Source: Yeosuana aromativorans (lineage in GTDB: Bacteria; Bacteroidota; Bacteroidia; Flavobacteriales; Flavobacteriaceae). From it: a DNA stretch of 64,000 nucleotides. The notes beneath the pieces were generated by a model that did no database searches, was not told the origin of the DNA, and was given only the letters and a program-made list of their open reading frames with translations. Position numbers and translations under genes: made by a program. Each line of letters begins with the position of its first letter. Within the stretch, counting starts at the first letter, position 1. Below, piece by piece: positions 1 to 64,000 of this stretch. Location of the stretch: assembly GCF_014646655.1 (NCBI RefSeq), contig NZ_BMNR01000002.1, forward strand, positions 213,942 through 277,941. Reading direction: 5' to 3'.

Positions 1-2
1 AG

Positions 3-128
3 GCTGGACAACAAGCAACAAAGTATCTGATGGATAATTACAATCATGTAAAAGATCGAAGCAGCAGCTATAAAAACCATAAAGACATAAACGATATGAT
101 CTGTCATGAACAAAGAAAGCAAATATGA
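3..128 (+). CDS. C-terminal tail of a probable toprim/primase-type protein (partial)
   Basis: An open frame enters from the left edge and ends at a TGA at 126-128, giving 41 residues. The tail contains KDINDMICHE, which resembles the end of toprim-domain primases that often precede mobilisation genes in Bacteroidota elements. Its stop overlaps the start of the next gene by 23 bases, as in a translationally coupled operon. Only the tail is visible, so the family assignment is tentative. Confidence 0.4.
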   Translation, partial: AGQQATKYLMDNYNHVKDRSSSYKNHKDINDMICHEQRKQI

Positions 129-621
129 TTTTGAAACCCTCAATGAACGGAACCAGGTACTAAAGATTCCTGCCGATGCGCTTAAGCATTCGGACGCCAT
201 GGACCTGGATCTGGAAATGAATTCTTCGGAAAAGAGCATGGTCCTGGGCAGGAATTCGAGATGTGTGGCTGTGGCCACAATCTCGTCTGCTCCCGAAGGT
301 CGCAGAGAAAAAAGAGTGTTTAAGGGGAGAGGGGATCTCGTTAAGTTTAGATGTTCCATCTATGAAAAGAAGCTCCTTAAGGTAAAGGCCAAACGGAGCG
401 GTCTCACCCTGAGCGAATACATTCGGCGCAGTCTTTTTGAACAGGAGATCACGGAACGTTTCACGGATGAACATATTCAGCTTTATAAAATGCTCATCAA
501 GTACCATAACAATTTCAAGTCCATTGGGAACATGTTCAAAAAACGGAACCCCAAGCTCATGCAAACAGTCCATGACTTGGCAGATGAAATAAAAGCACAT
601 CTAAAGAGATTCCAACAATGA
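106..621 (+). CDS. MobC-like mobilisation accessory protein
   Basis: The protein has 171 residues. The first ~75 look disordered. From about residue 80 there is a ribbon-helix-helix-like segment (FRCSIYEKKLLKVKAKRSG, then LSEYIRRSLF) followed by helices, as in MobC/relaxosome accessory proteins that bind the transfer origin and help the relaxase nick it. The stop overlaps the ATG of the downstream relaxase by 4 bases (ATGA), so the two are probably co-translated. The position directly upstream of a relaxase supports the role. The exact MobC subfamily cannot be told from sequence reading alone. Confidence 0.7.
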   Translation: MNKESKYDFETLNERNQVLKIPADALKHSDAMDLDLEMNSSEKSMVLGRNSRCVAVATISSAPEGRREKRVFKGRGDLVKFRCSIYEKKLLKVKAKRSGLTLSEYIRRSLFEQEITERFTDEHIQLYKMLIKYHNNFKSIGNMFKKRNPKLMQTVHDLADEIKAHLKRFQQ

Positions 622-1481
622 TCGGCAAGGGGAAAAGCATATCGCATACCAGAGCTTCCATGTCCTATGGATGGAACCAGGAAAAGGATTCGGAAATCGT
701 TCTCAAGGAATTTCTGCATGGCGACTCACCTGCAGAGATCACCAAAGAGTTCAAGATGCTCCAGGACCAAAACCATAACTGTACAAAAAACACCCTGTCA
801 TTTGTGATAAGCCCAACCATAGAAGATGGCAGGCATTTGGATAAAGATGAACTGCATGCCATTACCAAACGCTTTATGCATGAAATGAAACTTGGGGAAC
901 GGCAGGCCATAGCCTTTGTGCACCGGGACAAAGAGCATAAGCACATCCATTTGTATGCCAACCGGATCGATTTTAGGGGCGTGGCCTATAAAGACAGTTT
1001 TATAGGCAAGCGCAGCCAGCTGGCAGCGGAGAGAACGGCGGAGCATATGGGACTTACCACCGTCAAGCAGATCCAATTTGAAAAGGAATTCAACCTAAGG
1101 GAAATCCGGACTGAGATCAAGCGAAGGCATGACCTGACCATGGGACAGTTCAAGCCCAAATCCTTTGGCGCCTATGTAAAGGCGATGGAGGCCAATGGGG
1201 TCAAGGTCATTCCAACGATCAACAAACAGAACAAACTGCAGGGCTTTCGGTTTGGGTTCGATGGCCATAACCTGAAAGGGAGCGAGGTGCATCGGAACAT
1301 GTCCATGGGCAACATCGGAAAGGAGATGTCCATGATCCATGGGAGAAGTATTTTAAGGGACAACAATGTAAGTATCAAACTGGCAGGAAAAACGGTTGAC
1401 CTAACGCCAAACCTGGCCCTAAAGATCACCAAGTTCATCATTAAAAGGGCCGTCGATAGAGGAATGGGAATAGGATATTAA
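618..1481 (+). CDS. Relaxase/mobilisation nuclease (MobA/VirD2-like)
   Basis: The protein has 287 residues. It carries the metal-binding histidine motif of HUH relaxases (HKHIHLYANRID, near residues 108-119) and an N-terminal segment ASMSYGWN that may hold the catalytic tyrosine. Relaxases nick one strand at oriT and lead DNA transfer, so this gene suggests mobilisation by a helper conjugative system; no type IV secretion genes are seen in the window. It is short compared with many relaxases but normal for compact Bacteroidota mobilisation proteins. It starts inside the stop of the MobC-like gene and is followed after 16 bases by a small membrane protein. Confidence 0.8.
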   Translation: MIGKGKSISHTRASMSYGWNQEKDSEIVLKEFLHGDSPAEITKEFKMLQDQNHNCTKNTLSFVISPTIEDGRHLDKDELHAITKRFMHEMKLGERQAIAFVHRDKEHKHIHLYANRIDFRGVAYKDSFIGKRSQLAAERTAEHMGLTTVKQIQFEKEFNLREIRTEIKRRHDLTMGQFKPKSFGAYVKAMEANGVKVIPTINKQNKLQGFRFGFDGHNLKGSEVHRNMSMGNIGKEMSMIHGRSILRDNNVSIKLAGKTVDLTPNLALKITKFIIKRAVDRGMGIGY

Positions 1482-1497
1482 ATTAAACATAACAATC

Positions 1498-1821
1498 ATG
1501 ACAAAACTTGAGGAACTGACAGCTCTTTTGGTCAATGAGATCAATGACTTTAAGAATGGGGTCGAGAAACTGGACAACATCAATGACCGATTAAAGGACA
1601 CCAAGATCAAGATGGATGTATCGGTGTATAAATCCATTATCGAGGAACACCAGAAACAAATGGCATCTCACATAAAAGCTATTGAGGGCTTTGAAAGTCG
1701 ATTTAATAATAAAATTAACAAAGCTAAGATCTATCCTAATTGGGCAATCGTGTTTTTTGTGATTTCTCTGGTGGTAACTATATTGATTGCCACTTTTTTG
1801 ATATTTAATTTTTTACTTTGA
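1498..1821 (+). CDS. Small coiled-coil membrane protein of the mobilisation operon
   Basis: The protein has 107 residues. Residues 1-70 form a charged, helical, probably coiled-coil region; residues 82-106 form one hydrophobic transmembrane helix ending at the C-terminus, so it is a tail-anchored type. It lies 16 bases after the relaxase on the same strand and is probably co-transcribed with it. Its function is not recognised. A role at the membrane during DNA transfer is a guess based on position. Confidence 0.65.
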   Translation: MTKLEELTALLVNEINDFKNGVEKLDNINDRLKDTKIKMDVSVYKSIIEEHQKQMASHIKAIEGFESRFNNKINKAKIYPNWAIVFFVISLVVTILIATFLIFNFLL

Positions 1822-1851
1822 TTGAATAAATCGTAGTAATCTAATCAAATA

Positions 1852-2796
1852 TTAATTTTCTTTTAAAACCGTTTTTTTCAAAGAAATAATAATTCCAATT
1901 GCTAAAGACAAAGCTATGAAACCCAAAGATACCCACTCAGGAAACTTATAATGGTGCACCAAAATCAATTTAATGCCAACAAAGCATAAAATGGCAACCA
2001 GGCTATATTTTAAAAAGCTAAAACGACCCAGCATGTTTGCCAGAAAAAAATACATAGAGCGTAAGCCCAAAATAGCAAAAATATTGGAGCTGAAAACTAA
2101 AAAGGGGTCAGAGGTTATGGCCAATATAGCCGGTACACTATCGAGTGCAAATAGGATATCCGTAAACTCAATAACGATTAAAGCAATAAGCAATGGGGTA
2201 GCGGCGGTAATATGCCGTAATCGCACAAAGAACTTTTGCCCCTCAATGTGACTTGTTATGGGTATAACTTTTCTTAAATTCCTATAAACAAAAGATTTTT
2301 TTGGATTGAATTTTTCTTCCTTTGAAAACAGCATTTTAAAGGCAGTAAATAGTAGGAAAGCGCCAAATATATAGGTGGTGAAACTAAATTTTTTAATCAA
2401 TACCACACCAAAAAATATCATTAATGCCCTAAAAACAATAGCGCCCAAAATTCCCCAAAACAAAATCCGATGTTGATATTTCTGTGGAATGTTGAACGAA
2501 CTGAAAATAACCGCAATCACAAAAATATTGTCGATACTTAAAGACAATTCGATCAAATACCCTGTAATATACTTAACTGAGGCATCCGTGGGGGTCAAGA
2601 CGTCTACATTATCAATGTTTCCACTTCTGTAAAGCCAAAAAACAACACCCGAGAACAAAAAAGACAAAAAGACCCAAACACTTGTCCAGATAGAAGCTTC
2701 TTTAACGCTGATTATATGGGGGTTCTTGTTAAAAATCCCTAAATCCAAAGCTAAAAAAACAAGTATTCCCAATAAAAATAATCCCCAAACCAACAT
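1852..2796 (-). CDS. TerC/Alx-family integral membrane protein
   Basis: The protein has 314 residues and about nine hydrophobic helices. The segment LIELSLSIDNIFVIAVIFSSF and a second acidic membrane motif (IEFTDILFALDSVPA) are the hallmark paired TerC motifs. The family includes TerC (tellurite resistance) and Alx (manganese-related, pH-responsive), and members are linked to metal-ion handling at the membrane. No other ter genes are nearby, so a tellurite role is not supported; a metal export or homeostasis role is the family-level inference. It is oriented against the mobilisation operon, with 30 bases between the stops. Confidence 0.85.
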   Translation of the reverse strand: MLVWGLFLLGILVFLALDLGIFNKNPHIISVKEASIWTSVWVFLSFLFSGVVFWLYRSGNIDNVDVLTPTDASVKYITGYLIELSLSIDNIFVIAVIFSSFNIPQKYQHRILFWGILGAIVFRALMIFFGVVLIKKFSFTTYIFGAFLLFTAFKMLFSKEEKFNPKKSFVYRNLRKVIPITSHIEGQKFFVRLRHITAATPLLIALIVIEFTDILFALDSVPAILAITSDPFLVFSSNIFAILGLRSMYFFLANMLGRFSFLKYSLVAILCFVGIKLILVHHYKFPEWVSLGFIALSLAIGIIISLKKTVLKEN

Positions 2797-3079
2797 AAGA
2801 AAAGTACTTTTTAAGAAAACGAAAAGTAAGCAAACAGATTTACATAAAAAAAATGAATGTTCTAATAATAAAGGTATTTAATAAACCACCACTTCTTTAG
2901 AAATTTGTAAAATCAAGTTTTTTAAAATCCTATCCTTCCATTAATAATTATTACTCCAAATAGTTCCTGAATTTACGATTTAGGTGTTCTAATCATTCTG
3001 TTCAACATGTCCCATGACGCTTTTAAAACGATGTGCAAAACAATCAAATGAACACATATATAATAATTGAAAATAAGGT

Positions 3080-3087
3080 TATATTTG
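3080..3087 (+). promoter_or_regulatory. Candidate -7 box
   Basis: TATATTTG matches the Bacteroidota -7 consensus TAnnTTTG. It lies 5 bases upstream of the GTG at 3092, which favours the downstream ATG (3137) as the true start. No good -33 TTG is seen at the usual distance. Confidence 0.3.
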
Positions 3088-3091
3088 ATTT

Positions 3092-3466
3092 GTGAAAAAT
3101 AAAATCAAGATTTTAGGTAGAATTATTTTGACGACCATGTATTGCTTAATCGCAAGCGGTTTTGTCATTGATTTACCAATAAATTATGATTTTAAAGATG
3201 ATCAGACCTCTGAACAAAACAGATGTTTTTCCTCTGCCTCAACCATTCTTTTTTGCAATATTCCGCAGCAGGAAAGTTTGATCAAAACTCCAGATAGCCT
3301 TCCAACTTTAAGCTTTAAAGATTCGTTTTATCCCCCCTTTGGGTTGAACAGGAGGCCCGAACAGTTCTTTAAGTTGGAAATTAAACGGTATGCTTACTTT
3401 TCATTACATTTTCCAATACAATACGGGAACACTGATATCATTTTCCCTTTCCATTATTTCTGGTAA
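3092..3466 (+). CDS. Hypothetical secreted or membrane-anchored small protein
   Basis: The frame of 124 residues starts at GTG 3092; an alternative ATG lies at 3137. The N-terminus has one hydrophobic stretch (residues 8-27) that could be a signal peptide or anchor. The rest has no recognised domain and ends in an aromatic tail (IIFPFHYFW). A TATATTTG element at 3080-3087 matches the Bacteroidota -7 box, but lies so close to the GTG that either the mRNA is nearly leaderless or the ATG at 3137 is the real start. Function unknown. Confidence 0.5.
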   Translation: MKNKIKILGRIILTTMYCLIASGFVIDLPINYDFKDDQTSEQNRCFSSASTILFCNIPQQESLIKTPDSLPTLSFKDSFYPPFGLNRRPEQFFKLEIKRYAYFSLHFPIQYGNTDIIFPFHYFW

Positions 3467-3576
3467 TTTTTTTTTCATGATGTGTCTTCAATCGAAGTAC
3501 AATTGATTTGAATCTACCGGCTTTGTATCGTATAGAGCCTTAATTACTTGTTTATAAACTTTAGAAAAAATTTGAA

Positions 3577-4065
3577 ATGGATATAGGAACCACAATTATA
3601 GGGGTTGTTCTTGCAGCAATTTGTTTGCTGCCTTTTTTTCTGATATCAAGAGGCAGAAAAAAAAGAGAAGAAAAGACAATAAAATCGCTAATGGATATTG
3701 CCAAACAGCAAGATTGTCAAATTAACCAATATGAACTTTGTAACAACTTGATAATAGGAATGGACAAAAACAAAAATGTCTTATTATTTAAGAAAGACTA
3801 CGATGATATTCCGAGGGAACAGTTAATCTACTTATCAGAAATACAGAGTTGTAAAGTAGTTGAAATTAGTAGAACCATTAAAAACAAGAGTGCTACAATT
3901 AAATTAATCGATAGATTGGAACTAATGTTAATTCCTAACAACAAAAGTAAACCGGAAATTAAATTAGAGTTTTTCAATGTCGAAAAAGACTTTCAATTAA
4001 ATGGGCAGCTTCAATTAATTAATAAATGGTCAAAAGAGATAAAAGATCAGTTGAAAAGTAATTGA
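3577..4065 (+). CDS. Hypothetical membrane-anchored protein
   Basis: The protein has 162 residues, with an N-terminal transmembrane helix (residues 5-24) followed by a basic RGRKKRE stop-transfer segment, so the soluble part should face the cytoplasm. The remaining ~130 residues alternate strands and helices without a motif that I recognise. It stands alone with its own terminator directly after it, facing the kup gene tail to tail. Function unknown. Confidence 0.65.
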   Translation: MDIGTTIIGVVLAAICLLPFFLISRGRKKREEKTIKSLMDIAKQQDCQINQYELCNNLIIGMDKNKNVLLFKKDYDDIPREQLIYLSEIQSCKVVEISRTIKNKSATIKLIDRLELMLIPNNKSKPEIKLEFFNVEKDFQLNGQLQLINKWSKEIKDQLKSN

Positions 4066-4070
4066 ATATT

Positions 4071-4102
4071 AAAAAAACCTGTTGTCCTTAACAGGTTTTT
4101 TT
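4071..4102 (+). terminator. Rho-independent terminator, possibly bidirectional
   Basis: The stem AAAAAAACCTGTT (4071-4083) pairs with AACAGGTTTTTTT (4090-4102) around a 6-base loop. T-runs follow on both strands, so it can end the hypothetical gene on the plus strand and also kup (stop at 4155) on the minus strand. Confidence 0.85.
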
Positions 4103-4154
4103 ATTCTTAATGTATTACCGAAATAATTCTTTAAAATCTCATATGGATATGTAA

Positions 4155-6032
4155 CTATATTTCGATATTGGTGCCTACTTCAAAAACTTTTTCTGCTGGT
4201 AATTTAAAATAACGAGTGGCACGTTGTGCATTTCTTGAAAGAATGGCGAAAATAGTTTCCCTCCATACTGGCATTCCCATCTTGCCGTTAACGATAAGTG
4301 TCTCCCTTCCCAAAAAGTATGACAACTGTGACGTTTCGATCTTAACGCCCTTATTCTTAATAAGGTCTATAGCTTGGGGTATATTGGTCCTGTCCATAAA
4401 TCCATAATTTATTTGTGCAGAATAAAAGCCTGCACCAAGATTTGATAAAGTGAGCCTTTTTTCCATTGGGATGCGTGGGGTAGATTTAAATTGTACGGAC
4501 AGTACAATAATCTGCTCATGAATGACCTTATTATGTTTTAAATTATGTATCAAGGCGGTTGGTACCCTGTCAAAAGTTCTGGTAAAATAAATAGCGGTTC
4601 CAGAAACTCTTTGGATGTCTTCTTCATTTATTTTTTTTATAAAGCTGTCAATTGGTTCCATAATTTTGGTAAGCTGGACATTTAAAATCCTTCTTCCTTT
4701 GTACCAAGTGGTCATAATGAGGTAAATGGAACCAGCGATGACCAATGGGAACCACCCACCATCCGGTATTTTGTCAATATTTGCAAAAAAGAAGGAAAAA
4801 TCAATGACCAACAATATTAATGTTATGGCTATGGCTATTGAAAATCTCCAATGCCAGAGTTTCCTCATGGCAATGAATGCCAAAAGGGTTGTAATGACCA
4901 TGGTAGTTGTAACTGCTACCCCATAGGCTGCTGCCAAATTACCAGAGGATTTGAACAAAAGGACTAAGCTGATGGTCCCTATAAAAAGAATCCAGTTAAC
5001 CTGTGGCATATATATTTGCCCTTCTTCATTTTCTGATGTATGCGTAACCGTAAGCCTAGGCAAAAAGCCCAGTTGAAGTGCTTGCAGAGTAAGACTGTAC
5101 GCCCCTGTTATAACCGCTTGGGAGGCTATTACGGATGCTATTGTGGCTATTATGACCAAAGGTATCAGTCCCCAAGAAGGAGCCAAATGGTAGAAAGGGT
5201 TCAGTGCCAGTTCAGGACTTCTCAACATTAAAGCCCCTTGGCCAAAATAGTTCATTACCAGACAGGGTAATACAACAGAGAACCACCCCAAACGGATCGG
5301 TTTCTTGCCAAAATGGCCTATGTCAGCATACAAAGCCTCTCCTCCCGTGACCACCAAGAAAACCGCTCCTAGAATAAAGATGCCATGAAAATGGTGCAGC
5401 TTGAAAAACTCAAAGGCGTAATAAGGATTTATTGCCCAAAGTATTCCAGGAGTCTTTAAAATTGAGTTTACTCCCAATAGGGCTATTGTTATGAACCATA
5501 ACAGTATCAATGGGCCAAAAACGATCCCTACACCTTTGGTGCCTCTTTTTTGAAATAGAAATAGACCTAACAAAATGACGAGGGTTATCATTATGACATA
5601 TGGCTCAAAAAGAGGTGTGACAATTTTGAGCCCTTCAACCGCACTTAAAACCGATATGGCCGGGGTTATCATACCGTCACCATAAAGCAAAGCGGCACCA
5701 AATAGTCCCATGGCAAGGATAACAAATCGTCTTTTGTTCTTTTTTTTATGGATAACCAACTCCATCAATGCCAAGATACCGCCCTCACCATCATTGTCCG
5801 CTCGTAAGATTATAATCAGGTATTTTATGCTTATGACCAAAATCAGTGCCCAAAAGATCAAGGAAAGCGCTCCCATGATGTTTAGTTCGGTTGGATCTAC
5901 TCCAAACTCTCCAAAAAAGCATTCCCTGACAGCATAAAGTGGGCTGGTGCCAATATCACCAAACACTACTCCTATAGCGGTTAGACTCAATATAAACAAT
6001 CGTTTTGAAGACCTGTTTTTTTTCTGTTCCAT
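4155..6032 (-). CDS. kup: Kup-type low-affinity potassium uptake transporter
   Basis: The protein has 625 residues, the usual Kup length. The N-terminal signature GVVFGDIGTSPLY is present near residues 17-30, followed by about 12 transmembrane helices up to residue ~430 and a cytoplasmic C-terminal domain of ~190 residues. Kup imports K+ coupled to protons. It is the last gene of a minus-strand block with a 118-residue protein, a 33-residue membrane peptide and a KdpD/KdpE-like two-component pair. This suggests that here potassium sensing may control Kup rather than a Kdp ATPase; no kdpABC genes are visible. The regulation is inferred from gene order only. Confidence 0.93.
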   Translation of the reverse strand: MEQKKNRSSKRLFILSLTAIGVVFGDIGTSPLYAVRECFFGEFGVDPTELNIMGALSLIFWALILVISIKYLIIILRADNDGEGGILALMELVIHKKKNKRRFVILAMGLFGAALLYGDGMITPAISVLSAVEGLKIVTPLFEPYVIMITLVILLGLFLFQKRGTKGVGIVFGPLILLWFITIALLGVNSILKTPGILWAINPYYAFEFFKLHHFHGIFILGAVFLVVTGGEALYADIGHFGKKPIRLGWFSVVLPCLVMNYFGQGALMLRSPELALNPFYHLAPSWGLIPLVIIATIASVIASQAVITGAYSLTLQALQLGFLPRLTVTHTSENEEGQIYMPQVNWILFIGTISLVLLFKSSGNLAAAYGVAVTTTMVITTLLAFIAMRKLWHWRFSIAIAITLILLVIDFSFFFANIDKIPDGGWFPLVIAGSIYLIMTTWYKGRRILNVQLTKIMEPIDSFIKKINEEDIQRVSGTAIYFTRTFDRVPTALIHNLKHNKVIHEQIIVLSVQFKSTPRIPMEKRLTLSNLGAGFYSAQINYGFMDRTNIPQAIDLIKNKGVKIETSQLSYFLGRETLIVNGKMGMPVWRETIFAILSRNAQRATRYFKLPAEKVFEVGTNIEI

Positions 6033-6082
6033 AATTGATTGGTTCTGGTTTATCTTTTAAATAATTTGATAATTATTTGGTT

Positions 6083-6439
6083 TTAATTTTTTTGGATGTC
6101 TTTCTTTAGATTCCATAATTTTGATTCGAGCCTGTAAAGCACAGATATTATATTGGATTTGTCCTTTATGTCGATTTGTACAGCCTTATAAAACGCAATA
6201 AGGCCTTCAACGTGAATTACTGCATTGTCCACATTTCTAATTAGCTCTTTGTTGCTAGTCGAACTTAAAATTTTGTCTATTGACTCATCAATATCTTCAT
6301 CAGGGCAAATCACTTTTTTAATATTCTCATTTTGAAGAGTTGTTTTTTGATGCTTAAAGTCGTTGGCATCAAAACAAATCCGTATGATAGCGTTAACAAT
6401 GTCATTATTTACCATTAAAGTTTTTTTTGAGTCTTTCAT
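6083..6439 (-). CDS. Hypothetical protein between kup and the kdpE-like gene
   Basis: The start was placed at the internal ATG at 6439 (118 residues); a second ATG two codons upstream (6445) is equally possible. The protein is soluble and mostly helical, with a Cys-Pro-acidic segment (VICPDEDIDES) near the middle. No known domain is recognised. The C-terminal ~70 residues resemble, only loosely, the small tail domain of the HEPN operon further right (a pattern of two helices with a hydrophobic I/V-CxxxA-like face), but this is too weak to call. It lies 50 bases upstream of kup on the same strand. Confidence 0.55.
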   Translation of the reverse strand: MKDSKKTLMVNNDIVNAIIRICFDANDFKHQKTTLQNENIKKVICPDEDIDESIDKILSSTSNKELIRNVDNAVIHVEGLIAFYKAVQIDIKDKSNIISVLYRLESKLWNLKKDIQKN

Positions 6440-6799
6440 AAACAATTTTATTTAATTCAATCACTATTATTGATGAATTTGACATCAAGCTGAAGAATAA
6501 AAAAACTGGGCATGGGTCAAACAATAATAAAGCTCATATTGACACTGTTAAGGTTTTTGTTACAGTAAACAAACATCCGATAATATTCAATCTGCAAAGT
6601 TAAAGCCAATGGGGTGTTTAGAATATAAAGGTTATGTTTCGACCTATAAAGATTTTATAAAGAAAGTGAAGTGTGATTTTAATTGCAAAGATGCATTGCT
6701 TAACTTGAATGGGAATCTGTATGATTATGCTTGTTTAATATAATTTATGGGAGAATCGATTTTACATCAACCAGGATTACAGTAAATAAATGCATACAA
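6440..6799. other. Intergenic stretch without a recognised gene
   Basis: About 360 bases without a convincing open frame. A CAAAGTTA at 6595-6602 reads TAACTTTG on the minus strand, a match to the -7 box, and could drive the 118-residue gene and kup; no proper -33 element is seen beside it. Nothing else stands out. Confidence 0.35.
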
Positions 6800-6901
6800 T
6801 CACTTGGGACCATTGTTTTTTCTGCTCAACACATCTTTAATTGAGGCATAGACCAGAAGTATGATTATCCCTGTAAGAATTATGATGCCAAAAAGATGCA
6901 T
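6800..6901 (-). CDS. 33-residue single-helix membrane peptide (KdpF-like candidate)
   Basis: The small frame starts with ATG at 6901 and ends with TGA at 6800-6802. It encodes a hydrophobic helix (FGIIILTGIIILLVYASIK) with a short basic tail, and lies about 100 bases after the kdpE-like gene on the same strand. KdpF and similar one-helix peptides have this size and are found in kdp loci, so it may be a membrane subunit or a stabiliser of a transporter. No sequence motif beyond hydrophobicity supports the name. Confidence 0.45.
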   Translation of the reverse strand: MHLFGIIILTGIIILLVYASIKDVLSRKNNGPK

Positions 6902-7002
6902 AGTATAACAGTTGTGTTATTGGGTTTTTCATGTTAAAGTTAAGTCAATTACCATAAACATAAGATAAAAGAAATATGATGAACGTAAAAATTAAATAAA
7001 GA

Positions 7003-7680
7003 TTATTGAAATCTGTAACCAACGCCGCTTTCTGTAATAATATAATTGGGATTGTTTGGATTGTCTTCAATCTTTTTTCTTAATGTTCCTACAAAAACCC
7101 TTAAATATTGGGTTTCTGTTTGATACCCATAGCCCCATATTTCTTTTAAGATGTATTGATGCGTTAACACTTTACCCTCATTTTTAGCAAATAATGCCAA
7201 TAAATTATATTCTGTTGAAGTGAGCTTAATAACTTGATTAAGTTTTTTTACGGTCCTGGCGACCAAATCTATTTCAAGATCGTCACAGACAATTACAGCA
7301 TTAGATTCAATATTCTGACTTCTTCTTATAGCTGAACGCAGTCGTGCCAGCAATTCTCCCGTTCTAAACGGTTTGGTCAAATAATCTGTTGCCCCATTAT
7401 CAAGAGCTTTTATAATGTCAGCTTCATTATCCTGCACAGACAATATGATAATTGGCTTATTGTACCATTCACGTAATCCCTTTAGAACGTCATGACCATT
7501 TCTATCGGGAAGGCCAATATCCAACAATATGGCATCTGGCAAATAGCTTGCCGACAAGGCAACCCCTTCTTTTGCGTTGGAAGCCTGTACGACTCTATAA
7601 TCATTACTTTCCAGGTTGATCTGTAGCAATTTTCTAATTTGGGGCTCGTCATCTATGATCAGTATCTGCGCTTTATTCAT
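7003..7680 (-). CDS. KdpE/OmpR-family response regulator
   Basis: The protein has 225 residues: receiver domain at residues 1-120 with acidic pair D10/D11, phospho-acceptor D54 (ILLDIGLPD) and K near 107 (TKPF), then an OmpR/PhoB winged helix at ~130-225 (LTSTEYNLLALFAKNEGKVLTH, ending YIITESGVGYRF). The overall pattern is that of KdpE. Its start codon overlaps the end of the histidine kinase gene by 8 bases, so the two are co-translated. Likely target promoters are those of the downstream kup block, but no operator could be defined. Confidence 0.88.
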   Translation of the reverse strand: MNKAQILIIDDEPQIRKLLQINLESNDYRVVQASNAKEGVALSASYLPDAILLDIGLPDRNGHDVLKGLREWYNKPIIILSVQDNEADIIKALDNGATDYLTKPFRTGELLARLRSAIRRSQNIESNAVIVCDDLEIDLVARTVKKLNQVIKLTSTEYNLLALFAKNEGKVLTHQYILKEIWGYGYQTETQYLRVFVGTLRKKIEDNPNNPNYIITESGVGYRFQ

Positions 7681-8755
7681 TGTCAGTGGCTTTTATGGAA
7701 GATGTCTCAACAGGGATTGTTATCCTGAATTGTGCTCCCTTGGGTTTTAGGTTCTTTAATTCAATAGAACCATTCAATACCTCAGTGAACCCTTTCACAA
7801 TCGATAGGCCTAGTCCAGTGCCTCCCGTTGTGGCATTGTTCAGTTTGTAGAATTTGTAGAATAAACGCTCTTTTTCTTTTTCAGGAAACCCAAGACCTGT
7901 ATCGGATACCTTTAAGACCAAATGGTTGGACGCTGTAGTTGCCACAATAGTTATGACTGTTGCTGGCGGTGTATGCTGTATGGCATTGTGCAAGAGGTTA
8001 TGGAGCATGGTCTCTATTAGGCCTCCGTCCGTTTTCATTAATGGCAGTTCTTCGTCCGGGGAGAAGCTTATGATATGTCCCGTTGGGTTCTTTACATACT
8101 CTTTAATACAGTTGAAGACAAGTTCGTTGATGTCAAACCAATCATAGGTTATCTTGATTGTACCTGCCTCTAAACGGCTCATGCTCAATAGATTTTCAAC
8201 TTGACGGTTCAAACGGTTTGATGCTACCTCTATTTCCTTATAAAGCTCTGACTTGTTTTCTTTTGATAGTTTGGTTTCATTATCTGTAATGGTATCTATG
8301 GCACCAATAATTGCGGCTATGGGTGTTCTCAATTCGTGGGACAATGAATTTAAAATAGTATTGTAAAGCTGTATGGTTTTATTGCTTTCCAATTCATTTT
8401 GTTTTTTGCGTTCATACTGCCTTATCTTAAAAGTTAGAACGGCATTGATAATGGCTACCACAAAATACATGCTAAACATAAGAACATCCTCTGCCGTGTC
8501 TATATGAAGTGTGAATGTAGGTGGGATAAAAAAGAAATTTAATATGATGGCACTTAAAAGTGCAGCTATTAGTACAGGCAGAATATCAAATAATATAGCT
8601 GATATAGATACGACCAAAAGCAACACCAATGCCACCACTCGATATCCAATGAACTCTTTGAAAGAGTATGATATCAATGATGCCAAAACAATCAATAAAA
8701 CACTTATAAGGTATTGCTTGGCAATGCTAATGCTTCTTCTTGTTAAAACTCCCAA
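7673..8755 (-). CDS. Shortened KdpD-like sensor histidine kinase
   Basis: The protein has 360 residues, against ~900 for full KdpD. It begins directly with the four-helix DUF4118 membrane domain (residues ~12-107), followed by the HisKA domain with phospho-acceptor H140 (SHELRTPIAAIIGAI), N-box HNLLHNAIQHTP and G-boxes DTGLGF and GGTGLGLSIVKGF. The N-terminal KdpD ATP-binding and Usp domains are absent. In some Bacteroidota these parts are encoded separately as a short KdpD; none is seen in this window. The gene leads the kdpE-like regulator and the kup block. Signal and target are inferred to concern K+ or turgor. Confidence 0.85.
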   Translation of the reverse strand: MGVLTRRSISIAKQYLISVLLIVLASLISYSFKEFIGYRVVALVLLLVVSISAILFDILPVLIAALLSAIILNFFFIPPTFTLHIDTAEDVLMFSMYFVVAIINAVLTFKIRQYERKKQNELESNKTIQLYNTILNSLSHELRTPIAAIIGAIDTITDNETKLSKENKSELYKEIEVASNRLNRQVENLLSMSRLEAGTIKITYDWFDINELVFNCIKEYVKNPTGHIISFSPDEELPLMKTDGGLIETMLHNLLHNAIQHTPPATVITIVATTASNHLVLKVSDTGLGFPEKEKERLFYKFYKLNNATTGGTGLGLSIVKGFTEVLNGSIELKNLKPKGAQFRITIPVETSSIKATDNE

Positions 8756-8873
8756 TTTGATTTTTTTGTAAAATTAATGAAAGCTTTATAAAGATTTTAT
8801 ATAAAACATATGGTATAAGGAAATGTGTTACGGAGGACAATAAACGAATAAAAGATAATGATATATCACTTTC

Positions 8874-9191
8874 TTAATACATCTGCTTCAATATAGCATT
8901 TACATCATCCAAAAACTCACCTTCATCAAACGGCAATAGTTTATTTGCCAATTCCAACGTTTTTCTAATATCAATACCATTATCATCTGTTACGTTAGAG
9001 GAATCAATATGACTTGCCATGATACAAACGTTTATCAAGGATTCAATGGTTATAAATAAATCCAGGTAACCATCGAACTGTAAAAATGAGGCTCTAAATT
9101 TATCCTTCTGTACATTTGAGGGGTTCAAGGTTACTAATCGACACTTTGCTGATTTTATTAATTTATTGAGCTCTTTCTTTTTTGCACTCAT
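8874..9191 (-). CDS. Hypothetical protein, tail-domain paralogue (third gene of HEPN operon)
   Basis: The start was set at ATG 9191 (105 residues), because the upstream extension to 9278 overlaps the preceding gene and looks like out-of-frame sequence. The core reads FLQFDGYLDLFITIESLINVCIMASHID, then a helix ending LLPFDEGEFLDDV. The same pattern (aromatic-G-x-L-D, I-x-x-L-L-x-V-C-x-x-A, then LLP-hydrophilic-hydrophobic-L-D) is seen in the two upstream genes, so the three share a domain. Function is unknown. Confidence 0.6.
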   Translation of the reverse strand: MSAKKKELNKLIKSAKCRLVTLNPSNVQKDKFRASFLQFDGYLDLFITIESLINVCIMASHIDSSNVTDDNGIDIRKTLELANKLLPFDEGEFLDDVNAILKQMY

Positions 9192-9210
9192 AGCCAATGA
9201 AGTTTTAGTG

Positions 9211-9561
9211 TTAACTTTTTTTATCTTCTCCTTCGGAAATAATTTCGGTGATCTTGTCCAAGCAGAACATTTGGTCATGTGGCAAGAGGTCGATGACCAT
9301 TTCCAATACCTTGGTCACACTGTTTATCGGGGTTTTATTGCTATGCTTGGGATAAACGAAAGTGCCATTCCCATCAAGTGCAAAATAACACACTTCCAAG
9401 AGTGCGGAAATACTGCTGGTGATGTCTTCATTATCAAAAACCTCGAACCCGATGGTCTTTCTGGTCCTGTTACCATAGGGTTCCATGCTTACTCCAGGGA
9501 AGTTTTTAATGTGTCTTTTTATTGTCTTTAATCTGTTTTTATGTTTATTTTTTTCTTTCAT
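9211..9561 (-). CDS. Hypothetical protein, tail-domain paralogue (second gene of HEPN operon)
   Basis: The protein has 116 residues and overlaps the stop of the HEPN gene by 17 bases. The N-terminus is basic (KEKNKHKNRLKTIKRHIK). The rest repeats the pattern of the C-terminal part of the HEPN protein: ISALLEVCYFALD, then VLEMVIDLLPHDQMFCLDKI. It therefore appears to be a free-standing copy of that tail domain. No catalytic motif is visible. Confidence 0.6.
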   Translation of the reverse strand: MKEKNKHKNRLKTIKRHIKNFPGVSMEPYGNRTRKTIGFEVFDNEDITSSISALLEVCYFALDGNGTFVYPKHSNKTPINSVTKVLEMVIDLLPHDQMFCLDKITEIISEGEDKKS

Positions 9562-10726
9562 CAGCTATTGTTTCTGGTTCTAAAGCTAAATCCCTAATGA
9601 CATCCAATAGCTCCATTTCGTTATGGGGTATCATATCCAAGATGTATCCCAAAACTTCCCTAATATTATGTTCCGGTTCAGGGATAGAGCGGGTTGGAAA
9701 GTATTCTACTTCCATGGCAAGTATACAGACCTTCAACAGATTTGAAATCATAAATGAAAGATCCAAATAGCCTTCGGCAACTAATCCAATCGTATAATAT
9801 CCTTCTTTATAGGGATATGGTTTTAAAGCCGAAAAATCCTTTTTTGATAGCGATTTAATGAATTTAAATATCTCTTTGTCATTTGTGGAATTAGATTCAG
9901 TATTAGAGGTACTTATTTCCCTTGGTTGAACTGATGGCATTTTGCAAGCCTCTATTTTAGCTTTAGATAAAGCGGTAATAATAGATGCAATCTCATTAGC
10001 CTTCTCTAATATTTTATGGATTTGTTCCAAATTAATATGGTAGTTGTTATCATAGCGGGTAGTTATATACGCATCATCCAAAATTTTTAAAAGACTTTGC
10101 TCCTCCTCTACTTCACTGCTAAAAAGATTACTAAGTACTGGTGAAAATGCTGTTATATACATTTGAAGCTCCTTTATGCTATGGCTTTTGCGTTCCTTGC
10201 CCATAATAAGAAGAGCTGCATACCGAAACCACAGTTCAATATATTGGTGCAACATGTACGCCGCATGGGACAGATTGTTTTTTTCGATAAAAAATGTAGC
10301 GCCGTCTAAAAATGCCTCAATTTTATCATGTTCCTTTTCAAAAGCGGATTGTATGTTGGCAATTGTTTTTTCGGATATCTGGTATTCATAAAAACTGTCC
10401 AATTCTACATCTTGATTATGGTAAATGACGTTATCCCAGGTACAACCATTTACAAAAAACAAATTGCCTGTATTTAATTGTTGCTGTGCATATTCACAGG
10501 AAAATATCCGATATAGAAAATCAGTTTCGTTCTGAAATATTTTAGCGACCATTGACGATAACTCTTTGGTTAATGAAGTACAATTATCTTCTAAAATAAC
10601 AATCAAAAGGGATTTGCTGTAATCTTCAAATTCAATGTTTGACTTGTAAATGTACTTTACCTCAAGAAGAGCCAGGAGCCTATTTATGACCTGTTCCCCA
10701 TTTGTACTAGCCTTTTGAATCATCAT
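9545..10726 (-). CDS. HEPN-domain protein with C-terminal tail domain
   Basis: The protein has 393 residues. Residues ~1-115 form an N-terminal domain that I do not recognise (nucleotidyltransferase-like proteins often hold this place, but no GS..D signature is seen). Residues ~150-245 resemble a HEPN helical domain (LSHAAYMLHQYIELWFRYAA, then KSHSIKEL and AYITTRYDNNY). No classical RX4-6H ribonuclease motif was found. Residues ~290-390 form the tail domain shared with the two following genes (GYLDLSFMISNLLKVCILA, ILDMIPHNEMELLDVI). It is the first gene of a three-gene operon, divergent from an XRE regulator. HEPN proteins are common in toxin and defence systems, but that role here is inference. 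Confidence 0.65.
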   Translation of the reverse strand: MMIQKASTNGEQVINRLLALLEVKYIYKSNIEFEDYSKSLLIVILEDNCTSLTKELSSMVAKIFQNETDFLYRIFSCEYAQQQLNTGNLFFVNGCTWDNVIYHNQDVELDSFYEYQISEKTIANIQSAFEKEHDKIEAFLDGATFFIEKNNLSHAAYMLHQYIELWFRYAALLIMGKERKSHSIKELQMYITAFSPVLSNLFSSEVEEEQSLLKILDDAYITTRYDNNYHINLEQIHKILEKANEIASIITALSKAKIEACKMPSVQPREISTSNTESNSTNDKEIFKFIKSLSKKDFSALKPYPYKEGYYTIGLVAEGYLDLSFMISNLLKVCILAMEVEYFPTRSIPEPEHNIREVLGYILDMIPHNEMELLDVIRDLALEPETIADERKK

Positions 10727-10814
10727 TTTGATAGTTTAAGGTTATAAAAGTTTATATAATCAGATATTTATTTCTTATAATAAGAACTAATGTACATATA
10801 TTATGATAAAATAA

Positions 10815-10822
10815 CAAATTTA
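10815..10822 (-). promoter_or_regulatory. Candidate -7 box for the HEPN operon
   Basis: CAAATTTA on the plus strand reads TAAATTTG on the minus strand, a full match to TAnnTTTG, about 90 bases upstream of the HEPN gene start. No clear -33 TTG was found at the expected spacing. Confidence 0.3.
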
Positions 10823-10863
10823 AGTTTAGAATATCGGAATAATTTATCTTAAAGATTAAATTT

Positions 10864-11106
10864 ATGTACACAAAACAGGACAAAAACATGACTGAATTAG
10901 GACTTTATTTTGCTAAAAAATCTATTAATAGATCAGATGTTTCTCGAAAAACAGGTATTAGTAAAACACGATTAAGTGAACTTTCAAATAATTCTAAAAC
11001 ACAATTAAAAGTAAATGAACTTTACTTGATTGCTCTTGCTGTTGATGAAGACCCGGGTGAATTGTTAAAGGAAGTGTGTAAGAAACTTGAACTGCCGAAA
11101 GAGTAA
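10864..11106 (+). CDS. XRE-family helix-turn-helix regulator
   Basis: The protein has 80 residues. A Cro/C1-type helix-turn-helix is readable: INRSDVSRKTGISKTRLSELS (residues ~20-40), followed by KVNELYLIALAVDEDPGELL. An internal ATG at codon 9 is an alternative start. It lies 91 bases before the fic gene on the same strand and divergent from the HEPN operon, so it may repress one or both. No ligand or partner domain is present. Confidence 0.75.
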   Translation: MYTKQDKNMTELGLYFAKKSINRSDVSRKTGISKTRLSELSNNSKTQLKVNELYLIALAVDEDPGELLKEVCKKLELPKE

Positions 11107-11125
11107 TAACCAAAATAAATGATTT

Positions 11126-11198
11126 TGAGCTAAATAAAATCACTATATAGCTCATAAAAATGTTATATTTGAGCTATAAAACTCTAAAATATAGCTCA
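11126..11198 (+). promoter_or_regulatory. Repeated inverted operator-like sites around the fic promoter
   Basis: Half-sites TGAGCTA (11126-11132), TATAGCTCA (11146-11154), TGAGCTATA (11170-11178) and TATAGCTCA (11190-11198) form two inverted repeats. A consensus -7 box TATATTTG (11164-11171) lies between them, and the last half-site runs into the fic start codon. A protein bound here would block transcription start, which suggests autoregulation by Fic's C-terminal winged helix or repression by the XRE protein. Confidence 0.55.
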
Positions 11199-12307
11199 TG
11201 GAACGTAAGATTTGGAATTGGCAATCCAAAGAATGGCCAAACTTCTCCTATAATGAAAATGAATTAAAAGCACTGGAAATACAATTCTCTAAAAACAGTG
11301 GCACGGTTTCGGGCGCTTTTAAGCATGTTGGTGATAATGAAAAAGAGCATCTTATTATTGAGATGCTTTCTAGTGAAGCTTTAAAAACATCAGAAATAGA
11401 GGGAGAGTATTTAGATAGAGATAGCATCCAGTCTTCCATTAAAAAAAATCTGGGATTACATGTTGATAACAGAAAGATAGCTCCGGCAGAGTATGGCATT
11501 TCTGAAATGATGGTCGATTTATATCGCAATTATCAAAAACCCTTAACGCATGAACAATTGTTTGATTGGCACAAGATGCTAACCAATGGTAGACGTGACT
11601 TAACTGATGTTGGTAAATATCGAACACATGAAGACGCCATGCAGGTAGTTTCTGGACGGTTAGATAAACCTTCCGTTCATTTTGAAGCACCTCCATCTCG
11701 TGCCATGCAAAATGAAATGGAACAATTTATAACTTGGTTTAATAGTTGTCATTTACAAGAGACTACATTATTGCCCATGGCAAAAGCAGGTATCACGCAT
11801 CTTTATTTTGTAAGCATACATCCCTTTGAAGATGGCAATGGACGGATTTCTCGTGCATTGGCTGAAAAGTCCATATCGCTTAGTATTGGTCAAGCTGCCT
11901 TAATTTCTTTATCTAAAACCATTGAAGCCAATAAAAAGTCCTATTACGATGCTTTGGAGAAAAATAATAAAACCTGTGATATTACTGACTGGTTGAGCTA
12001 TTTTGGAAGAACCATTTTAAATGCACAAGAAGAAACCATTTCGCTAATTGATTTTATAATAGAGAAAGCAAAGTTTTTAGATCGTTACGCAAACCAAATA
12101 AATGAGCGACAATTAAAAGTTGTAAATAGATTATTCGCAGCGGGACCCCAAGGTTTTGTAGGAGGTTTAAGTGCTGAAAACTACATAAGAATTGCAAAGA
12201 CATCAGCATCAACAGCCACCCGTGACTTAAAGGATTTGGTAGATAAGAAAGCGCTAATGAAAACAGGTGCATTGAAAGGAACTCGATATTGGTTGAATAT
12301 TGGTTGA
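11198..12307 (+). CDS. Fic-family protein (AMP-transferase type) with C-terminal winged helix
   Basis: The protein has 369 residues. The Fic signature HPFEDGNGRISR is intact (near residue 210), with the catalytic His. The N-terminal part contains an inhibitory motif of the (S/T)xxxE(G/N) type (TSEIEG, near residue 70), as in class II Fic proteins that hold themselves inactive. The C-terminal ~70 residues (TSASTATRDLKDLVDKKAL, then GTRYWLN) form a winged helix that could bind the palindromic sites upstream. Fic enzymes transfer AMP to hydroxyl side chains of target proteins. Because no separate antitoxin gene is seen, this is probably a self-regulated enzyme rather than a toxin-antitoxin pair. 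Confidence 0.9.
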   Translation: MERKIWNWQSKEWPNFSYNENELKALEIQFSKNSGTVSGAFKHVGDNEKEHLIIEMLSSEALKTSEIEGEYLDRDSIQSSIKKNLGLHVDNRKIAPAEYGISEMMVDLYRNYQKPLTHEQLFDWHKMLTNGRRDLTDVGKYRTHEDAMQVVSGRLDKPSVHFEAPPSRAMQNEMEQFITWFNSCHLQETTLLPMAKAGITHLYFVSIHPFEDGNGRISRALAEKSISLSIGQAALISLSKTIEANKKSYYDALEKNNKTCDITDWLSYFGRTILNAQEETISLIDFIIEKAKFLDRYANQINERQLKVVNRLFAAGPQGFVGGLSAENYIRIAKTSASTATRDLKDLVDKKALMKTGALKGTRYWLNIG

Positions 12308-12466
12308 CAAAATGTCTCTTTTGGGTAAAAAACAATTGTGCCTGAACGTCTATCTGTCAAATATTTTTGGAAGATTTTTCTTATTTAAAAATAAAAGAAT
12401 ATATTTAAAATCAATTGATTTTAATGAAAGTATAGGTTTCAAATTGATTCATATGGAAGTACACAT

Positions 12467-12541
12467 AAAAAAGCCCCGAAGATAGTCGAGGCGCTAAATG
12501 TTTTCACAACGGAATAATCCTTATTGTGAATTGCTTTCAGT
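12467..12541 (-). ncRNA. tracrRNA of the type II-C CRISPR system
   Basis: On the minus strand, directly upstream of and divergent from cas9, an anti-repeat of 17 bases (12524-12540) is the exact complement of the CRISPR repeat end (crRNA strand TTGTGAATTGCTTTCAG). It is followed by a small nexus-like hairpin (12511-12520, GGATTATTCC) and a terminator hairpin: GCCTCGA/TCGGGGC (12486-12492 with 12473-12479, one G-U pair) followed by six U (12472-12467). A -7 box TATATTTG lies at 12553-12546, so transcription should start near 12541, right at the anti-repeat. Predicted length about 75 nt. Ends are inferred. Confidence 0.85.
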
Positions 12542-12545
12542 GATA

Positions 12546-12553
12546 CAAATATA
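12546..12553 (-). promoter_or_regulatory. -7 box of the tracrRNA promoter
   Basis: Minus-strand TATATTTG is a full match to TAnnTTTG and lies 5 bases upstream of the anti-repeat. No strong -33 TTG is visible at the normal distance. Confidence 0.5.
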
Positions 12554-12569
12554 ATAAAATAACTTAAAG

Positions 12570-12600
12570 TTGAAATACGGGTTTCCGTAAATATCTTTTG
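12570..12600 (+). promoter_or_regulatory. Possible cas9 promoter
   Basis: TTG (12570-12572), 19 bases, then TATCTTTTG (12592-12600): this resembles the TTG-N19-TAnnTTTG promoter but has one extra T in the -7 box. It lies 50 bases upstream of the cas9 ATG and just behind the divergent tracrRNA promoter. Confidence 0.35.
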
Positions 12601-12649
12601 GCAGTTGTTTGTAATTTTTGATTTTTAAATTATTTAATAAATAAAGGAA

Positions 12650-15600
12650 ATGAAACGAATTTTAGGACTGGATTTGGGAACAACCAGTATTGGTTTTGCA
12701 TATATTAAAGAGGGTGAAAATGAAAAAGAACTCTCATCTATTGAAAAGATTGGTGTTCGGGTTAATCCATTAACTACAGATGAACAGACCAATTTTGAAA
12801 AAGGGAAACCATTAACCACCAATGCAGATAGAACATTAAAACGCGGAGCAAGACGCAATCTTGACCGTTACAAACAGCGCAGAGAAAACTTGATTGAGGT
12901 TTTAAAAAAATCTAATTTAATTTCTGATGATATTATTTTAACGGAAAATGGAAAAAACACAACTTTTGAAACATGGCATTTGCGAACAAAAGCTGTGAAC
13001 GAAAAAATAGAAAAACACGAATTGACTCGTGTACTTTTGGCGATTAATAAAAAACGAGGTTACAAGAGCAGCCGAAAAACAAAAAACGAGGAAGATGGAC
13101 AAGCTGTTGATGGAATGGGAATTGCAAAGCGTTTGTATGAAGAAAACATAACGCCCGGTCAATTGGCTTTTCAGTTTTTGCAAAAAGGAAAAACAATGCT
13201 TCCTGATTTTTACCGTTCCGATTTACAAGCTGAATTTGATACGGTTTGGAACTTTCAAAAGCAATTTTATTCTGAAATTTTTACTGATGAATTTTACAAA
13301 GAATTGCAAGGCAAAGGACAGCGGGCAACTTCTGCCTTGTTTTGGATAACGTGCAAATTCAATGTTGCCGAAATAAAAGATTTGGAAGATAGCCTAAAAA
13401 CTGAAAAAACAATTAAATTCAACAAAAGGCAGCAAAAGAAATTACAAGCTTATAAATGGAGAAGTGATGCTATTTCTAAGCAACTGCCAAAGGAAGAAGT
13501 CGCTTTTGTATTAACTGAAATCAACAACGATTTAAATAAATCAAGTGGTTATCTCGGAGCTATTTCCGACAGAAGCAAGGAACTCTATTTCAACAAAGAA
13601 ACCGTTGGGCAATATCTATACAAGCAATTACAACAAAATTCACATACACGCTTAAAAAACCAAGTGTTTTACCGTCAGGATTATTTGGACGAGTTTGAAG
13701 CGATATGGGAAACGCAAGCCAGATTTCATTCTGAATTGACGGAAGAACTGAAAGAAGAAATCCGGGATATTGTTATTTTCTACCAACGAAAACTAAAGTC
13801 ACAAAAAGGACTCATCAGTTTTTGCGAGTTTGAAAGCGAAGAAAAACTTATTGACGGCAAAAAGAAAACCATAGGTCGTAGAGTTGCGCCAAAATCTTCG
13901 CCTTTGTTTCAGGAGTTTAAGATTTGGCAGAACCTGAACAATGTTTTGGTACGAAAAAAAGGAAGCCGAAAACGAATCGTTAAAAACAATAGCCAAACCA
14001 CACTTTTTGAAGGCGAAGAAGAGATTTTTGAATTTGACCTTGAAACCAAAGAACTCCTTTTTGAAGAACTCAATCTAAAAGGCAAACTAAAGGCCAATGA
14101 CATCATAAAACTGCTCGGTCATAAACCCACAGAATGGGAAATCAACTATTCGCAGTTGGAAGGCAACCATACCAATAAAGCCTTATATGAAGCCTATTTT
14201 AAAATTTTGGAAATAGAAGGCTATGATGTAAAAGACTTGCTGAAAGCAAAATCCACTAAAGATGAAGTAGAATTGGACGACTTGAACGTTCCCGCTTCAG
14301 AAATCAAAGAGATGGTAAAACAGATTTTCGAGACTTTGGAAATCAATATCGAAATATTGGATTTTGATGCGGATTTGGATGGAAAAGCCTTTGAAAAACA
14401 AGCCGCTTATCAACTGTGGCATTTGTTGTATTCTGTTGAAGACGACAGCAAAAAATTCAATGAAGATGATATCTTAATCTATGGAAACGACAACATTGGT
14501 CTAAAAAAACAGTTGTGTACCAAATTTGGTTTCAAGCCCGAACACTCTAAGGTTTTGGTAAATGTTGCTTTTCAAGATGACTACGGAAATCTTTCCACTA
14601 AAGCAATACGCAAAATTTACCCGTTCATTAAAGAACATAAATATTCTGATGCCAGCGAATTGGCGGGTTATCGTCATTCCAAACATTCACTTTCCAAAGA
14701 TGAACTCAAATACCGGGATTTAAAACCCCACTTGGCATTGCTCAAAAAGAACAGTTTGCGCAATCCGGTGGTGGAGAAAATCCTGAACCAAATGGTGAAT
14801 GTGGTAAACACGCTCATTGATACCGAAAGAACAAAAGACCCGAACTTCAAATTTGATGAAATCCGCATTGAACTTGCTCGTGAGTTAAAGAAAAATGCCA
14901 AAGAACGTGCTGAAATGACCACCAATATCAACACAGCCAAAACACGGCACGAGAAAATCGTAAAACTCTTGCAAAACGAATATGGCGTTGCCAATCCAAC
15001 CAGAAACGACATTATTCGCTATAAACTTTACGAAGAACTGAAAAACAACGGTTACAAAGATTTATATACGAACAAGTATATCCCGAGAGGAAAATTGTTT
15101 ACCAAAGAAATTGATATTGAGCATATCATTCCGCAATCCAAAGCCTTTGATGACAGTTTTTCCAATAAAACAATTTGTTACAGAGAGGAAAATTTAAAAA
15201 AGGGCAATAGAACTGCCATAGATTATATTGAAAGCGAATATGGAAGCGAAAAACTTGAAGAATACTTAAACAGAATTACTGTGCTGAACAAAAGTTGGGG
15301 TAAAGACAAACAAGAAGAAGGTATCAGCAAAGCCAAATTCCAAAAGTTGCAAAAACGGGAAAGCGAAATAGGTGAAGGTTTTGCCGAAAGAGATTTGCGG
15401 GATAGTCAGTACATTGCCAAAAAAGCAAAAAGTATGTTGTTTGAAATTACACCTTCGGTTGTTTCCACTTCTGGAAGTATTACGGACCGTTTGCGTGAAG
15501 ATTGGGATTTAATCAACGTTATGAAAGAACTCAATTTGCCTAAATACAGGATGTTGGGGCTTACAGAAATACAAGAACGTAAGTTTGGCAAGCAAGTAGA

Positions 15601-16996
15601 AGTAATTACCGATTGGACTAAACGAAACGACCATCGTCACCACGCTATGGATGCGCTTACGGTCGCTTTTACCAAACATAATCACATTCAATACCTAAAC
15701 TATTTGAATGCCAGAAAGGACGAAAACCACAAACTGCACGGAAACATAATTGCCATTGAAAAAAAAGAAACCGAATTGGTGGAAAATAGTAATGGCAGTA
15801 AAAAAAGATTGTTTAAAAAACCATTGCCAAATTTCCGCCAAATAGCCAAAGAGCATTTGGAAAACGTATTTGTTTCGCATAAAGCGAAAAATAAAGTAGT
15901 TACCAAAAACAAGAACAAAACCAAATGGGGAAAAGGGGAAAAGGTTAAAGTTGAACTCACGCCAAGGGGACAGCTGCACAAAGAAACCGTTTACGGAAAG
16001 TATCACTATTACACCAGTAAAGAAGAAAAAGTGGGGACAAAATTCGATAAGGAAATCATTCAAAAAGTAGCCAATCCGCTTTATAAGAAATTGTTGTTAC
16101 AACGATTGGAAGAAAACAACAATGACCCGAAAAAAGCTTTTGGAGGGAAAAATATCTTGACTAAAAACCCTATATATCTGAATGAAAGTAAAACAGAAGT
16201 TTTGCCTGAAAAAGTAAAATTGGTTTGGTTGGAAGAGGATTTTTCCATCCGAAAGGATGTTACACCCGAAAATTTCAAAGATTTAAAAACAATTGAAAAA
16301 ATATTGGACGAGGGCGTAAAAAGGATTTTGAAAAAACGTTTAAAAGACTTTGGTAACGACCCTAAAAAAGCCTTCTCCGATTTAGATAAAAACCCCATTT
16401 GGCTCAACGAAGAAAATGGAATTTCCATTAAGCGAGTTACCATTTCGGGAGTGAAAAATGCCGAACCTTTGCATTACAAAAAAGACCATCTCGGTAATTT
16501 TATTTTTGATAATGAAAGACACAAAATCCCTGTGGATTATGTAAGTACAGGGAATAACCACCACGTAGCAATTTATAGAGATGAAAAAGGAAACCTACAA
16601 GAAAATGTAGTTTCATTCTATGAAGCAGTAGAACGCATAAATCAAGAATTGCCAATTATAGACAAAACTTTTAATAAACATTTAGGGTGGGAATTTTTGT
16701 TTTCCATGAAGCAAAACGAATATTTCATATTCCCAAATGAGGAGGTAGGATTTGATATTAAGGATATTGATTTACTTGATCCGAAAAATAAAAAGCAAAT
16801 AAGCCCAAATTTGTTTCGGGTGCAAAAGTTCACAATTAAGGATTATTTCTTTCGACATCATTTAGAAACTGATGTCGAAAATAATTCGAATACAAAAAAT
16901 GTTGCTTGGAAGCGTGAAGGTTTGTCTGGGATTAATGGAATTTTAAAAGTTCGCCTTAACCACCTTGGTGATATTGTAAGTGTTGGGGAATATTAA
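12650..16996 (+). CDS. cas9: CRISPR-associated endonuclease Cas9, type II-C
   Basis: The protein has 1448 residues, in the range of the long flavobacterial type II-C Cas9 proteins. All nuclease motifs are intact: RuvC-I GLDLGTTSIG with D8, an Arg-rich bridge helix (RGARRNLDRYKQRR, ~residues 65-78), RuvC-II RIELAREL with E741, HNH IEHIIPQS with H825 and N839, RuvC-III HRHHAMDALTVA with H998 and D1001. It cuts DNA guided by crRNA and tracrRNA. The start ATG follows AAAGGAA. It is followed after 12 bases by cas1. The C-terminal PAM-interacting part contains a duplicated NDPKKAF...KNPI.LNE motif (near 1155 and 1235). No frameshift is seen. Confidence 0.97.
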   Translation: MKRILGLDLGTTSIGFAYIKEGENEKELSSIEKIGVRVNPLTTDEQTNFEKGKPLTTNADRTLKRGARRNLDRYKQRRENLIEVLKKSNLISDDIILTENGKNTTFETWHLRTKAVNEKIEKHELTRVLLAINKKRGYKSSRKTKNEEDGQAVDGMGIAKRLYEENITPGQLAFQFLQKGKTMLPDFYRSDLQAEFDTVWNFQKQFYSEIFTDEFYKELQGKGQRATSALFWITCKFNVAEIKDLEDSLKTEKTIKFNKRQQKKLQAYKWRSDAISKQLPKEEVAFVLTEINNDLNKSSGYLGAISDRSKELYFNKETVGQYLYKQLQQNSHTRLKNQVFYRQDYLDEFEAIWETQARFHSELTEELKEEIRDIVIFYQRKLKSQKGLISFCEFESEEKLIDGKKKTIGRRVAPKSSPLFQEFKIWQNLNNVLVRKKGSRKRIVKNNSQTTLFEGEEEIFEFDLETKELLFEELNLKGKLKANDIIKLLGHKPTEWEINYSQLEGNHTNKALYEAYFKILEIEGYDVKDLLKAKSTKDEVELDDLNVPASEIKEMVKQIFETLEINIEILDFDADLDGKAFEKQAAYQLWHLLYSVEDDSKKFNEDDILIYGNDNIGLKKQLCTKFGFKPEHSKVLVNVAFQDDYGNLSTKAIRKIYPFIKEHKYSDASELAGYRHSKHSLSKDELKYRDLKPHLALLKKNSLRNPVVEKILNQMVNVVNTLIDTERTKDPNFKFDEIRIELARELKKNAKERAEMTTNINTAKTRHEKIVKLLQNEYGVANPTRNDIIRYKLYEELKNNGYKDLYTNKYIPRGKLFTKEIDIEHIIPQSKAFDDSFSNKTICYREENLKKGNRTAIDYIESEYGSEKLEEYLNRITVLNKSWGKDKQEEGISKAKFQKLQKRESEIGEGFAERDLRDSQYIAKKAKSMLFEITPSVVSTSGSITDRLREDWDLINVMKELNLPKYRMLGLTEIQERKFGKQVEVITDWTKRNDHRHHAMDALTVAFTKHNHIQYLNYLNARKDENHKLHGNIIAIEKKETELVENSNGSKKRLFKKPLPNFRQIAKEHLENVFVSHKAKNKVVTKNKNKTKWGKGEKVKVELTPRGQLHKETVYGKYHYYTSKEEKVGTKFDKEIIQKVANPLYKKLLLQRLEENNNDPKKAFGGKNILTKNPIYLNESKTEVLPEKVKLVWLEEDFSIRKDVTPENFKDLKTIEKILDEGVKRILKKRLKDFGNDPKKAFSDLDKNPIWLNEENGISIKRVTISGVKNAEPLHYKKDHLGNFIFDNERHKIPVDYVSTGNNHHVAIYRDEKGNLQENVVSFYEAVERINQELPIIDKTFNKHLGWEFLFSMKQNEYFIFPNEEVGFDIKDIDLLDPKNKKQISPNLFRVQKFTIKDYFFRHHLETDVENNSNTKNVAWKREGLSGINGILKVRLNHLGDIVSVGEY

Positions 16997-17008
16997 AAAG
17001 AGGACAAT

Positions 17009-17914
17009 ATGATAAAACGCACTCTTTTCTTTGGTAGTCCAGCCTATTTAAGTACTCGAAATGAGCAACTCGTAGTTAATTTTCCGGAGGAAGATAAAGG
17101 AGAAAAAACCATTGCTATTGAAGATTTGGGTTATGTGGTGTTGGAAGACCCCCAGATTACCATTACCAATGGCTTGTTGATGAAACTGGTGCAAAACAAA
17201 ACAGCGGTGATTACCTGCGATAGACAACATTTGCCCAACGGGTTTTTGCAACCACTGGTAGGGCATAGCGAACAGAGTGAACGCATACGCCATCAACTTA
17301 ATGCCAGTGTGCCTTTAAAAAAGCAATTGTGGCAACAAACAGTAACGGCCAAAATAGACAATCAGGCCACCCATTTTTTACAAAGAGGTAAAAATGCCTT
17401 GCGTTTAAAACGATATGCCAAAGACGTGAAAAGTGGCGATTTTAATAATGAAGAAGCTTTGGCAGCAGCGTATTATTTCCAGCATTTATTTAAAGAACAA
17501 GTACCAGAATTCAGTCGTAACCAAAAAGGTATACCACCTAACAACTTGTTAAATTACGGCTATGCCATTTTGCGTGCTGTTGCAGCCAGGGCATTGGTAA
17601 GCAGTGGGCTGTTGCCATCTGTTGGGATTTTCCATAGCAATAAATACAATGCCTTTTGTTTGGCCGATGATGTGATGGAACCTTACAGGCCTTTTGTAGA
17701 TGCCGTAGTGTATGATATGGTAGAAGATAACTTGGGATCTGTCGAAGAAATGACCACCAACCTAAAGTCTGTATTGTTGACCATTCCGGCAATGGATGTA
17801 TTATTGGATGATAAGCTAAGTCCGCTCATGAACGCAATGAGCCGCACAACAGCCAGTTTATATGACTGTTTTGAAGGAAGCAGGCGTAAAATTTTATACC
17901 CAGGCTTTCCATAA
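17009..17914 (+). CDS. cas1: CRISPR-associated integrase Cas1 (type II)
   Basis: The protein has 301 residues, as expected for type II Cas1. The metal-binding residues appear present: E149 (NNEEALAAAYYF), H209 (IFHSNKYNAF) and E224 (DDVMEPYRP). With Cas2 it forms the complex that inserts new spacers at the array. It lies 12 bases after cas9 and 13 bases before cas2, so the three genes form one operon. No csn2 or cas4 follows, which defines subtype II-C. Confidence 0.95.
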   Translation: MIKRTLFFGSPAYLSTRNEQLVVNFPEEDKGEKTIAIEDLGYVVLEDPQITITNGLLMKLVQNKTAVITCDRQHLPNGFLQPLVGHSEQSERIRHQLNASVPLKKQLWQQTVTAKIDNQATHFLQRGKNALRLKRYAKDVKSGDFNNEEALAAAYYFQHLFKEQVPEFSRNQKGIPPNNLLNYGYAILRAVAARALVSSGLLPSVGIFHSNKYNAFCLADDVMEPYRPFVDAVVYDMVEDNLGSVEEMTTNLKSVLLTIPAMDVLLDDKLSPLMNAMSRTTASLYDCFEGSRRKILYPGFP

Positions 17915-17927
17915 ATGGGAAGAAGAT

Positions 17928-18275
17928 ATGAACGAAAATCGTTTTTCTCGCTTAAACCAATACAGAAGTATGTGGATACTTGTGTTTTTTGATTTGCCAA
18001 CTGAAACCGCTACCGAAAGAAAAGTAGCTACAAAGTTTCGTAAAAACTTACTGGACGATGGCTTTGCCATGTTTCAGTTTAGTATCTATATGCGGTTTTG
18101 CGCCAGTAGGGAAAACACCGATGTGCATGTAAAGCGTACAAAAAGAACTTTGCCCAAAAAAGGGAAAATAGGTATTTTGCAGATTACAGATAGGCAATTT
18201 GGAATGATTGAACTTTTTCATGGACAAAAAGAGATAGATCCCGAAACACCAAGCCAACAATTGGAGCTTTTTTAG
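17928..18275 (+). CDS. cas2: CRISPR-associated protein Cas2
   Basis: The start was set at ATG 17928 (115 residues), because the upstream extension to 17862 lies inside cas1 and would be out of character for Cas2; the sequence GAAGA precedes this ATG. The ferredoxin-like fold starts with WILVFFDLPTET, the usual Cas2 beta-strand with conserved Asp, and ends with the acidic tail typical of type II Cas2. It is the structural partner of Cas1 in spacer acquisition. Confidence 0.93.
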   Translation: MNENRFSRLNQYRSMWILVFFDLPTETATERKVATKFRKNLLDDGFAMFQFSIYMRFCASRENTDVHVKRTKRTLPKKGKIGILQITDRQFGMIELFHGQKEIDPETPSQQLELF

Positions 18276-18281
18276 AATTTC

Positions 18282-18308
18282 GTGATGCTGAATTTATTTC
18301 AGCATCAC
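18282..18308 (+). terminator. Hairpin at the end of the cas operon
   Basis: A perfect 11-bp inverted repeat, GTGATGCTGAA (18282-18292) and TTCAGCATCAC (18298-18308), starts 6 bases after the cas2 stop. No strong T-run follows, so it may act as a terminator or an mRNA-stabilising end. Confidence 0.55.
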
Positions 18309-18394
18309 ATAAAGCAATTGCATTTAAAAAATCAAGGTAAGTAAATTAGAAAATCCAAAGGTTAATGGATTTAGTGCATTCTAACAGATTTTTT

Positions 18395-18433
18395 AAAAAA
18401 CAGGATACCAGTCTTTTACAACAAGTATCCTGT
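18395..18433 (-). terminator. Terminator of the CRISPR array transcript (crRNA strand)
   Basis: Read on the minus strand, ACAGGATAC (18433-18425) pairs with GTATCCTGT (18408-18400) around a 16-base loop and is followed by a T-run (18399-18395). The first stem half is built partly from the last bases of the terminal repeat. This places the end of crRNA transcription on the cas2 side and confirms that the array is read opposite to the cas genes. Confidence 0.7.
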
Positions 18434-21400
18434 GAATTCTCCATAAATTTAAAGAACTGAAAGCAATTCACAACCGTCAAGCCCTACCATTGTTTTAATA
18501 GCCGCCTGTGAATTCTCCATAAATTTAAAGAACTGAAAGCAATTCACAACTTGAACTCAACGTCCGCGTCTACGGTTACTCCTGTGAATTCTCCATAAAT
18601 TTAAAGAACTGAAAGCAATTCACAACAACAAATGCAGAAGGTGTTTCCCATGCTGACCTGTGAATTCTCCATAAATTTAAAGAACTGAAAGCAATTCACA
18701 ACTACAGTGGAAAGAGCAACATAAAAATGAAGCCTGTGAATTCTCCATAAATTTAAAGAACTGAAAGCAATTCACAACTTTTGCCGAATATGGCACACTT
18801 CAACCAAACCTGTGAATTCTCCATAAATTTAAAGAACTGAAAGCAATTCACAACATGATATCATATAGTTTAAAAATTCTATATCCTGTGAATTCTCCAT
18901 AAATTTAAAGAACTGAAAGCAATTCACAACTGCATAATCTTTCTACTTTACTACTTATTGCCTGTGAATTCTCCATAAATTTAAAGAACTGAAAGCAATT
19001 CACAACTTATGCCTAAAAGTGCTTATCAACAAGGTGCCTGTGAATTCTCCATAAATTTAAAGAACTGAAAGCAATTCACAACAAAATAGCATCCTTTAAA
19101 AAGTGTAGTTCCCCTGTGAATTCTCCATAAATTTAAAGAACTGAAAGCAATTCACAACAACAGGGCTATCATCTACATCACCAACAGACCTGTGAATTCT
19201 CCATAAATTTAAAGAACTGAAAGCAATTCACAACTATAGACCATGTAGGCCTTGGTCTGCTTTTCCTGTGAATTCTCCATAAATTTAAAGAACTGAAAGC
19301 AATTCACAACTAGTGATAGACGTTTGGTATTATGCCCACGCCTGTGAATTCTCCATAAATTTAAAGAACTGAAAGCAATTCACAACTATAGATGAGTTTT
19401 TAGAGAACTTGCCTTCCCTGTGAATTCTCCATAAATTTAAAGAACTGAAAGCAATTCACAACACCTTAGATGTGCTTAAACAGTCAAGGACTCCTGTGAA
19501 TTCTCCATAAATTTAAAGAACTGAAAGCAATTCACAACAATTAAAATATTGACACCTTTTGAAACACCCTGTGAATTCTCCATAAATTTAAAGAACTGAA
19601 AGCAATTCACAACAGTATTAAGTTCAGGCAATACATCACCATCCCTGTGAATTCTCCATAAATTTAAAGAACTGAAAGCAATTCACAACTTGTGCCTTAA
19701 CGATCTCCTCTACTTTTTTCCTGTGAATTCTCCATAAATTTAAAGAACTGAAAGCAATTCACAACAACTTGGTATCAACTATGTCTGATACTTCTCCTGT
19801 GAATTCTCCATAAATTTAAAGAACTGAAAGCAATTCACAACTGATAAAATACAGAGCCTTACGGCTGATGACCTGTGAATTCTCCATAAATTTAAAGAAC
19901 TGAAAGCAATTCACAACAATCGTTTCCATATATAGATACCAGCACTTCCTGTGAATTCTCCATAAATTTAAAGAACTGAAAGCAATTCACAACTGTTCCT
20001 CAAAAATCAAGGCTTCTAGCAAACCTGTGAATTCTCCATAAATTTAAAGAACTGAAAGCAATTCACAACCTGCTGATGGACTTGTAAAGTCAGCCGCAGC
20101 CTGTGAATTCTCCATAAATTTAAAGAACTGAAAGCAATTCACAACCTGTGGCATTGTGCCTTTCTTGTGATTTCGCCTGTGAATTCTCCATAAATTTAAA
20201 GAACTGAAAGCAATTCACAACAGGCTTGGCAATTTGCCTTTTTTACAATCTCCTGTGAATTCTCCATAAATTTAAAGAACTGAAAGCAATTCACAACATG
20301 AATTTAAAGCATTGACCACTTCTTTCACTTGTGAATTCTCCATAAATTTAAAGAACTGAAAGCAATTCACAACCTAGCTTACTTTTTTCTGATTCAAGCA
20401 TATCCTGTGAATTCTCCATAAATTTAAAGAACTGAAAGCAATTCACAACATGTGCAACTTTCCAAACGTGGTAAATCAACCTGTGAATTCTCCATAAATT
20501 TAAAGAACTGAAAGCAATTCACAACTAGGGTTTTATTATCAAAAATACCTTTACCCTGTGAATTCTCCATAAATTTAAAGAACTGAAAGCAATTCACAAC
20601 AAATTGAGGTACCCTATAGCATTGGACGGATACCTGTGAATTCTCCATAAATTTAAAGAACTGAAAGCAATTCACAACTAAGTATAAAAATATCAAAACT
20701 ACCATTAACCTGTGAATTCTCCATAAATTTAAAGAACTGAAAGCAATTCACAACTAAACATGACCAAATCACCATCTTTATTTACCTGTGAATTCTCCAT
20801 AAATTTAAAGAACTGAAAGCAATTCACAACTGATTTGTTACGATTTGATTCCTGTGAATTCTCCATAAATTTAAAGAACTGAAAGCAATTCACAACATTC
20901 CATTCGTCACTCAAAAAAGGGTCATACCTGTGAATTCTCCATAAATTTAAAGAACTGAAAGCAATTCACAACAATGGACTGGAGTGTCTTACCAAGGCCT
21001 TGCCTGTGAATTCTCCATAAATTTAAAGAACTGAAAGCAATTCACAACGGGGTCTGGTCATTTTGGTACATGGGCAAACCTGTGAATTCTCCATAAATTT
21101 AAAGAACTGAAAGCAATTCACAACTTATTTGATCAATTAAGGATCTTGATTTTCCCTGTGAATTCTCCATAAATTTAAAGAACTGAAAGCAATTCACAAC
21201 TACAGCCACAAAGCTTAAAAGCAACGCCTCCTGTGAATTCTCCATAAATTTAAAGAACTGAAAGCAATTCACAACCTGGTGTAATCGTCATTAAAAACAT
21301 GTGGCCCTGTGAATTCTCCATAAATTTAAAGAACTGAAAGCAATTCACAACTATCTTAATTATTTAATGTAAACTTCAAGACCTGTGAATTCTCCATAAA

Positions 21401-21795
21401 TTTAAAGAACTGAAAGCAATTCACAACACCAATAAATTTGTAACAGCCACTGATGTCCTGTGAATTCTCCATAAATTTAAAGAACTGAAAGCAATTCACA
21501 ACGCGTTTGGTCTTTAATATTGGTTTATATTCCCTGTGAATTCTCCATAAATTTAAAGAACTGAAAGCAATTCACAACTAAGCCCTCTACGTCTATCTTC
21601 ACCGTTAACCTGTGAATTCTCCATAAATTTAAAGAACTGAAAGCAATTCACAACAAAAAAGCCGTTCAAGAGTTCATTGATTTACCTGTGAATTCTCCAT
21701 AAATTTAAAGAACTGAAAGCAATTCACAACATACTGTTAATACTTTGTATGTACATTTGTCCTGTGAATTCTCCATAAATTTAAAGAACTGAAAG
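18429..21795 (-). CRISPR. Type II-C CRISPR array, 45 repeats and 44 spacers
   Basis: A 46-bp repeat recurs with a 76-bp period. On the crRNA (minus) strand it begins GTTGTGAATTGC and ends GAATTCACAGG. Forty-four repeats are full length; the last one on the right (21761-21795) keeps only 35 bases and lacks the GTTGTG end. One repeat has a base change (20329, C to T on the plus strand). Of the 44 spacers, 38 are 30 bases, four are 29, one is 32 (20601-20632) and one only 20 (20831-20850). Each full repeat contains TTG at repeat positions 2-4 and TAAATTTA at 24-31 (19-base spacing), a near-consensus promoter that would start transcription near the repeat end, as described for other II-C systems. 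The orientation is supported by the anti-repeat of the tracrRNA and the terminator at 18395-18433. Confidence 0.98.
21761..21795 (-). repeat. Truncated terminal CRISPR repeat
   Basis: The last repeat matches the consensus up to GAACTGAAAG and then changes to TATAAAAAAG. It lacks 11 bases, including the TTG of the repeat promoter. Only 34 bases separate it from the integrase stop codon. Confidence 0.85.
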
Positions 21796-21829
21796 TATAA
21801 AAAAGTAAATTTCAACCTTCACCGCCTTA

Positions 21830-23041
21830 TTAAAAGTTAATTACCCTATCTAAAGCATCATCCGTATCTTTTTTCATAAAACTAGACTGATAGGCAATCG
21901 TAGTTGTAATAGATGAATGGCGATATAACTTTTGCAACATTTGAATTGGAATTTTATCTCCAGAAATATTTCCAAAACTATGTCGCGCTATGTGCATACT
22001 TAACTTCTTATCAATTTTCAATTTTTTAGCCACCAATTCTAACCTTCTATTAAGAGTTCTTGTTACTGTCTTTATCCTAGTTAATAACTCCTTAGAATCA
22101 TTGAAGTTCGTTCCTCTTAAATATGAAAAAATTAAGTCATTATTGGCAAGACTAGGCCCATCATTATAAAGTTTTAGTAAAGTCTCGGCCTTTTCGGGCA
22201 CTTTTAAAGAGACTACTTTTTGATTTTTATTCATCCTATACAATAGCCTACCGTCATTAAAGTCAGACTTTTTTAATTGTAAAACATCACTTACCCTTAT
22301 CCCTGCAAAATAAAAACTAATCAGCCAAACATTAACGGCATTCTGCTGTGCAACAGTTAAATCTTTAGCGTTTTCTAGCATTTTTACCTCTTCTATGGAT
22401 AAACCTACTTTGTCTGATTCTGGAATTCGAATTTGAATCTTTCCTTTTCCAAATGGATAATTATTATGCTCTGCCAAACCTTCAGAAATAGCAAGATTAT
22501 AGATTTTACGAATTAATATCATGTAGTTTACAGCTGTCCTTGGTTTTCTTTTCTCTTGATTAAGAATATAACCTTCAAAATTTTTTAATAGGAAAATTGT
22601 TATTTCCTTAAAGTGTAGCTTATCCTTACCAACAAAATTTTTAAACTTAGCAATCCTCCCCTTCTGCGTTAGGTACTGCGAGTGTTTTTCAGCACTCTTT
22701 AAATTTTCAAGATGTAAATCTGCTAAACTAAAAAAATCAATTTTATTCTTTCCTTTAACACTTTCACTTACCTGAGATGCTGAAATAAAATCTTCACTGA
22801 TTTCTGCATCCAATAACTTATCATTTGCCTCAGCAAGTTTTTTCAATATCAAACGATTTATTCTTGAAGCATTAGGATGAGACTTCTTAACCTTCTTATT
22901 TTGGTCATCCCAAAATTTTTGAGCAATATATTGACCCGTAGAAATAAATGAAGTTTTTCTGTCCTTAGTTATCCGAATTGTAATGGGGTATAAATTTTGA
23001 GAATTCCCTTTTTTCCTTAAAACTGTCTGAACTGTTGCCAT
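21830..23041 (-). CDS. Tyrosine recombinase / phage-type integrase
   Basis: The start was set at ATG 23041 (403 residues, MATVQTVLRKKG), the normal N-terminus of Bacteroidota phage-type integrases; the extension to 23086 would run through short direct repeats. An arm-binding N-terminal domain, a SAM-like core-binding domain (~100-200) and the catalytic domain are present, with R (FAGIRVSDVLQL), HIARH and RHSSITTTIAY supplying the Arg, His-x-x-Arg, His and Tyr residues. It should integrate and excise an element at the neighbouring tRNA-Met fragment. Its 3' end abuts the CRISPR array. Confidence 0.93.
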   Translation of the reverse strand: MATVQTVLRKKGNSQNLYPITIRITKDRKTSFISTGQYIAQKFWDDQNKKVKKSHPNASRINRLILKKLAEANDKLLDAEISEDFISASQVSESVKGKNKIDFFSLADLHLENLKSAEKHSQYLTQKGRIAKFKNFVGKDKLHFKEITIFLLKNFEGYILNQEKRKPRTAVNYMILIRKIYNLAISEGLAEHNNYPFGKGKIQIRIPESDKVGLSIEEVKMLENAKDLTVAQQNAVNVWLISFYFAGIRVSDVLQLKKSDFNDGRLLYRMNKNQKVVSLKVPEKAETLLKLYNDGPSLANNDLIFSYLRGTNFNDSKELLTRIKTVTRTLNRRLELVAKKLKIDKKLSMHIARHSFGNISGDKIPIQMLQKLYRHSSITTTIAYQSSFMKKDTDDALDRVINF

Positions 23042-23076
23042 ACTTTTTGTATTATTTCTAAATATACAAAAAAGTG

Positions 23077-23140
23077 GGTACAACATAGGTACAACATTTA
23101 TTGATTTTAATCGATATTAATTGATTTTAATCGATATTTA
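23077..23140. repeat. Direct repeats between integrase and att core (candidate integrase-binding sites)
   Basis: Two copies of GGTACAACAT (23077-23086 and 23088-23097) are followed by two tandem copies of a 20-base unit starting TTGATTTTAATCGATATT (23101-23120 and 23121-23140, 19 of 20 identical). Short direct repeats in this position are typical arm-type binding sites of integrative elements. Confidence 0.5.
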
Positions 23141-23203
23141 AAAACTCATAACTAATTCATTTTCAATTGTTTTGTGTTGTTTTGATGTTCAATTGTAGAT
23201 TTT

Positions 23204-23243
23204 CATAACCCGGAGGTCGCGGGATCGTGCCCCGCTCTCGCTA
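23204..23243 (+). other. 3' half of a tRNA-Met gene (attachment-site core)
   Basis: The sequence runs from a CAT anticodon (23204-23206) through AACCCGG, the variable loop, a T-stem GCGGG/CCCGC, the acceptor strand TCTCGCT and a discriminator A. The three C after the anticodon loop are typical of initiator-type tRNA-Met. The upstream bases do not form the 5' half, and the T-loop (ATCGTGC) deviates from TTCRANY, so it is not a working tRNA. The fragment fits an att site left after integration into a tRNA 3' end. Confidence 0.7.
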
Positions 23244-23268
23244 CAAAACATAAAGTATTTAAAAACAG

Positions 23269-23296
23269 CGGTTTGGTTTTCTCTAAACCGTTTTTT
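23269..23296 (+). terminator. Terminator following the tRNA-Met fragment
   Basis: CGGTTT (23269-23274) pairs with AAACCG (23285-23290), followed by six T (23291-23296). It probably was the terminator of the original tRNA gene and marks host DNA. Confidence 0.7.
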
Positions 23297-23312
23297 ATAA
23301 ATCAAAGCCAAA

Positions 23313-23334
23313 ATCAAGCCTCTTTCGGCTTGAT
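23313..23334 (-). terminator. Terminator of the lipoprotein gene
   Basis: ATCAAGCC (23313-23320) pairs with GGCTTGAT (23327-23334). On the minus strand the stem is followed by TTTTGG, downstream of the lipoprotein stop at 23376. Confidence 0.55.
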
Positions 23335-23375
23335 ATAATTTTCATTTTATTATAAATCTTAATAAAGCAACATTT

Positions 23376-24095
23376 TTATTTTCTCATTTCTTTTACAAGT
23401 TTAATAGTAGCACTTTTAATAAAATCTTCAAGAACATCTTTTTCAACACCTTCATAAGGTTTTGTGCCATTCTTTTTGAAGAGTTTTAATTCTTTCTTAA
23501 TGTCCTTGTAAGATTTAGAAATCACACAACCATCTACACATGGGGTATAATTAAACCTATAAACCCCTGCAAATTCATTTGAATTAATTAAAACTAATTT
23601 AAACTCTACAGATGCCCCGTATTTCTTTCTGTTACCATATTTCTCAACCTTTTCATTATTATTTTTATCATAATATTTATTAGTTTGATATAATACCTGA
23701 GAATCTAATTTTGTTAACTCAATAATCAGATCTGTATCAGATTTTTCTTTTAATTTTTGATAATTAATATTATTTCCATCATTAGCGATTATTTGATTAA
23801 AAAGTTGTCTATCTTTAACAATAAATCCACTTGCAAGCAATTGGTTTTCTATAGCATTATATAAATAATCAAAGTTTTCAGATTGAAGGTCTTTTTTATC
23901 AGTTTCTGTTACTGAGTAACTTGTTTGGGGTATTCTTAAAACAACTTTTGGGCTTTTATTGTTATTTAAAAATTGTTTTAAAGATTCTGTTTTTACTATA
24001 TCATCTGGTTTTTGATAAAATTTTAGTGTTTTAGTTGATGAACAACTGAAATTAAAAGCAGCAAAAATGTATGGTATAAAAATTGATCGTTTCAT
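23376..24095 (-). CDS. Hypothetical lipoprotein
   Basis: The start was set at ATG 24095 (239 residues), because it gives a clean lipoprotein signal with Cys18 (MKRSIFIPYIFAAF, then NFSCSS). The mature part has a mixed alpha/beta pattern with a segment resembling the assembly-lipoprotein type fold (IENQLLASGFIVKDRQLFNQI, then SDTDLIIELTKLD). This alternation is seen in CsgG/LpoB-like periplasmic proteins, but I cannot assign the family. It is probably anchored in the outer membrane, facing the periplasm. Confidence 0.65.
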   Translation of the reverse strand: MKRSIFIPYIFAAFNFSCSSTKTLKFYQKPDDIVKTESLKQFLNNNKSPKVVLRIPQTSYSVTETDKKDLQSENFDYLYNAIENQLLASGFIVKDRQLFNQIIANDGNNINYQKLKEKSDTDLIIELTKLDSQVLYQTNKYYDKNNNEKVEKYGNRKKYGASVEFKLVLINSNEFAGVYRFNYTPCVDGCVISKSYKDIKKELKLFKKNGTKPYEGVEKDVLEDFIKSATIKLVKEMRK

Positions 24096-24170
24096 GGGTC
24101 TTAAATTTAAATTACAAACAAACATACTTTTAAATTAAAAAGTACCCTTACGGCTTATCGTAAAGCAAAA

Positions 24171-24197
24171 AACTCTGCACCAGAACGATGCAGAGTT
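24171..24197 (-). terminator. Terminator of the response-regulator operon
   Basis: AACTCTGCA (24171-24179) pairs with TGCAGAGTT (24189-24197). On the minus strand the stem is followed by a T-run, about 100 bases after the regulator stop codon. Confidence 0.75.
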
Positions 24198-24295
24198 CAG
24201 AATAAATCTCCCTAAGATTTAACTAATTAATAGCTTAACAAGATTACAAGAAGTTTGTGAAAAATTTTTACTGTTTTCCGTAAAGTGGACAAACT

Positions 24296-24961
24296 TTAAA
24301 TAAGCCCTAAATCTTTAGCTGTTGCAACCAAATGAATAGCATTATTGGCCTTAAAATCTATACGTAGTTTATTTAGCCTCTTTTCAATGGAGCTCAAACT
24401 ACTGGGCTTAATATTGTTTTTTGAAAAATACAGGCTAATATCGTCCTGGGAAAGTCCTTTTGACAGTTGTTCAAGCAATAGAATATCATAATCATTGATT
24501 TCTAAATCATTTGTTGGATTTAGTGCATGAGAAACTTCTGGAGATAAATACGGTATGTTTTCAAACACACTGGAAATAGCATTGGTCAGTTCAACAAGAC
24601 CTCTTCTGGTCTTGCACACATATCCGTTTATTCCATAACTTGTAATTAATGATCGAACCTTTTGTATCCTGTCCTCAATGGAATAAGCTATTATCTTCAT
24701 TTCAGGGAATTCATTTCTAATGGTTCTAATGAGCTCCTCGCCTGATCTAATCTTTTGTTCTCTCCAATCTCTCTTAAAGGAAAGATCAGTTATCAACAAT
24801 TCATATGGCACTCCATCCAACTCTGCTTTTTTAATTTTAAGGTAAGCATCATCACAATATTGCACCTGATGGATTTCTTTAATACCCAATTCACAAAGAG
24901 CGGCATGGATACCTTTGTTGATATCCTGCATATCTTCAGCTATTAAGGTTTTTGTAAACAT
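24296..24961 (-). CDS. NarL/LuxR-family response regulator
   Basis: The protein has 221 residues: receiver domain with D59 (LLITDLSF) and a LuxR-type helix-turn-helix at ~150-215 (LLLEQLSKGLSQDDISLYFS, then IEKRLNKLRIDF). The receiver carries an unusual insertion (KRDWREQKIRSGEE) after the phospho-acceptor Asp, which is common in the Bacteroidota version paired with TPR kinases. The start lies 2 bases after the kinase stop. It probably regulates the small lipopeptide gene upstream and perhaps genes nearby. Confidence 0.85.
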   Translation of the reverse strand: MFTKTLIAEDMQDINKGIHAALCELGIKEIHQVQYCDDAYLKIKKAELDGVPYELLITDLSFKRDWREQKIRSGEELIRTIRNEFPEMKIIAYSIEDRIQKVRSLITSYGINGYVCKTRRGLVELTNAISSVFENIPYLSPEVSHALNPTNDLEINDYDILLLEQLSKGLSQDDISLYFSKNNIKPSSLSSIEKRLNKLRIDFKANNAIHLVATAKDLGLI

Positions 24962-24963
24962 GA

Positions 24964-26619
24964 TTAAACAATTATATGGGCACTAAAGCCTTCATTTGCC
25001 TTAGAATCAAAAGTAATGGTTCCTTTTACAGATTCCATACGGTTTTCCGTATTATGGAGCCCATTGTTCTTGACCAAGTTGCAACCAATACCATTATCCT
25101 TGTAGGAAACTGAAATTTTGCGATTTTCTTGATTAAACTTGAGAACAACTAGTGTTGCTTTACTGTGTTTCCGCATATTGGTCATAAGTTCTTGCAAGAC
25201 CCTGTATAAAGCAAACTTCTTTGTTTCATGAAGTTGATTCCAATTTATTTTATCAATATCCCTGGTTATGATGTTTACCTTATCAGATTTGTAACTCAGC
25301 AGTAAATCTTTTAAATGGTTTCCATAGTCTTCGTGAATATCAATAATATTGTTCTCCTTGGAAATATCTCTTGTCTTGTTGTAAATCCCCTCTAAATCGT
25401 CCAAAACATCGTTAGCCACTTTTTTATTTTGTTCCAACTTGGTCATGATATTGTAGACATCATTAGCCACTTCGTCATGTACTTTTTTTGATATGCGAAC
25501 CTCTGTGTTGTAGACTTGCTGGATTTTGTCTTTTTTGTGCTTGGATTTTAGAAATATCATTGTGAAAATAAAAGCCAATGTTATTAGACCTCCTAGAGAC
25601 AAATAAAATAATTTTAAATTTTTCTGTTTCTCTCTTTCCAGTTCAGCAATTTGCAATTTATGTTCCTTTTCGGTATAATCATATTTGATCTTGGCATATT
25701 TATTCTCTTGTACTTGTCTTGCCTTAAAAATACTGTCAGTTATTTTTTTATATTCCAAGAAATGAGTGCTATCCCCAATATCCACTAAACGAGAAAGAGC
25801 ATCTTGTAAAAATGAAGCACTATTTATTGACTTAGCAATATTATACGATTTATCACCATAATACTTTGAAGATTTAAAATCATCCCTGTCCTTATAATAT
25901 TCCATTAAGTGTTTGTAACTAGCGTACATACCTTCATAATCATTATTAGTTTTCCTTATTTGCAAGGCAAGAAGCATATTCTCCAATGCTTTTGGCCTAT
26001 TCAATTTAGATTCTATAAACCCTAAGTTATCAATGGCTCTGGAAGTTTGCCTTATATCATTCTTGTTAAAACTATTTCTATAAACTTTTAAAAATTCCTC
26101 TTCAGCCAATTCATATTTGTTTTGAGAAATGTAAATTAATGCCTTATTATTATTAATTATATTTATTTCGCTTTCATTGTCGGTAAATGACAAAGCTGTA
26201 TCAAAATTCTTGATCGCAGTTTCATAATCTGATAGTTCCATATAAATACGGCCCAACTGATTATATAAACCTACCTTATGTTCATTAATACTGGGGGATT
26301 CTTTATCTTTTGACAAATATTTAAGTGTTTCGACAACCGAAACCTCACTTCCATGATAATCACCAAGTTTATACTGTATGATCGCTATTTGTCTTAAAAA
26401 GTAAATTATTGATAAGGTATCATTAGCCTTTAAACTCTCTTTTTTCTTTAAATTAAAAAATCTAAACGCATCCGATAAGTTGGAACTGTTCTTAGGATTA
26501 TTGGCCACTTGATAATAATATGACAAACTATCTTTTACCTGATAACTTCTGTTAATGTTTGCGTAGCAAAAATCAGTTTTAACAATAAAAAAGAGGAATG
26601 AAATTAAGGCTATTTTCAT
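24964..26619 (-). CDS. TPR-containing sensor histidine kinase
   Basis: The protein has 551 residues: a signal peptide (MKIALISFLFFIVKTDFCYA), about six tetratricopeptide repeats facing the periplasm (residues ~35-300), a coiled coil, one transmembrane helix (FYLSLGGLITLAFIFTMIFL, ~330-350), then a HisKA_3-like dimerisation segment (KKVHDEVANDVYN, with the phospho-acceptor His) and a HATPase domain (LQELMTNMRKHSKA, NGIGCNLVKNNGLHNTENR). It forms an operon with the regulator. TPR kinases of this family probably sense a protein or peptide partner outside the cytoplasm. Confidence 0.87.
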   Translation of the reverse strand: MKIALISFLFFIVKTDFCYANINRSYQVKDSLSYYYQVANNPKNSSNLSDAFRFFNLKKKESLKANDTLSIIYFLRQIAIIQYKLGDYHGSEVSVVETLKYLSKDKESPSINEHKVGLYNQLGRIYMELSDYETAIKNFDTALSFTDNESEINIINNNKALIYISQNKYELAEEEFLKVYRNSFNKNDIRQTSRAIDNLGFIESKLNRPKALENMLLALQIRKTNNDYEGMYASYKHLMEYYKDRDDFKSSKYYGDKSYNIAKSINSASFLQDALSRLVDIGDSTHFLEYKKITDSIFKARQVQENKYAKIKYDYTEKEHKLQIAELEREKQKNLKLFYLSLGGLITLAFIFTMIFLKSKHKKDKIQQVYNTEVRISKKVHDEVANDVYNIMTKLEQNKKVANDVLDDLEGIYNKTRDISKENNIIDIHEDYGNHLKDLLLSYKSDKVNIITRDIDKINWNQLHETKKFALYRVLQELMTNMRKHSKATLVVLKFNQENRKISVSYKDNGIGCNLVKNNGLHNTENRMESVKGTITFDSKANEGFSAHIIV

Positions 26620-26660
26620 TCCTCTAAAATACTAACTATTTTTATTTCTTAGAGATATTA

Positions 26661-26828
26661 TTATCCACCAGTTGTAGGAGGATGTGGAGGTGGTATATCT
26701 CCTCCATCACCGCAACAGTTACCATCATCTGTGGCCACCGGTATATTAACTGAAATTCCTTGAGGCGTACATGAATGTAAAGCGATATTAAGGAAAACAG
26801 TAATTATAATTAAAACTATTTTTTTCAT
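26661..26828 (-). CDS. Small lipopeptide-like protein upstream of the sensor kinase
   Basis: The start was set at ATG 26828 (55 residues), because the upstream part has no signal character. The N-terminus is a signal peptide with an imperfect lipobox (IALHSC, Cys20). The mature ~35 residues are Gly-, Pro- and Cys-rich (DDGNCCGDGGD, PPPHPPTTGG). It lies 41 bases upstream of the TPR kinase on the same strand. A signal peptide for the kinase is a possible role; this is inference from position and size only. Confidence 0.65.
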   Translation of the reverse strand: MKKIVLIIITVFLNIALHSCTPQGISVNIPVATDDGNCCGDGGDIPPPHPPTTGG

Positions 26829-26915
26829 TTTGTTTATTATTTTAAATTGGACAATAGTGTTGCAGGCCGAGTTTATTCGGATACTTTTGGTGCATTGCAA
26901 CACCTGCTTAAATCT

Positions 26916-26998
26916 GTAGAGACGTCTCTCTTTTTGTGAAGTATGGAGGACAGCTGTAGAGAAGTTTAATTACTTCCCAGAGACTAGACAACTCTACA
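26916..26998. promoter_or_regulatory. Repeated TGTAGAG sites upstream of the lipopeptide operon
   Basis: TGTAGAG occurs at 26916-26922 and 26956-26962 and in inverted form (CTCTACA) at 26992-26998, with spacing near 40 bases. A perfect 12-bp palindrome AGAGACGTCTCT lies at 26918-26929. The sites fill much of the ~370-base gap between 26829 and 27197 and could be operators of the adjacent LuxR-type regulator. No other feature is seen in this gap. Confidence 0.4.
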
Positions 26999-27197
26999 TT
27001 GCCACTCCTGTTTAGAATCAATAATCATAAATCATATTACAGATAATATGGTTGTTAATTCTGAAACAAATGAACTAAGAATTCAATGGCCAACAAGGAA
27101 ATGTAATGGAAGAGTTCTGGAAAGTTTTTGGAAAAATTATTCCTTAAATAAACCAGAGAAAATGACTAAATTAAAGCAGTAATCAAACAAGATTTTA

Positions 27198-27921
27198 ATG
27201 CATAAAAGACTAATAATAGAAGCCTTTAAAAAAGGAGAGTCAATTCGAAAAAAACTGGGGGAAAAGAAGCTTTCCTTAGTGAGCATTGCTGAAGATTTAT
27301 CTAATTACATCCTTACAGAAGAAGGGTTTTTATTAGGAGAGCGTAGTTTTCGTGATTACAAAAATGAAGCTGAAAAACTAATGGATGATGAAGTTGATAT
27401 CAATATTAAACAATATAAAGTTATCGTTGGACTGTGTCGATATTTAGGATATGACAGTTTTAAGGATTTTAATTCACTAAATGATTTAGAAAAATGATAT
27501 AGAAATCAATGTATCTAACAAGAAATCCAAGTTTCGTAATTTTCTCAAGGAGCATAAAATCACTTTAATTGTTTGTGGTTTCTTGCTCATTGGATTTGTA
27601 GTTTTTCAGTCGATAAACAGGCAGCGTTGGATGGTTTGGCAAGATGATCATTATTTAGAAGTAAGCTTTGATGCAAAAAAATACAATTTGAGACAACTCA
27701 AACTATATAATAGCGATTGCATAAAAAACTTTAAAAAAATCACACCAAACTGTGATACGAAATTTTTTAATGAAGGTGGAACTGAAAATTTATGGTATGG
27801 AAAAAACAACAATTGAGAATTAGAATATTTAAGTGCGTTGGACAAACATCCAGAAACAGGTAAAACATTAAAACCCATTACATATTACATGATAAGGACA
27901 CATATTTGCGATTCTTATTAG
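27198..27921 (+). pseudogene. Decayed gene for a one-helix membrane protein
   Basis: The first part (27198-27497, 99 residues) is a helical cytoplasmic-looking domain (KLSLVSIAEDLSNYILTEEG). It stops at TGA 27495, but the reading continues one frame over from 27490 (NDIEINVSNKKSKFRNF) into a transmembrane helix (ITLIVCGFLLIGFVVFQ) and a C-terminal domain. That frame meets a TGA at 27814-27816 and then continues in frame for 34 more codons (ELEYLSALDKHPETGKTLK) to a TAG at 27919-27921. One extra A in the A5 run near 27490 and one nonsense change would explain this, so the gene is probably inactive. Two separate short genes are the alternative. Confidence 0.6.
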
Positions 27922-28166
27922 TTTCCTTTTTGATTTAACATTTCCTTGATAACTCCAACTGGGTTAATATACCTGGAGCTTCTAAGGCAAGTTAATGAGC
28001 AATTGGGAGGGTGTCATTTTTGACTGTTGATATTTACAGAACGATTTTATAGTTGGTTATTATTTAATTTTTATTCTGATGTTAAATTTTTACGGAAATC
28101 CATAAAACAATTAAAAAAATTATTCTGAAATTATGTGCTGAACTAATCAACTAACAAAACTTAAAA

Positions 28167-29213
28167 ATGGGAAAGTTAAAAGATACTTTAAGGAACACTA
28201 TAAACTCTTTGAATGACTTTAGGTACCATGACATACATAGAAAAACAGCAATGGGACTTCTTGAAAAGATTGAAAAAGAGCGAGGTAAAACCAATACCAA
28301 GTATATTAAATCAGCAAAAGATTATGCAAAGGAGGTTTTGGGCAGCAAAAAATATGCTCCTTGGTTATACGTCTACAGTGCGATTGCAGGTAAGTTTAAA
28401 GAAGGTTGGATTCCTGATAATTACTATGGAAAGATTGTGATTCCCAAAATGACAGGGGATTATAACCTAAGTGAAAGGAATAAAATAACCGATTTGCTCT
28501 TGAATCCCTCCAAATCAATTGATTTAGCCTATTATATCAATAACTTGTTTTGGGACACCAATAACAAATCTATTGATGAAAAACATATCATTGAACAGTT
28601 ATTCAAAAAAAATCAAACTATTGTATACAAAATTGAAAACTCTCTACAAGGAGGTGGTGTGTTTTTTTTCGATCGAGAAAATTTCAAGATCGATAAAATA
28701 AAAGCCTTGGGCAATGGTGTATTCCAAAGTTTCATTAAACAACATAACTTTTTCTCTGAATTTTCTGAGCGTTCTGTGGCCACCTTACGCCTAACTTCCA
28801 TTTGTAACAACTCTGGTAACATTGAAGTCAAAGCTTCATTTCTGAGATTGGGCAGAAACAATGATACACATGTAAAATCAATTTCAGCCATAAAAATACC
28901 AGTTGACATTAAAAATGGAGAACTTTCCAAATATGGCTATTATACTGATTGGACCACTACAGAACTCCATCCTGACAGCAAAATCACTTTTGCCAATAAA
29001 AAAATACCCTTTTTTGAACAATGTCTTTCAGAAGTAACCAGAATGCACAATCGCATCCCCTATGTAAGAAGTATTGGCTGGGATGTGATTGTGGATGAAA
29101 CCAACAATTTTCAACTAATTGAATGGAACGCAGGACACAACGACATCAAGTTCACCGAAGCCACCCAAGGACCTTGTTTCAAAGACTTACATTGGGAAAA
29201 GTTGAGATTTTAA
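28167..29213 (+). CDS. ATP-grasp protein of the sugar-transfer type
   Basis: The protein has 348 residues. It shows an ATP-grasp pattern close to the sugar-transfer-associated family: a glycine-rich segment (SLQGGGVFFF), an arginine-rich strand (SVATLRLTSI), and the C-terminal IGWDVIVDETNNFQLIEWNAGH with Glu and Asn as likely metal ligands. ATP-grasp enzymes join a carboxylate to an amine or similar group via acyl phosphate. The substrate is unknown; relatives are usually in polysaccharide clusters, yet none is visible here, so the gene is isolated. No signal peptide is present. Confidence 0.65.
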   Translation: MGKLKDTLRNTINSLNDFRYHDIHRKTAMGLLEKIEKERGKTNTKYIKSAKDYAKEVLGSKKYAPWLYVYSAIAGKFKEGWIPDNYYGKIVIPKMTGDYNLSERNKITDLLLNPSKSIDLAYYINNLFWDTNNKSIDEKHIIEQLFKKNQTIVYKIENSLQGGGVFFFDRENFKIDKIKALGNGVFQSFIKQHNFFSEFSERSVATLRLTSICNNSGNIEVKASFLRLGRNNDTHVKSISAIKIPVDIKNGELSKYGYYTDWTTTELHPDSKITFANKKIPFFEQCLSEVTRMHNRIPYVRSIGWDVIVDETNNFQLIEWNAGHNDIKFTEATQGPCFKDLHWEKLRF

Positions 29214-29266
29214 ATTATGCTCAAAAAGGAAGAAAGCAATCAAAATCATTGGATTGTTGTGAGCAT

Positions 29267-29506
29267 TTAAAATATATCCGTTATTTCACATTCAGTAAAT
29301 TGAATGTAAATATCGTATTTATGTCCTGAATTAATACCTGTCAACTCTAAGACCAGTAAGATATTAGCGGAAAATTTTAATTGTGTATAAGCTTTTTTCT
29401 TGAACTTTTTAAATAGTAGCATTTTTCGATAAATAAAGGCTGTTTTTTTCATGTTCTCATAATACGTTTCTTCATCCAACAAGTCATTTAACCTATTGTA
29501 ATCCAT
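29267..29506 (-). CDS. Hypothetical small protein (doubtful)
   Basis: The frame of 79 residues is Lys/Tyr-rich with no recognised domain and no clear ribosome binding site or promoter. It is the only frame of note in the stretch 29214-29811; the rest of that stretch holds only the promoter region of the next gene. It may be spurious or a remnant. Confidence 0.25.
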   Translation of the reverse strand: MDYNRLNDLLDEETYYENMKKTAFIYRKMLLFKKFKKKAYTQLKFSANILLVLELTGINSGHKYDIYIQFTECEITDIF

Positions 29507-29739
29507 ATGTTGGAGTGCCTCTAATTAATGCAATAAAATGATTTTTCCTTTTTTGTTCTCGAAGTCTTTTGAACTAATTCTTGGGCTACCATAAATTCTA
29601 AATTTTATATATCATAAATTAAAACAAAACCATGCCATAAAGTGAGAAAAAAACACACCCATTTATTCATTTTTTTAAAGTCATAAATATTCTTCTGAAA
29701 AGAATTTTAAGATAAAAATTACAACAAAGTATGCATTTC

Positions 29740-29782
29740 GTCGATTTTTTTTGCATTTAATAGATTTTTTGTATTATATTCG
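29740..29782 (+). promoter_or_regulatory. Promoter of the M14 peptidase gene (shared element)
   Basis: TTTG (29750-29753), 21 bases, TATATTCG (29775-29782): a Bacteroidota promoter with one -7 mismatch. It is embedded in a TCGATTTT...TTTGCATTT...AGATTTTTT sequence that is also found before the genes at 33181 and 39462. Confidence 0.6.
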
Positions 29783-29811
29783 GCACCTTAATTGCTTATA
29801 AATCCACTCTC

Positions 29812-32800
29812 ATGAAAAAAATTACCTATTTAAGTTTAGTTGTTATTTTAATTACTCAATTTGCTTTTTCACAAAACACGGAAAAAGAAAAAGCAGAAAA
29901 ATACATTGCAACTAAAGGAGAATTAACATTTACTTTTAAAGTAAACAATCCTTCAGAACTAGAAAATTATTCCAAAAACTTGTCAATCATAAATTATGAC
30001 CCAAAAACAAAAACAGTTATTGCTTGGGCCAATGAACAAGAATTCAGAATCTTTGAGTCCTTAAACATTACTTACAAAGTTCCTAAAGGCGAAAATGAAG
30101 TTGATGAATCTTTCATTTATGATAATAAAACATCCTTATCAAAAACAAATCAAATTGGTAAGACTTCAGCTAATACACTATCATTTCCTGTTGCCAATTA
30201 TCCAACATATGCTCAATATGCGCAACAAATGCAAGATTTTGAAAACAATTACCCTTCTTTAGTAAAAAAAATAAGTCTCGGGACAACCACAGAAAATGAT
30301 GGAAAAGAGTTGTTGTTTGTAAAAATTTCAGATAATGTAAATACTGATGAACAAGAGCCAAAACTCTTGCTGACCTCATCAATGCATGGCGATGAAATTG
30401 CTGGTTACCCAATGATGCTGAGTCTAATTAATTATATTTTAACCGTTTACTCAAATCCTTCAGACCCTGATTATGCCAGAATTAAAAACTTGGTAGAGAA
30501 TGCTGAGATTTGGATTAACCCAAGTGCTAACCCAGATGGAACGTATTATGGAAGTGCAACTAATACATCCGTCGCAGGTTCCAGAAGAGCGAATTTTAAT
30601 AGTATTGACTTAAACAGAAACTATCCAGACAATGTAGCTGGAGCTCATTACGATGGAAATGCTTACCAAAAAGAAACCCTAGCATTCATGAATCTTGCCG
30701 ATACATATCACTTTGTAATTGCTGCCAACTTTCATGGAGGAACTGAAGTATTCAATTATCCTTTTGATAATGCTTATTATAACGAAGCCCTGCATCCTGA
30801 TAATAATTGGTTTGAATATGTTGGTATTGAATATACAACGCATGCTCAAAATGATAGTGATCCATTTGGTGACACAACCTATATGACGGTTGATTATGAC
30901 AGTTCTTTATACCCAAGTCCTGGAGTAACAAGAGGTGCAGAGTGGTATAAGGTTTTTGGTGGCAGACAAGATTACATGAATTTTTACAAACAATGTAAAG
31001 AAGTGACCATTGAACTTTCTGATACCAAAATATTACCCGAAAGCCAATTAGCCAATTATTGGTACTATAACAAGAACGCTTTATTAGATTTTCTTACCGA
31101 AGGAACCTATGGTTTTAGAGGTGTTGTTAAAGACGCCACAACAGGATATCCTATTGATGCAACTGTAAAAATTGTTGGCCATGATAATTATGGTTCCCAT
31201 ACATTTACAGATATTACTCATGGAGATTATTACAGACCAATCAAGTCTGGTACTTATGATATCATTTATGAATCCGATTGCTACCAATCCTATACGCTAA
31301 CCAACCAAACCATAGCAGATCATGAAACCAAAGTGTTACCAGATTTGTTGTTAACCCCAGTAGCTTCTGCTGTTCCAACAAGCTTGACAGCCTCAAGTAT
31401 TACAACAAATTCCGCATCACTATCATGGAACTCTTCATCAGGAAACACCTTTGATTTACGATATAGACAAGTTGGCAGTTCAACTTGGACCGATGTTCCA
31501 GGACTTACAACCTCTCCCTATGCATTGACCGGATTGAGCGTTTCAACCAATTATGAATTTCAAGTAAGGAGTGTATGTTCCAGTTCAACATCTTCGTATT
31601 CTAGCTCCAAAAACTTCACCACCACAGCAGTAAGCTATTGTTCAGCAAATGGAAACAGTACTGCCGATGAATACATTGGAAAAGTAACTTTTGGAAGCAT
31701 TAGCAATACTACTGGCGCTGGATCAGGTGGTTATTCAGACTTTACCTCTATATCAACAGATGTAGTATTGAATTCTACTTATCCAATTTCAATAACCAAA
31801 ACTTGGACAGGAACACAATATAGTGAAGCCATCCGTGTTTGGATAGATTATAACCAAGATGGAGATTTTCTTGATAGTGGAGAACAAGTAGTAAATAGTA
31901 CTGCTTCTACAACAACTCCTATAACAGCAAACATAACTATCCCTAATGGAGCTTCATTAGGAACAACTAGAATGCGAGTTGCTCTCAGATACAATACCTC
32001 ACCTTCATCCTGTGGATCATTCAACTATGGCGAAGTTGAAGATTACACCATCAACATAACCAGTAATTTAAGCACATGGTATGCAGACACCGATAATGAT
32101 ACTTATGGAGATCCTAATGTCAGTCAACAAGCTGCAACACAACCTAGCGGTTATGTGAGCGATAATACGGATTGCGACGATACCGATGCCAACATCAACC
32201 CAGGTACCGTATGGTACGCAGGCGTGGACAACGATAACGATGGTTTCTTCGGTAGCACCACTTCCGTGACGCAATGTGCCTCACCAGGTGCCGGATATTC
32301 AACAACACCGCAGGCCACTGACGACTGTGACGACAACGATGCCAACATCAACCCAGGTACCGTTTGGTACGCCGGTGTGGACAACGATAGCGATGGTTTC
32401 TTCGGTAGCACAACCTCTGTGACGCAATGTGCCTCACCAGGTGCCGGATATTCAACAACACCGCAGGCCACTGACGACTGTGACGACAACGATGCCAACA
32501 TCAACCCAGGTACCGTTTGGTACGCCGGTGTGGACAACGATAGCGATGGTTTCTTCGGTAGCACAACCTCTGTGACGCAATGTGCCTCACCAGGTGCCGG
32601 ATATTCAACAACACCGCAGGCCACTGACGACTGTGACGACAACGATGCCAACATCAACCCAGGAGCTGTTGAGATTATTGGTAATTCAATAGACGAAGAT
32701 TGTGATGGAATTGCACAAATGCCTTTGGATAATAGTGATTTTAACTTTAAAAATGTAAGTATAACTCCTAACCCTTTTAATAGTCATATTACTATAACAG

Positions 32801-33006
32801 TTCCTTTGAGTTTTAATTCTAAATTATTGAATATTGTAATATATGATATAAATGGAAGATATATTTTAAATCAAAATATGTCTGTGAACAGTAGTAAAAT
32901 AAATATCAACCATGGATTAAACAGATTAAATGAAGGTGCGTATTTTATTAAAATTACTGATTTGGAGTCTAAAAACACATTGATTAAACAATTAATTAAA
33001 TATTAG
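29812..33006 (+). CDS. Secreted M14-family zinc carboxypeptidase with T9SS sorting tail
   Basis: The protein has 1064 residues. A signal peptide (MKKITYLSLVVILITQFAFS) is followed by a pro-region and an M14 domain: zinc ligands in SSMHGDEIAGYP (HxxE), ANPDGT, NRNYP, FHGG and a catalytic Glu in VTIELSD. Then come a carboxypeptidase regulatory-like domain (~420-505), an FN3 domain (~520-605), a GEVED domain (~610-745), three 51-residue MopE-type repeats rich in Asp/Asn (~790-945, probably Ca2+ binding) and a type A T9SS sorting tail (ITPNPFNSHITI to the end). It should be exported across the outer membrane and act on extracellular peptides. It has its own promoter and terminator. Confidence 0.92.
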   Translation: MKKITYLSLVVILITQFAFSQNTEKEKAEKYIATKGELTFTFKVNNPSELENYSKNLSIINYDPKTKTVIAWANEQEFRIFESLNITYKVPKGENEVDESFIYDNKTSLSKTNQIGKTSANTLSFPVANYPTYAQYAQQMQDFENNYPSLVKKISLGTTTENDGKELLFVKISDNVNTDEQEPKLLLTSSMHGDEIAGYPMMLSLINYILTVYSNPSDPDYARIKNLVENAEIWINPSANPDGTYYGSATNTSVAGSRRANFNSIDLNRNYPDNVAGAHYDGNAYQKETLAFMNLADTYHFVIAANFHGGTEVFNYPFDNAYYNEALHPDNNWFEYVGIEYTTHAQNDSDPFGDTTYMTVDYDSSLYPSPGVTRGAEWYKVFGGRQDYMNFYKQCKEVTIELSDTKILPESQLANYWYYNKNALLDFLTEGTYGFRGVVKDATTGYPIDATVKIVGHDNYGSHTFTDITHGDYYRPIKSGTYDIIYESDCYQSYTLTNQTIADHETKVLPDLLLTPVASAVPTSLTASSITTNSASLSWNSSSGNTFDLRYRQVGSSTWTDVPGLTTSPYALTGLSVSTNYEFQVRSVCSSSTSSYSSSKNFTTTAVSYCSANGNSTADEYIGKVTFGSISNTTGAGSGGYSDFTSISTDVVLNSTYPISITKTWTGTQYSEAIRVWIDYNQDGDFLDSGEQVVNSTASTTTPITANITIPNGASLGTTRMRVALRYNTSPSSCGSFNYGEVEDYTINITSNLSTWYADTDNDTYGDPNVSQQAATQPSGYVSDNTDCDDTDANINPGTVWYAGVDNDNDGFFGSTTSVTQCASPGAGYSTTPQATDDCDDNDANINPGTVWYAGVDNDSDGFFGSTTSVTQCASPGAGYSTTPQATDDCDDNDANINPGTVWYAGVDNDSDGFFGSTTSVTQCASPGAGYSTTPQATDDCDDNDANINPGAVEIIGNSIDEDCDGIAQMPLDNSDFNFKNVSITPNPFNSHITITVPLSFNSKLLNIVIYDINGRYILNQNMSVNSSKININHGLNRLNEGAYFIKITDLESKNTLIKQLIKY
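32185..32643 (+). repeat. Three 153-bp tandem repeats in the M14 peptidase gene
   Basis: Units start at 32185, 32338 and 32491 (each beginning GATGCCAACATCAACCC), with a partial fourth from 32644. Each encodes 51 residues of MopE-type repeat with one DCDD(N/T)DANINPG motif. Units 2 and 3 are nearly or fully identical in DNA, while unit 1 differs at some bases, so duplication is recent. Base composition is visibly more GC-rich than the flanks. Confidence 0.9.
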
Positions 33007-33024
33007 TTGAACTTTAATTTATAG

Positions 33025-33060
33025 AAAAACAGCGAGATTTTAATAAATCTCGCTGTTTTT
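33025..33060 (+). terminator. Terminator after the M14 peptidase gene
   Basis: AAAAACAGCGAGATTT (33025-33040) pairs with AAATCTCGCTGTTTTT (33045-33060) around a 4-base loop and ends in a T-run. Confidence 0.9.
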
Positions 33061-33107
33061 ACATAACTCTGAAAATTAATTATTTAAAATCAAATTATAC
33101 ACTTTAT

Positions 33108-33147
33108 CGATTTTATTTGCATTTCATGGATTTTATATATAGTTTTG
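33108..33147 (+). promoter_or_regulatory. Promoter of the first giant LamG/T9SS gene (shared element)
   Basis: TTTG (33116-33119), 20 bases, TAGTTTTG (33140-33147): full -33 and -7 matches. The surrounding ATCGATTTTATTTGCATTT is nearly the same as before the genes at 29812 and 39462. Confidence 0.7.
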
Positions 33148-33180
33148 AAACTGTTTAATTGCTATTAAAATAATGCCCTT

Positions 33181-36100
33181 ATGAATCTCTCTCAAACCTA
33201 CACAAGGTACACCAACTTTGTTATCTTATTAATATTTGTAATATTATCAAAAGTTACATATTCACAAACCTGTAGCACAACTATAAGTTCATTTCCTTAC
33301 TCTCAAAGTTTCGAGACAGGAACAAGTGGTTGGACACAGCCAAATACTGATAATTTTGATTGGACTAGAGATAGTGCAGGAACACCATCAAGTGGTACTG
33401 GCCCATCTACTGGACATAGTAGTACATACTATATGTATACAGAGGCTTCCAGCCCAAGAACAGCTGGAGACACAGCAAACCTTGAAAGCCCATGTTTTGA
33501 TTTAACAATTGCAACAGCAGCAACATTTTCATTTTGGTATCATATGTATGGAAGCGGGATGGGAAATTTATATGTAGAACTTAGCACAGACAATGGGGCT
33601 AGCTATCCAAATTTATTATGGTCCCATTCTGGTCAAGTACAAACATCAAATGGTCAGGCATACGGTAATGTAAGCATAAATTTATCAGCTTATGTTGGCC
33701 AAACTGTGAAAATAAGATTTAGAGGGGTAATTGGATCATCTTACCAAAGTGATATGGCTATTGATGATGTGGCTTTGACAGCCACCATAGCATCTGTACC
33801 CGAAATAAATATCAAAGGAAATGGAACTTCTATTGTTGATGGTGACACCACTCCAACTGTTACAGATGATACCGACTTTGGTTCTGTTGATGTGTCATCT
33901 GGCACAACAGTACACACATTTACCATTCAAAACGTAGGAACCACCTCATTGTCTGTTGGGGCAATTTCAATAACAGGTGCTAATGCAGGGGACTTTTCCG
34001 TAACTGCTTTACCTTCATCTTCAGTTTCTGGTTCAGGAAGCACTACCTTTAATATCACTTTTAATCCAAGTGCCACTGGGTTGAGAACAGCATCGGTAAG
34101 TATAGTTAACGGGGATTCTGACGAAAATCCTTATAATTTTGATATTAAAGGAACAGGTATCATCCCAACTTATTCAGAAGTTATTGTGAGTGTTAACTGG
34201 CCAAACTGGTCATCAGAAAATAGAGTAAATGTTTATGATCCATCAGGAACACTCTTAACAACTATTGAAAATGGTTATACAGGTTGCTGTAATGACTCCT
34301 ACTCTACTACATTAAACTTAGGCTGTTTATTAGATGCTTCAAACTATTATATAGTTATGTATGACAGATACGGTGATGGATGGAATGGGTCAGGATCAAA
34401 TGTGACCGTCACTTCTGGAGGCAGTAGTGTTTTATCCAATTCTGGTGCTGGCACAAGTTCAGTTGGCACCACTGTATACTTTAATGTTTCTGGTGGTGGT
34501 GCATGCGCTTCCTCTCCAGAAATAGATATTCAAGGAAATAGTAATTCTATTAATTCTGGAGATACATCCCCTTCTCTAACCGATGATACTGATTTTGGAA
34601 ATACAAATGTTACCTTAGGAACCGTAGTAAATACATTCACCATTGAAAATACCGGATCTTCAGCTTTAACAATTGGTGCCATTACATTTTCTGGATTAAA
34701 TGCTTCAGATTTTACAATAACCAGTAGCCCAGCTGCTTCTGTTGCTGCTGGAAGCACAACAACTTTCAATGTGACCTTTAACCCAAGCGCATCTGGTATA
34801 AGAACCGCTACCATCAGTATTGTAAATAATGACAGTGATGAAAATCCATATACGTTTGATATAAAAGGAACTGGAACTACTACCTTGCAAGAGATTGAGA
34901 TTACGGGTTTAGGAAATACAATCTTAAACGGAGATGTAACACCTTCCGTCACAGATGATACAGATTTTGGAAATGTACTCGCCTCTAGCGGAACAAATGT
35001 TAATACTTTTACCATTCAAAATTTAGGGACACTTTCAAGCTTAAACTTAACTGGTGCATCACCTTACGTTGTAATCTCTGGGGCTAATGCATCAGATTTT
35101 ATGGTTACAACAATACCTTCTTCAACAATTTCAGCAAGCAGTAGCACTACCTTTGCAATTACTTTTGACCCTAGTGCTCTAGGATTAAGAACCGCTACAG
35201 TATCAATTGCAAATAATGATAGTGATGAAAATCCATACACTTTTAACATACAAGGTACTGGAACAGATGTTAAAGCCCCAGGAGGCGTTATTACAGATTT
35301 GCAATTATGGTTAAAAAGTACAGAAGGATTAAGTTACACAGATGGTCAATTGGTTAGCCTCTGGCAAGACCAGGGTAATGGTGCAGATGCAACTGTTCCT
35401 GCTCCTGGGTTGGAGCCAACCTACAGAGATGACCCTGCCTATAATGTTAATTTTAATCCTGTTATTGATTTTGACAATGATTATAACACAGCATCGGAAG
35501 ATTATGGATATACAGATACCAATAGAACAACTCTTGTTGGACCATCAGGATTTTATACTCAAGATATATTTTTAGTTACCATCCCTGATGTCACTGTTAA
35601 CTCTACTTTATCAAGTATGGATGTTTTTTGTGGAGACAAAGATCCATTAACAGATGAAAGAGATGGAACCGGTATAGGCTTTGGGGCCTATTCAGTTAGA
35701 TTTGACAATGAAATATTATCTTATGCCGTAGGAACCAGTCCAACAGGTGGAAGTACACCTGTTGATTCAAGGGGTTATGGTATAGCCCATACTGGAACCA
35801 CTGATAGTTACTCAAATGCGGGTATTATAAATTCAAAAAACAATGATGCAACTACACCAACTGCAAACATCCTTTTTTACAATGGAAATGACGTTGGTAA
35901 TACAGAAGTAGGTCTACCCCAATTTTCAAATGTCAGCAATTCAAGATATTTTTTAGGTAGAAGTGAAGCTTATAAAGGAAGTTTTGATGGAAGAATTTGT
36001 GAGGTTATTACGTATTCTTCTAAAAAATCTGATGCCGACCTGACACAGGAACGAAATAGAATACAATCATATTTAGCAATAAAATACGGAATCACATTAG

Positions 36101-39100
36101 GAACCAACGGAACTTCTCAAGATTATGTGGATAGTTCTGGAAATGTTATTTGGGATCAATCTGCCAATAATGGTTATAATTATGATATTGCCGGCATAGG
36201 TCGTGATGACGCCTCAGATTTAAATCAAAAACAATCCAGTAGCATTAATAATGCCACAGATGGAACTGGACCTATTGAAGGTATTCTAACCATAGGTTTA
36301 TCAGATATATATAATACTAATAATTTAAATAAATCCAGTAACCCAACGTCATTCAACGATAAAGAATTTTTAGTTTGGGGAAACAATGGAGCCGATTTAA
36401 ACTTGGCAGCCTCTACCATCACTGTAAACATGAGTGCGGGAATAAGTCCAGCCTTAAACACTGATGTAACTTTTACAAGCATGCAACGGGTATGGAAAGT
36501 AGTTGAAAACGGTGGTGATATTCCAGCCTGCAAAGTTAGGATACCACAAAACGCCATTAGAAACATTTCGCCTCCGGGAAGCTATTTGATGTTCATTTCT
36601 GATACAGGTGTGTTTGACCCAACCGCCGATTACAGGGTTTTAACACCAGACGGTAACGGAAACCTTGAAACAACCTATGATTTTGACGGCACTAAATACA
36701 TCACATTTGGGTATGCTCCACAAGTCATTGCACAACGTTCTATATATTTTGACGGAGCAGTTGATTATGTTGACATGGAAGATAATTTAGACCTAAATCC
36801 TACTGCTTTTACAATCTCAGCCTGGATCAAAAGAGATACCGGATCTGTTAATGCATCTATCTTGTCTAAAAGGGATGCGGTGTATACTGAAGGATATGAT
36901 TTTAGAATCAACGGCTCAGGGCAATTTGAATTTGCACTAAATGGTGGCGCAGCAACCTTAACATCATCTGTGTCCATCCCTGAAAACGAATGGCACCAAC
37001 TAGCTGTTATTTATGACAATGGAAATGCAACACTTTATATAGACGGAGTGGCAGACACAAGCGCATCTTCATTACCTGCCCCTGTAGCAACTTCGCAATC
37101 ATTTTATATAGCAGCAGCTGGAAAAAACTCTCCTACAGACTTTTTTGCCGGTAATATTGATGAAGTAAGAATTTGGAATTCTGCTCTTTCTGAAGCTCAG
37201 TTGCATTATATCATGAACCAAGAAATAGAAAATACGTCTTCTTCAGTTGATGGAAAATCCATACCAACAAGTATCACTAAAAATGAGGTTCAACCTATTC
37301 CTTGGTCAGATTTAGCAGGTTATTACCCAATGTCAATTTACACTTATACAAATACCAATGATGAATCAGGAAACAACCATCAAGGGGCTCTAAGAAATTT
37401 AGATACTGTTGACAGACAAACGGCACCACTTCCATATCAATCGCAAGCAGATGGAGATTGGATGACAGATGCCACTTGGTTGAATAATGCAGTACAAACA
37501 TTACCTAATGATGTATCTATCATTGATGGAACAACGCCTATAAATTGGAATATTGTTGAAACAAATCACAATATAAACATTGATACCTACTCAAATATGG
37601 GTCGTGTGCGTCAACTAGAAGCCCTAAAAGTAAATAGTGGAACTTTACGTGTAAATGGAAATATCGCTTCTAAAACAGGTAACGGATTGATAATCACGCA
37701 CTATTTAAAACTTGATGGCACCATTGATTTAGAAGGTGAATCACAATTGATACAAACCTCTGGTAGTGATCTTGACAAAACCAGTTCTGGTACTTTGCAA
37801 AGAGATCAGCAAGGAACCGCTGATACCTATACATATAATTATTGGTCATCTCCTGTGGGACTTTCCAACAATACAACAAATAATAATTCCTATAAATTGC
37901 CAGATGTCATGACAGGAGTTAACTTTATAACATCCGGTTATAATGGAACTGCTTCGCCTCTTGGAATTGCAGATTACTGGATTTGGAAATTTGACAACAA
38001 ACTCAGTGATGATTATTCTTCATGGCAGCATGTAAGAAGTACAGGAACATTATTAGTAGGTGAAGGATTTACTATGAAAGGACCAGGTACCGGTTCAATT
38101 TCAACAGACCAAAATTATGTGTTTCAAGGAAAACCCAATAATGGTGATGTTAATTTAACAATTAGTTCTGGCAATGACTATTTAGTTGGTAACCCTTACC
38201 CTTCTGCACTGGATGCAAACCAATTTATACTAGATAATGGTTCTACAATAGCTGGTCCCGGTTCAACCACTGGTACACTATATTTCTGGGAGCATTGGGG
38301 AGGTGGATCACACGTACTAGCAGAATATCAAGGCGGATATGCCACCTATTCATTGGCAGGTGGTGTACCAGCCGCATCATTAGGAACCAATGATCCTGAT
38401 GTGGCCACTGGAGGCACTCCAACTAAAATACCAGGCCGCTATATTCCTGTGGCTCAAGGATTTTTTGTTACTGCTGAAACTGGAGGAACCGTAAAATTCA
38501 ATAATGGACAACGTATATTCGCACCAGAAGATGGCACAAATAGTATCTTTACTAAATCGTCTGGAGGAAAAAACACAAATACATCTTATAACTATCCTGC
38601 AAAGATTGACTCAAGATTAAAACTTAGACTAGGTTTTAACTCTTCAAACAAATTACACAGACAACTTTTGCTAACTGTAGATCCCAATACAAGCAAAGGT
38701 TATGATTGGGGATATGATGCGCCTTTCAATGATGATCAAAAAGATGATATGTATTGGATGATAGAAAACGGACGATATGTTATTCAAGGAATAGATGCTA
38801 TTGATAATCAAACTATTATACCTCTGGGGGTTAAAGCAAAAAATAGTGGCTTAAACACTATCACAATTGACAAAATAGAAAATGCACCAAATGATATCAA
38901 AATATATCTTCATGACACAGAATTAGGTTTATACCATGACCTAAATGAAAGTGACTATGGAGTATATTTAACTCCAGGTGAATATTTAGACAGATTTGAA
39001 ATAGTCTTTAATAATAACCAATCAAAAGCATTAAGTACATCTGATATTGAAGACAATATGCTAAACGTTTATTATTCAAATGAAAAAAACAGCGTCATTT

Positions 39101-39297
39101 TAATGAATTCAAGTTTAAAAGAAATTGATTCAGCAGAATTGTTTAACATCCTTGGACAATCTGTTTATAAATTTGATAAAGAAATTGAAACAAAAAGTTA
39201 TCAAGAGTTAAAGACAAATAAACTTAATTCAGGAACGTACATCTTAAAACTTAATGCACCTGAAGGTATAATTTCCAAAAAAGTTCTAATTGAGTAA
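33181..39297 (+). CDS. Giant secreted MAM/choice-of-anchor-D/LamG protein with T9SS tail
   Basis: The protein has 2038 residues. After a signal peptide (VILLIFVILSKVTYSQ) there is a MAM-like domain (~30-205), a choice-of-anchor-D repeat (~207-325), a Gly/Ser-rich segment with two Cys pairs (~330-440), two more anchor-D repeats (~445-690), a large DUF8202-like region with LQLWLKSTEGL and SYLAIKYGITLGT (~700-1180), a LamG/concanavalin-type domain (~1185-1350), an unnamed region (~1380-1850) and a type A sorting tail. It is probably a surface or released adhesin or carbohydrate-binding protein. It is a paralogue of the next gene, with high identity from the DUF8202 region on. No enzyme motif is seen. 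Confidence 0.88.
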   Translation: MNLSQTYTRYTNFVILLIFVILSKVTYSQTCSTTISSFPYSQSFETGTSGWTQPNTDNFDWTRDSAGTPSSGTGPSTGHSSTYYMYTEASSPRTAGDTANLESPCFDLTIATAATFSFWYHMYGSGMGNLYVELSTDNGASYPNLLWSHSGQVQTSNGQAYGNVSINLSAYVGQTVKIRFRGVIGSSYQSDMAIDDVALTATIASVPEINIKGNGTSIVDGDTTPTVTDDTDFGSVDVSSGTTVHTFTIQNVGTTSLSVGAISITGANAGDFSVTALPSSSVSGSGSTTFNITFNPSATGLRTASVSIVNGDSDENPYNFDIKGTGIIPTYSEVIVSVNWPNWSSENRVNVYDPSGTLLTTIENGYTGCCNDSYSTTLNLGCLLDASNYYIVMYDRYGDGWNGSGSNVTVTSGGSSVLSNSGAGTSSVGTTVYFNVSGGGACASSPEIDIQGNSNSINSGDTSPSLTDDTDFGNTNVTLGTVVNTFTIENTGSSALTIGAITFSGLNASDFTITSSPAASVAAGSTTTFNVTFNPSASGIRTATISIVNNDSDENPYTFDIKGTGTTTLQEIEITGLGNTILNGDVTPSVTDDTDFGNVLASSGTNVNTFTIQNLGTLSSLNLTGASPYVVISGANASDFMVTTIPSSTISASSSTTFAITFDPSALGLRTATVSIANNDSDENPYTFNIQGTGTDVKAPGGVITDLQLWLKSTEGLSYTDGQLVSLWQDQGNGADATVPAPGLEPTYRDDPAYNVNFNPVIDFDNDYNTASEDYGYTDTNRTTLVGPSGFYTQDIFLVTIPDVTVNSTLSSMDVFCGDKDPLTDERDGTGIGFGAYSVRFDNEILSYAVGTSPTGGSTPVDSRGYGIAHTGTTDSYSNAGIINSKNNDATTPTANILFYNGNDVGNTEVGLPQFSNVSNSRYFLGRSEAYKGSFDGRICEVITYSSKKSDADLTQERNRIQSYLAIKYGITLGTNGTSQDYVDSSGNVIWDQSANNGYNYDIAGIGRDDASDLNQKQSSSINNATDGTGPIEGILTIGLSDIYNTNNLNKSSNPTSFNDKEFLVWGNNGADLNLAASTITVNMSAGISPALNTDVTFTSMQRVWKVVENGGDIPACKVRIPQNAIRNISPPGSYLMFISDTGVFDPTADYRVLTPDGNGNLETTYDFDGTKYITFGYAPQVIAQRSIYFDGAVDYVDMEDNLDLNPTAFTISAWIKRDTGSVNASILSKRDAVYTEGYDFRINGSGQFEFALNGGAATLTSSVSIPENEWHQLAVIYDNGNATLYIDGVADTSASSLPAPVATSQSFYIAAAGKNSPTDFFAGNIDEVRIWNSALSEAQLHYIMNQEIENTSSSVDGKSIPTSITKNEVQPIPWSDLAGYYPMSIYTYTNTNDESGNNHQGALRNLDTVDRQTAPLPYQSQADGDWMTDATWLNNAVQTLPNDVSIIDGTTPINWNIVETNHNINIDTYSNMGRVRQLEALKVNSGTLRVNGNIASKTGNGLIITHYLKLDGTIDLEGESQLIQTSGSDLDKTSSGTLQRDQQGTADTYTYNYWSSPVGLSNNTTNNNSYKLPDVMTGVNFITSGYNGTASPLGIADYWIWKFDNKLSDDYSSWQHVRSTGTLLVGEGFTMKGPGTGSISTDQNYVFQGKPNNGDVNLTISSGNDYLVGNPYPSALDANQFILDNGSTIAGPGSTTGTLYFWEHWGGGSHVLAEYQGGYATYSLAGGVPAASLGTNDPDVATGGTPTKIPGRYIPVAQGFFVTAETGGTVKFNNGQRIFAPEDGTNSIFTKSSGGKNTNTSYNYPAKIDSRLKLRLGFNSSNKLHRQLLLTVDPNTSKGYDWGYDAPFNDDQKDDMYWMIENGRYVIQGIDAIDNQTIIPLGVKAKNSGLNTITIDKIENAPNDIKIYLHDTELGLYHDLNESDYGVYLTPGEYLDRFEIVFNNNQSKALSTSDIEDNMLNVYYSNEKNSVILMNSSLKEIDSAELFNILGQSVYKFDKEIETKSYQELKTNKLNSGTYILKLNAPEGIISKKVLIE

Positions 39298-39336
39298 CGT
39301 TGAAACATTAATCCCTAAACATTAATTAATGTAATT

Positions 39337-39365
39337 AAAAACCTGAACTAATCATTCAGGTTTTT
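39337..39365 (+). terminator. Terminator after the first giant gene
   Basis: AAAAACCTGAA (39337-39347) pairs with TTCAGGTTTTT (39355-39365) around a 7-base loop, followed by more T. Confidence 0.85.
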
Positions 39366-39380
39366 ATTTTTATGTATTTT

Positions 39381-39422
39381 ATCGATTTTTTTTGCATTTC
39401 ATAGATTTTTTATATATGTTTG
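39381..39422 (+). promoter_or_regulatory. Promoter of the second giant LamG/T9SS gene (shared element)
   Basis: TTTG (39391-39394), 20 bases, TATGTTTG (39415-39422): full consensus. The same ATCGATTTTTTTTGCATTTC context recurs before 29812 and 33181, so the three genes are probably co-regulated. Confidence 0.72.
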
Positions 39423-39461
39423 TTTATTAGTTTAAATAGCCCCAAACTATCTTAACTACTT

Positions 39462-42400
39462 ATGAAACATTATATTAATAATTTTAAGTTATATTGTTTT
39501 ATTGCGTGTGTTTTTATTTCATATAAATCTATCTCACAAACATGCACAACAACAGTAAGTACATTTCCTTATTCTGAAGGATTTGAATCTGGTATTGGGG
39601 GCTGGATACAAGATTCAGGTGATAATTTTGATTGGATTAGAGACAGTGGAGGAACACCATCGAGTAATACTGGGCCTAGCACAGGACATAGCAGTACTTG
39701 GTACATGTATACTGAGGCTTCATCAAACAACAATAACACTGGAAACCTCATAAGTCCTTGTTTTGATTTAACTAGTGCAAGTGCAGCCACATTTTCTTTT
39801 TGGTATCATATGTATGGATCAGACATGGGTACTTTAAATGTTGAATTAAGTACAGACAATGGATCCACATATCCATTTAACCTTTGGTCTCAAACGGGAC
39901 AAGTTCAAACATCAAATGGTCAAGCCTATAACCAAGTGAGCTTGGATTTATCTTCATATGTAGGGCAAATTATAAAAATACGTTTTAGAGGTGTTACCGG
40001 TAACAATTATAGAAGTGATATGGCCATAGATGATGTAGCTGTAACCGCTACAATTATTCCAATGCCAGAAATCAATATTACTGGTTCAGGGAATTCTATT
40101 GTAAGTGGAGATATAACACCTTCTGCAAGTGATGATACTGATTTTGGAAATGTTGATATTACTATCGGAACCAACGCCAATACCTTTACCATTCAAAATA
40201 CAGGCACAGCAACACTTAATTTAACAGGTAGTTCGCCTTACGTAGCTATTTCTGGCACGAATGCCGCAGATTTCACAGTTACGGGCATCCCTTCTACATC
40301 CATAGCAACAGGCAGTAGTACAACTTTCACCATAACATTCAACCCAAGTGCTATTGGATTAAGATCAGCTACCGTAACCATTGCAAATAATGATGGCAAT
40401 GAAAACCCATATACATTCACTGTTCAAGGAAATGGTACGAGTGCTGTTCAGGAAATTAACGTTTTAGGCAATTCCAATTCAATTGTCAATGGCGATTCAT
40501 CTCCAACCACTTTAGATGATACTGATTTTGGAAATACTGATATTACGGTTGGAAGTGTAGTGCACACCTTCACAATTGAAAATTTAGGAACGGTCACAAA
40601 TTTAAATTTAACCAGTGGCTCTCCTTATGTTGTAGTCTCAGGTGTTGACGCCTCAGATTTTACTGTTACAACAATACCTACAACACCTATAACTGCAAGC
40701 AGTAGCACAACTTTTAACATTACTTTTAACCCTTCATCAACTGGCTTAAAATCAGCAACATTAACTATAGCCAATGATGATTTAGATGAAAGTATTTATA
40801 GTTTTGACATTCAAGGAACAGGTGTTATCATTAAAGCCCCTGGAGGTGTAGATACTAACTTAGAATTATGGTTAAAAGGTAATGCAGGTTTAGGTTATAC
40901 AAATGGACAACCTGTAACCACATGGCAAGACCAAACAAGCAACGCATATAATGCCACTGCACCCGTAGCGGGAGTTGAACCAACCTATAGGGACGACCCT
41001 GCTTATAATATTAATTTTAATCCAGTTGTTGATTTTGATAATAGCTATTCTACATTTACTCTTGATACTGATTTTTCATTTGATAATACTTCTACTGAAT
41101 TTTTGCAAGGTTCAGGCGGTTTTTATTCAGAAGACATATTTGTTGTCTTGATTCCTGATACAACAATAAACTCCTCTTTTGGTAGTATGGACGTGTTTTG
41201 TGGTGATGAAAACATTGCTGCTAACGAAACAGATGCAACGGGCATTGGTTTAGGTGCATATTCCGTGCGTTTTTCTGGTGAGATAATTTCTTATGCCCAT
41301 GGTACAACAAGTGGTGGCCTTGGCTATGGAGTTGCTGAAACTGGAACAGGAAGCACTTACAGTAATGCCGGTATAATCAATGTTAGAAATAATACCGCAG
41401 TCACACAACAGGAATTATATTACAATGCAAAAAACATTGAAACCATTCAAAATGATGTGCCCGATTTTGCCAATGTAAACAATACGCGGTACTGGATTGG
41501 ACGTAGCGAAGGCTGGGAAGCAACTACAGATGCTCGGATTGCAGAAATAATCACCTACTCTTCTCGAAAAAACGATACCGATTTAACACAGGAACGAAAT
41601 AGAATACAATCATATTTAGCAATAAAATACGGAATCACATTAGGAACCAACGGAACTTCCCAGGACTATGTTGATAGTTCAGGAAATGTTATTTGGGATC
41701 AATCTGCCAATAGTGGATTTAACTATGATATTGCTGGCATTGGTCGTGATGATATATCAGAATTAAATCAAAAACAATCCAGTAGTATTAATAATGCCAC
41801 AGATGGAACTGGTCCAATACAGGGAATATTAACCATTGGATTAACAGATATTTACAATACAAATAATGAAAACATAAGCACAAATCCAACAACCCTTAAT
41901 AATAAAGAGTTTTTGGTTTGGGGTGATAATGGAGCCGATTTAAATTTAGCTGCCATGGGAGTATCTGTAAACATGAGTGCTGGTATTACTCCTGCTTTGA
42001 GTACGCCAGTTTCTTTTGTTGCCATGCAACGCATTTGGAAAGTAGTTGAAAACGGAGGAGACATTCCTTCCTGTAAAGTCAGAATTCCACAAAATGCAGT
42101 GAGAAATATTAGTCCTCCTGGTAGTTACTTAATGTTCATATCTGATACTGGAATTTTTGATCCAACTTCAGATTATAGAGTCATGACATCTGATGGGAAT
42201 GGAAATTTAGAAGCAAATTACGATTTTGATGGCACTAAATATATCACTTTTGGTTATGCTCCACAGGTTGTAGCGGAACGCTCTATTAATTTTGATGGTG
42301 TGGCGGATTATATTGATATGGAAAATAATTTAGACCTAAATCCTAGTGCTTTTACCATTTCAGCTTGGGTCAAAAGAGATACAGGAACTGTTAATGCATC

Positions 42401-44885
42401 TATTTTGTCTAAAAGAGATGCTACATATACTGAAGGTTATGACTTTAAGATCAATGGTTCAGGGCAATTTGAATTTGATTTAAATGGCGGTGCGGCAACA
42501 TTAACATCGTCTGTTGCAATTCCAGAAAACGAATGGCACCAACTGTCAGTAATTTATAATGCGGGAACAGCAACCCTTTACATTGACGGTGTAGCAGATA
42601 CAAGCGCATCTTCATTACCTGCCCCTATAGCAACATCACAATCATTTTATATAGCAGCTGCGGGAAAAAACACACCAACAGACTTCTTTGCTGGTAACAT
42701 TGATGAAGTAAGAGTTTGGGATACTGCATTAACAGAAGCCCAACTAAGATATATCATGAACCAGGAAATCATTGATAATTCCTTGGCTCTGGTTTATGGT
42801 AATGTTCTTCCCACTAGCATTACTAAAAATGAAATAAGCTCAATTCCTTGGTCAGATTTAGCCGGCTATTACCCAATGTCCGTTTACACCTACACAAACA
42901 CCAATGACATGTCTGGCAATGGACATCAAGGCGCTTTAAGAAATTTAGATACCGTTGACAGACAAACGGCGCCACTACCATATCAAACCCAAGCATCTGG
43001 CCCTTGGGATACTGATGCAACATGGTTAAACAACTCTGTTCAGTCGTTACCAAATGATGTATCAATTATTGATGGCACAACACCTATAGATTGGAATATT
43101 GTTGAAATTAACCATGATGTTAGCATAAAAACCAAAAGTTCTCTGGGACGCGAACGAAGTGTTCAAGGTTTAATAATCAACAGTGGAAATTTATTGGTTG
43201 ATGGTGACACAGCTTGTGGTTGCGGTAATGGTTTAACCATAACCCATTATTTAAAATTAAATGGCACCATTGATTTAGAAGGTGAATCACAATTGATACA
43301 AACCACGGGAAGTGATTTAGACCCAACTAGTTCAGGTACATTACAAAGAGACCAACAAGGCACAAAGGATTTATACACTTACAATTATTGGTCGTCACCC
43401 GTTGGAATTAGCAATACTACAACCAACAACAATAGTTATAAACTTCCAGATGTATTAAAAGATGGATCTGTACCAACTAATCCACTGCCAATTACCTTTT
43501 TAACTTCTGGCTATGATGGTAGCCCGGGAACTCCGGGAGTGACACCAATAAGCATTGCTGATTATTGGATATGGAAATATGCCAACAAAACCAGTGACAG
43601 CTATCCGTTGTGGCAACATGTTAGAAGTACCGGAACCATATTAGCTGGCGAAGGATTCACTATGAAAGGTGTTCAAAATACAGGTGGTGCCATTTCTTTA
43701 GAACAAAATTATGTCTTCAAAGGCAAACCAAACAATGGTGATATTTCCTTAACATTATCGCCAGGAAATGATTACTTAATTGGGAACCCTTATGCTTCTG
43801 CCTTAGATGCTGATGAGTTCATTTTAGATAACATTAACAGTTCAGGTGGTAGAGCAACCTCTGATATTTTTGATGGAGCTTTATATTTTTGGGAACATTT
43901 TGCATCATCAACTCATATTTTAAGAGAATACCAAGGTGGATATGGAACATATAACTTAATGGGAGCAACCAAAGCTATTTCCAATGACGCAAGAATAAAT
44001 GCTACTGGAACAACTGGTACCAAAACACCTCAAAGATACATTCCCGTAAGTCAAGGCTTTTTTGTTACAGCTGATACTGGTGGCACTTTAACTTTTAAAA
44101 ACAGCCAACGTATATTTAAAACCGAAGCCAGTGACCCTTCCCTTTTTATTAAACCAATTGGAAACATAAAAGGCAGTCAACCAAATTCAAAAAAAGGAGA
44201 CACAAGAGAAAAAATCAAGCTTTTATTTGATTCTCCAAAAGGTTATCACAGACAATTGCTCACCGGTATAGATAACCATGCAAGCAACGGCATAGATGTT
44301 GGTTATGATGCGCCATTAATTGAGGACAATGTTGAGGACATTTACTGGACCGTTAATGATAAAAAATTTATCATTCAAGCTGTCAACAATTTTAACGATG
44401 ATCAAATTTTGCCACTAGGTATGAAAATCAATAAAAAAGGATTGGCTACCATAAAAATTGATACGCTTGAAAACATTCCTGCTAACCTCAGTATTTTTAT
44501 TAAAGATAAAGAGTTGAACCTTATTCACGATTTAAAGGAAAGCAACTACCAAGTTTATTTAAATCCAGGTGTAATAACCGATAGATTTGAAATTGTTTTT
44601 AACACTAAACAAGATACTACTTTAAGTACTGATGAAAAGGCCAAAGACTTATTGAATGTCTTTTATTCCAATGAAGAATCAAGTTTGATTTTGCAAAATC
44701 CAAATTTAAAACAAATACAATCTGCTGAATTATTGAATATCTTGGGACAATCAATAATTAAATTCAAAACTATTGAGCAAGTGAGTTATCAGAAACTAAA
44801 AACAAAACACCTTGTTACTGGAACATATATCATAGAACTTAAAACCATTGATGGTTCCATCACTAAAAAAGTTATAATACAGTAG
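39462..44885 (+). CDS. Giant secreted MAM/choice-of-anchor-D/LamG protein with T9SS tail (paralogue)
   Basis: The protein has 1807 residues. It has the same order as its left neighbour: signal peptide, MAM-like domain (~25-195), two choice-of-anchor-D repeats (~200-450), DUF8202-like region (~455-945), LamG domain (~950-1110), a long C-terminal region and a type A T9SS sorting tail (DLLNVFYSNEESSLIL to the end). It lacks the Cys-rich segment and one anchor-D repeat of the neighbour. The pair arose by tandem duplication. It should be displayed on or released from the cell surface; a polymer-binding or adhesion role is inferred from LamG and MAM. Confidence 0.88.
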   Translation: MKHYINNFKLYCFIACVFISYKSISQTCTTTVSTFPYSEGFESGIGGWIQDSGDNFDWIRDSGGTPSSNTGPSTGHSSTWYMYTEASSNNNNTGNLISPCFDLTSASAATFSFWYHMYGSDMGTLNVELSTDNGSTYPFNLWSQTGQVQTSNGQAYNQVSLDLSSYVGQIIKIRFRGVTGNNYRSDMAIDDVAVTATIIPMPEINITGSGNSIVSGDITPSASDDTDFGNVDITIGTNANTFTIQNTGTATLNLTGSSPYVAISGTNAADFTVTGIPSTSIATGSSTTFTITFNPSAIGLRSATVTIANNDGNENPYTFTVQGNGTSAVQEINVLGNSNSIVNGDSSPTTLDDTDFGNTDITVGSVVHTFTIENLGTVTNLNLTSGSPYVVVSGVDASDFTVTTIPTTPITASSSTTFNITFNPSSTGLKSATLTIANDDLDESIYSFDIQGTGVIIKAPGGVDTNLELWLKGNAGLGYTNGQPVTTWQDQTSNAYNATAPVAGVEPTYRDDPAYNINFNPVVDFDNSYSTFTLDTDFSFDNTSTEFLQGSGGFYSEDIFVVLIPDTTINSSFGSMDVFCGDENIAANETDATGIGLGAYSVRFSGEIISYAHGTTSGGLGYGVAETGTGSTYSNAGIINVRNNTAVTQQELYYNAKNIETIQNDVPDFANVNNTRYWIGRSEGWEATTDARIAEIITYSSRKNDTDLTQERNRIQSYLAIKYGITLGTNGTSQDYVDSSGNVIWDQSANSGFNYDIAGIGRDDISELNQKQSSSINNATDGTGPIQGILTIGLTDIYNTNNENISTNPTTLNNKEFLVWGDNGADLNLAAMGVSVNMSAGITPALSTPVSFVAMQRIWKVVENGGDIPSCKVRIPQNAVRNISPPGSYLMFISDTGIFDPTSDYRVMTSDGNGNLEANYDFDGTKYITFGYAPQVVAERSINFDGVADYIDMENNLDLNPSAFTISAWVKRDTGTVNASILSKRDATYTEGYDFKINGSGQFEFDLNGGAATLTSSVAIPENEWHQLSVIYNAGTATLYIDGVADTSASSLPAPIATSQSFYIAAAGKNTPTDFFAGNIDEVRVWDTALTEAQLRYIMNQEIIDNSLALVYGNVLPTSITKNEISSIPWSDLAGYYPMSVYTYTNTNDMSGNGHQGALRNLDTVDRQTAPLPYQTQASGPWDTDATWLNNSVQSLPNDVSIIDGTTPIDWNIVEINHDVSIKTKSSLGRERSVQGLIINSGNLLVDGDTACGCGNGLTITHYLKLNGTIDLEGESQLIQTTGSDLDPTSSGTLQRDQQGTKDLYTYNYWSSPVGISNTTTNNNSYKLPDVLKDGSVPTNPLPITFLTSGYDGSPGTPGVTPISIADYWIWKYANKTSDSYPLWQHVRSTGTILAGEGFTMKGVQNTGGAISLEQNYVFKGKPNNGDISLTLSPGNDYLIGNPYASALDADEFILDNINSSGGRATSDIFDGALYFWEHFASSTHILREYQGGYGTYNLMGATKAISNDARINATGTTGTKTPQRYIPVSQGFFVTADTGGTLTFKNSQRIFKTEASDPSLFIKPIGNIKGSQPNSKKGDTREKIKLLFDSPKGYHRQLLTGIDNHASNGIDVGYDAPLIEDNVEDIYWTVNDKKFIIQAVNNFNDDQILPLGMKINKKGLATIKIDTLENIPANLSIFIKDKELNLIHDLKESNYQVYLNPGVITDRFEIVFNTKQDTTLSTDEKAKDLLNVFYSNEESSLILQNPNLKQIQSAELLNILGQSIIKFKTIEQVSYQKLKTKHLVTGTYIIELKTIDGSITKKVIIQ

Positions 44886-44900
44886 AAAAAAGACAATCAA

Positions 44901-44938
44901 AATAAAAGCACCATAAGTTGAATTATGGTGCTTTTATT
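44901..44938. terminator. Bidirectional terminator between giant gene and hisS
   Basis: AATAAAAGCACCATAA (44901-44916) pairs with TTATGGTGCTTTTATT (44923-44938) around a 6-base loop. A/T runs on both sides allow it to stop both convergent genes; its right arm overlaps the hisS stop codon. Confidence 0.85.
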
Positions 44939-46601
44939 TTTTAAGATTTTTTAATTCGTCTAATGACACGGTTTTCTGCTCACCAGAAACCATGTTTTTC
45001 AGCGTGTAGGTATTTGAATTCATCTCCTGCTCGCCAACCAAAACCACAAACGGGATGTTTCGCCTATTGGCATGGGTCATTTGTTTTTTCATTTTGGCAG
45101 CTTCAGGATATAATTCCGCATTAATACCATTTGCGCGCAATGCCTTAATGGCTTTTAAACTGAACAAAGCTTCTTTATCACCAAAATTGATAAACAGCAC
45201 ATCAATGGATTTTGTAACGGTTTCAGGAAACAAGCCTAATTCTTCCAAGACCAAGTAAATCCTATCCAATCCAAAGCTAATGCCTACACCACTCATATCA
45301 TCAAGCCCAAAAATACCGGTTAAATCATCGTATCGGCCTCCACCACCAATGGAACCCATTTGCACGCTTTTTGGCGCAGCAACTTCAAAAATGGCGCCCG
45401 TATAATAGTTCAATCCGCGAGCCAAGGTCACGTCAAGTTGCAAAGTTGCCGTTGATAGGCCTAATTCAGTAATAGCTGCATGTACAAACTCCAATTCCTG
45501 GATACCTTTTGTGCCTTCTTTAGAAGTTGATAATATTGCTTTTAAGGATTCTATTTGAGATCCAAACGAACCGGACAAGTTAAATAAGGGCTGTAGTTTT
45601 GAAATGCCTGCTTCTGAAATACCTTTTGAAAGCATTTCTTCCTTCACCTTCTCCTCACCTATTTTATCCAGCTTATCCAAAGCCACCGTGAAATCAATTA
45701 ATTTATCTGAAGCTCCAATGATTTCAGCAATACCGGACAATATCTTACGGTTGTTTATTTTGATGGTAACACCTTCCAGTTTTAGTTTTGAAAATACCGC
45801 GTCATACAATTGCACAAACTCCACTTCCTGCCACAGGGAGTTACTTCCCACTACATCGGCATCACATTGGTAAAATTCCCTAAACCGGCCTTTTTGGGGT
45901 CTATCGGCACGCCAAACGGGTTGCATTTGGTAACGTTTAAACGGAAACTCAATCTCGTTTTGGTGTTGTACCACATAACGTGCGAACGGGACTGTTAAAT
46001 CATAACGGAGGGCTTTTTCAGTTATATAATCACTAACATGAACCGAGGAAAAGTTAAAATAGAAACTACCAAAAACTCTTGTTGCAAAATCATCTATTCT
46101 ACTATCACCTTCATCAATGAACTGATTTAATTTTTCCTGTGTTTTTAAAAAACCATCATAGATAATAAACCATAAGGTTTCTGCTAATTGATTATAATTT
46201 AATTTTTCCTCTGTTAATTGAATATTCTTATTAGACTTAATATGATTAGGAATAAAATTTAAATAAACTTCCTTATAAGTCAACCAGTTAATGTTTTCTG
46301 AACCTGTCTTTTTAATAAATATTAAAATATTATGTAAAGAGTCTTTTATCACTTCAACCAAAGATTTATTCAGCTTATCAAAATAATCTCCAGAATTCAA
46401 AATCTTAAAAATCAGTCTATCCCCTTCATCACCATATTTTCCCATTAAGGTCTCAGAATTCTCAAAACTAGGTGTTTCAATGGGTTGAAATCCAAATGTT
46501 TCAAACACACTTTGTATGGTTTGAAAAATATAATTGCGTTTTGCTACCTGTTCTGGGTTAAAATCTCGTGTGCCTTTAGGAATACTTGGTTTTTGCGCCA
46601 T
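44934..46601 (-). CDS. hisS: Histidine-tRNA ligase with an insertion in the catalytic domain
   Basis: The protein has 555 residues, about 90 more than usual. Class II motifs are present: motif 2 [17 protein letters not shown], His-specific [14 protein letters not shown], motif 3 [14 protein letters not shown], and a C-terminal anticodon-binding domain. It charges tRNA-His. Between KILNSGDY (residue 73) and [10 protein letters not shown] (residue 192), where relatives have about 25 residues, there are about 117 residues of AT-rich, helical, unrecognised sequence (DNA 46032-46382). The frame is open and flanks are intact, so the enzyme is probably active. It is a lone gene, convergent with the giant secreted protein. 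Confidence 0.95.
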
Positions 46602-46728
46602 AATTATCTATTAAAGCACAAATATCTTAATTTTTAATGTGACTTAATACCTTTTTTAAAATTTATAGTAACTTTATTCTCCTTAACGAGTCTAACATAA
46701 AAAGTCTCATAACCATTAATACCACTCT

Positions 46729-47970
46729 ATGTTTTCACTAGTGCGCGAAAATATCAGGATTGCCTTTGATTCCATAAAAAGTCAATTGCTGCGAACCGTT
46801 TTGACAATCTTGATCATAGCTATTGGTATAACCGCTCTTGTGGGCATTTTAAGTTCTATTTCTGCCCTTGAAAACACCATTTCGGGTAATTTCTCGTCCA
46901 TGGGCTCTAACACCTTTAACATTCAGCGTGAAGAGTTTGCCATAGAGCGTCATGGCGGTGGCCAAAGACAAAAGCAAAACCCCATTATCACCTATGCTGA
47001 GGCCAAAGACTTTATGGACACCTACAAGTACCCATTGACCAAAATATCATTGATGTTCAATGGCACTAGTTCTGCTGAAATTAAATATGAAAACAAAAAA
47101 ACAGATCCTGACGTTTTGGTTGTTGGAGCAAACGAGAACTTTATTCAAAACTCTGGGCTTAAAATTGCTAAAGGACGTGAGTTTAATGTGTTTGATGTTG
47201 ATAACAATAACAATGTTTGTGTGATAGGAAGCGATTTGGAGAAAGAATTTTTCAGTACGCTTAACCCCATCAATCAAACCATAAGTATAAGAGGCCATAA
47301 ATTTAAGGTTATTGGCACATTGGAATCCCAAAAAACAGGTTTTAACAGTAAGGAAAATTACCGTGTTATCATTCCTATAAAATTAGCGCGTTCTATATTT
47401 ACCAATGCCAACATCAATTATGGCTTGAGCGTTATGGTAGAAAAAAAGGAATTACTGGACAATGCCAAGGATGAAGCGGTTTATACCTTTAGGAACATTA
47501 GAAAACTAAAACCTATTGAAGACAACGATTTTGCTGTTGAAAGCAGTGAGGATTTGATTAACAAAGTTGCTTCCATAACAGAATATCTTTATATGGCTGC
47601 CTGGGTGATTAGCATCATTACTATTTTTGGTTCGTCAATAGCCTTGATGAACATCATGTTTGTTAGTGTTACGGAACGCACACGTGAAATTGGTGTTAGA
47701 AAGGCACTGGGCGCCAAACGTAAAACCATTGCCTCTCAATTTTTTATTGAGACCATTATAGTAAGCCAATTAGGTGGTATTTTGGGAATTATTTTAGGCC
47801 TTCTTGTCGGTTTAGGATTATCCGCCGCTGCGGGGTTTAACTTCACAACGCCTTGGTTGGCCATGATTAGTGCCTTTTCAATTGCGTTTGTTGTAGCCTT
47901 GATTTCTGGTTCTTTGCCAGCTATTAAGGCCTCAAAACTAGACCCTATTGAATCGCTGCGTTATGAATAA
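46729..47970 (+). CDS. ABC transporter permease (MacB/FtsX type)
   Basis: The protein has 413 residues: an N-terminal transmembrane helix (VLTILIIAIGITALVGILSSI), a periplasmic MacB_PCD domain (~45-245) and three C-terminal helices of the FtsX domain with the motif ERTREIGVRKALGAKRKTI. MacB-type permeases couple ATP hydrolysis to periplasmic work such as lipoprotein or peptide export. No ATP-binding subunit is adjacent, so the partner must be encoded elsewhere. It is divergent from hisS. Confidence 0.88.
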   Translation: MFSLVRENIRIAFDSIKSQLLRTVLTILIIAIGITALVGILSSISALENTISGNFSSMGSNTFNIQREEFAIERHGGGQRQKQNPIITYAEAKDFMDTYKYPLTKISLMFNGTSSAEIKYENKKTDPDVLVVGANENFIQNSGLKIAKGREFNVFDVDNNNNVCVIGSDLEKEFFSTLNPINQTISIRGHKFKVIGTLESQKTGFNSKENYRVIIPIKLARSIFTNANINYGLSVMVEKKELLDNAKDEAVYTFRNIRKLKPIEDNDFAVESSEDLINKVASITEYLYMAAWVISIITIFGSSIALMNIMFVSVTERTREIGVRKALGAKRKTIASQFFIETIIVSQLGGILGIILGLLVGLGLSAAAGFNFTTPWLAMISAFSIAFVVALISGSLPAIKASKLDPIESLRYE

Positions 47971-47973
47971 GGA

Positions 47974-48441
47974 TTAGTTAATCAGCTTATCAAAAAATTT
48001 AAACAAATCCCCTTTTGTGATAACGGCCCCTTGCTCAATCAATTTGAATTTATCCAGATTTTTATCATCTGAATAGTCCTTTTTAGCCTGCAAAAATTCC
48101 ACATGATCATCCATGAGGTTTTCACGCAACCAATTATAACCCTCTGTGGTTGTCAAGTCTTGGTCGTTTTTAAGCGTTACGGCTATAACGTGCATGTTAT
48201 CATCATTCAAACTGAACAGATGCATTTGTTTTGGTGAAATGTGTTCTAAATACTTGGCCGCACTCAAGGCGCCTTCCCAAATTAAATCACTGAATACATC
48301 CAACTCTATTTCAGCAAGTTCTGGTTTGTTTTCTTTTAAGTTCTTCCACTCGTCTGCCGTAATGGATTGGGTTGCCAAAAAATTAATGAACTCTTTTTCC
48401 AGTTCTTCAAATTGCTCTTTGGTAAGTCTTGAATATTTCAT
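47974..48441 (-). CDS. Conserved hypothetical protein (DUF6495-like)
   Basis: The start was set at ATG 48441 (155 residues, MKYSRLTKEQFEELEKEF), because the longer version adds only a few residues of unlikely character. It is a soluble acidic alpha/beta protein. The opening and the segment ELDVFSDLIWEGAL recall the DUF6495 family found in Flavobacteriia next to the rpsF-rplI operon. Function unknown. It lies convergent with the ABC permease, only 3 bases apart. Confidence 0.6.
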   Translation of the reverse strand: MKYSRLTKEQFEELEKEFINFLATQSITADEWKNLKENKPELAEIELDVFSDLIWEGALSAAKYLEHISPKQMHLFSLNDDNMHVIAVTLKNDQDLTTTEGYNWLRENLMDDHVEFLQAKKDYSDDKNLDKFKLIEQGAVITKGDLFKFFDKLIN

Positions 48442-48489
48442 AAGCCCTCTTAATCTCCCCAAAGGAGAAACATTAATTAGTAAAAAACC

Positions 48490-48523
48490 AAAAGCCTCAT
48501 TCCAATAAAGGATTGAGGCTTTT
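48490..48523 (-). terminator. Terminator of the rpsF-rpsR-rplI operon
   Basis: AAAAGCCTCA (48490-48499) pairs with TGAGGCTTTT (48514-48523). On the minus strand the stem is followed by GGTTTTTTAC, just after the rplI stop. Confidence 0.8.
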
Positions 48524-48543
48524 ATAAAATTCTATCTTGAAAA

Positions 48544-49005
48544 TTATGCTTGTGCTATAACTTCAAAAGGAACATCAAAAACCACTTCTCTGTGCAAACG
48601 TACTACGGCATTGTACTGTCCTAAGCGTTTGATGTTTCCACCGGTTATTGTAATATATTTTTTATCAACAGAGATACCTTCTTTTTCAAAAATCTCAACT
48701 AAATCTGCTTTGGTCACAGAACCAAATAATTTATCTCCAGCTGAAGCACCTTCTGTAGCTTTAGCGGTAATTTTAATATCCAATGCTTTGATAGCTTCTG
48801 CTAATTTATTGGCATCTTCAATTAATTTTTTATCCTTAAAAGCTCTTTGTTTTAATGTTTCTGCCAATACTTTTTTAGCTGAAATAGTAGCTAAAATAGC
48901 CTGTCCTTGAGGAATCAAAAAATTTCTACCATAACCGTTCTTAACTGTTACAATATCGTCTTTAAATCCTAAATTTTCAACGTCTTGTTTTAATATAAGT
49001 TCCAT
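48544..49005 (-). CDS. rplI: 50S ribosomal protein L9
   Basis: The protein has 153 residues, the normal length. It opens with MELILKQDVENLGFKDDIVTVKNGYGRNFLIPQG, that is, the typical N-terminal RNA-binding domain with GYGRNFLIP (~residues 23-31), followed by the long helix and the C-terminal domain with EGASAGDKLFGSVT. It binds 23S rRNA and helps keep the reading frame. It is the third gene of the rpsF-rpsR-rplI operon, 13 bases after rpsR. Confidence 0.97.
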   Translation of the reverse strand: MELILKQDVENLGFKDDIVTVKNGYGRNFLIPQGQAILATISAKKVLAETLKQRAFKDKKLIEDANKLAEAIKALDIKITAKATEGASAGDKLFGSVTKADLVEIFEKEGISVDKKYITITGGNIKRLGQYNAVVRLHREVVFDVPFEVIAQA

Positions 49006-49018
49006 AGTTATGCTATTA

Positions 49019-49315
49019 TTATTTTAACAAATCAGCCACGTATGGCATTAATGCTAAGTGACGGGCTCTTTTTACGGCCACTGATACTTTTCTTTGATAC
49101 TTTAATGAAGTTCCTGTTAAACGTCTTGGTAAGATTTTACCTTGTTCGTTCACAAATTTCAATAAGAAATCTGGGTCTTTGTAATCAATATATTTAATTC
49201 CAGACTTTTTGAAACGACAATACTTTTTGGTTTTGTTTGTTTCGATGTTCAACGGGGTTAAATACCTGATTTCCCCGTCTTTTTTTCCTTTGGATTGTTG
49301 TTCTATACTTGACAT
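49019..49315 (-). CDS. rpsR: 30S ribosomal protein S18
   Basis: The protein has 98 residues with the conserved core [18 protein letters not shown], then [31 protein letters not shown], which binds S6 and 16S rRNA in the platform. It lies 2 bases after the rpsF stop, so the S6-S18 pair is made together. Confidence 0.97.
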
Positions 49316-49317
49316 AA

Positions 49318-49656
49318 TTACGCTTTAGCTTTAAGTTTTTCTCTTCTTCTTTCTGCCCAAGCAACAGCGTGCTTGTCTAGTTTTACAGTTAAGTAACGCA
49401 TAAAACGCTCGTCACGTCTAAATTCCAATTCTAATGCACCAATGGCTTCGCCATCTACAGTGTATTCAAATAAGTGATAAAAACCACTTTTCTTGTTTTG
49501 GATTGGGTAAGCTAATTTCTTTAGGCCCCAGTCTTCTTTTGATATCATCTTAGCTCCTCTAGAAACAAGAAAATCTTCGTATTTCTTTACTGTTTCCTTT
49601 ATCTGGTCTTCAGATAAAACGGGATTTAAGATGAAAACAGTTTCATAATGATTCAT
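49318..49656 (-). CDS. rpsF: 30S ribosomal protein S6
   Basis: The protein has 112 residues, with the S6 opening [19 protein letters not shown] and the ferredoxin-like fold ([38 protein letters not shown]). It pairs with S18 in the 30S subunit. It is the first gene of the operon; its promoter lies 31-61 bases upstream. Confidence 0.97.
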
Positions 49657-49686
49657 AAAAATCTATTTTATTGTTAAAAATGGGTG

Positions 49687-49717
49687 CAAAAATAACGTAT
49701 TTATTTATATATTGCAA
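49687..49717 (-). promoter_or_regulatory. Promoter of the rpsF operon
   Basis: On the minus strand TTG (49717-49715), 20 bases, TATTTTTG (49694-49687) matches the Bacteroidota -33/-7 consensus. The leader before the rpsF ATG would be about 25 bases, too short for a complex attenuator. Confidence 0.65.
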
Positions 49718-49851
49718 GCATAATCCTTCCATATTTATGACATTTTACAAATGTTAAATTTTTGTTAAAATAAACAGTTTACCGATGTTTTTTGGTTTTT
49801 AACCGAATTTTTTGTAATATTGTCGATATCTTAACCGAAATAATAAATGTT

Positions 49852-50547
49852 ATGACTTTAAACTGTGTAGTAGTAGACGATTCAGCGATACAGCGTCTCT
49901 CTATTGTAAAGCTTGTAGAGAATCACCCCGCTCTCAACTTAATTGCAGAGTACAGTAGTGCTTTAGAAACCAAAAATGGTTTAAACAACAATCAAGTTGA
50001 CCTTATCTTTCTAGATATAGAAATGCCTGTTTTAAACGGGTTTGAACTATTGGATGTTTTAAACAACAAACCTCAAATTATCTTTGTAACCGGTAAAACA
50101 GAATATGCTTTTAAAGCATTTAACTATGACGCCACCGATTACTTACACAAACCAATTACCAGAGAACGTTTTAATGTGTCAGTTGAAAAAGCACTTGAGC
50201 AGCATAAACTGACTATGGACTTTAATGAAGAAGAGGGTGAACACATCTTTGTAAAGAGCAATCTTAAAAAACGTAAAGTTTACATCAAGGATATAAAATG
50301 GATTGAAGCACTTGGTGACTATGTAAAACTAGTAACCGAAGAAAATAGCTTAGTGGTTTTATCTACCATGAAATCATTTGAAAAAGAATTACCTGAGAAC
50401 AAGTTCTTAAGAATTCACAAATCTTATATTGTTAATCTGGATAAAATAGACAGGTTTAACAGTAAAAACGTTGAAGTTGGTGCGTATGAAATTCCTTTGA
50501 GCAGGAACAAAAAAACCCAACTTGTTGATGCTTTAAATAATATTTAA
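49852..50547 (+). CDS. LytTR-family response regulator
   Basis: The start was set at ATG 49852 (231 residues, MTLNCVVVDDSA), because this is where the receiver domain begins; the extension to 49792 has no homologous character. The receiver has D9/D10, D55 (LIFLDIEMP) and the TGKTEYAFKAF/HKPI region. A LytTR DNA-binding domain follows (~135-230: IFVKSNLKKRKVYIKDIKWIEA, FLRIHKSYIVNLDKI). No histidine kinase is adjacent. It is conserved next to the ribosomal operon in related bacteria; targets unknown. Confidence 0.88.
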   Translation: MTLNCVVVDDSAIQRLSIVKLVENHPALNLIAEYSSALETKNGLNNNQVDLIFLDIEMPVLNGFELLDVLNNKPQIIFVTGKTEYAFKAFNYDATDYLHKPITRERFNVSVEKALEQHKLTMDFNEEEGEHIFVKSNLKKRKVYIKDIKWIEALGDYVKLVTEENSLVVLSTMKSFEKELPENKFLRIHKSYIVNLDKIDRFNSKNVEVGAYEIPLSRNKKTQLVDALNNI

Positions 50548-50556
50548 TTTAAAACA

Positions 50557-53010
50557 CTAAAAGTTATCGACGTTTAATATTACCTTAACTGACCTAAATT
50601 CCTTTATACTCAAGAAGCTGTTATTAACTTTAATAACGGCTTCTTTCGTTTTTGATAACGATTGTTTTTTCGGGATTTTAATCAATATGTTTTTATGGAA
50701 CTGATTTCTAATCCTGCCAATTGGGGGCGACTCTGGCCCTAAAATAGCATCACCAAAAATCTGCCGTAATGATTTAGCGTACCAAATAGAACCCATATCT
50801 ACTTTATTATAATCCTTATGTTTTAAGGTGATTTTTATTTGTTTGTAAATAGGTGGGTATTTATAATTATACCTTTCATTCATTTGCTCTTTGTACATAC
50901 CCATATAGTCATTGGTGGAGACTTGCTGTAAAATAGTGTGATATGGATTGTAGGTTTGAATCAACACTTTGCCCCTATCATCTGTTCTACCCGCTCGACC
51001 CGATACTTGCAGCAATAGTTGGAAACTTCGCTCATGAGCCCTAAAGTCAGGAAAATTAAGCATGTTATCAGCATTCAAAACACCTACTAATTTTACATTC
51101 CTAAAATCCAACCCTTTAGTCAGCATTTGGGTACCGACCAAAATATCAACTTCTTGTTGCTCAAAAGCCGTGATTATTTTTTCATACCCATATTTTCCCC
51201 GTGTGGTATCCAAATCCATACGAGCCACCTTATAATCTGGAAATAGAATTTTGACTTCCTCCTCAATCTGTTCGGTACCAAACCCTTTGCTATCCAGTTC
51301 TACACTGCCACAAGCAGAGCAGTTTTTTAGCATGACCGTGTGATAACCACAATAATGACAACGCAACTGGTCTCTGTATTGATGATAGGTCAAACTCACA
51401 TCACAATTGGGACACTGTGGTGAATGCCCACAGGTGTTGCACTCCACAATGGGTGAAAATCCTCGTCTGTTTTGAAACAATATAATTTGTTGGCCTTCAC
51501 TTAAAGCCTCTGTCATATCGTCGATAAGTCTATCGCTAAAATGGCCTTTCATAAGCTTTCGCTTATGCTTGTCCTTGATATCAACCAATTCAATGTCTGG
51601 CATCAACACATTGTTATAGCGCATATTGATTTCAACCAAACCATATTTGTTTTGTTGTGCATTAAAATAGCTTTCCAAACTTGGTGTTGCCGATCCTAAA
51701 AGCGTTTTGGAATGGTGTATGTTTGCAAGCACAATAGCCGTATCACGCGCATGATATCTTGGTGCGGGATCAAATTGCTTAAAGGATTGTTCATGTTCCT
51801 CATCCACAATAATTAGCCCTAAATTATCAAATGGTAAAAAAATAGATGAACGGGCCCCTAATACTATTTGCGCTTTGGAGTTGTTTTCAAGAACATGGTT
51901 CCAGACCTCAACCCGCTCTTGCGATGAATATTTTGAATGGTATATGGCAACCTGTTCTCCAAAATAATTTTGCAATCGGGTTACTAATTGTGTTGTCAAT
52001 GCTATTTCAGGTAATAAATACAGCACTTGTTTTCCTAACGCCAAGGTGTCTTCTATTAATTTCACATACACCTCTGTCTTGCCTGACGATGTGACACCAT
52101 GAAGCAAGGCTATATTTTGGTTTTTAAATGATTCCTTGATTTCTTGTAAAGCTATTGTCTGAAACTCATTCAAGACTTTTGAGACCTCATTATCGTCTCC
52201 AGAATACTGTACCCTATCGGTTTGAATGTAATATTCTTCAAGAATACTTTTGTCTATGAGCGTTTTTACAATGGCATGGGATGCGTCACTTTCGTCAATT
52301 AAATCTGAAACCTTGACCGGCTTTTTGGTTTTGGCCGAAACCGAAAACAAGGTCAAAACCACTTGGCTTTGTTTAGGTGCTCTTTTTAAATCATTCAATA
52401 AAGTTTGAAGTGCTTTTTCTGAAGCAAACCGACTGTGAAGCTTGACGTATCTGACCAGTTTTGGTTTATACTTTTCATATATCTCCTCTTCAACAAAAAC
52501 AGCATCTTTATCCAACAATCGTTTAATGACCGGTAAGACGTTTTTTTTATCAAGAATATTGGCAATATCATGAATTTTTAAAGACGATTGATGGTGTAGT
52601 GCTTCATAAACCAAAAAGTCATCATCCTTTAGTTCAGAGTCATTCAGTGTTTTATTGGTATTTAAAATAATAACCGTTTCGCTTTCCAAAATAAATGCAT
52701 TGGGCAAAGCTGCTCGCATAACATCACCCATGGTGCACAGGTAATAACTGGCAATCCATTCCCAAAGTTGTATTTGCTTTGCGTTGACTATGGGCTGTTC
52801 ATCCAAAATTTGATGAATGTCCTTAGCCTCATAAACTTGAGGCGCATTGGTATGTATTCTATAAACAATCCCTGTGTAAATTTTTGACTTCCCAAAGGGA
52901 ACCGAAACCCGTGAGCCCACTTTCAAAAAATCAGCTTCTGATGCTGTTATGCTATATGTGAATAATTTTTCAAGAGGAATAGGAAGTATGATATCTATAA
53001 AATAGTTCAT
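50557..53010 (-). CDS. priA: Primosomal protein N' (replication restart helicase)
   Basis: The protein has 817 residues. It shows the N-terminal 3'-DNA-binding domain, helicase motif I GVTSSGKTEVY (near residue 310), motif II DEEH (IIVDEEHEQSF), eight Cys for two zinc ions (CNTCGHSPQCPNC, CHYCGYH, CSACGS) inserted between the lobes, and the C-terminal helicase motifs (GTQMLTKGLDF, QVSGRAGR). PriA reloads the replisome at stalled forks. The stop is 9 bases from the LytTR gene stop (convergent). It is co-directional with yihY, 3 bases apart. Confidence 0.96.
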   Translation of the reverse strand: MNYFIDIILPIPLEKLFTYSITASEADFLKVGSRVSVPFGKSKIYTGIVYRIHTNAPQVYEAKDIHQILDEQPIVNAKQIQLWEWIASYYLCTMGDVMRAALPNAFILESETVIILNTNKTLNDSELKDDDFLVYEALHHQSSLKIHDIANILDKKNVLPVIKRLLDKDAVFVEEEIYEKYKPKLVRYVKLHSRFASEKALQTLLNDLKRAPKQSQVVLTLFSVSAKTKKPVKVSDLIDESDASHAIVKTLIDKSILEEYYIQTDRVQYSGDDNEVSKVLNEFQTIALQEIKESFKNQNIALLHGVTSSGKTEVYVKLIEDTLALGKQVLYLLPEIALTTQLVTRLQNYFGEQVAIYHSKYSSQERVEVWNHVLENNSKAQIVLGARSSIFLPFDNLGLIIVDEEHEQSFKQFDPAPRYHARDTAIVLANIHHSKTLLGSATPSLESYFNAQQNKYGLVEINMRYNNVLMPDIELVDIKDKHKRKLMKGHFSDRLIDDMTEALSEGQQIILFQNRRGFSPIVECNTCGHSPQCPNCDVSLTYHQYRDQLRCHYCGYHTVMLKNCSACGSVELDSKGFGTEQIEEEVKILFPDYKVARMDLDTTRGKYGYEKIITAFEQQEVDILVGTQMLTKGLDFRNVKLVGVLNADNMLNFPDFRAHERSFQLLLQVSGRAGRTDDRGKVLIQTYNPYHTILQQVSTNDYMGMYKEQMNERYNYKYPPIYKQIKITLKHKDYNKVDMGSIWYAKSLRQIFGDAILGPESPPIGRIRNQFHKNILIKIPKKQSLSKTKEAVIKVNNSFLSIKEFRSVKVILNVDNF

Positions 53011-53013
53011 GAT

Positions 53014-53955
53014 CTAAACCCGTTTTCTAAGTTTGTTCAGAGAGGCATTCAATTCATATCCCAATAGCAAAATATTGGAATTAAGCCATAGGTAAAACAA
53101 TAAGATCAAGAGCGCCCCTATGGAGCCGTATAGTTTATTGTATTGGGCAAAATTTTCAATGTAAATTCCAAACAAATACGATGTTAAAATAATAAGCAAG
53201 GTGGTAAACAAGGCCCCTACCGAAAAGAATTTGGAATACCTACCCTCCTTGGTTCCAAAATAATACAAAGTGGCCGTTGCCAAATAAACCATAATCACAA
53301 AGAAGAAATATTTAGCAACATCAAACCAAAACACACTTTGCGATTGTACTTCATAGCCTTTATCGGCAAGTGTGTCCAATAATTTTTGGATGAAGAAGAT
53401 TTGAAAATATCCCAAAACAACAATTGTAAAAATCAAAAGAAAGGCTAAAATCAATGCCACGCCCAAAGCATATAAATACTGCCTGAACACATTGCGCGAC
53501 AATTGCTGGTGATAGGAGTTTTCAAATCCTGAAAACACGGCATTGACACCATTTCCCATTAAAAAAATAGATAACAAAAAAACGGTTGAAACCAAACCGC
53601 CTCGTTGGGATTGATCGATGTTCTCAAAAATGTTTTGAATGAAAAAATCTGAGGTATTTGGTGGCAAAAATGAATTCAAGAACTGTAAAAACTCTATTTT
53701 GAAATCGTCAATGGGCACATAAGGAATAACAATAAGTACAAATAATAAAAAAGGAAATAATGCCATAAAAAAACTAAAAGCAATAGCACTGGCACGTGTA
53801 GTTAAAGCACCTTTGACTATTCCAATAACATAAAGCTCCATTAAATCATAAAAAGAGAGCCCTTCAAGACCAGGGAGTTTTATTTTTTTTAAAAATCTGA
53901 CTAGAAAATTGACAATGGGTATGGTATCTAGCTTGTCTTCAATGGGCTTTGTCAT
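53014..53955 (-). CDS. YihY/BrkB-family membrane protein
   Basis: The protein has 313 residues and about six transmembrane helices. Conserved family features are visible: RASAIAFSFFMALFPFLLF near residue 58, a large periplasmic loop (~85-120), GGLVSTVFLLSIFLMGNGVNAVF and GSIGALLILLFYLWLNSNILLLGYELNA near the C-terminus. The family was once misnamed ribonuclease BN; its true function is not known and may involve membrane transport. It probably shares an operon with priA. Confidence 0.88.
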   Translation of the reverse strand: MTKPIEDKLDTIPIVNFLVRFLKKIKLPGLEGLSFYDLMELYVIGIVKGALTTRASAIAFSFFMALFPFLLFVLIVIPYVPIDDFKIEFLQFLNSFLPPNTSDFFIQNIFENIDQSQRGGLVSTVFLLSIFLMGNGVNAVFSGFENSYHQQLSRNVFRQYLYALGVALILAFLLIFTIVVLGYFQIFFIQKLLDTLADKGYEVQSQSVFWFDVAKYFFFVIMVYLATATLYYFGTKEGRYSKFFSVGALFTTLLIILTSYLFGIYIENFAQYNKLYGSIGALLILLFYLWLNSNILLLGYELNASLNKLRKRV

Positions 53956-54049
53956 TAATAATTGTATCTGTTATTTTAGGTAAAGTTATTAAATTAAAAA
54001 ATTAATTTACTTACTACCTTAACAAATTCAAAAACTGATAATGTATCTT

Positions 54050-54910
54050 CTATTTAATGGCCTTCAAGCTCAAGTCCATATTGTGGACAGAGTGTGTTAA
54101 CGCACCACATGAAATGTAGTTAACACCACACTCAGCATAATGCCTAATAGTTGCTTCATTGATATTACCCGATGATTCAATCAAACATTTATTGCCAATT
54201 AACTTTACGGCCTTTTTGGTGTCTTCGTAGTCAAAATTATCCAACAGGATTCTGTAAACACCATCACTTCTTAAAATCTCATTGACTTCAGCCAGGTCCC
54301 TAGCTTCAACCATGATGTCCAAATCTCTATCGGTGTCCTTTAGATATTGCTTGGCCATTTCTATAGCTTTGGTAATGCCTCCAGCAAAATCAATATGATT
54401 ATCCTTGAGCATAATCATATCATATAAGGCAAACCTGTGGTTTTCACCACCACCAATCTTAACGGCCCATTTTTCAAGCGCCCTAATGCCTGGCGTTGTT
54501 TTTCGGGTGTCCAATATTTTGGTTCTGGTGCCCCGCAATAAATCCACAAACATTTTGGTCTTGGTTGCTATGGCACTCATACGCTGCATGGCATTCAAAA
54601 CAGTACGCTCAGCTTTTAAAATTGACTGCGGCGAGCCATCAATATACATCACAACATCACCAAAAGAGACTTCTGCACCATCTTCTATGAGTGTTTCTAC
54701 ACGTAACGTTTTATCAACATAAGCAAATACTTTTTTGGCAAAAGAAACACCAGCAATAATACCTTTATCCTTTACTAAAAGTTTGGCTCTACCCCTTGCT
54801 CCATCAGGAATACAAGCTAGTGAACTATGATCACCATCACCAACATCTTCTCGAATAGCATTTGCTATGATGAGCTCGATCTCTTTATCAAATTGTTCTT
54901 TAGTTATCAT
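54050..54910 (-). CDS. nadC: Quinolinate phosphoribosyltransferase (NAD biosynthesis)
   Basis: The protein has 286 residues, typical for NadC. Visible signatures are DVGDGDHSS at the N-terminus, LDTRKTTPGIRALEKWAVKIGGGENHRFALYDMIMLKDNH (quinolinate and PRPP sites, ~134-173, only partly quoted by position) and the C-terminal ESSGNINEATI and ISCGALTHS. It makes nicotinate mononucleotide from quinolinate in de novo NAD synthesis. No nadA or nadB is nearby. It precedes yihY on the same strand with about 95 bases between. Confidence 0.95.
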   Translation of the reverse strand: MITKEQFDKEIELIIANAIREDVGDGDHSSLACIPDGARGRAKLLVKDKGIIAGVSFAKKVFAYVDKTLRVETLIEDGAEVSFGDVVMYIDGSPQSILKAERTVLNAMQRMSAIATKTKMFVDLLRGTRTKILDTRKTTPGIRALEKWAVKIGGGENHRFALYDMIMLKDNHIDFAGGITKAIEMAKQYLKDTDRDLDIMVEARDLAEVNEILRSDGVYRILLDNFDYEDTKKAVKLIGNKCLIESSGNINEATIRHYAECGVNYISCGALTHSVHNMDLSLKAIK

Positions 54911-55035
54911 TAGTTAGAGAATTTAACGCTAAAATAATAAATTGATTTGCTTTATTTGATTTTAGAATTATGAATTTTATAAAATTTAGGTATATAAATC
55001 CATTATTGATAATTTTCAAATTGTAATTTTGTGGT

Positions 55036-55509
55036 ATGACCATAAAACTCCTAGCCATTGGCAAAACAGACAATGCGTCGCTTATAGCTTTAATTGATGA
55101 TTACCAAAAGCGCTTAAACTTCTATATTAAGTTTAATTTGGAAATTATTCCTGATATCAAAAAAGCCAAAAACCTAAGCGAAGCACAACAAAAGCAAAAG
55201 GAAGGCGAACTAATTTTGAGTTCAATAAGTACATCTGATATTTTGATTTTATTGGATGAAAATGGCAAACAAATGGATTCCGTTGCGTTTTCAAACTACT
55301 TACAAAAACACATGAACTCAGGTATCAAACAATTGGTGTTTGCTATAGGCGGCCCCTATGGTTTTTCAGAAGATGTATATAAACAAGCACAAGGAAAACT
55401 ATCCCTTTCAAAAATGACCTTTTCGCACCAAATGGTTCGCTTATTTTTTATTGAACAATTGTATAGAGGGTTCACTATTTTAAGGAATGAACCCTATCAC
55501 CACAGATAG
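55036..55509 (+). CDS. rlmH: 23S rRNA (pseudouridine1915-N3)-methyltransferase
   Basis: The protein has 157 residues, the standard RlmH size. The SPOUT fold with C-terminal knot is recognisable: LLDENGKQMDSVAF, FAIGGPYGFSEDV (SAM site), MTFSHQMVRLFFIEQLYRGFTIL and the terminal NEPYHHR. It methylates pseudouridine 1915 in 23S rRNA. It is divergent from nadC, and its stop touches the stop of the M3 peptidase gene. Confidence 0.96.
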   Translation: MTIKLLAIGKTDNASLIALIDDYQKRLNFYIKFNLEIIPDIKKAKNLSEAQQKQKEGELILSSISTSDILILLDENGKQMDSVAFSNYLQKHMNSGIKQLVFAIGGPYGFSEDVYKQAQGKLSLSKMTFSHQMVRLFFIEQLYRGFTILRNEPYHHR

Positions 55510-57579
55510 CTATTCCAATCCCAAACTTTTTAGATACGCTTTGTTGTTTGAAGGTCTTCCTAAAAATTCCTCAACTTGTTTGACAATGTCATGCTGGCTG
55601 CCATTGGCCAGTATTAATTTTCGGTATCTTATCCCTGTTTTTGTATCTTCCAATCCGTTTTTTTCAAAAACTGTAAACATGTCCTGTGCATAAACTTCAC
55701 TCCACAAATAGCCATACATATAAACTGGATGGGTGTTGATGTGTATCCAGCAAGATTGAGGATGGGTTCCTTCTACATATAATGGCAAGACCCCTAATTC
55801 ATCATCTATTTTAACCCACAGTGAATCTGTATTTATTGGATGTTCAGGATTGTACTTGTCATATAAATTCATATCATAAATACAGTATCGTAAAGATCGT
55901 TGCAAGCCCAAACCAGAAGACAGGTTTTTGGCATTTTTTAAGTTATCAAACATTGTTTTAGGCAGAACCTCTCCGGTTTTGTAATGCTTCGCAAAACTAC
56001 TCACAACACTGTAGTCCCTAATCCAGTTTTCAAACATTTGCGACATGGCCTCGGCAAAATCGCGTTTAGAACTCTGTTGCAAACTATACTCCCCTTCATA
56101 TGAAACGCCTTCCATAATATGTCCAAACTCATGAAACAAAGTGTTCAATTCTCCATAACTTAATAGTGAAGGCAGGTCCTTCGTAGGTTTTGTGAAATTT
56201 CCCAACAACATTCTCACAGGAATCTGATAACCCTCTTGGGTGCTTTTTCCATTGGACAAACTCATCCCATAAAACCAAGATTCTTTGTTAGGTCTTGGAT
56301 ATAAATCCAAGTAGAAACGTCCTTTAAGTTTATCTCCTTCATAAACATCATACAATTCTACATCTGGACTCCAAACTGAGGCATTTTCAATTTTTTTGAA
56401 CTGTAATCCCAACAATTTTTCATAAATGGCCATCATCCCTTTTAAACACGCATCCATAGGTAAGTACTCACGCAACTTTTCACCATCAACATCATACTTT
56501 GTCTTTAAAATTTGATTGTTATAGTAACTTATATTCCACGGTTTTACGGGATTATCACTTACCTCATGTTGCTCTTTGTTCCTCATGGCATCCAGGACTT
56601 CAACATCATGTATAGCTTTATCCTTGGATTTATCCACAAGGTCATTTAAAAAATTCCAGACATTTTTAGGGTTCTTAGCCATTTTAGGCACTAAATTATA
56701 AGCGGCATACGTGTCATACCCCATGATTTTTGCCAACTGATAGCGCTTACTTATCAATGAATCCAGTATAGTCAAATTTTTACTGGCACCTCTATTATTA
56801 AACTTGACATAGAACTCCTTTCTGGTTTGCTCACTTTTGGCATTGCTCATAATTGGTCCAGAAGTAGCATTTATAACAGGTATTTCATAATTATTTTCAG
56901 AAACCTTATAGGTGTTTTTAATTGTTTCTGGCAATCCTTCTGCGCCTTTAGAATCCAATTTCAAAGTATCATCTGCTGTATTCATGTTTATAGAATACCG
57001 AGATGTCAAATCTGATATTTCAGCTTTCAACTTTTTAAAAGCTTCAAGTTTATCATTTTCCAAATTGACTCCAGAGAGCTTAAAGTTTTCTATGATGTCA
57101 TCAACAAAACGTTTTCTGTGTCCTTGCAATGATGTATATCCTGTTGAATTTGAAAATTTTTCAAACTGATTGTAGAGTTCCTTATCAGAATTGATGACCG
57201 TGTTGACTGAGTCAATTTTTTTTGAATACTCCAATCCTTTTGCTCTTGTCAAAGAATCTGTAGATGCCCAATATAGCATAAATGCATTATTATTTGCAAT
57301 GCTTAGACTGTTTTGCACATCATCAAATGCTACAAAAGTATTATCTAAATTAGGTTCTCCAATTTTTTTTATTTCTTCTATATCCAAAGCTGCATTTTTA
57401 ATGACAACATTGGCATATTCAACAACATCATCACTGGTAACATTAGCATAGTCAATAGGTTGATTTAATTGTGTGTTAAAAGGATTGTTGTCTGACATTT
57501 TTGCCTTTTCAACCTTTTTGTCTTTTGAACAAGCAATCAATGAAATAGAAATAATAAGGGCGTAAAGTGTGGTTTTCAT
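55510..57579 (-). CDS. M3-family metallopeptidase (oligopeptidase/Dcp type), lipoprotein
   Basis: The protein has 689 residues. A lipoprotein signal is visible (LIISISLIACSKDKK, Cys17), so the mature enzyme is probably anchored in the periplasm or at the outer membrane. The thimet/Dcp zinc motif LFHEFGHIME (HExxH) lies near residue 480, with the second-site Glu in the following helix (SYEGEYSLQQ). Family members cleave short peptides. It lies 47 bases downstream of the SGNH gene on the same strand and could be in an operon with it. Confidence 0.92.
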   Translation of the reverse strand: MKTTLYALIISISLIACSKDKKVEKAKMSDNNPFNTQLNQPIDYANVTSDDVVEYANVVIKNAALDIEEIKKIGEPNLDNTFVAFDDVQNSLSIANNNAFMLYWASTDSLTRAKGLEYSKKIDSVNTVINSDKELYNQFEKFSNSTGYTSLQGHRKRFVDDIIENFKLSGVNLENDKLEAFKKLKAEISDLTSRYSINMNTADDTLKLDSKGAEGLPETIKNTYKVSENNYEIPVINATSGPIMSNAKSEQTRKEFYVKFNNRGASKNLTILDSLISKRYQLAKIMGYDTYAAYNLVPKMAKNPKNVWNFLNDLVDKSKDKAIHDVEVLDAMRNKEQHEVSDNPVKPWNISYYNNQILKTKYDVDGEKLREYLPMDACLKGMMAIYEKLLGLQFKKIENASVWSPDVELYDVYEGDKLKGRFYLDLYPRPNKESWFYGMSLSNGKSTQEGYQIPVRMLLGNFTKPTKDLPSLLSYGELNTLFHEFGHIMEGVSYEGEYSLQQSSKRDFAEAMSQMFENWIRDYSVVSSFAKHYKTGEVLPKTMFDNLKNAKNLSSGLGLQRSLRYCIYDMNLYDKYNPEHPINTDSLWVKIDDELGVLPLYVEGTHPQSCWIHINTHPVYMYGYLWSEVYAQDMFTVFEKNGLEDTKTGIRYRKLILANGSQHDIVKQVEEFLGRPSNNKAYLKSLGLE

Positions 57580-57626
57580 GTGAAAAAATTTAAAAAATCA
57601 TATAAATATAACACTAAAAACCATAC

Positions 57627-58181
57627 TTAAATGATGGTTTCAAGTTTATCTTGAACAAGGCTGGCCATCACTTGATGTCCATGTGCATTGTAATGAATAC
57701 CATCATCCATAAAACAATCTTGAGTCATGCTTTTTGAGAAATGGATGTAATGTGTGTCTTTGTTTATGCAATGATTGATTAAAATCTGCTGAAAACTCCT
57801 GATGCATTCTGAATAATCTTCGCCAACAAAATTGAGTTCATTGAGATTAAACGAGGGTGTTGGAATGCCAATAATAGGAATACTATTAGCATAAACCGCT
57901 TGCTTGGTCATGGCATAAATATTTGAAATAATGTGCTCGTCCTTCAAACCAAACCAAAGGTCATTGGTACCCCCAAAAATCAACGTATGGGTTGGTTTAA
58001 CCTCTATTAATTTATTCATAAATCTACTTAACATTCCAGAAGCAGTATCTCCATTTATTCCGTAGTTAAAAACCTTAATATCTAAACTTTTTTCAAGCAA
58101 ATTGGTCCAACGTTTTGATGGCTCCATTTCATATCCGTAGGTTAAGCTATCGCCTATACACAGAAGTTTTGTGGTATTCAT
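57627..58181 (-). CDS. SGNH/GDSL-family hydrolase
   Basis: The protein has 184 residues with no signal peptide. Catalytic blocks are intact: block I CIGDSLTYG (Ser), block III GGTNDLWF (Asn), block V DDGIHYNAHGH (Asp and His). These enzymes are esterases or thioesterases (for example TesA-like). It follows the acyl-CoA synthetase gene by 27 bases on the same strand, so a role in acyl or lipid metabolism is a reasonable inference. Confidence 0.88.
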   Translation of the reverse strand: MNTTKLLCIGDSLTYGYEMEPSKRWTNLLEKSLDIKVFNYGINGDTASGMLSRFMNKLIEVKPTHTLIFGGTNDLWFGLKDEHIISNIYAMTKQAVYANSIPIIGIPTPSFNLNELNFVGEDYSECIRSFQQILINHCINKDTHYIHFSKSMTQDCFMDDGIHYNAHGHQVMASLVQDKLETII

Positions 58182-58208
58182 TATTCAAAAATTATTTTAT
58201 CATGGCTT

Positions 58209-59822
58209 TCAAACCATTGTTTGTAATAAGGTTAGTATTTTCTCAATACTATTGCGCTTTACTTTTAGCGTTGGCGTAGTCAAGCCATTATCAACATTCC
58301 AATCCTCTTTCATGATCACTACCTTTTCAATTTTTTCATGCTTTTCATAATTTGGACTGATTTGTTCAAGGGTATTTATTAATCCTGAACATAAATCGGC
58401 TTTTGATTTTGATTTACCCAACTCAGACAACGTGATTAATGCAATAGGCTGCGGAATACCCGTCCCTACCACACATATTTGTTCAATATCGGTGTTTTTT
58501 GACATATCCAGCTCTATGGGCCCAGGAGAAATGTATTTTCCTTTATCGGTTTTAAATTGATCCTTAATACGACCTGTAATAGTTAAAAAACCTTCATGGT
58601 CATATTCGCCAATATCACCTGTTTTAAAATAGCCGTCATCATCAAAAACAGAAGCTGTGATGTCTGGCGCTTTAAAATACCCAAGCATCAAGCAATTATT
58701 CTTTATTAAAATTTCGCCTTCTTGAGACAGCTTTATTTGAACATGATTCAGTTTTCTCCCAACCGTACCTATTTTATTAAAGCCCGGAAGGTTGAAATGC
58801 GACACACAACAATCTTCTGTCATGCCATATCCCTGATAAATAGTAATATCTAAACGGTTATACCACTTACAAAGACTTGACGATAGAGGCGCTGCAGCCG
58901 ATGCTATATACTTAGCATGCTTCAATCCTAATTTTTGCTTTATTTTATTTTTAATAATTGTATTCAAAAGAGGAATTTTCAATAACACATTCAACTTATT
59001 CTGCGGCATGTTCTCTAAAATTTTCTCCTGGAATTTTGTCCATATTCTAGGTACCGCAAAAAACACATGAGGTTGGGTGCTTTCTAAATCCTTGGCAAAG
59101 GTTTCCAAAGATTCAGAAAATGATATCTGTGACCCTAACATGATACCGCCTGTAATAAATACGCGTTCCGCAACATGAGCCAAAGGCAGATAAGAAAACA
59201 AAGTTGAATGATTGGAAAGATTGAAAGACGTAGCCAGTGTTGAAATACTTTCTACAAAATTGCCAACCGTATGCATCACGCCTTTTGGATTGCCCGTTGT
59301 ACCAGACGTGTAAATAATGGTATGTAAATTATCAGGTTTGGGTAATTTTATCTCTTGCAAAGTGTTTTGATTGTTTAATAACTCCTCCCAAGTCATACTT
59401 TCTTTCACGCCATAAAGACTGACAGAGATTTTTGGTATATTGGGAATACCTGATTTTTGCAACTCAAAATTATCCAGTTTTCCAATAATGATAGCTTTTG
59501 ATTCGCTATGCTCAAGTATTTGATGAATACTGTCTGCATGTAATGTAGGGTAAATTGGAATCGACACATAACCGGCCATCATAATAGCCAAATCTGCCAT
59601 GACCCAATGGGCACAGTTTTTTGACAACAACGCTATATGGCTTTGCTCAGGTAATTGAAGCTCTTTTAAGGCCAAAGCTATCTTACGAGCTTCTTCCCCA
59701 ACCTTGGAAAACGAATATGAAACCACTTTTCCATCAACGGGCTGTTTTAAAAACACAGCATTGGGTGTTTGTGTTTCCCAATATAGAAAAGCCTCTAATG
59801 GTGAATTAAATTTTAACATCAA
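58209..59822 (-). CDS. AMP-binding long-chain acyl-CoA synthetase
   Basis: The protein has 537 residues; a second ATG one codon downstream (59819) is equally possible as the start. The adenylation motif IIYTSGTTGNPKGV (~residues 170-183), YQGYGMTEDCCV, TGDIGEYDHEGFLTITGR and a C-terminal catalytic Lys region (TLKVKRN) are present. It activates a fatty acid with ATP and CoA. Length is somewhat short of full FadD (about 560-600). It leads the GDSL hydrolase gene in a probable operon. Confidence 0.92.
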   Translation of the reverse strand: MMLKFNSPLEAFLYWETQTPNAVFLKQPVDGKVVSYSFSKVGEEARKIALALKELQLPEQSHIALLSKNCAHWVMADLAIMMAGYVSIPIYPTLHADSIHQILEHSESKAIIIGKLDNFELQKSGIPNIPKISVSLYGVKESMTWEELLNNQNTLQEIKLPKPDNLHTIIYTSGTTGNPKGVMHTVGNFVESISTLATSFNLSNHSTLFSYLPLAHVAERVFITGGIMLGSQISFSESLETFAKDLESTQPHVFFAVPRIWTKFQEKILENMPQNKLNVLLKIPLLNTIIKNKIKQKLGLKHAKYIASAAAPLSSSLCKWYNRLDITIYQGYGMTEDCCVSHFNLPGFNKIGTVGRKLNHVQIKLSQEGEILIKNNCLMLGYFKAPDITASVFDDDGYFKTGDIGEYDHEGFLTITGRIKDQFKTDKGKYISPGPIELDMSKNTDIEQICVVGTGIPQPIALITLSELGKSKSKADLCSGLINTLEQISPNYEKHEKIEKVVIMKEDWNVDNGLTTPTLKVKRNSIEKILTLLQTMV

Positions 59823-59905
59823 TTTTTGGCTGGTTAGATATTAAATATAAGTAAAAGTTCAAACCAAAAAAAAACAATACTAAAAATACCTATTATTACC
59901 AGATA

Positions 59906-62122
59906 CTAACTCTTTTCTTTAAACTTATCAAAATCTGATTTTTCATCTACTTTCGGAAAACTATTGTTGTTCCTTTCTGTATCAGCAAATTCAAAATTAG
60001 GATCTAAATTGACTTTAACCACTTCTTTATCTTTCACAAACGTTCTTTTAACTTCAGATTCATTTAATCGCCATACTTGGGCTGGAAGTTTGTCTATTTC
60101 AGTTGTTCCATCCTTAAAGACCCATTCTATGGTTACGGGCATAACCAATCCTCCTAAATTTTTTATGGTTACTTCATAGATATTTTTCCCTGAAAGTTGT
60201 TTACGCAATTCTGGCTCATTGAGTCGTGATAAAAATCCACCATAACTACTATCTGGTGTAGAATTCATTTTTATAATTTCTGATCCACTGGAAAAATCCA
60301 TTGCTTTTTCTCCTGAATTATTGCCTTCAATCTTGCCTCTGGTTGTTTTCTTTTGGTCTTCAATATTCAAAGATTCTTCATAAACCTTAAACCACTTAAC
60401 ATCAGACAAATCCATATCAACATGATCAGTAGTGAAAAACCACCCTCTAAAGAACCAATCCAAATCCACCGCCGTAGCATCTTCCAAAGTTCTAAATAAA
60501 TCACCTGGATTGGGATGTTTATATTTCCAACGGTTGCAATATTCCTTAAACGCCTGATCAAAAAGCTCTTTGCCAACAACCGAGTTTCTTAATATTTGAA
60601 ACCCAACGGTTGGTTTAATATAAAAATTGTTTCCAAATTGCTTGAGCAATTCATTGTCTGAAGTAGTCATGATAGGTCTCATAATACTGGTATCACCACT
60701 CATAAAAGGCACAATACTTTCTGGTGTGGTTTGATCAAAATCCGGATACCGTTCAGCAATGGTCCGTTTATGGATAAACGTATTCAAACCTTCATCCATC
60801 CACATCCATTTACGCTCGTCGGAACTAATCATCATGGGAAACCAGTTATGTCCTACTTCATGAACAATAGTACCTATCATTCCTTCTTTTGCTCTTTGCG
60901 TCATCTTACCGTTTTGTGGCCGACCGCCATTAAAACTAATCATGGGAAATTCCATACCTATATTGGAGGTGTTGACTGAAATAGCCACTGGGTATGGATA
61001 TTCAAAGGTAGATTCAGAATATACCTGTAACGCATTAACAACTGCTTTTGTTGATTCTTCCTGCCAAACAGGCAAACCCTCTTTTGGGTAAAAAGACATG
61101 GCCAATGTGGTATGATCTGAAAATTTCACGGCCTGTGCATCCCACATAAACTTACGGGAGGAAGCAAACGAAAAATCCCTCACATTGGTTGCCTTAAATT
61201 TCCAGGTTTTAAGTTTAGTTGATTTAGCTTTTTCATTAGCCACAGCCTCATCCTTGGTAACAATCAAAACAGGCTTATCAAAAGATGTTCTAGCTTCGGC
61301 CAACCGCTCTTGTTCTGATTTTGTAAGCACCTCTGATGGATTTTGCAACGCTCCGGTAGAAGCTACCACGTGATCGGCCGGTACAGTGATATTCACATCA
61401 TAATTACCAAATTCCAAAGCGAACTCACCTAACCTTTGAAACTGTTGGTTTTGCCAACCCTCGGTGTCATTATAAACAGCCATTCTTGGAAACCAATGCG
61501 CAATCAAATACACTGTATTATCATCGTCAGGGAAATACTCATAGCCTTCACGTGAAAGCATAAACATGCTCCTATCGGTTATGGGATAAGACCATCCTAT
61601 TGAAAAACTCAATGTTGAACCCGATTTAAGTGGCTCGTTAAGCAGCACTTTCATCATGGTATTATTAACCAAAGACTTGATAGCATTGCCATTGGAATCT
61701 TTTATGTATTTTATGGAATATCCCGCAGGAAAATCAATCGCCCTGGTTAAAAACTGCATCTGGCGTGTATTGATGCCATCTTTCAAATCATTCAATGAAC
61801 CAAAGTCTTCACTTCCTTTTTTATTGACATTCTGTTCAAGCTGAATCCATAAATAGCTCAAATCGTCAGGAGAATTGTTATAATACGTAATGGTTTCTTC
61901 TCCAGAAATAGTATTATTTTGCTCATTTAAAAGTACATTGATTTTGTAATCTGCACGTTGTTGCCAATAATCTTTTCCGGGTGCACCACTGGCGGCACGA
62001 TAGGTATTTGGTTGATCCACTAAACGGTCAATAGGTTCAAATTTACCTTGCCATGGTTTGTCTTGTGCATTAAGACCTTGAAACAACAAAGCTGAAAAGA
62101 CAAAAGGAATTATAAATTTCAT
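59906..62122 (-). CDS. Secreted M1-family metallopeptidase
   Basis: The protein has 738 residues. A signal peptide (FIIPFVFSALLFQGLNA) is followed by an aminopeptidase-like N-terminal domain, the substrate-binding motif as GMEFPM (variant of GAMEN), the zinc motif HEVGHNWF and WMDEGLNTF with the third ligand Glu (~residues 420-445). The C-terminal part is a beta-rich domain; no T9SS tail is seen, so it is probably periplasmic. It should remove N-terminal residues from peptides. It is a lone gene divergent from rdgB. Confidence 0.93.
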   Translation of the reverse strand: MKFIIPFVFSALLFQGLNAQDKPWQGKFEPIDRLVDQPNTYRAASGAPGKDYWQQRADYKINVLLNEQNNTISGEETITYYNNSPDDLSYLWIQLEQNVNKKGSEDFGSLNDLKDGINTRQMQFLTRAIDFPAGYSIKYIKDSNGNAIKSLVNNTMMKVLLNEPLKSGSTLSFSIGWSYPITDRSMFMLSREGYEYFPDDDNTVYLIAHWFPRMAVYNDTEGWQNQQFQRLGEFALEFGNYDVNITVPADHVVASTGALQNPSEVLTKSEQERLAEARTSFDKPVLIVTKDEAVANEKAKSTKLKTWKFKATNVRDFSFASSRKFMWDAQAVKFSDHTTLAMSFYPKEGLPVWQEESTKAVVNALQVYSESTFEYPYPVAISVNTSNIGMEFPMISFNGGRPQNGKMTQRAKEGMIGTIVHEVGHNWFPMMISSDERKWMWMDEGLNTFIHKRTIAERYPDFDQTTPESIVPFMSGDTSIMRPIMTTSDNELLKQFGNNFYIKPTVGFQILRNSVVGKELFDQAFKEYCNRWKYKHPNPGDLFRTLEDATAVDLDWFFRGWFFTTDHVDMDLSDVKWFKVYEESLNIEDQKKTTRGKIEGNNSGEKAMDFSSGSEIIKMNSTPDSSYGGFLSRLNEPELRKQLSGKNIYEVTIKNLGGLVMPVTIEWVFKDGTTEIDKLPAQVWRLNESEVKRTFVKDKEVVKVNLDPNFEFADTERNNNSFPKVDEKSDFDKFKEKS

Positions 62123-62234
62123 ATTTATTTTTTTTATTGAAGGCTAAAAGTATAAAAAGTTTTGCTTGTTTTATATTTAATGGGTTTCAAGTCTTTTATT
62201 TATATTAAAATAAAAGTACTTTTATCATAAAAAA

Positions 62235-62807
62235 ATGCAGCTTGTATTTGCCACCAATAATCTTAATAAACTTAAAGAAGTTCAGTTACTTATTCCAAAG
62301 CATATCAAACTATTAAGCTTGAATGATATTGGTTGCCTTGAGGATATTCCCGAAACACAAGACGCTATAGAAGGCAATGCCATTCAAAAAGCAAATTATA
62401 TAAAGGAGCATTACGGTTATGATTGTTTTGCTGATGATACAGGGCTGGAAGTGGATATCCTAAATGGTGAGCCAGGCGTTTATTCTGCCCGATATGCTGG
62501 TCCACAACGCAATCCTGAAGACAATATAAATAAATTGCTTAATGCCTTACAAAACCAAACCAATAGAAACGCTCAGTTTAAGACCGTTATCGCCTTAAAT
62601 ATAGACCACAAAACGCAGACATTTACAGGTGTGTGCAAAGGCGAAATTACTAGTACTAAGCATGGCCAAAACGGGTTTGGTTATGACCCCATATTTAAAC
62701 CTACCGGCTATAATGAAACCTTTGCAGAAATGGATTTATCGCTAAAAAACACCATTGGACATAGGGGAAAAGCCGTCTCTTTATTAGTTGATTTCCTAAA
62801 TTCTTAA
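62235..62807 (+). CDS. rdgB: XTP/dITP diphosphatase (RdgB/HAM1)
   Basis: The protein has 190 residues, the family length. Conserved FATNNLNKLKEV, the catalytic FADDTGLEVDILNGEPGVYSARYAG (partly quoted by position ~65-90) and GFGYDPIF are present. It hydrolyses non-canonical purine triphosphates (ITP, XTP) and so protects DNA and RNA. It lies about 70 bases upstream of the relA/spoT gene on the same strand. Confidence 0.96.
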   Translation: MQLVFATNNLNKLKEVQLLIPKHIKLLSLNDIGCLEDIPETQDAIEGNAIQKANYIKEHYGYDCFADDTGLEVDILNGEPGVYSARYAGPQRNPEDNINKLLNALQNQTNRNAQFKTVIALNIDHKTQTFTGVCKGEITSTKHGQNGFGYDPIFKPTGYNETFAEMDLSLKNTIGHRGKAVSLLVDFLNS

Positions 62808-62876
62808 TCTTTTTTTTATTAAATAGTAAACCATTAAAGTGTTGCTTGTTAATATTCTTTATAGTATTTTTAAATC

Positions 62877-64000
62877 ATGACAGACGTAGAAATAGAAAAA
62901 GAAAATACCGCCATTACCAAAGCGTACAAAGAGCTTTTAAAGGTTAGTTACAGAACGCTTACCGATGAAGATAAAAAACTCATCAGAAGTGCTTTTGACG
63001 TGGCGCTTGAAGGCCATAAAAACCAACGTAGACGCTCTGGTGAAGCCTATATTTTCCATCCGCTTGCCGTGGCCAGAATTGTGGCCAAAGAAATAGGTTT
63101 GGATGCGACCTCTATTGCGGCTGCCTTATTGCATGATGTGGTTGAGGATTGTGACGATTATTCTATTGACGATATTGAACGCCTTTTTGGTAAAACAGTG
63201 GCTAAAATCGTTGATGGACTTACCAAGATTTCCTCTTTGAGCAAAGAACAGGATATGGATGTGTCCTTACAGGCCGAGAATTTCCGGAAAATGCTTCTTA
63301 CACTAAATGACGATGTGCGGGTTATTATCATTAAAATTGCTGACCGACTTCACAACATGCAAACCATGGACGCCATGCGCCCTGATAAACAAGTGAAGAT
63401 TGCATCAGAAACACTCTATATCTACGCACCTCTAGCCCATAGAATTGGCTTGTACAATATTAAAACTGAACTAGAAGATTTAGGTTTAAAATATACTGAA
63501 CCAGAAGTTTACAATGATATTCTATATAAAATAAAGGAAAGCAAGGAGGAACAAGATCAATATATTAAGGAATTCAGTCAGGTTATTCAAACGTCTTTGG
63601 ATAAAGAACACTTAAACTATTCCATAAAAGGAAGGCCAAAATCCATTTTCTCCATCCGAAGGAAAATGCTCAAGCAAGGTGTGTCTTTTGATGAAGTCTA
63701 TGACAAGTTTGCCATTAGAATCATTTATAAAAGTGATTATGAAAACGAAAAGTTCTTGGCTTGGAAAATCTACTCCATCGTTACCGATCATTTCAGGCCC
63801 AATCCCGTCAGGCTTCGCGATTGGATTTCGTCACCAAAATCAACGGGCTACGAAGCGCTTCATATAACTGTGATGGGGCCAAAAGGCCGATGGGTTGAAG
63901 TGCAAATACGCAGTGAGCGCATGAATGAAATTGCCGAAAAAGGATATGCAGCCCATTACAAATACAAACAAGGCAACGAGAAAGAGGACAATCTGGAAAG
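62877..64000 (+). CDS. RelA/SpoT-family (p)ppGpp synthetase/hydrolase, N-terminal part
   Basis: The gene starts at ATG 62877 (MTDVEIEKENTA) and runs off the right edge after 374 codons. The HD hydrolase domain is intact (YIFHPLAVARIVA, LLHDVVED, KIADRLHNMQTMDAM), so (p)ppGpp hydrolase activity is expected. The synthetase domain begins with KGRPKSIFSIRRKML and DEVYDKFAIRIIY before the window ends. Because only the first part is seen, a dual-function SpoT-like enzyme is the best call. Confidence 0.95.
   Translation, partial: MTDVEIEKENTAITKAYKELLKVSYRTLTDEDKKLIRSAFDVALEGHKNQRRRSGEAYIFHPLAVARIVAKEIGLDATSIAAALLHDVVEDCDDYSIDDIERLFGKTVAKIVDGLTKISSLSKEQDMDVSLQAENFRKMLLTLNDDVRVIIIKIADRLHNMQTMDAMRPDKQVKIASETLYIYAPLAHRIGLYNIKTELEDLGLKYTEPEVYNDILYKIKESKEEQDQYIKEFSQVIQTSLDKEHLNYSIKGRPKSIFSIRRKMLKQGVSFDEVYDKFAIRIIYKSDYENEKFLAWKIYSIVTDHFRPNPVRLRDWISSPKSTGYEALHITVMGPKGRWVEVQIRSERMNEIAEKGYAAHYKYKQGNEKEDNLE

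Follow-up and report, generated by a model that had tools for sequence, protein, structure and literature searches.

Within the 64,000-nt stretch of Yeosuana aromativorans DNA that we analyzed (the window), genes for a small peptide, a kinase, and a regulator lie in a row on the minus strand. The first (26661–26828, stop codon included) encodes a putative small exported lipopeptide of 55 aa, assigned from its hydrophobic start, its homologues, and its dN/dS ratio. Exactly 41 nt separate its stop codon from the start of a TPR sensor histidine kinase of 551 aa (24964–26619), which is followed by a response regulator of the NarL/RcsB type, 221 aa long (24296–24961). Behind the regulator, the sequence contains an intrinsic-terminator-like stem with a T tail (24170–24198, minus strand). 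The trio is as the sequence-only reading had described it: a signal-bearing peptide of 55 residues with a Gly/Cys/Pro-rich part, 41 nt before the kinase, and the regulator in the same operon. That reading had missed three further elements, namely a structured leader RNA, a set of phased repeats, and a divergent gene that we call C0, all of them conserved with the peptide.

Peptide, Kinase, and Regulator

The window's peptide has a hydrophobic N-terminal start that runs through ...LHSC into a Gly/Cys/Pro-rich tail, with a lipobox ending in Cys behind the hydrophobic start. Homologues were found at E < 0.02 in 12 of 99 genomes (its own genome counted), mostly directly before relatives of the same kinase. 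Compared with the ortholog of the nearest relative, dN was 0.090 and dS 0.355 over 55 codons (dN/dS ∼0.25), a codon-level difference of the kind expected for purifying selection; homologues across genomes and this ratio together rule out a chance ORF. A profile built from nine peptides, gathered solely by similarity to the window's peptide, reached 222 of 397 family genomes at E ≤ 0.01, with many weak matches among these. The 80 peptide-chosen regions used below comprise the 77 best profile places besides the window's own, two of genome G001, and one of G027. Peptide tails are of two types, CCG[DE]..PPPP and LYxxxATEGDDG..PP, and a lipobox-like Cys is present in all 80 peptides of this set. 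The peptides diverge fast in length and tail.

The kinase was assigned from Pfam, its relative L144, a structure model, and fold comparison, and it combines a signal peptide, a TPR superhelix, a TM segment, and a histidine-kinase core. Its Pfam matches were TPR_1 (5.6e-9) and HATPase_c (2.2e-4, below Pfam's cutoff); the family gave UhpB/LiaS-type matches, and H381 is invariant in it. In the structure model (pLDDT 85), a TPR superhelix at residues 31–280 is followed by a long helix with a TM stretch. Taken with the N-terminal signal, this stretch suggests a topology in which the TPR part would be periplasmic.

The TPR repeats had been described as peptide-binding in type. Fold comparison bore out a similarity to RapI (Z 22.5), NprR (21.0), and peptide-bound Rap proteins (∼20), but LGN scored higher (23.5). 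Because one TPR superhelix looks much like another, this similarity is no specific sign of peptide binding, and the fold alone is not proof of it. Asn ladders in other TPR proteins hold peptide backbones. In the kinase, Asn120, Asn158, and Asn198 have the spacing of successive repeats; Asn158 and Asn198 are present in all 49 kinases compared, Asn120 in 46, and Asn157 in 45. This pattern fits the peptide tail as a ligand without proving it, because those of the 49 kinases that lack a peptide gene have these Asn residues as well. In the window's genome, a small lipopeptide gene also lies upstream of each of two other TPR kinase genes (L002 and L003; profile E 3.9e-8 and 3.8e-5), so pairs of small lipopeptide and TPR kinase may be a wider theme.

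The regulator has a receiver domain match (2.3e-7), and D10, D59, and K117 are invariant in its family. The family profile matches the solved structures of RcsB, VraR, and NarL, reaching into the C-terminal HTH (for VraR, to profile position 205 of 221), which makes LuxR-type, the label first given to this protein, a fair one. With an ATPase-domain histidine kinase adjoining a receiver–HTH regulator, the two genes form a two-component pair of the NarL type.

Structured Leader RNA

A k-mer count revealed that the whole intergenic region between C0 and the peptide is unexpectedly conserved. The part next to the peptide (26830–27065, minus strand) is a predicted structured leader RNA of ∼236 nt with two pseudoknots, which ends beside the peptide's ATG and was delimited by a covariance model (R1), covariation, and fold z scores. 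Folded as a single sequence against shuffles, the window's leader gave z −4.31 on the peptide strand and −3.18 on the other strand. At 27066–27074 on the minus strand stands a promoter-like element, TTCATTTGT. It resembles TAnnTTTG, the Bacteroidota −7 box consensus as it appears in the accessible part of its source (PMC9723704).

The structure rests on alignment A7, which holds 29 trimmed leaders, those of the window and of 28 of the 80 regions. Ten helices with two pseudoknots, one of which pairs GGGAAGU with ACUUCCC, were drawn on it by hand and then counted. The rows were hand-picked and outlying leaders left out, so the percentages describe the better-aligned rows: across 67 pairs, 81.5% of 1876 cells were paired, compared with 73.5 ± 0.5% in shuffles and 40–48% with slid partners. 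Changes on both sides affected 51 of the 67 pairs (183 cells), whereas shuffles gave 34.7 pairs and 71.5 cells. RNAalifold, run on the untrimmed alignment A6, returned only 10 pairs. GU combinations filled 150 cells and CA/AC 98, which favors the peptide strand as the RNA strand.

R1 was built from the nested part of the A7 structure, and the pseudoknot helices are not in it. The model scored 207.4 bits on the window, itself one of R1's rows, and matched 53 of 56 sources (a set that includes a few R1 rows, the window among them), missing L113, L117, and L138. On a second alignment of 46 matches, not fully independent because some of its organisms are also rows of R1, the pseudoknot helices showed 48 double-change cells compared with 23.8 ± 3.7 in shuffles. 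Two weaker measures on this alignment, pairs changed on both sides and pair types, were less clear, with values as high in 22 and 59 of 500 shuffles, respectively. The leader has the marks of a structured cis-leader: a conserved structure, compensatory changes, and a place before an ORF on the same strand. Rfam 15 contained no match for the window and eight further loci, either at the gathering score or at E ≤ 5. Transcription attenuation by the GAGAGACGUCUC hairpin was rejected, since no consistent T tract follows the hairpin.

C0 and the Phased Repeats

C0 (27198–27921, plus strand) is a divergent gene for a putative membrane-tethered HTH-like regulator, recognized by family comparison and from the model and fold of a relative's copy. 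In the window it is disrupted by a frame change near 27490–27497 and an internal stop. The nearest relative (UBA6231, L146) has an intact C0 and a kinase frame broken after 438 codons; unless these are assembly errors, modules decay in the window's group. C0 lies upstream of the peptide in 77 of the 80 peptide-chosen regions, always on the opposite strand and 160–399 nt away. It matched no Pfam family and no PDB sequence. In the model of the nearest relative's C0 (pLDDT 93.5), five helices make up the N-terminal domain, which is followed by a TM-like helix and a C-terminal domain of the alpha/beta kind. Most of the 50 matches listed for the N-terminal domain are HTH domains of the XRE/lambda-repressor type, at weak scores (best Z 5.6 over 65 residues). 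In the match lists for the part behind the TM helix no match stood out, which has no bearing either way.

Four TTCC words (TTTCC three times, CTTCC once) recur with 11-bp spacing at 27097–27134 on the minus strand and form a candidate C0 operator, seen in the sequence and by lag-11 autocorrelation. Lag-11 self-resemblance over positions −345 to −245 reached z 20.0 in the 58 regions with CC-type peptides and 10.3 in the 23 with the other type, and the autocorrelation peaks also at lags 22 and 33. Depending on the locus, the repeat word is TTTCC-like or TGTC-like. This choice is matched by C0 position 53 (L144 numbering) in the predicted recognition helix, where Arg or Lys is found in 13 of 13 TGTC loci and 0 of 40 TTCC loci; the pattern was spotted by eye before counting, and 27 of the 80 regions have no assignable word. 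Position 53 was the sole perfect column of 990 scanned (220 in C0, 221 in the regulator, and 549 in the kinase). The next-best columns reached 0.85 in C0, 0.70 in the regulator, and 0.72 in the kinase. The response regulator is thus a less likely binder of the phased repeats, with a best phi of 0.70 compared with 1.00 for C0. A C0 tree computed without the recognition helix requires three word changes and three residue changes. Only one word change is forced by well-supported branches, and the association is therefore strong but not conclusive.

Distribution and Co-Inheritance

A search for the same trio in related genomes had been proposed as a check, and the trio passed it: the kinase lies directly downstream of the peptide in 69 of the 80 peptide-chosen regions (66 by filter plus L074, L077, and the contig-cut L091). 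The accompanying expectation of a small gene beside orthologous kinases was borne out only in part. Among 80 named loci chosen by the kinase, 44 have the peptide in front, L175's being a mere remnant (E 0.5), and 36 are bare; the peptide is therefore not a fixed partner of each family kinase. Species with a module in this set include Flavivirga aquatica, Maribacter arcticus, and Flavobacterium suaedae. C0 accompanies 43 of the 44 peptide-bearing loci (L148 is without it) and precedes the kinase at none of the 36 bare loci. The R1 RNA lies directly before 42 of the 44 peptides (the exceptions are L181 and the near copy of L175) and before none of the 36 bare kinases. Further R1 matches in this set are copies elsewhere in L175, L195, and L198 and a weak one on the opposite strand in L219. 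On the kinase tree, the presence of the peptide changes at least 20 times, 14 of these changes being forced by starred branches. Peptide and C0 are therefore acquired or lost together, next to a kinase–regulator pair able to stand alone.

Genome counts gave a matching picture. R1 matched in 42 of 149 family genomes, in 27 of 196 genomes of an order sample (20 in the window's family and 7 in family f5), and in 17 of 247 genomes of a phylum sample, every one of them belonging to the window's family; the samples overlap. The kinase profile matched in 60 of the 149 family genomes at E ≤ 1e-70. RNA and kinase occurred together in 41 of these genomes, the RNA alone in 1, the kinase alone in 19, and neither in 88 (Fisher 8e-21). 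The RNA-alone genome, G157, has a contig that ends inside the kinase, and G159, counted as kinase-alone, has a weak RNA match. All five genomes with two RNAs have two kinases. Moreover, 11 peptide regions have no adjacent kinase, and the 10 genomes checked (all but G371) each contain exactly one kinase (E ≤ 1e-60), nearby in three and elsewhere in seven. This one-way dependence of the module on the kinase makes the strongest genetic case for peptide and RNA acting through it. In the other direction, the 36 of 80 bare loci and the 19 of 60 kinase genomes without the RNA suggest that the kinase works without the module or has inputs besides the peptide.

Loci were also chosen by the RNA alone, from the wider samples. 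Of 22 such matches, 21 had the kinase, 17 the regulator, and 18 C0, and in 21 an ORF of 50–80 aa begins within −7 to +4 nt of where the RNA ends. L279, the one exception, has the lowest-scoring RNA match of all (E 0.0018), which may be false. The peptides behind the RNA-chosen matches share a hydrophobic start, a G/D-rich stretch, and a Pro-containing end. The name lipopeptide suits the window and the first set but not all of these, the lipobox being missing in 7 of 21 (six loci of f5 and one of f1). The f5 peptides have an N terminus without positive charges, which makes Sec export doubtful in this sister family.

TerB-like and associated genes occur more often downstream of modules than of bare kinases: those of cluster 3 at 10 of 44 and 1 of 36 loci, respectively (p 0.019), and those of cluster 4 at 9 of 44 and 0 of 36. 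An assignment of downstream neighbors to UmuDC was discarded: the 134-aa ORF has a weak likeness to TerB, and no clear family was apparent for the 421-aa ORF.

Comparison with Known Systems

As in the RRNPP systems of Bacillota (Rap–Phr, NprR–NprX, and PlcR–PapR), a gene for a small, putatively exported propeptide lies beside that of a candidate TPR receptor, here with the adjacency seen in 69/80 peptide-chosen regions and 44/80 kinase-chosen loci. However, the TPR part belongs to a membrane histidine kinase and is predicted to lie outside the cytoplasm, the hosts are Gram-negative flavobacteria, and a structured RNA and C0 are added. According to the accessible part of its text, an RRNPP survey covered complete Firmicutes genomes and viruses and receptors of 250–500 aa (PMC10075063). 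We did not file the module as RRNPP because its candidate receptor is a 551-aa kinase with an N-terminal signal and a TM segment, not an intracellular protein of 250–500 aa.

Within the same phylum, FimS/FimR of Porphyromonas gingivalis likewise pairs a histidine kinase carrying a periplasmic TPR sensor with a partner response regulator, but the accessible part of the paper (PMC5706477) makes no mention of a small peptide, an RNA, or C0. The NCBIfam FimS model, queried with family member L144 and not the window's kinase, gave 6.4e-7 and 28 bits against a cutoff of 600.

Agr and ComDE also encode peptide, kinase, and regulator together, but they sense through polytopic membrane domains instead of TPR repeats, and they are not known to have a comparable leader RNA or a tethered HTH regulator. 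The leader shares with the leader RNAs and riboswitches of Rfam a conserved fold before a coding region, covariation, and pseudoknots, but no Rfam 15 family matches it. ToxR-like regulators have a cytoplasmic DNA-binding domain, one TM segment, and a periplasmic domain, and their genes lie beside the target promoter. C0 has the same predicted layout and gene position, but ToxR-like proteins carry a winged HTH and the C0 N terminus resembles an XRE/lambda-repressor HTH. In a search of open-licence papers, we recognized none that describes this module. Much is known of peptide signaling in Bacillota and little of it in Bacteroidota.

Proposed Mechanism and Alternatives

We consider it reasonably probable that the TPR kinase senses the exported peptide and that a membrane-tethered regulator, together with a structured leader, governs the production of this peptide. 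The sequences compared support the set of parts and the order in which they stand, the structure of the RNA, the co-inheritance, and the match between C0 and operator. In this five-part module, C0 would span the membrane once, with an XRE-like HTH on the cytoplasmic side and a further domain outside the cytoplasm; it would bind the four repeats, one helical turn apart, and control the promoter between C0 and the peptide. Transcription toward the peptide would begin just behind the TTCATTTG box. The ∼236-nt leader with its two pseudoknots would act in cis and set the amounts of peptide, kinase, and regulator. The peptide would be exported, as a lipoprotein in most lineages, and might leave the cell. 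Its Gly/Asp- and Pro-rich tail would be the ligand of the kinase's periplasmic TPR superhelix, where the Asn residues would hold the extended peptide. The kinase would then phosphorylate the NarL-type regulator, which would presumably act on output genes.

The main rival, rather unlikely in our estimate, makes the peptide a reporter of the cell's own envelope: a small lipoprotein that, as a periplasmic accessory, switches its own kinase on or holds it back in response to lipoprotein traffic or the state of the envelope, while RNA and C0 keep the lipoprotein's level right. NlpE acts in this way on CpxA, as does RcsF on the Rcs system. The regulator family profile matches RcsB, C0 may itself sense the periplasm, a lipobox-like Cys occurs in 80 of 80 first-set peptides, and by eye we noticed no surface-export motif after the Cys. 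However, the RNA-chosen peptides without a lipobox, in f5 and f1, keep the rest of the module, and the fast divergence of length and tail also speaks against an envelope reporter.

We think it distinctly improbable that the RNA is the main actor, as a processed trans-acting small RNA or a ligand-sensing riboswitch, with peptide, kinase, and regulator as downstream genes serving the same signal. A length of 236 nt and two pseudoknots are elaborate for a leader, the nucleotide element is strongly conserved, and flavobacteria have structured small RNAs, Rfp18 among them, that change protease mRNAs (PMC9723704). Against this, the RNA's 3′ end abuts the peptide's ATG in 21 of the 22 fetched matches, the RNA is found only together with the kinase, and the GAGAGACGUCUC hairpin has no consistent T-rich terminator behind it.

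A selfish or defense-linked cassette, a mobile unit guarding or regulating adjacent variable islands, would fit the TerB-like and associated genes downstream, the repeated gain or loss, and the broken parts in the window's genome and its relative, but is very improbable: the neighbors vary, PADLOC had no match for C0, peptide, kinase, or regulator and PHROGs none for C0, peptide, or kinase, and no kinase relative was found on plasmids (1e-20) or on viral contigs, where none of the 183 stretches that fit the pattern was one.

Sensing of an exported peptide by the TPR kinase is thus the reading that we retain, and the peptide-signaling interpretation first given to the trio is partly supported. 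The module looks like an undescribed way of signaling, possibly between cells. A more far-reaching proposal, which we make tentatively and with slightly less than even confidence, is that it is a Gram-negative device of a new kind: a fast-evolving exported peptide, a periplasmic TPR kinase, a pseudoknotted leader outside Rfam, and a tethered regulator that coevolved with a phased operator, with RNA, peptide, and regulator gained and lost as one unit beside a kinase–regulator pair that can stand alone.

For the family, the module provides a testable candidate for peptide signaling in more than one-quarter of the sampled genomes (RNA in 42/149) and in a sister family. It adds a structured RNA outside the Rfam families and, in C0, a protein family without a Pfam match. 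The operator/regulator pairs form a natural series that predicts a switch of DNA specificity at one residue, and each of these claims can be tested in culturable flavobacteria.

Surroundings of the module in the window

Positions 17862-21500 of the window hold a short gene that we judged by eye to be cas2-like and, after it, a long run of repeats at regular intervals. This stretch looks like a CRISPR array adjoining the integrase gene (21830-23086), which a domain search assigned to the tyrosine recombinases of Bacteroidota type. Next to the recombinase gene lies a sequence resembling the 3′ end of a tRNA (∼23205-23245), a possible attachment site; ARAGORN found no complete tRNA there. Closer to the module, a putative lipoprotein gene (23376-24125, minus strand) matches no Pfam family; a few other loci carry apparent relatives (cluster 21, judged by eye) on the 3′ side of the regulator gene. 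The gene at 28167-29213 (plus strand) encodes a sugar-transfer-associated ATP-grasp protein (Pfam, 3e-26).

Variation among related loci

In the peptide-chosen regions (L066-L145), variable islands follow the NarL/RcsB-type regulator gene on its 3′ side and carry TerB-like, DUF6804, DUF4236, YidD, Excalibur, and HNH genes. Two of the encoded proteins recur, a TerB-like one in 25 of the 80 loci and one of 421 aa in 24 of the 80.

The window's own genome contains two further TPR kinases (L002 and L003, contig C3), each with its own small lipopeptide gene upstream. Neither locus has an R1-type leader RNA, and the R1 covariance-model search of this genome returned one match.

C0, the divergent gene for a predicted membrane-tethered HTH-like regulator (27198-27921, plus strand), is broken in the window and intact in the nearest relative, UBA6231 (L146), whereas the kinase frame is intact in the window and broken in UBA6231. 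Either one module is decaying in opposite ways in these close relatives, or these are assembly errors. At L098, L100, L101, L105, L109, L133, L134, and L141, the C0 proteins have a quite different N-terminal part, and the operator-like TTCC or TGTC word is not clearly present; the predicted DNA-binding end of C0 seems to have been swapped in these loci.
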